Positions 1 through 37,570 of a DNA stretch of 37,570 bases are shown piece by piece. This DNA is from an uncultured bacterium. GTDB taxonomy: Bacteria > Omnitrophota > Gorgyraeia > Duberdicusellales > 4484-171. Below the pieces are notes generated by a model. It searched no databases. It was not told where the DNA came from and saw nothing but the letters and a program-made list of their open reading frames with translations. Location: positions 1 to 37,570 of the forward strand of contig CAJXAF010000005.1 of NCBI GenBank assembly GCA_913050175.1, written 5' to 3'. The translations under genes and the position numbers were made by a program. Positions within the stretch are counted from its first letter, which is position 1. The number at the start of each line of letters is the position of its first letter.

Positions 1-58
1 AACTCGCTCCAGCTGACCAAAAACTGGCGTTTTTGGCAGCTGAGCTCGAATGTTAGAA
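1..58 (+). repeat. attC site (5' truncated by window edge)
   Basis: AAC..CAGCTGaCCAAAAAC..GTTTTTGGcAGCTG..GTTAGAA; imperfect palindrome with core GTTAGAA at 52-58. Confidence 0.8.
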
Positions 59-72
59 GTAAAAATAATAAT

Positions 73-102
73 TTGACAAAAACCTCTAAAATATGGTATA
101 TT
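73..102 (+). promoter_or_regulatory. Sigma70-type promoter of the first TA cassette
   Basis: TTGACA (73-78), 18-nt spacer, TATATT (97-102); AAAGGAGGGG Shine-Dalgarno before ATG 160. Confidence 0.7.
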
Positions 103-108
103 TAATAT

Positions 109-142
109 GGTCAGATAAACTGACCGGTCAATTGAATTGACC
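109..142 (+). promoter_or_regulatory. Tandem inverted-repeat operator, probable antitoxin binding site
   Basis: GGTCA(109-113)-7 nt-TGACC(121-125), directly followed by a perfect 17-bp palindrome GGTCAATTGAATTGACC (126-142). Confidence 0.65.
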
Positions 143-159
143 ATTAAAGGAGGGGAAAA

Positions 160-438
160 ATGGCTACTTTAACAACGACTACTACAAGCAACGCTAAGGC
201 GCACTTTATAGCAATGGTAAGAAAAGCCCACGAATTAGGGCAGACTTATTTAATTACACATCGTGGCGAAGATTCAGCTGTCCTGCTGGGAAGCGAAGAT
301 TACGAGGGACTTTTAGAAACTTTAGACATTTTAAAAAATAGCAAAGTTTCACTTGCAATTGCTGAGTCCCTGAAAGATCTCAAAAAAGGCGCTATTTATT
401 CCTTTGAAAATGTTGTTGGAAGAAAACAAAAGAAATGA
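160..438 (+). CDS. Antitoxin, Phd/YefM-like family
   Basis: 92 aa; N-terminal SNAKAHFIAMVRKAHELGQTYLITHRGEDSAVLLGSEDYEGLLETL resembles Phd/YefM; ATGA overlap with the downstream toxin. Confidence 0.8.
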   Translation: MATLTTTTTSNAKAHFIAMVRKAHELGQTYLITHRGEDSAVLLGSEDYEGLLETLDILKNSKVSLAIAESLKDLKKGAIYSFENVVGRKQKK

Positions 439-725
439 GTCGCTACAACATCTACTCTATTTGTTTTACTCGTACTTCAAAAAAACAATTCGAATCTCTA
501 CCTTCTAAAGCAAAAAAAGAAATCGCAAAAATACTCGAAGAAGAAATAGCCCCTGATCCTTTATTAGGCAAACCCTTACATGGAACCTTGAAAGGCCTCC
601 GATCACAACGAGTCGGAAATCTACGAATAATTTACCAAATTATAAAAAATGAATTAGTCATAATGGTTATAAATTTAGAACATCGGAAAAAAGTTTATCA
701 AGGCCTAAAATTAAAGAAAAAATAA
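435..725 (+). CDS. RelE/ParE-superfamily toxin
   Basis: 96 aa; FTRTSKKQFESLPSKAKKEI..PLLGKPLHGTLKGLRSQRVGNLRIIYQI..LVIMVINLEHRKKVY is a typical RelE pattern. Confidence 0.88.
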   Translation: MSRYNIYSICFTRTSKKQFESLPSKAKKEIAKILEEEIAPDPLLGKPLHGTLKGLRSQRVGNLRIIYQIIKNELVIMVINLEHRKKVYQGLKLKKK

Positions 726-729
726 AACC

Positions 730-811
730 ATCTAACAAGACAATCCAGCGGACCATCCTCGCCGTTTATTGAGTTCGGGAGCTCGGCTGGCCGCTGATTT
801 TTGTGTTAGAC
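730..811 (+). repeat. attC site 1
   Basis: (A)TCTAAC AAGACAATCCAGCGGacC ... GgCCGCTGATTTTTGTGTTAGAC; core GTTAGAC 805-811. Confidence 0.85.
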
Positions 812-819
812 ATAATATA

Positions 820-1245
820 ATGAAAGAAAAAATAAAAAAATTTGAAATATCTATTCTTCGTCCTGCACAACTAATTCTTATTTTATTGGTCATAATCTTT
901 GGAATAAATAAATTTTGGTTTTTATTAGCTGCGGGTATAATGGGTCTATTTTATCTTGGTATCATAGGCGGTAATCTCCATCCTTTACAATCAGCCGCTG
1001 ACCTTGCAAAGGGGCCACTAACTACTCCTGCGGCAAAAGAAGAACTAAAAACTATTCCTCCTAAACAATCAAATATATTAGTAGGGCATGCTTGCACAAG
1101 AATCGGCATTTTGTTAGGTTTTGGAGCAGGAATAACCAGTTTTAATACCTATCATATGTCTTGGTTTTTGGCTGTCATTATCGGTTTGCTTGTTGCTACT
1201 ATGACAGGAACAATTTTAAAAGTGATATTTAAAACAGCACCATAA
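820..1245 (+). CDS. Cassette-encoded integral membrane protein of unknown function
   Basis: In-frame ATG at 820 (MKEKIKKFEISILRPAQLILILLVIIFG..). The supplied ORF start at 769 only translates the attC. Several hydrophobic segments. Confidence 0.65.
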   Translation: MKEKIKKFEISILRPAQLILILLVIIFGINKFWFLLAAGIMGLFYLGIIGGNLHPLQSAADLAKGPLTTPAAKEELKTIPPKQSNILVGHACTRIGILLGFGAGITSFNTYHMSWFLAVIIGLLVATMTGTILKVIFKTAP

Positions 1246-1246
1246 A

Positions 1247-1266
1247 TGTCTAATATATGTTAGACA
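1247..1266 (+). repeat. Collapsed/minimal attC-like site
   Basis: TGTCTAA-TATATG-TTAGACA: R''-like GTCTAAT directly beside R'-like GTTAGAC (1259-1265), with no stem between. Confidence 0.5.
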
Positions 1267-1294
1267 GAAAAAAATAGATAATCATTGCAATAAA

Positions 1295-1303
1295 TGGTAT
1301 AAT
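1295..1303 (+). promoter_or_regulatory. Extended -10 promoter, probably leaderless
   Basis: TGGTATAAT at 1295-1303; ATG at 1310 is only 7 nt downstream and has no Shine-Dalgarno. Confidence 0.5.
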
Positions 1304-1309
1304 TTATCC

Positions 1310-1579
1310 ATGATTACAGAAAAAGATAAAAAAACAATTCGAGAGATATCGGAAAAATACCATATAAAACGGGTATTATTGTTCGGATCAAGCCTAGATC
1401 CCGCAAAGAAAAGCCGTGATATCGATATTGCCATAGAAGGGATTCATCCTCGTGATTTCTTTGATTATTATGGAGATCTGCTACTCAAATTATCTAAGCC
1501 CATTGATGTAATTGACCTTTCCGAAACGTCAAAATTTGTGACTTTAGTTAAAAAAGATGGGGTAGTGATTTATGGCTGA
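1310..1579 (+). CDS. MNT-type minimal nucleotidyltransferase (antitoxin of MNT/HEPN pair)
   Basis: RVLLFGSSLDPAKKSRDIDIAIEG: GS..DxD nucleotidyltransferase motif, 89 aa. Confidence 0.85.
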   Translation: MITEKDKKTIREISEKYHIKRVLLFGSSLDPAKKSRDIDIAIEGIHPRDFFDYYGDLLLKLSKPIDVIDLSETSKFVTLVKKDGVVIYG

Positions 1580-1988
1580 TTATAGAGAACGTATCGAAGC
1601 AGAATATGAAGCAATAGAAAGAACGCTTATCACTTTACCTAAAAAACCACTGGCTCAATTATCTAAACTAGAACTTGCCGGCGTCGCAACGTTGCTAAAT
1701 AACTTTTATAACGGAATCGAAAACATATTAAAGCAAGTTCTTCAAAAGAAATCAATTAAACTGCCTGATGGCCCATCTTGGCATCAAAATCTTATTCTTT
1801 CTGCATTGCAAGAAAGTATTCTTTCCGAAAGCCTAGCGAATGATATTAAAAAATATTTAAGCTTTAGGCATTTTACCGCACATGGCTACGCCTTCAATTT
1901 AAACCCTAAAAGATTAGAAAAGCTCACAGACAATATTCTAGAAGTATTTAATGATTTCAAAATAGAAATAAATAAAATTGCTGTCTAA
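1572..1988 (+). CDS. HEPN-domain toxin (HepT-like)
   Basis: 138 aa helical protein with FRHFTAHGY (RX4H HEPN motif); overlaps the MNT gene; stop codon inside the attC R'' box. Confidence 0.82.
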   Translation: MADYRERIEAEYEAIERTLITLPKKPLAQLSKLELAGVATLLNNFYNGIENILKQVLQKKSIKLPDGPSWHQNLILSALQESILSESLANDIKKYLSFRHFTAHGYAFNLNPKRLEKLTDNILEVFNDFKIEINKIAV

Positions 1989-2057
1989 CAAAGCAATCCA
2001 GCGGCCTTACCTCGGCCCTAACGGTCCTCGGCAAGGCCGCTGATTTTTGTGTTATCC
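1983..2057 (+). repeat. attC site 2
   Basis: GTCTAAC AAAGCAATCCAGCGGCCTT ... AAGGCCGCTGATTTTTGTGTTATCC. Confidence 0.88.
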
Positions 2058-2080
2058 GTAAAAATAAATAAAAAATATCC

Positions 2081-2109
2081 TTGACATGTACGTACAAATG
2101 ATGTACACT
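2081..2109 (+). promoter_or_regulatory. Promoter with palindromic operator in the spacer
   Basis: TTGACA (2081-2086), 17-nt spacer, TACACT (2104-2109); perfect TGTACGTACA palindrome at 2087-2096; ATG only 6 nt past the -10. Confidence 0.6.
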
Positions 2110-2115
2110 TAAACC

Positions 2116-2394
2116 ATGAGATACGAGTGGGATTCTACCAAGAATGAGTGGTTGAAAAAAGAAAGAAATATATCTTTCGAGCAAGTAATCTTCCACTTAT
2201 CTCAAGGCGATGTATGGAAAATCGCCAATCATCCAGATCAGAAGAATTACCCCAAACAAAAAATATATTTTGTTATTGTTGAGGGTTATGTCTATTTAGT
2301 GCCCCATGTTATCGAAAAAGACTATACTTTTTTAAAAACAATTATTCCAAGCAGGAAGGCAACTAAAATGTATAAAGAAAAACAGGAGGACTAA
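2116..2394 (+). CDS. BrnT-like toxin
   Basis: YEWDSTKNEWLKKERNISFEQVIFHLSQGDV..KQKIYFVIVEG..TIIPSRKATKMYKE resembles BrnT (FxWDxxKNxxNxxKHgisFe). Confidence 0.7.
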   Translation: MRYEWDSTKNEWLKKERNISFEQVIFHLSQGDVWKIANHPDQKNYPKQKIYFVIVEGYVYLVPHVIEKDYTFLKTIIPSRKATKMYKEKQED

Positions 2395-2395
2395 T

Positions 2396-2668
2396 ATGAA
2401 ATATGATAAAGAAGAAAAACACATTATTGATGCTCTTGAGAGTGGCAAAATGCAGCTTTCTATTCCATCTAAAAAAGAAATAGATGCCATTAAAACAGCA
2501 GCTGACAACACGTTTAAAAAAGATAGACGCATTACAATTAGGCTTTACGACCATGATTTAATTGGGATTCAGAAAAAAGCAATGGAGATGGGCATCCCAT
2601 ATCAAACACTTATTTCTGGATTAATACATCGTTATGTCGAAGGAGAAGTAAAAATAAAAACCGGATAA
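2396..2668 (+). CDS. BrnA/CopG-like ribbon-helix-helix antitoxin
   Basis: RITIRLYDHDLIGIQKKAMEMGIPYQTLISGLIHRYVEG; partner of the BrnT-like gene; stop codon inside the R'' box. Confidence 0.75.
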   Translation: MKYDKEEKHIIDALESGKMQLSIPSKKEIDAIKTAADNTFKKDRRITIRLYDHDLIGIQKKAMEMGIPYQTLISGLIHRYVEGEVKIKTG

Positions 2669-2728
2669 CAATTCAATGCAGCGGACGTTTTTGCTGCGCA
2701 AAAACGCCGCTGATTTCAAACGTTATCT
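2663..2728 (+). repeat. attC site 3
   Basis: GGATAAC AATTCAATGCAGCGGACGTTTTTGC tgc GCAAAAACGCCGCTGATTTCAAAC GTTATCT. Confidence 0.9.
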
Positions 2729-2736
2729 GAATAAAC

Positions 2737-3108
2737 ATGGATAAAAAAACAATAATAAAGAAAATTCGGATTATATTCCTTCTGATGATTTTAGTTTCTT
2801 TATATCCTCCTGTTTTGTTCAAATATTATTATAAATCTCCAAATGTTAACCCTTGGGAAAATCCTTGGAAGGAAGAGCCTGATTACATTTCCAGGCACAA
2901 AACTAAAGGGTGAGTTGATATATCAAAAATAGGTTGTAATGAAATTCATGAAACAATAGACCCTACCATCCCTACGCCAAGTGTTTGGTTTGGGCCTACA
3001 CCAGAAAACTGGCTAGTAGAAGGGAAAGCGTGTAGAAAAATAAATTATATATATATTAATTGAATATTTGCTAATTATTATTCTTTGTATAATAATACCT
3101 TTTCGTAA
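2737..3108 (+). pseudogene. Cassette gene interrupted by in-frame TGA codons (small membrane protein)
   Basis: ATG 2737 reads MDKKTIIKKIRIIFLLMILVSLYPPVLFKYYYKSPNVNPWENPWKEEPDYISRHKTKG, TGA (2911-2913), VDISKIGCNEIHETIDPTIPTPSVWFGPTPENWLVEGKACRKINYIYIN, TGA (3061-3063), IFANYYSLYNNTFS, TAA (3106-3108). Confidence 0.6.
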
Positions 3109-3116
3109 GAAAAAAC

Positions 3117-3245
3117 AGATAACAACTCAATCCGCCTGACCCCTACCAATAGTGTAGTTCTTCACAGTTTTAGTAACAAACCTTGTAATGGTAAAAAGGA
3201 GGTTGTTGCGAGTGACAAAAACACAAAAGCAGGCAGGCGAACTAC
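3117..3245 (+). repeat. Terminal, degenerate attC (R'' half retained, no R')
   Basis: AGATAAC AACTCAATCCGCCTGACC at 3117-3141; only a 6-bp partner (CGCCTG 3133-3138 / CAGGCG 3234-3239) and no downstream GTTRRRY. Confidence 0.55.
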
Positions 3246-3253
3246 GCAACCTT

Positions 3254-4063
3254 TCAAGGTTTTACAATCTTTCTATACTCAGAAAGAATCTCTAAAGTTA
3301 TCTTGCCTGGCTTACCACTACCAATTGGTTCATCCTCACACTCAACCAAGGGCATAGTTTCAAGCAAAGCGCTGGTAATAAAAGCCTCATTTGCGGTTGC
3401 TAAATCTTCTAAGGAGATCTCTCTTTCTTCGATTTCTAAATTCATCTCTTCAGCTATACTTAAGACTACCTTTCTAGTAATTCCTTCGAAAACACCAGAC
3501 TCTATATTGGGAGTAATAAGCCTTTCATCCTTGATTAAAAATAAATTGCTCCTTGAGCCACCGACTAAATCACCTTTCTCATTTAATATCAAAGCCTCAT
3601 CCTTTTTAGCTTTTTGCGCCTGAAACCATGAGAGGCGATTTTGTAAGTAGCTTAATGATTTTACCTGCGATGCAACTTCGTCAATATTTCTAAGATAGGA
3701 TGAAATAAGAGTACTAAATCCTTTTTCAAAAACCTCCTGTGTATAATAACCAAAACTATCGGCATAAATTAAGATACCGGTTCCTTTTCGCTTTTTATAA
3801 GCAGTTATTCGTATGTAGGCATCCTTTATGCTGTTGGTTGAGATTAGCTCCCGGATAGATTTTTCCCAGTCGATTTCTATTGCTTCAATGCCTAATATTT
3901 CAAGACCCATGTTCAAGCGATTTATATGTTCAGAGAGAAAAGTAATATTATCACCATAAACACGGAAAGGTTCAAACACGCCCCAGCCAAAAAGAAATCC
4001 CGGCTCAAAGACTTCAGATACTTTATCTTTATCTATTATTTCGCCGTTACAATATACTTTCAT
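3254..4063 (-). CDS. Class IV PLP-dependent enzyme (aminodeoxychorismate lyase/branched-chain aminotransferase-like)
   Basis: VKSLSYLQNRLSWFQAQKAKKDEALILNEKGDLVGGSRSNLFLI..GVFEGITRKVVLSIA. Confidence 0.85.
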   Translation of the reverse strand: MKVYCNGEIIDKDKVSEVFEPGFLFGWGVFEPFRVYGDNITFLSEHINRLNMGLEILGIEAIEIDWEKSIRELISTNSIKDAYIRITAYKKRKGTGILIYADSFGYYTQEVFEKGFSTLISSYLRNIDEVASQVKSLSYLQNRLSWFQAQKAKKDEALILNEKGDLVGGSRSNLFLIKDERLITPNIESGVFEGITRKVVLSIAEEMNLEIEEREISLEDLATANEAFITSALLETMPLVECEDEPIGSGKPGKITLEILSEYRKIVKP

Positions 4064-4071
4064 GTTTAGTA

Positions 4072-4962
4072 TTAATTTGAGAAAATACTGGTAAAATTTT
4101 TAGTTGTGATTTTTTCTTTTAATTCTTGGCCAAGACTATCCAGCATTTTTAGGTTACTATTGATATCGCCGCAAACCGGGTAATCAGATCCCCAGAGCAA
4201 TTTATCTTCGCCAAATAAATCAATAGCAAGTTCAATATTTTTCAAAGAAGCTCCGGAAGTATCTACATAGACATTTTTTAAAATTTGGCTTGGTAGTTTT
4301 TTTAAGTCTTTTACTATTTTTCTGCTTCTTAACATCTGATAAACCCTATCAAAGCGGTCTTTTAATAAAGGCATAACTCCGCCTAGGGAAGAAAAAATAA
4401 ACTTTACTTTAAAATTATCAAGAATTTCCTCCATCATTAAAAGCCCCATAAACATTGATGAGTCAAAGCTGTATTCTAATACAGGCATGAGTAGGGGGTC
4501 TTTTATGCGCTCAAAGCCAATTGGGTTTATAGTTTGGGGATGAACAAAAATAGGTAAGTCATTATCTTCGGCGGCCTTAAATAAAGGCTCTAACTCTTTA
4601 ACCAAAAACCTGCCCTTATGGCTTGAAGCAATACTAAGCGCTCCAAAGCCTTTTTCTTTTAAGGAATTAATTTGTGAGCCAATAGTTTTAAGGTTATCTA
4701 AATCAAGAATGCCGGCGCCGATTATCTTAGGATTTTCCTTAATAATTTTTTCCAGTTCAGAGTTATATATTTCACAGACCCGCGAAAAGATGCCCAACTT
4801 AAGATGGGCATCAGTAGAAGGATAGACAAGAAGAGCTTTGGCTATATCTTGGCTGTCAAGATATGCAGAGAGTTTATCTTTATCAGTCCATATGCCTTTA
4901 TAAAAAGCAGTATGAATTGATAACTCTTTAGGAATAAAATGAATGTGAGAATCGCATAACAT
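4072..4962 (-). CDS. Amidohydrolase_2 (ACMSD-like) family protein
   Basis: N-terminal CDSHIHFIP, LPIFVHPQ, IFSSLGGVMPLLKDRFDR, KLLWGSDYPV. Confidence 0.8.
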   Translation of the reverse strand: MLCDSHIHFIPKELSIHTAFYKGIWTDKDKLSAYLDSQDIAKALLVYPSTDAHLKLGIFSRVCEIYNSELEKIIKENPKIIGAGILDLDNLKTIGSQINSLKEKGFGALSIASSHKGRFLVKELEPLFKAAEDNDLPIFVHPQTINPIGFERIKDPLLMPVLEYSFDSSMFMGLLMMEEILDNFKVKFIFSSLGGVMPLLKDRFDRVYQMLRSRKIVKDLKKLPSQILKNVYVDTSGASLKNIELAIDLFGEDKLLWGSDYPVCGDINSNLKMLDSLGQELKEKITTKNFTSIFSN

Positions 4963-4978
4963 GGTTATAAGAATAAAT

Positions 4979-5012
4979 AGCCTGCAATCTAAGAAAACTT
5001 AGACTGCAGGCT
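4979..5012 (-). terminator. Strong stem-loop between operon genes (attenuator or partial terminator)
   Basis: On - strand: AGCCTGCAGTCTAAG-TTTT-CTTAGATTGCAGGCT, 15 bp including one G-U, followed by AT-rich ATTTATTCTTAT. Confidence 0.6.
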
Positions 5013-5026
5013 AATAAGATTATAGA

Positions 5027-6487
5027 TTATATATGAGATTCGCCTTTAACAGCGCCTTCTTCCCACTTACTAACTCCCTGCATAACATCTTGAAAGCATA
5101 ATTTCGCAAGAGGATCGAAGTTACTCGTCATAATCCTATGTATTCGTCCTGGTTTTGAGAAAAATTCTCTCATCGACCAAGAACCTAATCTTCCTAAGTC
5201 TTCAATTGTTAGATGGTCAGTAGGTGTGACCGGGTGTAAGAAATCCCATTTAAGAAAATCGATTTTTTTATAGTCAATCCAGCCTTTCTTTAAGCCGGTT
5301 CTCCACATTGGTGAATTAGGTGCCGGAGTAACATAGCCAACCCATAAAATATCTGGATCAACCTGATCGGTAAATTCATGTCGCTGCTTAATTATTTGTT
5401 CGCTGTCATAATCAAAGCCAATCATAATATCAGCAACAATAGCCACGTCATTTGCTCTTAAAATATCAATTGTTTTTTTAATCTGATCGATGGTTATACC
5501 TTTAGCGATCTTCTTTAACTCCTCAGGAGTAGTTACCTCGATTCCAAAAACACCCATAAACAGGACAGTTTCCTTCATTAAAGGTAAGATCTTCTCACAA
5601 TTAACCCAATCCACAGCTCTTCCCAAAGCAGCCCATTTAATTGGGTTGTTGGCTTTCTTCTTTAACTTACAGAAAGCCTCCACCCTATCAGGAACAACAT
5701 TAAAGTTATCATCTTGGATAACTACAACCTTAGTGCCAAACTTATGGTGCAGAAGTTCTAACTCTTCAATAACTCTTTCAGGTGATTTTGCCCGCCAAGT
5801 TAAAAAATCTTCGGGGTGCCTGGGATCATACTGATCCCACTCATAGCAAAAAGTGCAAGCCGAAGGACAACCACGAGAAGTCATCATCTCAACAAAGGGT
5901 TTCCAATGAGTATGGCCAACGTATTGGTCCATAGGGAACAAGTCATAAGCTGGAAGAGGCAGTTGATCTAAATCAACTAACAAAGACCTGTGAGGCCCCA
6001 TAGTAGGTTTTCCCTCAACTCGACTAGCAACACCAGCAATATTCTTAATCTCTGAACCACTAGCAAGCTTTTCAATTAACTCACCAACTGATTCTTCTTC
6101 GCCCATAACTACATAGTCAACTGAAGGATGGTCCTCTAGAGTTTGAAGCGGCATTGAAGAGTACCATAGACCACCCATAATAATTTTTACATTAGGGATT
6201 GCCTGTTTTATCCGGGAAGCGGCTTCATTAAAGTGCCAGATTACGCCAAAACCGACTGAACAGTGAATCATGTCACCCATCAGAATTGCATCAGGTTTTC
6301 TTTCTTTCACTTTCTCGGCAATCTGATCTAAAGGAATATCTGCAATTGTGCAATCTAATACTTCTACATCAGCATGACCTTTTTCTCTGATATAAGCACC
6401 CCATTGAGCATATAATTGATTAGGAGCAACATGTTTACCATGAGTTGCCCAGGCACCAATTTTTGGCATTACGCATAAAAGTTTCAT
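5027..6487 (-). CDS. B12-binding-domain radical SAM protein (BchE-like subgroup)
   Basis: N-terminal cobalamin-binding-like fold (MGDMIHCSVGFGV..IIMGGLWYSS..DYVVMGEEE), TSRGCPSACTFCYEWDQ (CxxxCxxC). Confidence 0.85.
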   Translation of the reverse strand: MKLLCVMPKIGAWATHGKHVAPNQLYAQWGAYIREKGHADVEVLDCTIADIPLDQIAEKVKERKPDAILMGDMIHCSVGFGVIWHFNEAASRIKQAIPNVKIIMGGLWYSSMPLQTLEDHPSVDYVVMGEEESVGELIEKLASGSEIKNIAGVASRVEGKPTMGPHRSLLVDLDQLPLPAYDLFPMDQYVGHTHWKPFVEMMTSRGCPSACTFCYEWDQYDPRHPEDFLTWRAKSPERVIEELELLHHKFGTKVVVIQDDNFNVVPDRVEAFCKLKKKANNPIKWAALGRAVDWVNCEKILPLMKETVLFMGVFGIEVTTPEELKKIAKGITIDQIKKTIDILRANDVAIVADIMIGFDYDSEQIIKQRHEFTDQVDPDILWVGYVTPAPNSPMWRTGLKKGWIDYKKIDFLKWDFLHPVTPTDHLTIEDLGRLGSWSMREFFSKPGRIHRIMTSNFDPLAKLCFQDVMQGVSKWEEGAVKGESHI

Positions 6488-6509
6488 CTTAAGCCTCCTT
6501 TTTTTAATT

Positions 6510-7286
6510 TTACTTTTTAATCTTAGACTCTTCTGGGTGTTCCTGTTTAAAAGGAATCACCGGCTTTGTCCATGGTGTCTGCTGATTTATAACAGCTAGC
6601 TCCAAAGGACAAGCGGTCTGGCCTTGAGTTAAAGCAAATACTACTGTATCGGCAACTGCTTCTGGCTCCATTAGCCTTTCTTCGCAGATATTTTTTAATT
6701 TACCGGTTAAGGGTGTACGGGTAACTCCCGGAAAAATAGAAGTAACTTTAATACCAAAATCACGCATTTCCCAAAATAGTCCTTTGGCAAAAGCCCGTAA
6801 GGCAACTTTTAAGGAAGTATAAACAATAAAATTCCTTGGTGGCGGATCAACCATAACTGAACCGCTGGTAATGTTAATTATGTGACCATCATTAGCTTTT
6901 TTCATCGGACCAACTACAAGTCGTGACAACATCACATAGCTGTAGTAATTGGTCGACATTATTTTTCCTATATCTTCTAAAGGCTGCTCCCAGAAAGGAT
7001 GCTGGCTGGAAACGCCGGCACCATTAATTAAAACATCTATTTTTTTATAGGTTTTTAGAGTGTAGTTTACTAAATTTTCTAAATCCTCCTGTTTAGTCAC
7101 ATCGCACTTCATGCATAAAACCTTACTCTTTTTCGGCAAAGCCTCTTTTAGTTCTTCTAAAACTTCCAGTCTCCTGGCTGCCAAGACAAGGGTCGCACCT
7201 AGTGATGAAAGTTTTTCAACTAGTACTTTTCCTATGCCGCCAGAGGCACCGGTTACTATACATACTTTTCCTTCTAAATTAGCCAT
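6510..7286 (-). CDS. SDR-family oxidoreductase, candidate polyketide ketoreductase
   Basis: KVCIVTGASGGIGK (TGxxxGIG), NGAG, YTSLK (YxxxK). Start moved from 7325 to ATG 7286, which has GGAG upstream. Confidence 0.88.
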   Translation of the reverse strand: MANLEGKVCIVTGASGGIGKVLVEKLSSLGATLVLAARRLEVLEELKEALPKKSKVLCMKCDVTKQEDLENLVNYTLKTYKKIDVLINGAGVSSQHPFWEQPLEDIGKIMSTNYYSYVMLSRLVVGPMKKANDGHIINITSGSVMVDPPPRNFIVYTSLKVALRAFAKGLFWEMRDFGIKVTSIFPGVTRTPLTGKLKNICEERLMEPEAVADTVVFALTQGQTACPLELAVINQQTPWTKPVIPFKQEHPEESKIKK

Positions 7287-7314
7287 AACACACTCCTTTT
7301 CAATAAAATTATTT

Positions 7315-8472
7315 TTAGGAAACATTTGCCTCTTCGGCGATTATTTTATTCATATTAAATCCTAGTATAAAAATACTCAGAGCAACTAAGATAAAAAAGG
7401 CTTTAAAACCTATTAGCCCAACAAAAAAACCTCCCAGGACAACACCTAGCCAGCCAAAAGTAAAACGAAACGAGCTATTTAAACTTGAGGCTTCCCGCTG
7501 AATATTATCGGGGAAATGGGTAAGATGGGTGGACAAACCTACATGGGTAAGAGCCCAACCAGCACCCCAGAGCACAATTACAAAGAAGAGAAATTCATGC
7601 TCTTTAACAAAAAGAAGAGAAAGAACAAAAAGACTCATCATAATAAAACCGATACGGGTAATTTTTATATTCCCAAGCTTTGAGCCTAAAAATCCCCCTA
7701 GAAACTCAGAAGCAATTGCGCACAATGTTGATACAGTAAAAATTGTACTTATTACCAACTGCCTTAAATCAAAGGTCTGGCTTAAATACATGCCCAAACG
7801 CTGCTGAACACTATGATAAAGAGAACTCGCCAACATGATTACTAAAAAAAAGCGTAAGGCTTTTTTATCTTTTATTGCCTTAAAATAATTGATTTTAAAC
7901 TTCGCCTGGCGAAAATCAAAATCATGCAAACGCCACAACACCAAAGCAAAAGCTAGCAGACTTAAAATTGCCGGTATCCGGTAAAGCCATTGCCAGGGCA
8001 TGAAACCACTTAAAAAAACACTCACAAAAGTAGAGATATAACTTATGCCAAAGAACGTACCGATGTATTTTGATTTTTTCTTAGGGGAGACTGTCTTAGC
8101 AATAGTAATCAATGACAAGGGCACAAAACTACAGCCAAAACAACCCATTAAAAAACGAAATACAAAGGCCTGATGAATATTTTCCGATAAACTAAAAAAG
8201 AGCGTAGAAACAAAGAAACCAAAAGAAGTAAAAAGAAAGATTCTTCTGATGGTGAACATCCTCGATATTGGAGCCCAGATAAGGGCAATCAATCCATAAG
8301 GCAGCATATAAAGCCAGGTCAATTTTAGGGTATAGTTTTGGGCAACCCCAAAATGAACGGCAATTGAAGGAATCAAGGCTGCCATTGCTGCCACACCAAA
8401 AGAAACTGTAAAGAACATTAAACTTACGATGAAAAAACTAGATCTAGGCATTAACTTTTGCTTCGTTTTCAA
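7315..8472 (-). CDS. Major facilitator superfamily transporter, probable exporter
   Basis: 385 aa, about 12 hydrophobic segments, MFS-like loop; overlaps the upstream aromatase gene by 29 bp. Confidence 0.85.
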   Translation of the reverse strand: MKTKQKLMPRSSFFIVSLMFFTVSFGVAAMAALIPSIAVHFGVAQNYTLKLTWLYMLPYGLIALIWAPISRMFTIRRIFLFTSFGFFVSTLFFSLSENIHQAFVFRFLMGCFGCSFVPLSLITIAKTVSPKKKSKYIGTFFGISYISTFVSVFLSGFMPWQWLYRIPAILSLLAFALVLWRLHDFDFRQAKFKINYFKAIKDKKALRFFLVIMLASSLYHSVQQRLGMYLSQTFDLRQLVISTIFTVSTLCAIASEFLGGFLGSKLGNIKITRIGFIMMSLFVLSLLFVKEHEFLFFVIVLWGAGWALTHVGLSTHLTHFPDNIQREASSLNSSFRFTFGWLGVVLGGFFVGLIGFKAFFILVALSIFILGFNMNKIIAEEANVS

Positions 8473-8887
8473 TTATCTCTTTGAATCTCTTAAGATTATC
8501 CTGGGAATGCTTGTTAATTAGCTCCTCAACTTGACTGTCAGTATATTTTGCTTTTGCATCCATTTTAAAATCCTGAATCCAAGTCATCTCTATTCCGCCT
8601 TCAACCTCACGATAAAGCCAGATAATTTTCATGAACTGAAAAGGAAACATTGGCTCAACCCGGCAGGCATAAGCAAATTTATCTTCTTTAAAGAGTAGAC
8701 GATATGATGTCCAGCTCATTCCATTCTTATGAGATAGCTTAAACACTAATCTATTGCCCTTGGTCTCTGTCACTTCAGAACCAATATACTCATCAAAATA
8801 CTCATTCCAGCGATTAATATCATTACTTAAATCAAAAACTTTATCGTAAGAAGCATTGATAACTACTGAATTTACTGTATGTGCCAT
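8444..8887 (-). CDS. Polyketide aromatase/cyclase, SRPBCC fold (TcmN/WhiE-ORFVI-like)
   Basis: VVINASYDKVFDLSNDINRWNEYFDEYIGSEVTE..MKIIWLYREVEGGIEMTWIQDFKMDAKAKYTDSQVEELINKHSQDNLKRFKEIIE closely follows the streptomycete spore-pigment aromatase pattern. Confidence 0.85.
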   Translation of the reverse strand: MAHTVNSVVINASYDKVFDLSNDINRWNEYFDEYIGSEVTETKGNRLVFKLSHKNGMSWTSYRLLFKEDKFAYACRVEPMFPFQFMKIIWLYREVEGGIEMTWIQDFKMDAKAKYTDSQVEELINKHSQDNLKRFKEIIENEAKVNA

Positions 8888-8898
8888 ATATACCTCCT

Positions 8899-9720
8899 TT
8901 AATTTGCCTTAGAACTATCGCTATTTAGAATAGCTACCACTCTACTCCAAGCTGCACCTGTTTTGCGAATGCGTACCGGGAAACAAATAACTTTAAAACC
9001 AAAATCAGGTAAGACCTCCAAATTAGCCAGACGTTCTATATGAATAAATTCTCTCTTCCTGCCAAAAAAATGAGATGGCCAGAGATGCTTGGGGTCTTTA
9101 GATTCTTGGAAATCCTTCATCATAAACTTATAGGGTCGATCAATACCCATAGTATCGACACCAAATATTCTTATACCTTTATTAAGAAGGTATGTGATTG
9201 CCGATTCATCAACTCCGGGATAATCAGAAAAATATTCCGGCCCGCCAAAAAGTTTATCAGAACCAGTATATAAAAGAACTATATCAAACGGTTTTAATTG
9301 ATAATTGATATTTTTTAAAGCTTCTTCAATGTCTTCTCCAGTAATTACTTCATCAGCTTTTTTATGAGTTAAATTAAGCTTTATGCCGTCATTAAAGCAC
9401 CACTCAAGTGGTATCTCATCAGCAGTCTTAGAAGCTCTGCCTTCAGACTTACTTCCATAATGAAATGAATAATCAAGGTGGGTTCCGCTGTGCACTGATG
9501 AGTAAACCATCTCTAAAGACAGAAATTCCTCATCAGGAAGATCTTCTTTTTTTATCATCCGCTCGCCCTTTTCATAACTGGCTTTACCATCAGGGGTTCT
9601 GGACATAAGAACTTTATTGAGTTTATTGACTCCTTCTTTATGGGAAGTGCGGTCAATTTTTAAATCATGCACTTCAAAAGCAGTATCATCAATCGGTAAG
9701 CTTAAATCAATAATATTCAT
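8899..9720 (-). CDS. PF04199-type cyclase (kynurenine formamidase-like)
   Basis: IDLSLPI; YSSVHSGTHLDYSFHYG (HxGTHxDxxxH); FGVDTMGID. Confidence 0.85.
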   Translation of the reverse strand: MNIIDLSLPIDDTAFEVHDLKIDRTSHKEGVNKLNKVLMSRTPDGKASYEKGERMIKKEDLPDEEFLSLEMVYSSVHSGTHLDYSFHYGSKSEGRASKTADEIPLEWCFNDGIKLNLTHKKADEVITGEDIEEALKNINYQLKPFDIVLLYTGSDKLFGGPEYFSDYPGVDESAITYLLNKGIRIFGVDTMGIDRPYKFMMKDFQESKDPKHLWPSHFFGRKREFIHIERLANLEVLPDFGFKVICFPVRIRKTGAAWSRVVAILNSDSSKAN

Positions 9721-9744
9721 ACTTGGCTTCTTAGTTAACTCTTA

Positions 9745-9975
9745 TTACTTCTTTTTCTCAATAGTTTCAACTATTTCTAGAGGTGTAGAAAATTTAGTTA
9801 CATCGTTAGTCTCAAGCGGTACTTGGAATTGCTTTTTTAAAGCTACTACCAGTTCAACCACTTCAGTTGAATCAACACCAATTGAATCGTAGAGTTTCTC
9901 ATCTTCCTTAACCTCGCCCTCTTTTACTTCCAAAGTTGTACAAATTAAATTAATGACTTCTTCTTTTAATGCCAT
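9745..9975 (-). CDS. Acyl carrier protein
   Basis: 76 aa, LYDSIGVDSTEVVELVVALKKQF: Ser 4'-phosphopantetheine site; directly downstream of KS/CLF. Confidence 0.92.
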   Translation of the reverse strand: MALKEEVINLICTTLEVKEGEVKEDEKLYDSIGVDSTEVVELVVALKKQFQVPLETNDVTKFSTPLEIVETIEKKK

Positions 9976-9997
9976 GTTCTCCTCCGTTTATATTTAA

Positions 9998-11233
9998 TTA
10001 CTCCTTTTCTATTGCCAAGACAACATTAATACCACCCCGGCCGCGGGCTATAATCAAAGCCTTCTTTATTTTCCGTTCTTTTGCTTTATTGGGAGTATAA
10101 TCAAGATCACAATTAGGATCAGTCATCTCGTAGTTAATTGTCGGCAAGACTGTTGAGTGCTTCATGGAAAAAATAGTGGCAATTAAATCTAAAGCGGTTT
10201 GAGCACCTAATAAATTACCAAACATACTTTTAGGCGCACTCATAGATATGGTTTCAATTTGTTTACCAAAAACATTCTTTATCGCTTGAGTTTCAAGATA
10301 ATCACCCATTTCTGAAGCTTCAGCATCTAAACAAATATAATGGACATTGCGCTTATTCCAGCGGGCTTGGGCTAAACAATCTTCAATAGCATACTCTAGA
10401 CTACTGGAATCAGGCCTGTATTGACTGTAATGATAGCCATCTGAGGAAAAACCCACACCTTTAATAAATCCATAAATAGGAGCATTTCTTCTTTGAGCGT
10501 GTGATTCTTTTTCTAAAACTACCATGCCTGAACCCTCGCCAACAGCAAAGCCATCGCGATATAAATCATAAGGTTTATAGGCTCGGGACGGATTTAAGTT
10601 ATTTTTTGACAGCCCTCCCCGAGAATTTATACATAATAGAGCGTAAGGGGTAATTGGCGCTTCCATTCCTCCGGCAACAACATACTCATTCTTACCGTCA
10701 GCGATTGTTCTTGAAGCATACCAAAGAGCAAGAGCGCTGGAAGCTTTATCAGCTACAATAGTTTTGCTGTAACCTTTAAAACCATAATAAATCGTAACTT
10801 GCCCCTGAGATGCTGCCGGAAACCAGGCTGAAGCCATATAAGGAGAAATGCCTTCTCTGCCCTCTAAATAAAGATCGCGCAATTCAGTCTCGGCAAAGAG
10901 CCAGCCACCAAGGGCATTACCCATAAAAACGCCTACTTTATTTTTATCAGTATTTTCAAGGTCAATACCTGAATCTTTGAGGGCCTGTTCAGTGGCTACC
11001 AGAGCCATATGGGAAAAAACATCAATTTTCTTGATCAATCTTGACGAAAGATGCGAGTAGTGATCCAATTCATGAACTTGTCCGGCAATTCGAGAAGGAT
11101 AAGTAGAAGCGTCAAAACGAGTTACTTCATCAACAAAAGACTCTCCCCTTTTTAAGTTTGCCCAAAATGTCTCTTTTTTTAAGCCACAGGGTGAAACAAC
11201 TCCCATGCCTGTAATCGCTATACGTTCTGCCAT
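9998..11233 (-). CDS. Ketosynthase-like chain-length factor (KS-beta/CLF)
   Basis: KS fold (MAERIAITGMGVVSPCG..) without catalytic residues: Cys->Lys in IVADKASSALAL, His->Asp in YICLDAEASE, His->Asn in KSMFGNLLG. Confidence 0.87.
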   Translation of the reverse strand: MAERIAITGMGVVSPCGLKKETFWANLKRGESFVDEVTRFDASTYPSRIAGQVHELDHYSHLSSRLIKKIDVFSHMALVATEQALKDSGIDLENTDKNKVGVFMGNALGGWLFAETELRDLYLEGREGISPYMASAWFPAASQGQVTIYYGFKGYSKTIVADKASSALALWYASRTIADGKNEYVVAGGMEAPITPYALLCINSRGGLSKNNLNPSRAYKPYDLYRDGFAVGEGSGMVVLEKESHAQRRNAPIYGFIKGVGFSSDGYHYSQYRPDSSSLEYAIEDCLAQARWNKRNVHYICLDAEASEMGDYLETQAIKNVFGKQIETISMSAPKSMFGNLLGAQTALDLIATIFSMKHSTVLPTINYEMTDPNCDLDYTPNKAKERKIKKALIIARGRGGINVVLAIEKE

Positions 11234-11252
11234 TTCTTACTCCTAACTTTAT

Positions 11253-12500
11253 TTATTTCCATCGTTTAAAAATAATTGATGAATGTATACCGGAAAATCC
11301 ACTACTTGTTTTTAAAATATATTCCGGTGTGTGTTCTCTCTTAGTATTAGGTATATAATCTAAATCACATCGGGGATCTGGTTCTTCTTGATTTATTGTT
11401 GGCGGTAGGTAGCCGTTTTTAAAAATCATACAACAAAGGACACTCTCAGCAGCATTAGCCGCAGCCAAGGGATGGCCAATCATTGACTTAATTGAACTAA
11501 TGGGAATTTTATAGGCTAACTCACCAAAAACTTGTTTATAAGCGTCAGTTTCAAAAGCATCATTTTGCCTGGTTGATGAACCATGAGCATTTATATAGGT
11601 AATATCTTCTTTTTTAATCCCGGCCTCACTTATAGCATCTTCCATACAGCGCGCCATCGGTTCACCGTTTTCCGGTAGATCAGTCATATGGTAAGCATTG
11701 CAACTAGTGCCAAAACCTAATATCTCAGCATATATTTGTGCACCTCTTTTTTTAGCGTGCTCTAATTCTTCCAAAATAAGAATACCGGCAGCCTCAGAAA
11801 TTACAAAACCATTACGCTTATTATCAAATGGCCGGGAAGCTTTATGGGGTTCGTCATTATTTTTTGCCAGAACATTTACCACGTCAAAAGAGCCAAAAGT
11901 TATCGGAGTTACCGGTGCTTCTGATGCCCCGGCAATAACAACATCCTGTCGGCCTTCGCGTATTAATTCATAAGCAAAGCCAAGTGAATCTGTTCCGGCA
12001 GTACATCCAGTCGAAACTGTACAGTTTATTCCTTGAGTTTCATAAATTGCTGAAATCTCTCCGCTAGGGGTATTAAAAGTAGCAGCATCATAAAGATAGG
12101 GCCTTCCCTTTCTGGGATCAATGGGGTTCTTACCCCAATCAGTCACCAATAAAAACTCTTCTTCCATAAACCTTGTTCCACAAATAGCATTAGCTAAGAT
12201 AACACCACATTTTCTTTGATCTAGTTCACGAAAATTAATCTTTGCATCTTCTACAGCTTGCTTGGCCGCAGCGATACCAAACTGGACGTACCTATCCATA
12301 CGTTTATGTTCGCTAATGCCGAATTTTAAGGGGTCAAATTTTAAATCCTGGGAAGCAATTTTTGAAACAAATAAACTAACATCAAAATTCTCAACCCGTT
12401 CTATACTGGATCTTCCCGAGATGAGATTATCATAAAATTCATTTTTATCTTCGCCCGACCCTGAAATAATTCCTATACCTGTTATAACTACTCTGCGCAT
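11253..12500 (-). CDS. Type II PKS ketosynthase alpha (KS-alpha)
   Basis: VSTGCTAGTDSLGFAYELIREGRQDVVIAGASEAPVTPITFGSFD, RPFDNKRNGFVISEAAG, YINAHGSSTRQND, SSIKSMIGHPLAAANA: matches actinobacterial KS-alpha motifs. Confidence 0.93.
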   Translation of the reverse strand: MRRVVITGIGIISGSGEDKNEFYDNLISGRSSIERVENFDVSLFVSKIASQDLKFDPLKFGISEHKRMDRYVQFGIAAAKQAVEDAKINFRELDQRKCGVILANAICGTRFMEEEFLLVTDWGKNPIDPRKGRPYLYDAATFNTPSGEISAIYETQGINCTVSTGCTAGTDSLGFAYELIREGRQDVVIAGASEAPVTPITFGSFDVVNVLAKNNDEPHKASRPFDNKRNGFVISEAAGILILEELEHAKKRGAQIYAEILGFGTSCNAYHMTDLPENGEPMARCMEDAISEAGIKKEDITYINAHGSSTRQNDAFETDAYKQVFGELAYKIPISSIKSMIGHPLAAANAAESVLCCMIFKNGYLPPTINQEEPDPRCDLDYIPNTKREHTPEYILKTSSGFSGIHSSIIFKRWK

Positions 12501-12547
12501 TCTTATAACTCCCTTCTTTAATCAATAGTTTAGTTATCTTAAGTTAA

Positions 12548-13174
12548 CTACTTTTTTCTGGAAACTTTAAAAACAATACTTCCCCCATCGGGACAAGTTA
12601 CAGTATCAATTGAATCAGGATCTTTCATAAAAAAGAATTTTGCCCCAAAATTTAAAGCAAAAAGTGCTGGAAAAGCAGTGTGCCAGGCAGCACCACAGAA
12701 CCCTTCTATACATTTTAGACCGTGGACATCCCACTTATCACCGACTTTATACTTGTAAGCACAGTAACCTTTTGCTTCGACAACTTCCATCTCCATTTCT
12801 TTTGGATTTGGACCTTTAAAATCGGGGTCTTTAGGTATAAATTCAACAGTCTTACCATCTTTATCTAGAACTTCAGCTTTAAATTCTAACTTACCTCCGT
12901 CAGGACAAGTTACGTTAAGAGATCTTTGGTTGTCCATAAAAGGAAAGCGTGCTCCAAAACTTAAAGCATAAATTACCGGAAAAAGTGCATGACCAAGGCC
13001 AAGGCAAAAATGCTTAGGTGGATGAGTAAAATCACCAAGAATTATCTCATCTCCCACATCATAACCGTGATAACACTCTCCCTCCATCTTTAAAACGGTG
13101 AGCTTAAGCGCCGGAAATGGAGTTTCGATTTTAGATCTATCTACTACGTAACAATCTCCGCATTTATCTTTCAT
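12548..13174 (-). CDS. Protein with two tandem TIGR04076-like domains
   Basis: Internal duplication: VLKMEGECYHGYDVGDEI..FPVIYALSFGARFPFMD..TCPDGGKLEFK and VVEAKGYCAYKYKVGDKW..FPALFALNFGAKFFFMKD..TCPDGGSIVFK. Confidence 0.7.
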   Translation of the reverse strand: MKDKCGDCYVVDRSKIETPFPALKLTVLKMEGECYHGYDVGDEIILGDFTHPPKHFCLGLGHALFPVIYALSFGARFPFMDNQRSLNVTCPDGGKLEFKAEVLDKDGKTVEFIPKDPDFKGPNPKEMEMEVVEAKGYCAYKYKVGDKWDVHGLKCIEGFCGAAWHTAFPALFALNFGAKFFFMKDPDSIDTVTCPDGGSIVFKVSRKK

Positions 13175-14177
13175 AATTCATCACCTCTTCTGTTTGGGAT
13201 AATAAGTCTTCTTTACTAAAAAATTCCTTTCTATCTTCGACCGCGTGCACCATCTGAACTATTTTTTTATTAAGTGGTGCCTGGAAATTATTATTTTCAG
13301 CTAATTTAACTACTTCCCCGTTAATATAATCTATTTCCGACCTTCTTTCTCTCTTTATGCTCTGTAAAATTGAACCGTAGAGCGGCTCTTTGCTTAGATT
13401 AGCCATTGTCTGAGATAAAAGCGAAGCAGCTTCGTTAAGGGGCATTGATACAAACCCCTGGAGACGTTCTTTAGGGTAGTTCGGTAAACTCTGTATTTGG
13501 ATATTACACTTATCGACTAAACTATAAGCTTCCTGATTAAGTCTGATTGCTAATTTAGCTAATTCTAAATCGCTATAGGTATCCTGCATTGACTTGCCGA
13601 TTATTGCCGGTAGACAATTATTAAGGTTAATAAATAATTTAAGGTATTTTGCTCCTTTTATATTGTTTATTTTTACTACTTCAAAGACATCTGAAAGAGG
13701 AAGAAGGATTTCCTGATTTACCTCTTCTGAATCTGAAAAAACATCTCCGATAATTAATTTATTCCCGAAATTATGAACAACTTTATTCGGTGGGTAAAAA
13801 GTTGCCCCAAACATAACAATACCGGTAATAATTTTTTCTTTAGGGAAATATTCTCCTAAGATATTTTCAGCAGCTAAGCCATTTTGAGTAGTTAGAATAA
13901 AAGCGCCTTCTAGAGCTTGCTTGTTAGCTTTAATCACCTCTTCTAAATCATTAATCTTCGTAGCAAATATAGCTAAGTCTACTTTTTCTCTTAAAACCGT
14001 ATCGGCTTTGACCTTTACAGTTACACTACCTTCCTTACTTTCAATAGTTAAACCTTCGTTAAGTAGTGCGTCTTTTTGATATTCTTTAACTACCCCGACT
14101 ACTTTTTGGCCCATTCCCGAAAGATAGCCTAAGAATAAACTACCAATTGCTCCACAACCTAAAACTGCTATTTTCAT
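13164..14177 (-). CDS. Ketopantoate reductase (ApbA/PanE)-like dehydrogenase
   Basis: MKIAVLGCGAIGSLFLGYLSG (GxGxxG); FATKINDLEEVI; TTQNGLAAENIL. Confidence 0.85.
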   Translation of the reverse strand: MKIAVLGCGAIGSLFLGYLSGMGQKVVGVVKEYQKDALLNEGLTIESKEGSVTVKVKADTVLREKVDLAIFATKINDLEEVIKANKQALEGAFILTTQNGLAAENILGEYFPKEKIITGIVMFGATFYPPNKVVHNFGNKLIIGDVFSDSEEVNQEILLPLSDVFEVVKINNIKGAKYLKLFINLNNCLPAIIGKSMQDTYSDLELAKLAIRLNQEAYSLVDKCNIQIQSLPNYPKERLQGFVSMPLNEAASLLSQTMANLSKEPLYGSILQSIKRERRSEIDYINGEVVKLAENNNFQAPLNKKIVQMVHAVEDRKEFFSKEDLLSQTEEVMNYER

Positions 14178-14187
14178 TTTAAATACT

Positions 14188-14448
14188 TTAATCCTTTATG
14201 TACTGAGAGTAATCTATGCCCTGCTTATGCATAAGACGTTTCATCATATCTTTAAATGCTGGGGGAACTTCCTGAAAAAAAGCTGTTATAACATCGGTCT
14301 CTTCTACAGACTCAGATCCTCTGGTTTCTGCTAATTCTTCGGATTTCTCTTTTACTAATTGTTCAGCAATAGATTTATGAAATTGCGGAAGATGCGTAAT
14401 TATTAAATCAAAGTGACTTTTGGCTTTTTCATCCCACTGTATGGTCAT
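14188..14448 (-). CDS. Small helical protein, PCP_red-like (light-independent protochlorophyllide reductase C-terminal-like)
   Basis: 86 aa: IQWDEKAKSHFDLIITHLPQFHKSIAEQLVKEKSEELAETRGSESVEETDVITAFF. Confidence 0.45.
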   Translation of the reverse strand: MTIQWDEKAKSHFDLIITHLPQFHKSIAEQLVKEKSEELAETRGSESVEETDVITAFFQEVPPAFKDMMKRLMHKQGIDYSQYIKD

Positions 14449-14465
14449 TGCTCCTCTCTCCTTTA

Positions 14466-15218
14466 TTATTTACTTCCTACCTTGCTTAATTCATCAACTA
14501 CTGAAAAAGCAAGATCGGTCATTTTCATTTCAGCTTGAAAAAATCTAAAGTCAGTAAAACCCATTTGACCGGTAATAAGATTGTCTGAAACTGCACAAAT
14601 TGAGGCGACTTTTCTCTTATTAAGGTTAGCTATTGTAACCAACGGCGAAGTTACCATGTCAACTGCAATAGCCCCTTTTTCGATATAAGGATTGACTATC
14701 TCCTTTGTTTCTCTAAATATAGCATCAGTTGTCCAAATCCCACCTTGATGAATAGTTCCGGCTTGCTTAAAAACTTCGTTAATTGCTTCATTTACATCAG
14801 GACTGACTTTAGGAACAAAATCATCGTCAACATAATAGCGGGTTGTTCCATCTCCGCGTAAGACATCAGTTACCAAGACATAGTCGCCGATATTTATGTC
14901 TTTCCTTAAAGCACCGCAAGAACCGAGCCGGATAAAAGTATTTATGCCTCCGGCGCAGAGAATCTCAGCCACAAAGGCTGAATCAGGGGCATAAAAACCT
15001 CCGTTACCAACGGTTACTTTAATGCCTTTATAATATCCGGTCCAGAAAGTATAGCCAAGAAAGGTAAAATTCTTTACATGGTTTTCCATTTTTTCTAAAC
15101 ATAACTGAGCCCGGTGTTGCTGGCCGCTGACTAGAACGATATCACCAAAATCACCTTCTTTAAATTGTAAAGAAGCTAATAGTTCTTTTGGATTCATATG
15201 TACGTCTCTTTGCATCAT
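14466..15218 (-). CDS. Nucleoside phosphorylase (PNP_UDP_1) family
   Basis: FIRLGSCGALRKDINIGDYVLVTDVLRGDGTTRYY; GAIAVDMVTSPLVTIANLNKRKVASICAVSDN. Confidence 0.85.
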   Translation of the reverse strand: MMQRDVHMNPKELLASLQFKEGDFGDIVLVSGQQHRAQLCLEKMENHVKNFTFLGYTFWTGYYKGIKVTVGNGGFYAPDSAFVAEILCAGGINTFIRLGSCGALRKDINIGDYVLVTDVLRGDGTTRYYVDDDFVPKVSPDVNEAINEVFKQAGTIHQGGIWTTDAIFRETKEIVNPYIEKGAIAVDMVTSPLVTIANLNKRKVASICAVSDNLITGQMGFTDFRFFQAEMKMTDLAFSVVDELSKVGSK

Positions 15219-15253
15219 AATAAAAACCTCCGATTTTATTTTAAGTATTTAGT

Positions 15254-16759
15254 TTATTTACTAAAGACTAACTTTGTTTTATCGATCTTTCCTACTCTAT
15301 TCTTAGGGAGTTCTTCTAAAACTTCAAAGTAGTGGGGAATTTTAAAGTGAGCAATGTGTTCTTTTAAGAACTCCTTGATTTCCTGTTCGTTAAAAATCTG
15401 GCCCTCGCAAATTGCTAAGTAAGCCTTAGGGACTTCTCCCCGTAATTTATCACTAACGCCGATTACGGCTACTTCTTTTACTTTAGGGAATTTTAAAATT
15501 TTCTCCTCAACTTCAGCTAAGAAAACTATTTCTCCGGCAACTTTAATCATATCTTTCTTTCTGCCGACAATATAATAAAAACCTTGTCTATCAAAATAAG
15601 CTACATCCCCGGTCTTAAGCCAGCCATCTTCGGTTAAAACCTCTTTTGTTAAGGCTTCTTCTTTAAAATAACCGCTCATTATAGCCTCACCCTTAATCCA
15701 TAATTCTCCGTTTTGATTAGCTTTTAATTTATTTCCCTGATTGTCTACTATTCTGACCTCTACCTCAGGAACAAACTTACCAATGCTTCTAATGTGTTCA
15801 TCTCCCGGTTCAGATAAAGTATTAGGAGCGGCAGTTTCAGTCATCCCCCAACCATTACAAAGTTTAGCATTAGGGTAAGCTTTATGAAATCGTTTTAAGA
15901 GAGCCGGTGAAGAAGGAGCGCCAAATACAGCTGCATAGCGAAGTGAGGAAAGATCAAACCTTTCATACTCCTTTAAAGACAACAAAGCCACAAACATAGC
16001 CGGGACAATACAAAAAATACTTACCTTATGCTCCTGAACATTCTTTAAGAATTCAAAAGGCTGAAAACGCTGCATAAGAATTAACTTGGAAGCAAAGGTA
16101 ATCGTGAGAAGAATATAAGCAAGCCCTCCGATATGTGAAAAAGGAACTCCTCCACATAAAAATACATCTTTATCAGTAACTCCTAAGAAGTAATCTATAG
16201 CGTAAGCTGGATTTCTTAATTGCCCGGCGTTAACCATTACTCCTTTAGGATGCCCGGTTGAGCCAGAAGTATAAAATATAGCCAAAAGATCTTTATCTAA
16301 AACTTCTTGAGGATTTAAGTCACCAGACCCACTAAGGGCATCATTCCAATTTGTAAAGTTAGGATTTTCTTCTTTGCAAATAATAATCTCTTCTAAATTT
16401 TGGCATTTTTCTTTAACGACACTTAAATCAATATTATTTTTGGCTTGAGTGATCAAAACTTTTGCCTGACTGTGATTTAAAAAAGTAATTATCTCTTCCT
16501 GAGTAAGCATAAAATCTAAAGGTATGCAGACTTTGTCAGCAGAAAAAATACCGAGAAAACTAAATATTGTCTCGGGGATATTGGATAAATATAGAGCTAT
16601 TTTTTCATCCCTGTCCTGATTTCGGCAAAGGAGATAATTAGCTAATTTAAAAGAGGTTTCTTTTAATTCCAAAAAGCTTATATCCTTGCCTTCAAAGAAA
16701 ACAGCTCCTCTCTGGGGTCGAATTTTGGCTTGTTCTGTAAGTAGTTCTTGTACTGTCAT
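15254..16759 (-). CDS. AMP-dependent acyl-CoA/acyl-ACP synthetase
   Basis: AIFYTSGSTGHPKGVMV, NGWGMTETAAP, GWLKTGDVAYFD, PKNRVGKIDKTKL. Confidence 0.92.
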   Translation of the reverse strand: MTVQELLTEQAKIRPQRGAVFFEGKDISFLELKETSFKLANYLLCRNQDRDEKIALYLSNIPETIFSFLGIFSADKVCIPLDFMLTQEEIITFLNHSQAKVLITQAKNNIDLSVVKEKCQNLEEIIICKEENPNFTNWNDALSGSGDLNPQEVLDKDLLAIFYTSGSTGHPKGVMVNAGQLRNPAYAIDYFLGVTDKDVFLCGGVPFSHIGGLAYILLTITFASKLILMQRFQPFEFLKNVQEHKVSIFCIVPAMFVALLSLKEYERFDLSSLRYAAVFGAPSSPALLKRFHKAYPNAKLCNGWGMTETAAPNTLSEPGDEHIRSIGKFVPEVEVRIVDNQGNKLKANQNGELWIKGEAIMSGYFKEEALTKEVLTEDGWLKTGDVAYFDRQGFYYIVGRKKDMIKVAGEIVFLAEVEEKILKFPKVKEVAVIGVSDKLRGEVPKAYLAICEGQIFNEQEIKEFLKEHIAHFKIPHYFEVLEELPKNRVGKIDKTKLVFSK

Positions 16760-16791
16760 TTGTCTAAAATAAGGTAATAGAAAAATTAAAT

Positions 16792-16826
16792 TAGTAAAAT
16801 TTTACTATTTTTTAAGATAGAGTCAA
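16792..16826 (-). promoter_or_regulatory. Candidate promoter/operator of the PKS operon
   Basis: - strand TTGACT (rc of 16821-16826), 16-nt spacer, TAAAAT (rc of 16799-16804); perfect 16-bp palindrome TAGTAAAATTTTACTA (16792-16807) overlapping the -10. Confidence 0.55.
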
Positions 16827-16885
16827 GCTTTTTTTAAATCAGAAAGGCCCTATTTATAAATGACTGATTTTAAAGGAGATATGAC

Positions 16886-18037
16886 TTATTTTCTCTTCAA
16901 CAATGAGCAGACTTCCAAATGACGGGTATGAGGGAAAAAGTCAAAGGGTTCAAAAAATTGAGGAGTATAATTAATGGCCAGGCTGTCTAAGTCGGAAAAC
17001 ATGGCCTTGGGATTACAAGATGAATAAAGAATGCGTTCAGGATTCAAACGCAAGATAGCCCTGATCATTCTCTTTGATAAACCGCAACGCGGCGGGTTAA
17101 TAACTAGAACATCGATGTCCTTATAAAAAGACCCTTGAGTATTGAGAAAACGTCTGGCATCAGATACAAAAAAAGAAATATTATCTATATTATTATCTCT
17201 CGCATTCTCCCAGGCTAAGTCTACTATCTCCTTACTTAGCTCAACCCCCCAGACATACTTAGCGCTTTTTGCTAGAAAAATTCCAATTGAACCAACACCA
17301 CAAAATAAATCTAAAACTCTCTCCTCACTGGATATATTAAGATGATCTTTGAGCTTTGTATAAAATTCAGCCAGCATCCGAGGATTAACCTGGAAAAAGG
17401 TATCAATTCCTATTTTAAAAGAAAGTCCATTTAATCTTTCAGTAATAGTCTCTACTCCATAGAGTAATTCCTTATCCTCAAAGACCACCGCATCAGAAGT
17501 AGAATCATTCTTAATCCAATAGATAGATTTAATCTTTGATTTTAGGGACAGCTTAAGCAAGACTTTAACAAAGGCTTCTTTATCAAAGACGGTTGCCGTA
17601 GTGGTGACAATACCCAGCATTATTTCATTGCTAAATTTTGTCTCCCTTATAATAAGATGCCTTAAGAAGCCTTTATAAATAAACTTATCATAAGCCTTAT
17701 AATTTCTTGTGTTTACAAAATCCTTTACCGCCTTAAGTATAAGTACCGCATCAGGGGAAAAGATCATACACTCTTCTAAATCAAGAACTTTTCTCTTTTC
17801 CTTCTTACTATAAAACCCACAAACTACCTTTGAATTTTGAAAAAAAGTAAATTCCATCTTATTGCGATAATACATCTGACTGCCGGAATTTATTGGTTTA
17901 AGCTCAAGATCAGAGTAGTTGGCTTCCATTAAATCGCGAACTACAGCTTCTTTAGCTTTTAGCTGTTCCGGGTAGGGTATATCCTGAAAACTGCAGCCCC
18001 CACAATCGCCAAAGTATTTACATATTTTATCCATCAA
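16886..18037 (-). CDS. TrmA/RlmD-family RNA m5U methyltransferase
   Basis: CKYFGDCGGCSFQ Fe-S motif; VLDLFCGVGSIGIFLA; DVLVINPPRCGLS; LYSSCNP. Confidence 0.9.
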   Translation of the reverse strand: MMDKICKYFGDCGGCSFQDIPYPEQLKAKEAVVRDLMEANYSDLELKPINSGSQMYYRNKMEFTFFQNSKVVCGFYSKKEKRKVLDLEECMIFSPDAVLILKAVKDFVNTRNYKAYDKFIYKGFLRHLIIRETKFSNEIMLGIVTTTATVFDKEAFVKVLLKLSLKSKIKSIYWIKNDSTSDAVVFEDKELLYGVETITERLNGLSFKIGIDTFFQVNPRMLAEFYTKLKDHLNISSEERVLDLFCGVGSIGIFLAKSAKYVWGVELSKEIVDLAWENARDNNIDNISFFVSDARRFLNTQGSFYKDIDVLVINPPRCGLSKRMIRAILRLNPERILYSSCNPKAMFSDLDSLAINYTPQFFEPFDFFPHTRHLEVCSLLKRK

Positions 18038-18524
18038 TAATCAAATCCTTTAAATCTTTTCTTCGCCCCTGACCAGAAATAAGGCTGGGTTTACCTAAAG
18101 CAAGAGCAGCCTCAAACTCTAAATTTTCACCCAAACCTAAGGCCTTAATAATATCGGAGCCTTGATTTCTAATCTCCCCCATCCAGCAAGCACCAAGTCC
18201 AAGTGAGTGAATACATAAAAGCATATTTTCAATGGCTGCGCCAATAGCCAAAAGATCTTTTTGGTAGTGGTAGGATATATCTTTATCTAAAAAAATTAAG
18301 ATTAATTTATTCGCACCCTTAACTAAAAATGAGTATTTAGTAAATTCAGCCAGAGCGTCTTTTTTCTCTTTAGCTAAAACCATAAACTTCCAAGGTTGGT
18401 TATTCTTTCCAGAAGGTGCCCAGCGACCAGCCTCTAAAATATTGGCAATAGCCTCAGCTGAGACTTCTTCTGAGGAAAACTTTCTAATCGATCTTCGTGT
18501 TTTTATACCTTCGAATATATCCAT
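18027..18524 (-). CDS. Nitroreductase family protein
   Basis: IKTRRSIRKFSSEEV..ILEAGRWAPSGKNNQPWKFMVL; LGLGACWMGEI. Confidence 0.9.
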   Translation of the reverse strand: MDIFEGIKTRRSIRKFSSEEVSAEAIANILEAGRWAPSGKNNQPWKFMVLAKEKKDALAEFTKYSFLVKGANKLILIFLDKDISYHYQKDLLAIGAAIENMLLCIHSLGLGACWMGEIRNQGSDIIKALGLGENLEFEAALALGKPSLISGQGRRKDLKDLIIDG

Positions 18525-18582
18525 GCTGCTGACATTATAATAAAACCCTTAAAAAATACAAGTATTTCAGATAAAAGGATTT

Positions 18583-18611
18583 TTGACAGCTTAAACAGAA
18601 TATGTTATAAA
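18583..18611 (+). promoter_or_regulatory. Sigma70-type promoter upstream of the FkbM gene
   Basis: TTGACA (18583-18588), 17 nt, TATAAA (18606-18611). Confidence 0.65.
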
Positions 18612-18663
18612 TGTAACGGCTAAACATGAACATTCATATATTATAAAAATCAAAAACAAAACA

Positions 18664-19572
18664 ATGAAAAATAAAATCGAGCTACGTCTGACTGACTTTA
18701 TTAAGAATATTAGGAATAAACCAGGTTTGTATAAATTTTTAAAGTGTTCTGGTTGTGCATTTATTTTTAGACATCTTGGTGCTATTTACTATTTTTTACG
18801 TTTTGGCAAAAAAAAGAAGATTATAATCGATGGAACACCATTTACGTTTGCAATCCTAGATGATACCACCCGTAATTTTTTTCATGATCCTTACTGGTTC
18901 GGGAAACTTTATGAAAAAGATTTTACGCATCATTTCATAAAAAGCCTAGAAAACTGTAAATGTTTTATTGATGTAGGATCTAATTTTGGGTTTTTTTCTA
19001 TAATCGCTGGAAAAATACTAGATAAACAAAAGGGAGTGGTGCACGCTATAGAAATTGATAGCGATAATATTAATCGCATGAAATCATCTGTACGTTTAAA
19101 TCATTTGGACAATATTACAATTCATCATAAAGCTGTTGGAGATTCTTCAAGGCTAGTAGATTATTTTTGTCGTGGTTCATCAACAAATACGTTAAAACTA
19201 GCTAACGACAAAGGATTATATCGCAAACGCTCCATCCCCATGGTAAGCCTGGATGATCTTGTTGAAGAAAACAAACTCAAACCCGATATAATAAAAATTG
19301 ACATAGAAGGGGCTGAATATTTAGCCTTACTCGGCATGACAAAAATACTTAATTTAAATAACATTAAAATATATTGTGAGGTACATTTACATAAAGGTGA
19401 TGGGAGCCTCTCTGCTTTTGGACATTCGATAAACGATGTCTTAAAATTATTAAAAAAACATGGCTTTACAATAGAACAAATAGGTCACCGACAAAATTGC
19501 AAAATAACACAACAGGTTGTACATGATGCTAAAGATATTGCTGAAAGTGTAATGTTATATGCTCACCATTAA
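18664..19572 (+). CDS. FkbM-family methyltransferase
   Basis: CFIDVGSNFGFFSIIAGK..HAIEIDSDNINRMKSSV..VSLDDLVEENKLKPDIIKIDIEGAEYLALLGM. Confidence 0.88.
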   Translation: MKNKIELRLTDFIKNIRNKPGLYKFLKCSGCAFIFRHLGAIYYFLRFGKKKKIIIDGTPFTFAILDDTTRNFFHDPYWFGKLYEKDFTHHFIKSLENCKCFIDVGSNFGFFSIIAGKILDKQKGVVHAIEIDSDNINRMKSSVRLNHLDNITIHHKAVGDSSRLVDYFCRGSSTNTLKLANDKGLYRKRSIPMVSLDDLVEENKLKPDIIKIDIEGAEYLALLGMTKILNLNNIKIYCEVHLHKGDGSLSAFGHSINDVLKLLKKHGFTIEQIGHRQNCKITQQVVHDAKDIAESVMLYAHH

Positions 19573-19703
19573 ATGTCTGATTGAGATTTGACTTTAGCTA
19601 GTAGTCACACCGATAAAAATATTCTTTCCCCTTAAAAAAATAAGCGTATAATAGACAGGAAGTAATGTGTATCAAATTTACTGTATTATAAAAAGGAGGA
19701 GAA

Positions 19704-19985
19704 ATGAGTAAGGCAAGCGCAAGGCATATCTTAGTTAACAGCAAAGAAGAGTGTGAAAAATTAAAAAAGCAAATTGAGGACGGAGCTGAATTTGCTCAAA
19801 TAGCTAAAGAGTCTTCACAATGTCCTTCCGGAAAAAGCGGTGGGGATTTAGGTGAATTTTCCCCAGGCCAGATGGTTCCTGAATTTGATCAAGTTGTTTT
19901 CAGCCAGGAAGTTGGGAAAGTACACGGGCCGATTCAGACCCAATTTGGTTATCACCTTATTGAGATAACCAACCGTAACGAGTAA
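19704..19985 (+). CDS. Parvulin-type peptidyl-prolyl isomerase
   Basis: ARHILVNSKEECEKLKKQIEDGAEFAQIAKESSQCPSGKSGGDLGEFSPGQMVPEFD..GPIQTQFGYHLIEI. Confidence 0.95.
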   Translation: MSKASARHILVNSKEECEKLKKQIEDGAEFAQIAKESSQCPSGKSGGDLGEFSPGQMVPEFDQVVFSQEVGKVHGPIQTQFGYHLIEITNRNE

Positions 19986-19995
19986 AAAAACGTAA

Positions 19996-20907
19996 TTAAG
20001 CCCACCAGTAGCCTAATTCTTTTAATATTCTTGGGCTATTCTGCCAATCTTTTGAGACTGTGACCCAAATATCTAAAAAGACTTTTTTCTTTATAATCTT
20101 TTCAATCTCAATTCGGGCCAGGCGGCCAACATCTTTTAGGATTTGGCCTTTTTTACCCACTACAATTTTTTTCTGAGAGCTTCTCTTTACATAAATATTT
20201 GCTTTTATGTAGTGGGCTGTTTTTTTCCGCCTGATCTCATCTACTTCTACTGCTAAATCATGAGGAAGTTCTTCGGCAAGTTTTAAAAAAAGTTTTTCTC
20301 TTATTATATCGGCCATACGAAATTTAATCGGAAAATCAGTTACAGTCCCCTTATCGTAGTAAGGGTGAAATTGCGGTAGATTTTCTATTATGATTTCTTT
20401 TAACTCTTCTACTTTTTTACCCTTTAAAGCTGAAGTCATAATATAATAAAGCAGACAATCTTTCTTTTTTGCAGATACGCTCTCCTGCCATAAAGCTATG
20501 TACTCATCTAAAAACTTATGTCCTAAGTCAGTTTTATTTAAAACCATAATTGTTTTAACCGGTTGATTAGTCAGTATTCTTATTAAACGATTCTCTTCCG
20601 CCCCTGGTCTTCTTGATACATCAACAACATAGATAATCAAGTCAACCCCCTCAAGAGCCCTTTTAGCAATAGTATTTAGATGCAGAGACAGTTTATCTTT
20701 AAAATTATGCATTCCCGGAGTATCTACAAAAACTATTTGCACTCCGGCTTCATTTAAAATTCCTTTTATCTGATGACGGGTAGTCTGAGGAATTGGCGAA
20801 ATAATGCTTACCTTATCCTTTAAGAAAGCATTAAGCAGGGTCGACTTACCGACATTGGGCCGGCCAACTATGGCCACAAATCCTGATTTAAATTCTTTTT
20901 TGCTCAT
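19996..20907 (-). CDS. era: GTPase Era
   Basis: GRPNVGKSTLLNAF; DTPGMHN; NKTD; C-terminal KH domain IVVGKKGQILKDVGRLARIEIE. Confidence 0.95.
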   Translation of the reverse strand: MSKKEFKSGFVAIVGRPNVGKSTLLNAFLKDKVSIISPIPQTTRHQIKGILNEAGVQIVFVDTPGMHNFKDKLSLHLNTIAKRALEGVDLIIYVVDVSRRPGAEENRLIRILTNQPVKTIMVLNKTDLGHKFLDEYIALWQESVSAKKKDCLLYYIMTSALKGKKVEELKEIIIENLPQFHPYYDKGTVTDFPIKFRMADIIREKLFLKLAEELPHDLAVEVDEIRRKKTAHYIKANIYVKRSSQKKIVVGKKGQILKDVGRLARIEIEKIIKKKVFLDIWVTVSKDWQNSPRILKELGYWWA

Positions 20908-20920
20908 AATTTATTTACTG

Positions 20921-22921
20921 TTAATTTTCATCAATTATATTTTTTAAAGATAGACTTAAATACTCGCTGCGTAAAGGATTGTAGCCCTGGAAAGCAATTA
21001 AAAAATAAGCTGTGGAAGCAAGTGAACCGGTACGATCACCTTTGGGCGTTCTCCAGCCATGACCAGTATCAACAGAACTACTTGAGGCATAAGGAAGACA
21101 GGGGTCTTCACGGCCAACTTTTGAAATAGAAGTAATGATCATTTTTTGTAGTTCATTAAAATAAAATTTGGCTTTATTAAGATAATCATTTGATTTTTTA
21201 GGGTTACTGGTTTTATAGTAATCAGCCATTATCTCAAAGGCAAGGATCATCTGCGATGTCCACTCACCTGAAACCACTCCTCCCCGGGCAATATTTTTAG
21301 CTTTGGCAAAATCAAAACCGCGCAGAGACACCTCCCCTTCCCTTCGCTTAAATTTTACATTCACTTCGCAATTATTAAGGGCAAATTCAATTATTGTTTC
21401 CGGATTCATCTTTAAATCCTCTAATTGCTTTGGGCCAAAGGCTGTAACTGACCAGGTATAGGTATCGGTAGCAATGGTTGAATCGCCTTTGCCTCTTTTT
21501 ATCGGGATAGCCCCTTCAGTATAAGAATTTCTGCCAATCCAGTTTTTTACTCTTTGGGCTGCTTTTTTATATTCAGTCTGCCCGGTGATCTCATAAAATA
21601 AAGTAAAAAATGCGTAAGAATCAAGGTTATGTTCGGTTGAATACCAGTTAATTCCCGGACCGCCAGGTACCCCTCCCTCCTCATCCATTAAAGATAAGAG
21701 AAGCTCTCCTACAGACTCAGCAATCTCTAAATAGGTTTCATCACCTGTTTTTTTGACATAATTTAAAGCTGCCAAACCTATCCAGGCATTAGGACCACTA
21801 TGGATAACATATTCAAAGACTGAACCTTTGGTAAAATAAGCATTTTGTATATTTTCTCCTTGATCAATTTTTTTAAGGTAAAAGTCCATAATTTTCTTTG
21901 CCCGGGAATTATCATCATTGAGAAGAAAAACAATTGCCGCCAAGGCCTGATCATAAGTAAAACAAACTTTATCGAGCTGACTGTCGCCCTCATAACTTAG
22001 AACCAATCCACTGGATAAGTTCTGGCGGTTACCTATCCATGCATAAAGACCTTCAATAACTTTTTTCGAAACCTCTAGTTTTTGGGTTTGCAGGTTTTTT
22101 GTCTGCTGTTGGATTTCTGATAAAGAAACTAATACTTGTTCTTGTTTTAATTTTAAAAAGCTATCTTCTCTTTTTAAGGCAGCTAATTCCTGTTCAAAAA
22201 GTTTTAGCTCTTTTTCTAAATTAGCTAACTTACTCCTATAGCCGTTATCAGTATATTGGAAGTTCCTCAACATCTGCTTTTGCTCATTTCTTTGAACAAC
22301 TTCTTGGTTAAGTAAATCTATTGTGGCTTTTAAGTCCTCTCTTCTTTCTTTAATAAAATCCCCGGTTTTGGATTTATCATCTAAAATCTGTTTTAGATTG
22401 GAGTCTTCTTCTAAAATACCTACGTAATCTTTGACTAAGTTTCTATTTTTTTTAATTAGGAGTGAATTATGAAAAAATAAGTTGGAGGCAAGAAAAAACA
22501 GGCAAACTATAATTACAGCCGTAGCAATTGGTACAGCTTTTTTAAATATTGCGAATTTAAAAAGTGATGTTGCTTTATTAGTATTTTTCCCGAAAAACTC
22601 TAACCCTAAAGTTGCTTTATTAAATTCCGGCAGCTTCTCGAGCTTGCTCCAAGAAACCTTTGCCCTGAATTCTAAAGTAGTTGATTTAAAAGCCGAATCA
22701 ATTCTTAAATACAATTTAATCTTAGGATCCTGGAGCTTATCCCAAAAACCCCACCAAAGATCGTTGATAGAGAGACAAATTCCTCCCTTACCAATATCAG
22801 AGGTAAAACCCTGAAGCCAAGGGCTAAGGCGCTTATCCTTGGAGTCAAGAATATAGAATTCAACCGGCAAAACAGTTGATATTCTTAGGTATTGTCTATG
22901 CTTACTGTCTTTGTTTCTCAT
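20921..22921 (-). CDS. PilZ domain - TM - coiled-coil - alpha/alpha-toroid-like protein
   Basis: N-terminal RQYLRISTVLPVEFYI..TSDIGKGGICLSI (PilZ-like), TM helix, coiled coil, then a helical-repeat region (NAWIGLAALNYVKKTGDETYLEIAESVGELLLSLMDEEGGVPGG). Confidence 0.6.
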   Translation of the reverse strand: MRNKDSKHRQYLRISTVLPVEFYILDSKDKRLSPWLQGFTSDIGKGGICLSINDLWWGFWDKLQDPKIKLYLRIDSAFKSTTLEFRAKVSWSKLEKLPEFNKATLGLEFFGKNTNKATSLFKFAIFKKAVPIATAVIIVCLFFLASNLFFHNSLLIKKNRNLVKDYVGILEEDSNLKQILDDKSKTGDFIKERREDLKATIDLLNQEVVQRNEQKQMLRNFQYTDNGYRSKLANLEKELKLFEQELAALKREDSFLKLKQEQVLVSLSEIQQQTKNLQTQKLEVSKKVIEGLYAWIGNRQNLSSGLVLSYEGDSQLDKVCFTYDQALAAIVFLLNDDNSRAKKIMDFYLKKIDQGENIQNAYFTKGSVFEYVIHSGPNAWIGLAALNYVKKTGDETYLEIAESVGELLLSLMDEEGGVPGGPGINWYSTEHNLDSYAFFTLFYEITGQTEYKKAAQRVKNWIGRNSYTEGAIPIKRGKGDSTIATDTYTWSVTAFGPKQLEDLKMNPETIIEFALNNCEVNVKFKRREGEVSLRGFDFAKAKNIARGGVVSGEWTSQMILAFEIMADYYKTSNPKKSNDYLNKAKFYFNELQKMIITSISKVGREDPCLPYASSSSVDTGHGWRTPKGDRTGSLASTAYFLIAFQGYNPLRSEYLSLSLKNIIDEN

Positions 22922-22995
22922 AATTTTTCAATATCTAAGGCACCAAAATAGCAAAAAAAATAAGTTTAATGAGTGCGTTTGTCTGGGCGAAGATT

Positions 22996-23415
22996 TTAAA
23001 AAGCCGGCAGTTTTCGTTTAAGATTTTTTAACTTGGAAAAAAAAGTTTTAAAGCTAGGAAGTTTTCTTAAATCCTCTAAATCTTTGTCTTTGCAGATATA
23101 GTCAAATTCCTCATAGCCAAAAAGAACAGCTTTTTTTAATTCTTCTAAAGCCTCTTTGTATCTGCCTAACAAAGAAAGGCTGCAGGAAAGATTATAGTGT
23201 ATGGTTGGATCATCTGGCTGTAGTTGTACTAATTTTTTATCTATAGCCAGGCCCTCTTGATAAAAGCCCTTCCTGGTATAGGCATCCCCTAAAGGAATTA
23301 AGACATTAACGCAGTCAGGGAGTTCTTTTAATATATTTTCATAAAATTTAATTTCAAAATTTTTGCGTCGGCTTGGTTTTTTGCTAGTAGATCTGTGGCT
23401 TAATTTTTCTTTCAT
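22996..23415 (-). CDS. TPR-repeat protein
   Basis: IPLGDAYTRKGFYQEGLAIDKKLVQLQPDDPTIHYNLSCSLSLLGRYKEALEELKKAV. Confidence 0.8.
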   Translation of the reverse strand: MKEKLSHRSTSKKPSRRKNFEIKFYENILKELPDCVNVLIPLGDAYTRKGFYQEGLAIDKKLVQLQPDDPTIHYNLSCSLSLLGRYKEALEELKKAVLFGYEEFDYICKDKDLEDLRKLPSFKTFFSKLKNLKRKLPAF

Positions 23416-25775
23416 TTTATGCTTTCAAGAATTATTTCTTCACGCAAGAAATATATCGCCTCTTTTAGATGCTTTTTAAATTCTAGATATTCTTTTTGGT
23501 CAACAAATCTTTCTTTAGTGACTAACTCTTCATAAAAATCAACGTAATCACCTTTATCAGAGTAGGAAACAGTTAGTTTAAACCACTTATTTTCAAAAGT
23601 TTTTGATTCCGGTAAAAATTTAACTTTCAGGTTAGAAGGTAAATGAATTTTAATTTTAGCTGATTCAGTATTTATCCCGTCAAAATCAATGGGAAAACTT
23701 CTCTCCTCTTTTCCAATTAGATTATAATCAAGATTGATCTGGTCTAAAACCGGCACAATTCTTAAGTTCCGGGCAGGGTTAAGAAATTTTTCAGTTTTAA
23801 AGCTATAAGTAAGTTTTGGGGCGTGATCATAATCATCTACATTTTCAAAACTATAATCATCCAATTTAGACAATGATGAAATCTGCATCATTTTCTGCTG
23901 GATGTCCTCCTTGATTATAGCCGGATGAGTATATTTTAAATAGTAACGGTATCCAGAAGCAAAAAATCCTTTTGTTTCAACTTGACGTTTGATCAAGGCA
24001 TCTTCTTGGCGGCTTAAAGTTATATCCATCTCATATTTAACGTAATTATCTCTGTTGTGAGCTATTTCAGTAATTTTATAAGTATCATCAAAAAATACCA
24101 TAACTGTTCTTTCCTGATCAGATAAAGGCGTCCGCTCAAAAGGTGTTGTATTGGAAGTTGGATCCATAAAAATTAAGCTACCTTTGAGTTTTACTGCCGC
24201 TATAGCGTGGTTAAAATTAACTGCGGCAAAATCTTTACTTATAGAGTAGGCGCTGCGTGTAGGAATTAAAACCGGGTAAGCCTCCAGGCCTGCTTCTCTA
24301 AGCATAGCAATTAATAGCATAGCCTGATCCTTACAGTCGCCATACCTGTTATTTAAAACCTCTTGAGCATGATGAGGCTCATAACCGCCATCCCCATACT
24401 CGATAGCTACATAGCGAATATCTTTGGAAACATATTCATAGATATTTCTAGCCTTGCGATAATCATCCTTGGCTTCGCTAATTAACTCTTTAACGAATTC
24501 TTTTGCTTGGGCGTCTAAGGCTAACTTATCTTGATAAAGAGACTTCCACCACTTATAGACTTCATCCCAAGAAGTAAAACTTGATACTAAAAAAGCAGGG
24601 TTGATTAAGGAAGTCGAAGGCATATTGTATTCGGGAATGATAGGTTTAATTTTTGAGAATTCCCAAGTGTATATATTCTCATTGCCTGCGGTTTTAAACT
24701 CAGGCTTAAGATCAATATTGCCGGCATAATCTTTATTATAGTATTTAAAGTTCACTTCCTTAGCTTTAGGTGCAGTTAAACGGAACTTTGCTTTAAAAAT
24801 TGGGAATTTTTCCCTTAAACGATAGATAAAACTAAAATTATCCTTATTTATAAGTTTTGCCGAATAGACATTTATTTTATACTCAATAATACTGCCTACA
24901 TCTACTGCCGGCATAGAAACGATAAAAGCCCTGGCGTTACTATAAAGGGGGTAATTAAGATAGCGGCCGACATCGCGAATATTTTCACCGCCGGTATAAA
25001 TAACTTTGCCATCTTTAGTAATAGTGCGGGCAAAATCCATCTCTACCTTCTGATAAGTAGAGTCATAGCCAACATCAACTTCGGCTAATTTTTTCCCGCG
25101 TTCCTTTAAAACTTTTTCAATAACATGAATGCTGGAGACGGAAGTATTATCATCTAACATCTTAGTTTCTTCATCAACTAAGAGTATTACTGCAGCGTCA
25201 TCTTTAAGGCTTTCGATAAAACTTGCTGCCTGGGCAGTAATATCAGAAATTTCAGGCGGTATGCCAACTTCCTCTTTGCTCTTAATAAAATCTATGCGCT
25301 CTCTAGCCTGATTATCAAAAGGAGCTTTGACTTTAGCATAGATTTTTAAGGCTTGAGGAAATAAATTCTTTTTTTCTAAAACTTTTCCGTAGAAATATAG
25401 GTACTCCTGGTCTTTATCTTCGATACTTAAATGTTCAAAAATCTCAATTGCCTGGATATAGTCTTTTGCTTTAGTGTAGGCCTTAGCCAGAATTACTTTA
25501 GCTTCCTCAGATTCTATACCTTTAAGAATTTCTTCTACTTTACTATGATCATTAAATCTATAGTAAAAATTAGCTATCTTTAGCCGCAGAGATAAATCTT
25601 TAGGATTAGCCTTTAACTTTTGTTGATAGTCTTTGACAAGTCGTTGATAATTCTGACTAAATTGCTCAAGCGATGAAGCATCTTTGGCAATTTGTATATT
25701 ATCTGCTTTCTCACAGGATAATATACTGGCAGATAGAAGAACTATTAAGATTTTAAGCAATGATTTTGATAACAT
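23412..25775 (-). CDS. DUF3857/transglutaminase-like lipoprotein with TPR-like N-terminus
   Basis: Signal peptide with LSASILSCEK lipobox; YEYVSKDIRYVAIEYG..NRYGDCKDQAMLLIAMLREAGLEAYPVLI (catalytic Cys region). Confidence 0.82.
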   Translation of the reverse strand: MLSKSLLKILIVLLSASILSCEKADNIQIAKDASSLEQFSQNYQRLVKDYQQKLKANPKDLSLRLKIANFYYRFNDHSKVEEILKGIESEEAKVILAKAYTKAKDYIQAIEIFEHLSIEDKDQEYLYFYGKVLEKKNLFPQALKIYAKVKAPFDNQARERIDFIKSKEEVGIPPEISDITAQAASFIESLKDDAAVILLVDEETKMLDDNTSVSSIHVIEKVLKERGKKLAEVDVGYDSTYQKVEMDFARTITKDGKVIYTGGENIRDVGRYLNYPLYSNARAFIVSMPAVDVGSIIEYKINVYSAKLINKDNFSFIYRLREKFPIFKAKFRLTAPKAKEVNFKYYNKDYAGNIDLKPEFKTAGNENIYTWEFSKIKPIIPEYNMPSTSLINPAFLVSSFTSWDEVYKWWKSLYQDKLALDAQAKEFVKELISEAKDDYRKARNIYEYVSKDIRYVAIEYGDGGYEPHHAQEVLNNRYGDCKDQAMLLIAMLREAGLEAYPVLIPTRSAYSISKDFAAVNFNHAIAAVKLKGSLIFMDPTSNTTPFERTPLSDQERTVMVFFDDTYKITEIAHNRDNYVKYEMDITLSRQEDALIKRQVETKGFFASGYRYYLKYTHPAIIKEDIQQKMMQISSLSKLDDYSFENVDDYDHAPKLTYSFKTEKFLNPARNLRIVPVLDQINLDYNLIGKEERSFPIDFDGINTESAKIKIHLPSNLKVKFLPESKTFENKWFKLTVSYSDKGDYVDFYEELVTKERFVDQKEYLEFKKHLKEAIYFLREEIILESIK

Positions 25776-26043
25776 CTTTAATTGGTTGATTTCGATAAAT
25801 TCCTAATTTTTTAGCTGCCATACTTTGGGAGTAGACTCTTGTGCTAAGTGCCTGGTTAATAGTAGATATACCGGTAATCTTTACAGCCACATCAGAAAAA
25901 CTATTCGCTACCTTCATCTTTAAATAGCCACACATTATATAGCCTTTAGAGCCGCGTAAAACTATCAGTGTCTTTTTGCATAACTTAAAAGATACAGCCT
26001 GAATATACTTTTTACCTACTCTGATTTTCCTTGTTTTTAGCAT
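25753..26043 (-). CDS. DUF1805 (YunC-like) protein
   Basis: LIVLRGSKGYIMCGYLKMKVANSFSDVAVKITGISTINQAL..AAKKLGIYRNQPIKDVI. Confidence 0.7.
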   Translation of the reverse strand: MLKTRKIRVGKKYIQAVSFKLCKKTLIVLRGSKGYIMCGYLKMKVANSFSDVAVKITGISTINQALSTRVYSQSMAAKKLGIYRNQPIKDVIKIIA

Positions 26044-26070
26044 CTCCCTATAAGTATTAACAATATTCTC

Positions 26071-27219
26071 TTATAATTTATTCAAAAACCTTTCAATAGC
26101 TATTATAGCATTTTTTAAGTCATCTAAGCTAGTCGCATAGGATATCCTGATATAGGAAGAGTATTCTTTGCCAAAAGCTGTTCCCGGAACGACAGCTACT
26201 TTCTCTTGAAATAGCAATTTTTTAGCAAATTCAAGAGAGTCAATTTTATATTTTTTTAGTGAGACAAAACAGTAAAAAGCCCCTTGGGGTTTTATAGTTT
26301 TAAGACCTAGCCTATTAAACTCTTTTACAATAAAATCTCTTCTTCTTTGATAGGCAAGACGCATTTGTTTCACTTCCTTTTGAGCCCGGAGAGCCTCTGA
26401 GCTTGCAATTTGTGAGATAATCGGCCCGCACATCATAGAATAAGAGTGAATCTTAGTCATTGCCTCGATGATCTCTTTATTGCCGCAAACAAACCCAACT
26501 CTAAAACCAGTCATAGCATAACCTTTAGAAAACCCGTTGAGAAGAATCGTTCTTGCCTTGGCTTTTTTGTCCAGACTGGGAAAAGAAGTATGAACATCCT
26601 TATAAGTTAACTCGTCATAGGTTTCATCGCTAATAACTACTATATCTTTTTTGGATAGAACTTTCCAAATCTCTTTTAATTCCTTCTTGGTATAAGTTAT
26701 GCCTGTAGGATTAGAAGGATAATTAAGAATTATTGCTTTGGGATTCTGCTTAACCAGCTCTTTTAAGGCTTTTGGGTTAATCTTAAATCCTTCTTCTTCC
26801 TTAGTAAGCAGATATAAAACCTTAGCGTGTGCCATTTGAGCAAGAGCCGGAAAAGCTACAAAGTGGGGACTTACAACTATTACTTTATCACCAGGGTTAA
26901 CCACAGCCCTGAGAGCTAAATCCAGACCTTCACTTACACCTACTGTAATTAAAATTTCATTTTTGGGATTATAAGTTAAAGCGTATTTCTTCTTATAGTG
27001 ATCAGAGATATCTTGACGCAAGACTAAAAGGCCCTGGTTTGAAGTATAAGAAGTATAGCCTTCTTCGAGCGCGGTTATAGCTTTCTCCCTAATTCTCCAA
27101 GGGGTGATAAAATCCGGCTCACCTACTCCGAGGGATATAACCTCTGGCATTCCTAGGACCAGATCAAAAAACTCCCGTATGCCCGAAGGCTGTATTTTTT
27201 TAATTTGTTTAGCAATCAT
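26071..27219 (-). CDS. Class I/II PLP aminotransferase
   Basis: ISLGVGEPDFITPWRIREKAI; YPSNPTGITYTKKEL; SDETYDELTY; NGFSKGYAMTGFRVGF. Confidence 0.93.
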   Translation of the reverse strand: MIAKQIKKIQPSGIREFFDLVLGMPEVISLGVGEPDFITPWRIREKAITALEEGYTSYTSNQGLLVLRQDISDHYKKKYALTYNPKNEILITVGVSEGLDLALRAVVNPGDKVIVVSPHFVAFPALAQMAHAKVLYLLTKEEEGFKINPKALKELVKQNPKAIILNYPSNPTGITYTKKELKEIWKVLSKKDIVVISDETYDELTYKDVHTSFPSLDKKAKARTILLNGFSKGYAMTGFRVGFVCGNKEIIEAMTKIHSYSMMCGPIISQIASSEALRAQKEVKQMRLAYQRRRDFIVKEFNRLGLKTIKPQGAFYCFVSLKKYKIDSLEFAKKLLFQEKVAVVPGTAFGKEYSSYIRISYATSLDDLKNAIIAIERFLNKL

Positions 27220-27230
27220 TTTTTAAATAA

Positions 27231-27713
27231 TTAACAAGTTATAGCCAAGCGTTTATTCTTCTCCTGCTTTACTAAGATGACGCCGTCTTCTTTATACTTT
27301 TTAAGCATAAAATGGGTAGCAGTTCCTCTAACCGAACTTAGAGGTGCCAGCTTCTCAGAAACAAAGCTGGCTACTGTGTGTATATCATCACCCTCAACCA
27401 ATAGGAGCAAATCATAGGTACCTGATAAGAGATAGCAGCTCTTTACTTCAGGAAAACGATAGATCCTCTGTGCGACTAAGTCAAAACCAACATCTTTCTG
27501 AGGAGTAATCTTAACCTCAATTAAAGCCACAACCCCTTTATCGCCCTTGATTTTCTGGCGGTTAATAATTGTTTTATACTTAACAATAGTACCATTTTTC
27601 TCGTATTTTTTAATAGATTTCTCCAGCGCCGTCTTAGATTTTCCTGTTAATTTACCTAAATCTTTCAGTGAAATCCGGGAATTGCTCTCTAAAATCTCTA
27701 AAATGTCATCCAT
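27231..27713 (-). CDS. Lrp/AsnC-family transcriptional regulator
   Basis: ILEILESNSRISLKDLGKLTGKSKTALEKSIKKYEKNGTIVKYKTIIN plus RAM-like C-terminus. Confidence 0.9.
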   Translation of the reverse strand: MDDILEILESNSRISLKDLGKLTGKSKTALEKSIKKYEKNGTIVKYKTIINRQKIKGDKGVVALIEVKITPQKDVGFDLVAQRIYRFPEVKSCYLLSGTYDLLLLVEGDDIHTVASFVSEKLAPLSSVRGTATHFMLKKYKEDGVILVKQEKNKRLAITC

Positions 27714-27755
27714 TTTCCACCCCCATTATTATAATTAATACCTATATTACACCCT

Positions 27756-27775
27756 ACAATAGTACCTTCTATTGT
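27756..27775. promoter_or_regulatory. Inverted repeat upstream of the Lrp-like gene
   Basis: ACAATAG-TACCTT-CTATTGT, perfect 7-bp arms. Confidence 0.45.
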
Positions 27776-27843
27776 AAATAAATAACCTCTGCTTGTAAAG
27801 AAAATTCCTGAATTAAAGATTTGTATATAAAATATAAGAATAA

Positions 27844-28662
27844 TTAGGCAGATTCTATGTTGAGAATGCGGTTTGAACGAATACGGGAAGAAGTCTTGTC
27901 CTTGGTTTGATAAAGAAGGTAAAAATACCGGTTTTCCTGCAAAATTCTCAAGGGCATCATTGTTTCCTCTTGGATTTCTTTTTCTAAAGAAAAATACTTT
28001 AAGTTCAAAGATTTTTCTCCTTCTATAGCATCTTTTATAAGTGCAATCCTCTTGGATTCTTTAGTTTGAAAAATCTCATTGTTAAAACCGTATAAACAGA
28101 TAAATTCATCCAAATTACTTATTCCTTTATCAGCAAATATAGTAATTAATTTAAAAAAAACTTGATAAGCTATTAGAGCATCATCAAGGGCCCGATGTAA
28201 GCCACCGCTGCAATCAATATTAAGATATTTTGCTACTGATTCTAAATTGTACCTTGAAAGCTCTAAAGCATCTCTTGCCATAGCAAGAATATCAACTGCT
28301 GGAATTGATAAGGGTCCGTAATCCAGGCTCTTTAGTTGGTAGTCGACAAAGCCCATATCAAAACTTACATTATAGGCACAAACCACGCTGTTCTTTGTAA
28401 AAGAAATAAGCTTATCAACTACTTTTCCAAAGATAGGCGCAAATTTGGTATCTGCATCAGAAATTTTATGCACCCGGTAAGCCTCTTGAGGTATTTTTCT
28501 TTGGGGATTAATTAAAGTTTGGAACTTATCAATTATCCTCCCCTGCCTTACTTTTACAGCGCCGATTTCACAAATTGTATCACCCATTACTACGTCTAAG
28601 CCGGTAGTTTCAAGGTCAAGAAAAACCAGCTCATAGTCTTGAATATTTTTGTTTAGCTCCAT
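27844..28662 (-). CDS. DnaQ-like 3'-5' exonuclease
   Basis: LVFLDLETTGLDVVMGDTICEIGAVKV; HKISDADTKFAP; YNVSFDMGFV; HRALDDALIAYQVF. Confidence 0.9.
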   Translation of the reverse strand: MELNKNIQDYELVFLDLETTGLDVVMGDTICEIGAVKVRQGRIIDKFQTLINPQRKIPQEAYRVHKISDADTKFAPIFGKVVDKLISFTKNSVVCAYNVSFDMGFVDYQLKSLDYGPLSIPAVDILAMARDALELSRYNLESVAKYLNIDCSGGLHRALDDALIAYQVFFKLITIFADKGISNLDEFICLYGFNNEIFQTKESKRIALIKDAIEGEKSLNLKYFSLEKEIQEETMMPLRILQENRYFYLLYQTKDKTSSRIRSNRILNIESA

Positions 28663-28674
28663 AACTTAAAACTC

Positions 28675-29085
28675 TTATTTTAAAAGCTTAACCACAACCC
28701 TTCTCTGCCGGGGGCGTGTATCAAAATCTATTAGTATTACCTGCTGCCAGGTGCCTAGATCAATTTTGCCTTTAGTTACTGAAACAAAAAGATTGGTTTT
28801 AATAAAGCAGCTTCGTAGATGCGAGTGTCCATTATCATCAGACCAGGTAGAATTATGGGCATAGTCATCGCGGTAAGGAAATAAATTCTCAAATGTATTT
28901 TTTAAATCTTTAACTAATCCCGGCTCGTATTCAGCTGTGGTTAAGCCAGCAGTTGAACCGATAACTGATAAGAATAAAACCCCGTCGTTAATTTTTTGCT
29001 TTTCTACAATTAACTTTAACTCAGAGGTTATATCGATTATATCAGTATTGCCTTTGGTTTTTTTATCAATATAGTCAGTTTGCAT
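28675..29085 (-). CDS. YjbQ (UPF0047) family protein
   Basis: GSTAGLTTAEYEPGLVKDLKNTFENLFPY..HSHLRSCFIKTNLFVSVTKGKIDLGTWQQVILIDFDTRPRQRRVVV. Confidence 0.9.
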   Translation of the reverse strand: MQTDYIDKKTKGNTDIIDITSELKLIVEKQKINDGVLFLSVIGSTAGLTTAEYEPGLVKDLKNTFENLFPYRDDYAHNSTWSDDNGHSHLRSCFIKTNLFVSVTKGKIDLGTWQQVILIDFDTRPRQRRVVVKLLK

Positions 29086-29089
29086 CTGC

Positions 29090-29410
29090 TTAACTTATCT
29101 TACTAGCCACTGCTATATCTTTTTCCGGGACAATTAAGCCCAAGGAGTCTTCATCTTTGGCTACAAGCACCATACCCTCAGATTCACAGCCCCTGATCTT
29201 TCGTGGCTCAAGATTAGTTAAAACAACTACTTTTTTACCGGGTAATTCGCTAGGAGTGTAAAACTCTTTTATTCCGGCAACTAGTTGTATTTGTTTATCG
29301 CCAATATCAACTTTTAATAGTAATAGCTTATCGGCATCAGGATGAAAGTCTGCCTCTATTATTTTACCGATTCTAAGGTCTAGTTTTGTAAAATCATCAA
29401 AATTAATCAT
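29090..29410 (-). CDS. Stand-alone tRNA-binding domain (MetRS C-terminal/CsaA-like)
   Basis: FDDFTKLDLRIGKIIEADFHPDADKLLLLKVDIGDKQIQLVAGI..LTNLEPRKIRGCESEGMVLVA. Confidence 0.88.
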   Translation of the reverse strand: MINFDDFTKLDLRIGKIIEADFHPDADKLLLLKVDIGDKQIQLVAGIKEFYTPSELPGKKVVVLTNLEPRKIRGCESEGMVLVAKDEDSLGLIVPEKDIAVASKIS

Positions 29411-29439
29411 TTATCCTCCTTTAGTTATTTTCTGGCTAT

Positions 29440-29468
29440 AGTTTAAATATACAATCTGATTGTATCAA
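29440..29468 (-). promoter_or_regulatory. Promoter with palindromic operator upstream of the tRNA-binding-domain gene
   Basis: - strand TTGATA (rc of 29463-29468), 17 nt, TAAACT (rc of 29440-29445); perfect palindrome ATACAATC-N-GATTGTAT (29449-29465). Confidence 0.5.
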
Positions 29469-29554
29469 CTCCTTTAATTAAAGCAAATATTTTTATTATT
29501 GAGATATTGATTTAAAAAGAAACTGGTAGATAGTAGTAGGCTATTAGAGGATTT

Positions 29555-29869
29555 TTAAGCTTTAACGAGGAAGTCCTTAATTATTATCCAGATAAGGGCT
29601 ATAATAACTGTTCCCGATACAATATAAAAATCATTAAAGTATATAAACTCTCTTAATTGCTCGGAACCACGGTGGTTTTTATCAGGAATATTATATTTTT
29701 TCTTTATAGCTGGTTTTATTTTAATTATATCGTCTTTCTTAAAGCGTAAAAACTCACCGCCAAGTTTAAAATGGGCAATCAGATTGGTATTAGCCAACTC
29801 AATGATATCTTTTTCTGATATCTCTAAAATAAGAGAAGCTTCCCTGGTTGTAAGTAATTTTTCCTTCAT
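29555..29869 (-). CDS. Excisionase/MerR-type HTH with C-terminal TM helix
   Basis: LLTTREASLILEISEKDIIELANTNLIAHFKLGGEFLRFKKDDII..YIVSGTVIIALIWIII. Confidence 0.65.
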   Translation of the reverse strand: MKEKLLTTREASLILEISEKDIIELANTNLIAHFKLGGEFLRFKKDDIIKIKPAIKKKYNIPDKNHRGSEQLREFIYFNDFYIVSGTVIIALIWIIIKDFLVKA

Positions 29870-30011
29870 AATTATTCTCTACTAAAAATTTAAAAGCCCT
29901 ATTTTACGATATTTTCCTGGCTTGACAACACATTTCTCGAAGTAAGCTCTAGTCAGAACAAATAAGCAGATTAAGGTAAGTTAAAAATGTAAAGCTAGTA
30001 TAGATATTAAT

Positions 30012-30509
30012 TTAAGGCTTACGGGAAATCCAAGTCTCGACTTCTTTGCGATCAAACAATAATCTGTCTCCCTCACTTTCTACCGGGATCTTTCCGCCTT
30101 CTACCCACTCCATGATTTTATTTTCTTCAATGGAGAGATAGTCAGAAAGCTCTTCTAAGGAGATCTTTCCTTCAACCATCTTGCACTTGCCATTGAATAT
30201 AGCGCCTTCTTCAACAGCTATTCTGGACACTTCTACATTACCAAGAACCTGAGCGCTTGCTGAGAAAACCAACATAGAACTGGCCTTAATATTTCCTCGA
30301 ACCTGTCCGGAAACTGTTATGTTCTCACCCACAATATCAGCACGAACATCGGCGGCTTTACCAATAATAAGATTGCCTTTGGTAGTTAGGTTGCCTTCAA
30401 ACTTTCCATTGATGCGTAAATTAACTGGATCAGAAAAAACTAGACTCCCCTGCATAGCTGCGCTGACATCAAGAAACTTTTCCTCTTCTCTTCTTCTTAC
30501 CATATCCAC
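30012..30509 (-). CDS. Bactofilin with C-terminal excisionase-type HTH
   Basis: LRINGKFEGNLTTKGNLIIGKAADVRADIVGENITVSGQVRGNIKAS, then ISLEELSDYLSIEENKIMEWVEGGKIPVESEGDRLLFDRKEVETWI. Confidence 0.85.
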   Translation of the reverse strand: MDMVRRREEEKFLDVSAAMQGSLVFSDPVNLRINGKFEGNLTTKGNLIIGKAADVRADIVGENITVSGQVRGNIKASSMLVFSASAQVLGNVEVSRIAVEEGAIFNGKCKMVEGKISLEELSDYLSIEENKIMEWVEGGKIPVESEGDRLLFDRKEVETWISRKP

Positions 30510-30531
30510 CCCCTAAATTTATACTATAATT

Positions 30532-30972
30532 TTATTCTGATTTTTTTCTTCTTTGTGAATCTTCAATTCTTTTAAGAACTGATAAAGCAAAATAAGAAAT
30601 AACAGTGACTATCAAGGCTCCACTTACATAGCCGCAACCTACAGCCAAGCCAATGGCTGCGCTAACCCAAATACTAGCTGCAGTAGTTAAGCCGCGAACT
30701 CTTTCCGAGCTGCGCATAATAGTTCCGGCACCTAAAAACCCGATTCCGGTAACTACTCCGGCTGCAATTCTTCCCGGATCTACCGCTGCCTTACCTTCAT
30801 AAATATCATAAATATATAAAGAAATCAACATTATTAATGCCGACCCCACACAGACCAAAATATGGGTCCGCAAGCCCGCCGGACCACGCTTGCTTTCCCG
30901 CTCTAAGCCTATTAAACTTCCACAGGCAAAGGCAATTAACAGTCTAATGGTTGTAGAAAATAAATTAAGCAT
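30532..30972 (-). CDS. MgtC/SapB family membrane protein
   Basis: RLLIAFACGSLIGLERESKRGPAGLRTHILVCVGSALIMLIS..RIAAGVVTGIGFLGAGTIMR. Confidence 0.93.
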   Translation of the reverse strand: MLNLFSTTIRLLIAFACGSLIGLERESKRGPAGLRTHILVCVGSALIMLISLYIYDIYEGKAAVDPGRIAAGVVTGIGFLGAGTIMRSSERVRGLTTAASIWVSAAIGLAVGCGYVSGALIVTVISYFALSVLKRIEDSQRRKKSE

Positions 30973-31001
30973 ATTTAGAGATAAGTTTGATGATTTATTG
31001 A

Positions 31002-32000
31002 TCAGCTGGATTGAACTTTTAAACTTAGATTACTTTTTATACCTTTTTTATTATACAGGTAAAACCCCAATCCTGCAACTATAGCTGCATTGTCTCCAGC
31101 GTACTCCAAAGGGCTTAAAAAACACTGTAAATTCTGCATATTTTGGTCCAAAATCCGTTGGCGAAAATAAGTATTAGCCACTACTCCTCCGCCGCAAACA
31201 ACTCTCTTTATCCCTGTTTTTTGAGTTGCCTCAACAATGGCAGAAATAATTGTTTCAAAGACTGTATACTGAAATGAGGAAAGAATACGCTTTTTTGTTT
31301 TTGCATCAAGGCTTTTTCTTTTATGCAGCTCCTTCTTTTTATAGACCAGAGCTGTTTTGATTCCACTAAAACTTAAATCTAATCCGATTTTCCCGCATCT
31401 AAATTTAAAATCTTTCTTATATTTTGAATCAAAAAGCTTATCAATGGCCGGACCTCCCGGGTAACCTAAACCATAGCTTACAGCTACCTTGTCAAAAACT
31501 TCACCGCAAGCATCATCACGGGTTTGCCCTAAAATACTTATCTTGTCAAAATCGTCAACCCGATAAATTTCAGTATGACCTCCGGAAATAATAACTCCTA
31601 TAAAGGGAAATTTTATTTTTTGAGGACAATTTAAAAAAGGAGCAAAAATGTGGGCATGTAGATGATTAACACCTATTAACGGTTTAGCTAAACTAAGAGA
31701 CATGGCTTTGGCAAAATTAAGACCAACAACTAATGCCCCTATTAATCCCGGACGATGCGTTACAGCTATTAAATCTATTTCTTCAATTTTTATCTTTGAT
31801 TCTTTAAGAGCCAGGATCGTTACTTTATCAATATTTTTCAGGTGAGCTCTAGTTGCAATTTCAGGGACCACTCCTCCGTATTTTTTATGTTCTCTTAGAG
31901 AGGATATGGTTATATTGGAGAGGGTTTTATAATTTTTTAAGACTGCGACCGAAGTCTCATCACACGACGTCTCAACACCTAAAGTATACATATTTACCAA
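31002..32000 (-). CDS. tsaD: tRNA threonylcarbamoyladenosine biosynthesis protein TsaD
   Basis: LGVETSCDETSVAV; GVNHLHAHIFAPF; VISGGHTEIY; CGGGVVANTYFRQ. Confidence 0.95.
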   Translation of the reverse strand: MVNMYTLGVETSCDETSVAVLKNYKTLSNITISSLREHKKYGGVVPEIATRAHLKNIDKVTILALKESKIKIEEIDLIAVTHRPGLIGALVVGLNFAKAMSLSLAKPLIGVNHLHAHIFAPFLNCPQKIKFPFIGVIISGGHTEIYRVDDFDKISILGQTRDDACGEVFDKVAVSYGLGYPGGPAIDKLFDSKYKKDFKFRCGKIGLDLSFSGIKTALVYKKKELHKRKSLDAKTKKRILSSFQYTVFETIISAIVEATQKTGIKRVVCGGGVVANTYFRQRILDQNMQNLQCFLSPLEYAGDNAAIVAGLGFYLYNKKGIKSNLSLKVQSS

Positions 32001-32020
32001 AGAAACAAGCTAACTTCATT

Positions 32021-33268
32021 TCAATTGTTTAAAACAAGTAATCCTCTAATCAAATCTAAGGCTCTCAAAATTTGATTGTCTTTTTTGTAATCAAACTTAC
32101 TTTTACCGTTTTTATCTTTATCTTCATCTTTTCCATTGTTTTTTTCCAGCTCATCAAAGACATCATTTTCTACATCTTCGATTAATTTTCTCTCTACCTC
32201 AATATCAGGCTCAACGCCTTTCTCATGAATACTTGTACCGTTAGGAGTATAATATTTAGAAGTGGTCAGGCGCATGGCAGAGCCATCGGAAAGTGGCACT
32301 ATTGTCTGAACAGAGCCTTTACCAAAACTAGTTTGGCCTAAAAGGATTGCTTTATTGTTCTCTCTTAAGGCTGCAGCAAGAATTTCGCTTCCCGATGCAC
32401 TACCTTTATTGATTAAAACAATCATCGGTATGTCCAGGTATTTCTTACGCATAGGCACGGCAGTATAAATCCTCTCGGGATCACTCCTTGATTTAGTAGA
32501 AACAATAATTTTACCATCTTCAACGAACTGGCTTGAGACATCTATAGCTGAAGAAAGCAATCCCCCGGGGTTATAACGTACATCAATAATCAACCCCTTT
32601 AAGCCTTCCTTATCGAGTTTTCCTAAAGCTTTAGCCAAGTCATCAGAAGTTTTTTCTCTAAACTCAGAGACTCTTACATAACCAATACCATCTTTTAAGA
32701 TCATGGCATGTTTTATGTCTTTAATTTTAATTATACCCCTGGTAATAGTAACCTCATCAAGCATCCTGGTTCGATCACGCAAAAGCAATAAGGTAACTTT
32801 GCTATCAGGGTCGCCACGTAGAGTTTTTACTGCATCATGCAGGGTTATGCCTTTAGTGAGTTCACCATCAATTTTTACGATAATATCACCAGCCTCAACA
32901 CCAGCATTCCAGGCAGGAGTATCTTCAATCGGAGAGACTACTGTTAATACGCCGTCTTTTATAGTAATTTCTATCCCCAAGCCGCCGAACTTACCTTCGG
33001 TTTCAACTATTAACTCGCTATAGTCATCGGGGGTTAAAAACTGACTATATGAGTCTAAGGAAAGTAACATTCCTGACATTGCTCCATAGATGAGGTCGTG
33101 AGGTGCTTTTTCCTCAACGTACTTTCGTTCAATTACAGCCAAACCTTCAGCAAAGATTTCAAGCTCTTTATATAGATCATCCCTGCTTTCAGAAAAAGAA
33201 TTAAAAGGACTTATTAAAAATGAAACCAATGCAATAACAACACTTACTAAGACTAATTTCTTATTCAT
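32021..33268 (-). CDS. ctpA: S41-family C-terminal processing peptidase
   Basis: PDZ region GGLGIEITIKDGVLTVVSPIEDTPAWNAGV; VLINKGSASGSEILAAAL; GQTSFGKGSVQTIVPL. Confidence 0.92.
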   Translation of the reverse strand: MNKKLVLVSVVIALVSFLISPFNSFSESRDDLYKELEIFAEGLAVIERKYVEEKAPHDLIYGAMSGMLLSLDSYSQFLTPDDYSELIVETEGKFGGLGIEITIKDGVLTVVSPIEDTPAWNAGVEAGDIIVKIDGELTKGITLHDAVKTLRGDPDSKVTLLLLRDRTRMLDEVTITRGIIKIKDIKHAMILKDGIGYVRVSEFREKTSDDLAKALGKLDKEGLKGLIIDVRYNPGGLLSSAIDVSSQFVEDGKIIVSTKSRSDPERIYTAVPMRKKYLDIPMIVLINKGSASGSEILAAALRENNKAILLGQTSFGKGSVQTIVPLSDGSAMRLTTSKYYTPNGTSIHEKGVEPDIEVERKLIEDVENDVFDELEKNNGKDEDKDKNGKSKFDYKKDNQILRALDLIRGLLVLNN

Positions 33269-34692
33269 ACACTGCCTCCCTTTATAGTTTTTTCAAGCAT
33301 CTGTCTTGCTAATTTAGGATTAGCTTTTCCTTTTGTTTTTCTCATTACCTGCCCTACCAAAAACTGAATAGCTTGTTGTTTACCCTCATTAAATTCTGAA
33401 ATCGCTTTTGGATTTTCTTTTATAGCCTCACTAACAAAGGCCAGTAACTCATCCTCGTTAGATACTTGAGTGAGTTTTTCTCTATCTATTATCTCATCTA
33501 TATCCTCATTTGTAAAAATACTTAAAGATAAAACTTTTTTGGCTGTTAGATTGTTAAGGCGTCCCTGGGAAAAGTATTTTACTATTTTTGAGAAATTTTC
33601 AGCCTCTATCTTAACTGCACTAAACCCTTCTTTATTATTATTTATCTGCTCCAGAAAAGGTCCCAGCAAGAAGTTTGAGACTTCCTTTACTTTAGTGTAA
33701 ATTTTTACTACCTCTTCAAAAAAATCAGCTAAATTTATATTACTTATATATATATCGAGCTCTTTACCGGAAATTCCATAATCATCTAGAAACCTCTTAG
33801 ATTTTGCCAAAGGTAGTTCTCCTAAGTTACTACTCTCAGCTTTGATTAAGTCATCTCCGACGGTAATATTTAAGAGATCTGGTTCGGGAAAATAACGATA
33901 ATCGTGGGCTTCTTCTTTTGTGCGCATGATAGCAGTTTTAAGTTTTGCCGGATCCCAAAGTCTTGTTTCTTGATTTATCTTTTGATTATTTTTAAGCACA
34001 TGAGCTTGACGCTTAGCTTCATACTCTAAAGCAACTCTTACCCCTTTAAAAGTATTCATGTTTTTCAATTCTACCTTTGTGCCTAACTCCTTCTGCCCCT
34101 TAGGCCGTAAAGAGATATTAGCATCGCAGCGTAATGATCCTTTTTCCATATCACAATCAGATGCCCGAATGTATTGAAGAATTAATTTTAAGTAGGTGAG
34201 GTAGTCAAAAGCCTGAGAAGCATCACTTAAATCAGGTTCAGAAACTATCTCAAGCAGTGGTGTACCGGTACGATTTAAATCAACCAGGGAGTAATCTTCT
34301 TTGTGTATAAGTTTACCGGCGTCCTCTTCTAAATGCACTCTATTTATACGTATTTTTTTTCCTGAAGGCAAAAGAAGGGCGCCGTTGTATCCTAAAGGCA
34401 TTTTATATTGAGAAATTTGATAATTTTTTGGTAGATCGGGATAAAAGTAGTTTTTGCGTTCAAAATAAATACTGGGGTTGATCTTACAATTAAGAGCCAG
34501 AGAAACTCTCAGGGCTAATTTTAAGGCTTTGATGTTGAAAACCGGTAAAACTCCCGGATATCCGCAACAAACCGGACAGATATTAGTATTAGGCGGACTT
34601 TGGAATTCAGTCGGGCAGGAACAGAATATCTTCGATTCGGTATTAAGTTGAGTGTGGACCTCTAGTCCGATTACAGTTTCAAAATTACTCAT
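33265..34692 (-). CDS. gatB: Asp/Glu-tRNA(Asn/Gln) amidotransferase subunit B
   Basis: ETVIGLEVHTQLNTESKIFCSCP; CPVCCGYPGVLP; EEDAGKL; ANISLRPKG. Confidence 0.96.
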   Translation of the reverse strand: MSNFETVIGLEVHTQLNTESKIFCSCPTEFQSPPNTNICPVCCGYPGVLPVFNIKALKLALRVSLALNCKINPSIYFERKNYFYPDLPKNYQISQYKMPLGYNGALLLPSGKKIRINRVHLEEDAGKLIHKEDYSLVDLNRTGTPLLEIVSEPDLSDASQAFDYLTYLKLILQYIRASDCDMEKGSLRCDANISLRPKGQKELGTKVELKNMNTFKGVRVALEYEAKRQAHVLKNNQKINQETRLWDPAKLKTAIMRTKEEAHDYRYFPEPDLLNITVGDDLIKAESSNLGELPLAKSKRFLDDYGISGKELDIYISNINLADFFEEVVKIYTKVKEVSNFLLGPFLEQINNNKEGFSAVKIEAENFSKIVKYFSQGRLNNLTAKKVLSLSIFTNEDIDEIIDREKLTQVSNEDELLAFVSEAIKENPKAISEFNEGKQQAIQFLVGQVMRKTKGKANPKLARQMLEKTIKGGSV

Positions 34693-36136
34693 GGCTATTT
34701 TTTTTATTAACTACTAAAGGCGGTATCTGTTTATGGTAATCGCTGCCTTCCTCGAAACATGACCCTAATTTTATCAGAGTTTCTTCATCAAAAGCTTTAC
34801 CTATAAGTTGAGCTCCAATAGGCAAATTATTTTTACTGAATCCGCAGGGAAAAGAAACAGCCGGTAAACCTGCCAGATTTACAGAAATAGTGTATATATC
34901 TGATAAATACATGCTCAAGGGGTCATTGGTTTTTTCTCCAATCTTAAAAGCGGTACTAGGTGAAGTCGGAGTAAGAATAGCATCGACCTCTTTAAAAGCA
35001 CTATCAAAATCTTCTTTTATCAGCCTTCTTACCTTCAAAGCCTGAACATAATAAGCATCATAGTATCCACTGGAAAGGCTATAAGTTCCTAAGAAAATTC
35101 TTCTCTTAGCCTCTGGGCCAAAGCCCTGACTTCTGGTCTTTGTATAAAGCTCTTCTAAATTCGAGCAGCCCGAGCGAAGGCCATAGCGAATTCCGTCAAA
35201 GCGTTGTAAATTAGAACTTGCCTCGGAAGAACCGATTATATAATAAGTTGCTACTGCATACTCTGTGTGAGGTAAGCTTATCTCAATGAATTTAATCTTT
35301 TTATTGGCAAAATAAGATTTTACCCCCTCAATGGCTGTTTTTACTTCTGGTTCTAAGCCTTTAGCAAAATATTCTTTAGGCAGGCCGATTTTAATCTGAC
35401 TGCAATCGCAATTAAGGCTTTTACTAAAATCAGGAGTATCTATTTTTGCCGATGTAGAATCTTTTGCATCGTGCCCACAAATAATATTTAAAAGGTGTGC
35501 ACAATCAATAAAAGACGTAGTGATCGGCCCAATTTGATCTAAACTGGAACCAAAAGCAATTAAGCCATAGCGAGATACCCGGCCATAAGTTGGTTTAAAC
35601 CCAACTACTCCACAAAGAGAAGCTGGTTGTCTTATTGAACCGCCGGTATCAGAGCCTAAAGCAAAGGGTAGTAAGCGAGCCGAAACTGCAGCAGCTGAAC
35701 CACCGCTTGAACCGCCTACAACTCTCTCTAAATCCCAGGGATTTTTTGTCGGTCCATAACAAGAAGTCTCTGTAGAAGAACCAAAAGCAAATTCATCCAT
35801 ATTTGCCCTGGCTGCTATTTCTAAGCCGGCTTGTTTTAACTTACTTATAACTGTTGCCTCGTATACGGCTCGATGAGAAGATAGTATTTTAGAAGCACAG
35901 GTTATTTTTCTCCCCTTTATACAAATATTATCTTTAATAGCTATGCCTAAAGAAGCTAAAGCAGAAGAACCCTCTCCTTTATCAGGCTCTTTAAAAACTT
36001 CAATTAAACTATTTAAAGAAGGGTTAAACTCATCTATTCTTTTTTTGAAAAAAGAACTTACCTCATCTTTAGTGAGTTTAGCTTCCTTTAAGGCAAGGGC
36101 AATATCTTTAGCATTAAGTTGGGTTAAATCAAGCAT
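34685..36136 (-). CDS. gatA: Asp/Glu-tRNA(Asn/Gln) amidotransferase subunit A
   Basis: GSSGGSAAAVSARLLPFALGSDTGGSIRQPASLCGVVGFKPTYG amidase signature. Confidence 0.96.
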   Translation of the reverse strand: MLDLTQLNAKDIALALKEAKLTKDEVSSFFKKRIDEFNPSLNSLIEVFKEPDKGEGSSALASLGIAIKDNICIKGRKITCASKILSSHRAVYEATVISKLKQAGLEIAARANMDEFAFGSSTETSCYGPTKNPWDLERVVGGSSGGSAAAVSARLLPFALGSDTGGSIRQPASLCGVVGFKPTYGRVSRYGLIAFGSSLDQIGPITTSFIDCAHLLNIICGHDAKDSTSAKIDTPDFSKSLNCDCSQIKIGLPKEYFAKGLEPEVKTAIEGVKSYFANKKIKFIEISLPHTEYAVATYYIIGSSEASSNLQRFDGIRYGLRSGCSNLEELYTKTRSQGFGPEAKRRIFLGTYSLSSGYYDAYYVQALKVRRLIKEDFDSAFKEVDAILTPTSPSTAFKIGEKTNDPLSMYLSDIYTISVNLAGLPAVSFPCGFSKNNLPIGAQLIGKAFDEETLIKLGSCFEEGSDYHKQIPPLVVNKKNSHE

Positions 36137-36148
36137 ATGGTATTTATA

Positions 36149-36439
36149 TTAATCAATTACCTTGGGTATCCGGAAAAAATCACCTTCTCGCGAGGGAGCA
36201 TTACTTAAAATATCTTCACTGTCTTTGGATAAAAAAGCCTCATCCTGGCGAACGGCATCTTCCAACTGGTTTACTTCTCTCATTGGCTCGACATTGGCTG
36301 TATCCAGCTCTTTAAGTTTATCAATATAAGCAATTATTTTTGAAAGTTGTTCTGAAAATGCAAGTTTTTCTTCCTCGTTAATAGCGATTTTTGCTAAATT
36401 ACCAACATATTCAACAACTTTTTTATCTACCATATTCAC
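36149..36439 (-). CDS. gatC: Asp/Glu-tRNA(Asn/Gln) amidotransferase subunit C
   Basis: VGNLAKIAINEEEKLAFSEQLSKIIAYIDKLKELDTANVEP; upstream of gatA. Confidence 0.93.
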   Translation of the reverse strand: MNMVDKKVVEYVGNLAKIAINEEEKLAFSEQLSKIIAYIDKLKELDTANVEPMREVNQLEDAVRQDEAFLSKDSEDILSNAPSREGDFFRIPKVID

Positions 36440-36597
36440 TCCTTTTATGTATATTTTAGGCGTAAGTGTTCATTTATTATACCACCAGCCCTTTAAAAAT
36501 CTATTAAAACCCTGGGGGTTAAAATAGAAAAAGGCCAAAATAAAAGGCTCCTCTTAGCTTTTTAACGGCTCAACCCTGAAATTAAGGTTTACAAAAG

Positions 36598-37570
36598 TTA
36601 AGATGGGCGGAACTTTCCTCTAAAAAGAGTGAGTTCAAGGAATGTTTGCAGCCTTCGGGAACGACTGGGATGTCTTAATTTCTTTAAAGCTTTGGCTTCA
36701 ATTTGACGTATACGCTCACGGGTAACCCTAAATATAGCTCCTACCTCTTCTAGAGTTTTAGCACTACCATCTTCTAAGCCAAAACGAAGCGTAAGAATGT
36801 TCCTCTCTCTATCGGTTAGGCCTTCCATGGCTTGCTCCAGCTCCTCCTTCAACATAGAGAAAACCGTTGCATTCGCCGGCGAAACCGCTTTTTTATCCTC
36901 AATAAAATCCCCGAAAGAAGTATCACCATCATCTCCGATAGGTGTGTGGATTGAAATAGGTTGCTGAGAAACTTTAAGAATGTCTTTTATCTTAGAAACC
37001 GGCAATTTAAGCTCTTTGGATAATTCATCAGGCGTTGGTTCTTTTCCTTTTTCCTGGATAAAAAGCCTGGAGATCCTGATAATCTTATTAATTGTTTCAG
37101 TCATATGTACTGGTATTCTGATTGTCCGGGCTTGATCAGCAATAGCTCTGGTAATAGCCTGGCGTATCCACCAGGTAGCGTAAGTAGAAAATTTATAACC
37201 GCGTTTGTACTCAAACTTTTCCACCGCCTTTATTAAGCCTATATTTCCTTCCTGAATTAAATCAAGGAAAGATAAGCCGCGGTTAACGTATTTTTTAGCA
37301 ATACTTACAACCAACCTTAAGTTAGCCTCAACCAAGGTGCTCTTGGCTTCATTGTAAAGGCGATTCTTTTCTAAAATCGCCCTCATCTTAACTTTTGTTT
37401 CTTTTTCAGTAAACCCGAGCTGTTTTATTAACTTATTTTTTGACCTCACCATTTTTCTTCGCTCGGTCTCTTTTTTCTTACTTCGCCCTTTTATTTTATC
37501 TATCTTTCTTCTTAGTCTATCTACTTCCCTTACAATCCCTCTAGTTTTAATAATAATCCGCTCAATTATA
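36598..37570 (-). CDS. rpoD: Primary RNA polymerase sigma factor RpoD/SigA (N-terminus truncated by window edge)
   Basis: [77 protein letters not shown]. The frame stays open upstream of the listed Met (37452) to the window edge. Confidence 0.95.

Follow-up and report, generated by a model that had tools for sequence, protein, structure and literature searches.

A predicted cobalamin-dependent radical SAM enzyme family linked to a type II polyketide synthase operon and adenosyl-processing genes in Omnitrophota

The window is a 37,570-nucleotide stretch of DNA from an uncultured Omnitrophota bacterium. Fifteen genes, all on the minus strand and separated by intergenic gaps of at most 64 bases, run from position 16759 down to 3254. 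The operon's first gene encodes an acyl-AMP/CoA ligase (15254..16759; AMP-binding, 272 bits) that resembles long-chain fatty-acid-CoA ligases (414 bits). It is followed by a DeoD/MTAP-type nucleoside phosphorylase (14466..15218; PNP_UDP_1, 119 bits), whose top solved relative is the 5'-methylthioadenosine phosphorylase 1jds, and by an 86-residue DUF2621/PCP_red-like protein (14188..14448) found in 24 of the 27 clusters that have full 10-kb flanks. Next are an ApbA/PanE-type ketopantoate-reductase-like dehydrogenase (13164..14177; TIGR00745, 166 bits, cut-off 141) and a protein with two tandem TIGR04076 domains (12548..13174; 100 bits, cut-off 33). In the clusters that have it, the 86-residue protein mostly adjoins the ApbA gene; PCP_red otherwise belongs to protochlorophyllide reductase.

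The centre of the operon encodes the synthase itself. KS-alpha (11253..12500) retains its Cys-His-His residues, and its best match in the PDB is the type II polyketide ketosynthase 6smo_B (359 bits, versus 345 bits for FabF). The adjacent KS-beta or chain-length-factor-like protein (9998..11233; ketoacyl-synt, 163 bits) has Ala at the active-site Cys position (VADKASS; VAD[RK]ASS in relatives). It is followed by a discrete acyl carrier protein (ACP; 9745..9975; 76 residues, PP-binding, 43 bits), whose GVDSTE site is found in 72 of 77 relatives. With a Cys-His-His KS-alpha, a Cys-less KS-beta and a discrete ACP side by side, the operon is, by sequence, a type II polyketide synthase (PKS). Such KS-CLF pairs of Omnitrophica are already known from an earlier survey that counted them (PMC10132072).

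Downstream of the ACP lie a PF04199 putative cyclase (8899..9720; Cyclase, 99 bits), an SRPBCC polyketide cyclase/aromatase (8444..8887; Polyketide_cyc2, 43 bits), an MFS transporter (7315..8472; MFS_1, 97 bits) and a short-chain dehydrogenase (SDR) that is a ketoreductase candidate (6510..7325; adh_short, 151 bits). The B12-binding radical SAM gene (5027..6487) comes next, and the operon ends with an amidohydrolase 2 family protein (4072..4962; Amidohydro_2, 65 bits) and a class IV aminotransferase (AT4; 3254..4063; Aminotran_4, 160 bits) that retains the PLP lysine motif KSxSY. The amidohydrolase, which 26 of the 27 fully flanked relatives also encode, has Ser where the second metal-site His is expected (FSSLGG); it is possibly an aromatic decarboxylase. 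No oxygen-dependent tailoring gene was seen in the cluster, and its product appears to be a greasy aromatic polyketide made without oxygen. Between the operon end and the contig start, three small plus-strand gene pairs resemble toxin-antitoxin systems by eye: 160-725 (YefM/RelE-like), 1310-1988 (MNT/HEPN-like) and 2116-2668 (BrnT/BrnA-like).

Translation of the radical SAM gene gives an uninterrupted frame of 486 residues on the minus strand, from 6487 to 5027. The earlier note had given these coordinates correctly, and the gene lies on the opposite strand; the plus-strand reading of 5027-6487 is ruled out by stop codons throughout. That note had also described a cobalamin-binding N-terminus and the peptide SRGCPSACTFC in a B12-type radical SAM protein of a polyketide operon. 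This description holds: SRGCPSACTFC, which contains the CPSACTFC cluster motif, and RAKSPERVIEELELLHHKFGTKVVVIQDDNFNVVPDRVEAFC both occur letter-exact in the minus-strand translation, and Pfam places a B12-binding domain at residues 31-134 (47 bits) and a Radical_SAM domain at residues 203-366 (69 bits), both above the gathering cut-off. The CxxxCxxC motif is retained in the relatives inspected. An AlphaFold model of moderate quality (pTM 0.62) has TokK, TsrM, CysS, OxsB, AprD4 and MgmA as its first sixteen Foldseek matches (E 1e-14 to 1e-12), and MiaB ranks behind these B12 radical SAM structures (5e-9). The two Pfam domains, the CxxxCxxC motif and the top structural matches thus identify the protein, at the level of sequence and model, as a member of the cobalamin-dependent radical SAM class, predicted to bind both cobalamin and SAM.

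Within this class the enzyme stands apart from the named families. Its best named HMM is the BchE equivalog TIGR02026, at 173.1 bits against a cut-off of 481.35, followed by HpnJ (136 bits, cut-off 578); HpnR (94 bits, cut-off 650) and the MiaB-like model (22.5 bits, cut-off 357) score lower still. No curated NCBIfam profile reached its family cut-off, methylase families included, and membership of BchE, HpnJ, HpnR, PhpK, ladderane and MiaB-like families was rejected because every cut-off was missed. BchE is also the closest HMM for three further family members (173-217 bits across the clades tested). Identity to BchE is 21-23%, and to BchE, HpnJ and HpnR together 21-24%, the comparison sequences being taken from annotated plasmids; the ADEEPT stretch of BchE reads QDDNFN in the enzyme. 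In the tree, the Omnitrophota proteins form a single clade (support 100/100), separate from the BchE (99/99) and HpnJ (100/100) clades and from HpnR, with the order of branching among clades weakly supported. The label "BchE-like" used in the earlier note is therefore right as to the nearest named HMM and wrong as to membership, and the clustering with hopanoid methylases or MiaB that the note named as its refutation did not occur. The sequence evidence indicates a family of its own among radical SAM enzymes with a B12 domain.

Two alternatives for its chemistry can be weighed against these comparisons. Most characterised members of the class methylate, and the nearest solved structures of the model (pTM 0.62) include the methylases TokK, TsrM and CysS, consistent with cobalamin-dependent radical SAM methylation of an unactivated carbon in the lipid or polyketide. 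However, every methylase cut-off was missed, a methylase would also form SAH, for which no handling gene was recognised in the cluster, and the adenosyl-processing genes described below would be accounted for only as salvage. We consider C-methylation unlikely. The enzyme could also cross-link or cyclise lipids by ladderane- or tetraether-like C-C coupling, its product merely sharing an operon with the PKS. Ladderanes and tetraether rings are among the products suggested for B12 radical SAM enzymes (PMC13142503), and TIGR04072, a lipid-biosynthesis B12 radical SAM model, matches weakly. Nevertheless, that match reaches 74 bits against a cut-off of 360. A single pathway is favoured by the genes for KS, ACP and cyclases, which are conserved near the enzyme gene and on its strand in 25 of 27 loci, so lipid cross-linking seems improbable. 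The earlier note put forward three reactions with the polyketide as substrate, namely hydroxylation, methylation and C-C bond formation, and any of these may be a rival to the reading preferred below.

Relatives of the enzyme at E <= 1e-60 were found in 144 of 384 Omnitrophota genomes, and in 102 of the 249 good ones (about 40%). Dozens of genera contain orthologues with 70-85% identity; this conservation, together with the retained CxxxCxxC motif, shows that the gene is not a chance reading frame. Among the best 80 genome contigs, all those with a name belong to Candidatus Omnitrophota, and plasmid records from outside the phylum reach only 21-30% identity. A literature search found no description of the enzyme family or of the cluster. 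The presence of enzyme and cluster, highly conserved, in about 40% of good genomes suggests a core lipid or pigment, not a variable antibiotic.

The arrangement is also conserved. KS-alpha, KS-beta, ACP, both cyclases, SDR and an MtnA-like isomerase lie within reach of the enzyme and on the same strand in 25 of the 27 loci, and an aldolase does so in 24. The enzyme likely carries out a polyketide-linked anaerobic step. In many related genomes (L099, L103, L109, L118, L142, L151), a gene for a protein of about 1036-1064 residues directly precedes the cluster. On a plasmid of Azoarcus sp. KH32C (L165), a distant B12 radical SAM gene has a ketosynthase gene, an ACP gene and an isoprenylcysteine methyltransferase-like gene as neighbours, which may be a further case of lipid and polyketide genes paired. 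Elsewhere in the window's genome (G000:C9; L005, L008), a 9269-codon open frame has two B12-binding matches (40 and 24 bits), which is unusual in a giant protein.

Comparison of neighbourhoods linked the enzyme to a module made up of the DeoD/MTAP-type phosphorylase, the MtnA-like isomerase, a class II aldolase fused to an SCP2 domain, an aldehyde dehydrogenase (ALDH) and the acyl ligase. Many clusters add a DhnA/LsrF-type thiolase next to a gene of Zn-alcohol-dehydrogenase size, and many carry an exporter trio of an MMPL/sterol-sensing RND protein, a LolA/DUF1329 protein and a DUF1302 barrel. One such thiolase (L077:5562-6359) scores 351.8 bits with the LsrF equivalog NF006081 (cut-off 297). 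In many clusters, the isomerase and aldolase genes flank one for a half-length IF-2B/MtnA-like protein (L055:17513-17989 and relatives). In genome counts, which are not phylogenetically independent, the enzyme and the aldolase-SCP2 fusion occur together in 135 of 384 genomes, the enzyme alone in 9, the aldolase alone in 11 and neither in 229. The 11 were rejected as counter-examples, being either cluster pieces cut by a contig end, with full-length SCP2 fusions, or plain aldolases of 205-272 residues with neither SCP2 nor cluster.

Several members of the module differ from their textbook counterparts. The aldolase fusions are 303-373 residues long, with SCP2, a lipid-binding domain, above the Pfam cut-off; in the model, SCP2 (pLDDT about 90) sits behind a DrdA/FucA-like aldolase core that matches DrdA 6btg/6btd in structure comparison. 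Plasmid records contained no convincing match to the fusion. In 73 of 73 cluster isomerases the Cys, Asp, Lys and Gln are kept, a 7-residue loop beside the catalytic Cys is missing and RGAPxIG is changed to TRxxGQ. All four MtnA controls, one of them from an aldolase-mtnA-deoD cluster, retain both loop and RGAPxIG. The altered region may form a pocket for a C5 substituent. Within the phosphorylase family, VSDN (purine Asp) is retained in 48 of 52 relatives, and the usual ribose Glu motif VEMExA has become VDMVxS (VDMV in 50 of 52); the operon's phosphorylase may be the enzyme that strips adenine from an adenosyl product. In the window's genome, isomerase, aldolase, ALDH, LsrF-like and ADH genes are adjacent on a separate contig (C16), no exporter trio was seen beside its isomerase, aldolase and ALDH genes, and a true MtnA is encoded on a further contig (C48; 412 bits, cut-off 279).

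The module also occurs apart from the PKS. Clade C genomes (G001, G136, G148, G189, G147, G165) combine the enzyme with ligase, phosphorylase, isomerase and aldolase, and several of them also have ALDH and exporter. No KS-beta orthologue was detected in these genomes, where matches of 28-38% are at the level of FabF; the loci L181-L184, L073 and L074 have module and enzyme with the PKS missing. Polyketide as the sole substrate was rejected because enzyme and module persist in PKS-free genomes. Since this sister clade keeps the module without a KS-beta orthologue, the reaction of the enzyme may precede the polyketide step and act on an apolar acceptor, and its substrate may accordingly be an apolar precursor.

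The explanation that we tentatively prefer, while giving it somewhat less than an even chance, is that the enzyme attaches the adenosyl group to an apolar acceptor, after which the module cuts the ribose back to a two-carbon acyl-CoA, the primer for the PKS. We infer the adenosylation solely from the classes of the predicted downstream enzymes. The [4Fe-4S] cluster would split SAM to give the 5'-deoxyadenosyl radical, which the enzyme would couple to an apolar unsaturated acceptor, X, much as HpnH adenosylates diploptene and MqnE its enol ether. The phosphorylase would then swap adenine for phosphate to give X-ribose-1-phosphate, the remodelled MtnA-like isomerase would convert this to X-ribulose-1-phosphate, and the SCP2-fused aldolase would grip the greasy end and free DHAP and X-CH2-CHO. 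Aldehyde dehydrogenase and acyl ligase would turn the aldehyde into the acid and then X-CH2-CO-thioester; in many genomes, the Zn-ADH and LsrF-type thiolase could instead give the same acyl-CoA directly. LsrF with CoA cleaves a 4-keto sugar phosphate to DHAP and acetyl-CoA (PMC6410053), and by analogy this chemistry may belong to the cluster pathway. The X-CH2-CO group would prime KS-alpha/KS-beta/ACP, the cyclases would aromatise the chain and the product would be exported. In PKS-free genomes the homologated lipid would be the end product.

A larger, greasy X is favoured because the aldolase carries a lipid-binding domain, because all 73 isomerases lost the loop and changed RGAPxIG, because the window's genome also has a true MtnA, and because the exporter trio matches the Ame system for apolar monoterpenes. 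Taken to its full extent, the adenosyl group of SAM would be a two-carbon donor, with ribose C4'/C5' surviving in the acyl-CoA primer of an anaerobic type II PKS and a conserved Omnitrophota outer-membrane lipid as product; this extended form is more doubtful, at roughly one chance in three. A hopanoid acceptor was rejected, as no squalene-hopene cyclase was found in 11 enzyme-carrying genomes.

Several observations count against the adenosylation reading. We know of no B12-dependent radical SAM enzyme that attaches an adenosyl group, and MqnE and HpnH have no B12 domain. Salvage of 5'-deoxyadenosine employs the same enzyme classes, and with X = H the proposed route would be just that salvage (PMC6079011, PMC10986504). 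The phosphorylase lacks the usual ribose-binding Glu, and the isomerase, aldolase and ALDH of the window's genome are on a different contig from the operon. In addition, copies of the enzyme with about 60% identity lie away from any polyketide genes in G091 and G111 (L066, L202), and G111, a single contig that is 94% complete, has an enzyme copy and no aldolase module. The copies at L066 and L202 have modABC-like transporter genes on one side and a membrane hydrogenase-like operon on the other. Enzyme clades A, B and C all adjoin the same adenosyl-processing module, and in G091 (L171, L067) clade B lies at one cluster end and clade C at the other. That three clades adjoin one module, two of them together in G091, suggests that not all catalyse the same reaction.

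The main rival is BchE-like oxidation or cyclisation of the polyketide or a lipid precursor, with the module acting in 5'-deoxyadenosine salvage, which we judge nearly as likely as adenosylation. Hydrogen abstraction would lead to oxygenation with oxygen from water, to desaturation or to ring closure, cobalamin would serve as an auxiliary redox cofactor, and phosphorylase, isomerase, aldolase and ALDH would form a dedicated DHAP shunt that clears the inhibitory by-product. BchE is the top HMM in every clade tested; it is oxygen-independent and takes oxygen from water in vitro, and non-methylating members of the class form rings or rearrange (PMC13142503). The role of cobalamin in BchE-like enzymes is itself still unsettled (PMC13142503). 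In the DHAP shunt, 5'-deoxyadenosine is processed by these enzyme classes (PMC6079011, PMC10986504), in keeping with the match of the aldolase core to DrdA. However, the BchE cut-off is far off and the BchE motifs are missing. This chemistry also leaves unaccounted for the SCP2 domain and the loop deletion in 73 of 73 isomerases, the acyl ligase in the PKS-free module, and a second isomerase in a genome that already has a true MtnA.

Omnitrophota are widespread, nearly all uncultured and poorly understood. Read from sequence, the enzyme forms a family of its own within a conserved cluster that joins a predicted type II PKS to an adenosyl-processing module and often to an apolar-compound exporter. 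If adenosylation and trimming are correct, they would constitute a previously unknown route to lipid lengthening and PKS priming; if the BchE-like reading is correct, the cluster would add to the systems that oxygenate or cyclise anaerobically, here for a purpose other than chlorophyll synthesis. Either would help to account for cobalamin in some radical SAM enzymes.

Among known systems, BchE shares domain order, length, best HMM match and the anaerobic combination of radical SAM and cobalamin with the enzyme, but its context is tetrapyrrole and not polyketide or lipid. HpnJ and HpnR belong to the same class; however, they form separate clades, and squalene-hopene cyclase was not found in the 11 genomes mentioned above. 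The operon shares KS-alpha, Cys-less KS-beta, ACP, cyclases and a ketoreductase-like SDR with type II aromatic synthases (6smo KS; actinorhodin KS-CLF, 1tqy), and differs in that no oxygen-dependent tailoring gene was seen and in having Ala at the KS-beta Cys position. As in the DHAP shunt and 5-deoxyribose salvage (MtnP or MtnK, MtnA, Ald2/DrdA; PMC6079011, PMC10986504), a phosphorylase, an MtnA-type isomerase and a class II aldolase that yields DHAP and an aldehyde are present, here as linked genes, whereas the isomerase lacks the MtnA loop (73/73), the aldolase is SCP2-fused and not stand-alone, and the cluster adds ALDH, acyl ligase and exporter, in many cases with LsrF-type thiolase and ADH. 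A literature search returned no paper that combines radical SAM, phosphorylase, class II aldolase and SCP2, and adenosylation terms also returned nothing. The trio of DUF1302, LolA/DUF1329 and RND proteins in many Omnitrophota clusters recalls the Ame system of Castellaniella defragrans, in which a DUF1302 outer-membrane protein, a LolA/DUF1329 periplasmic protein and an HAE3 RND pump serve apolar monoterpenes (PMC6394551), although the Omnitrophota trio is linked to biosynthesis genes of another kind. The hopanoid precedent is HpnH-HpnG-HpnN, comprising adenosylhopane synthase, phosphorylase and exporter (PMC12583986). If adenosylation holds, the Omnitrophota genes would repeat its sequence of radical SAM enzyme, nucleoside phosphorylase and apolar-lipid transporter, but HpnH is without a B12 domain, the hopanoid core is missing here, and the isomerase and SCP2-aldolase would shorten the ribose to two carbons.
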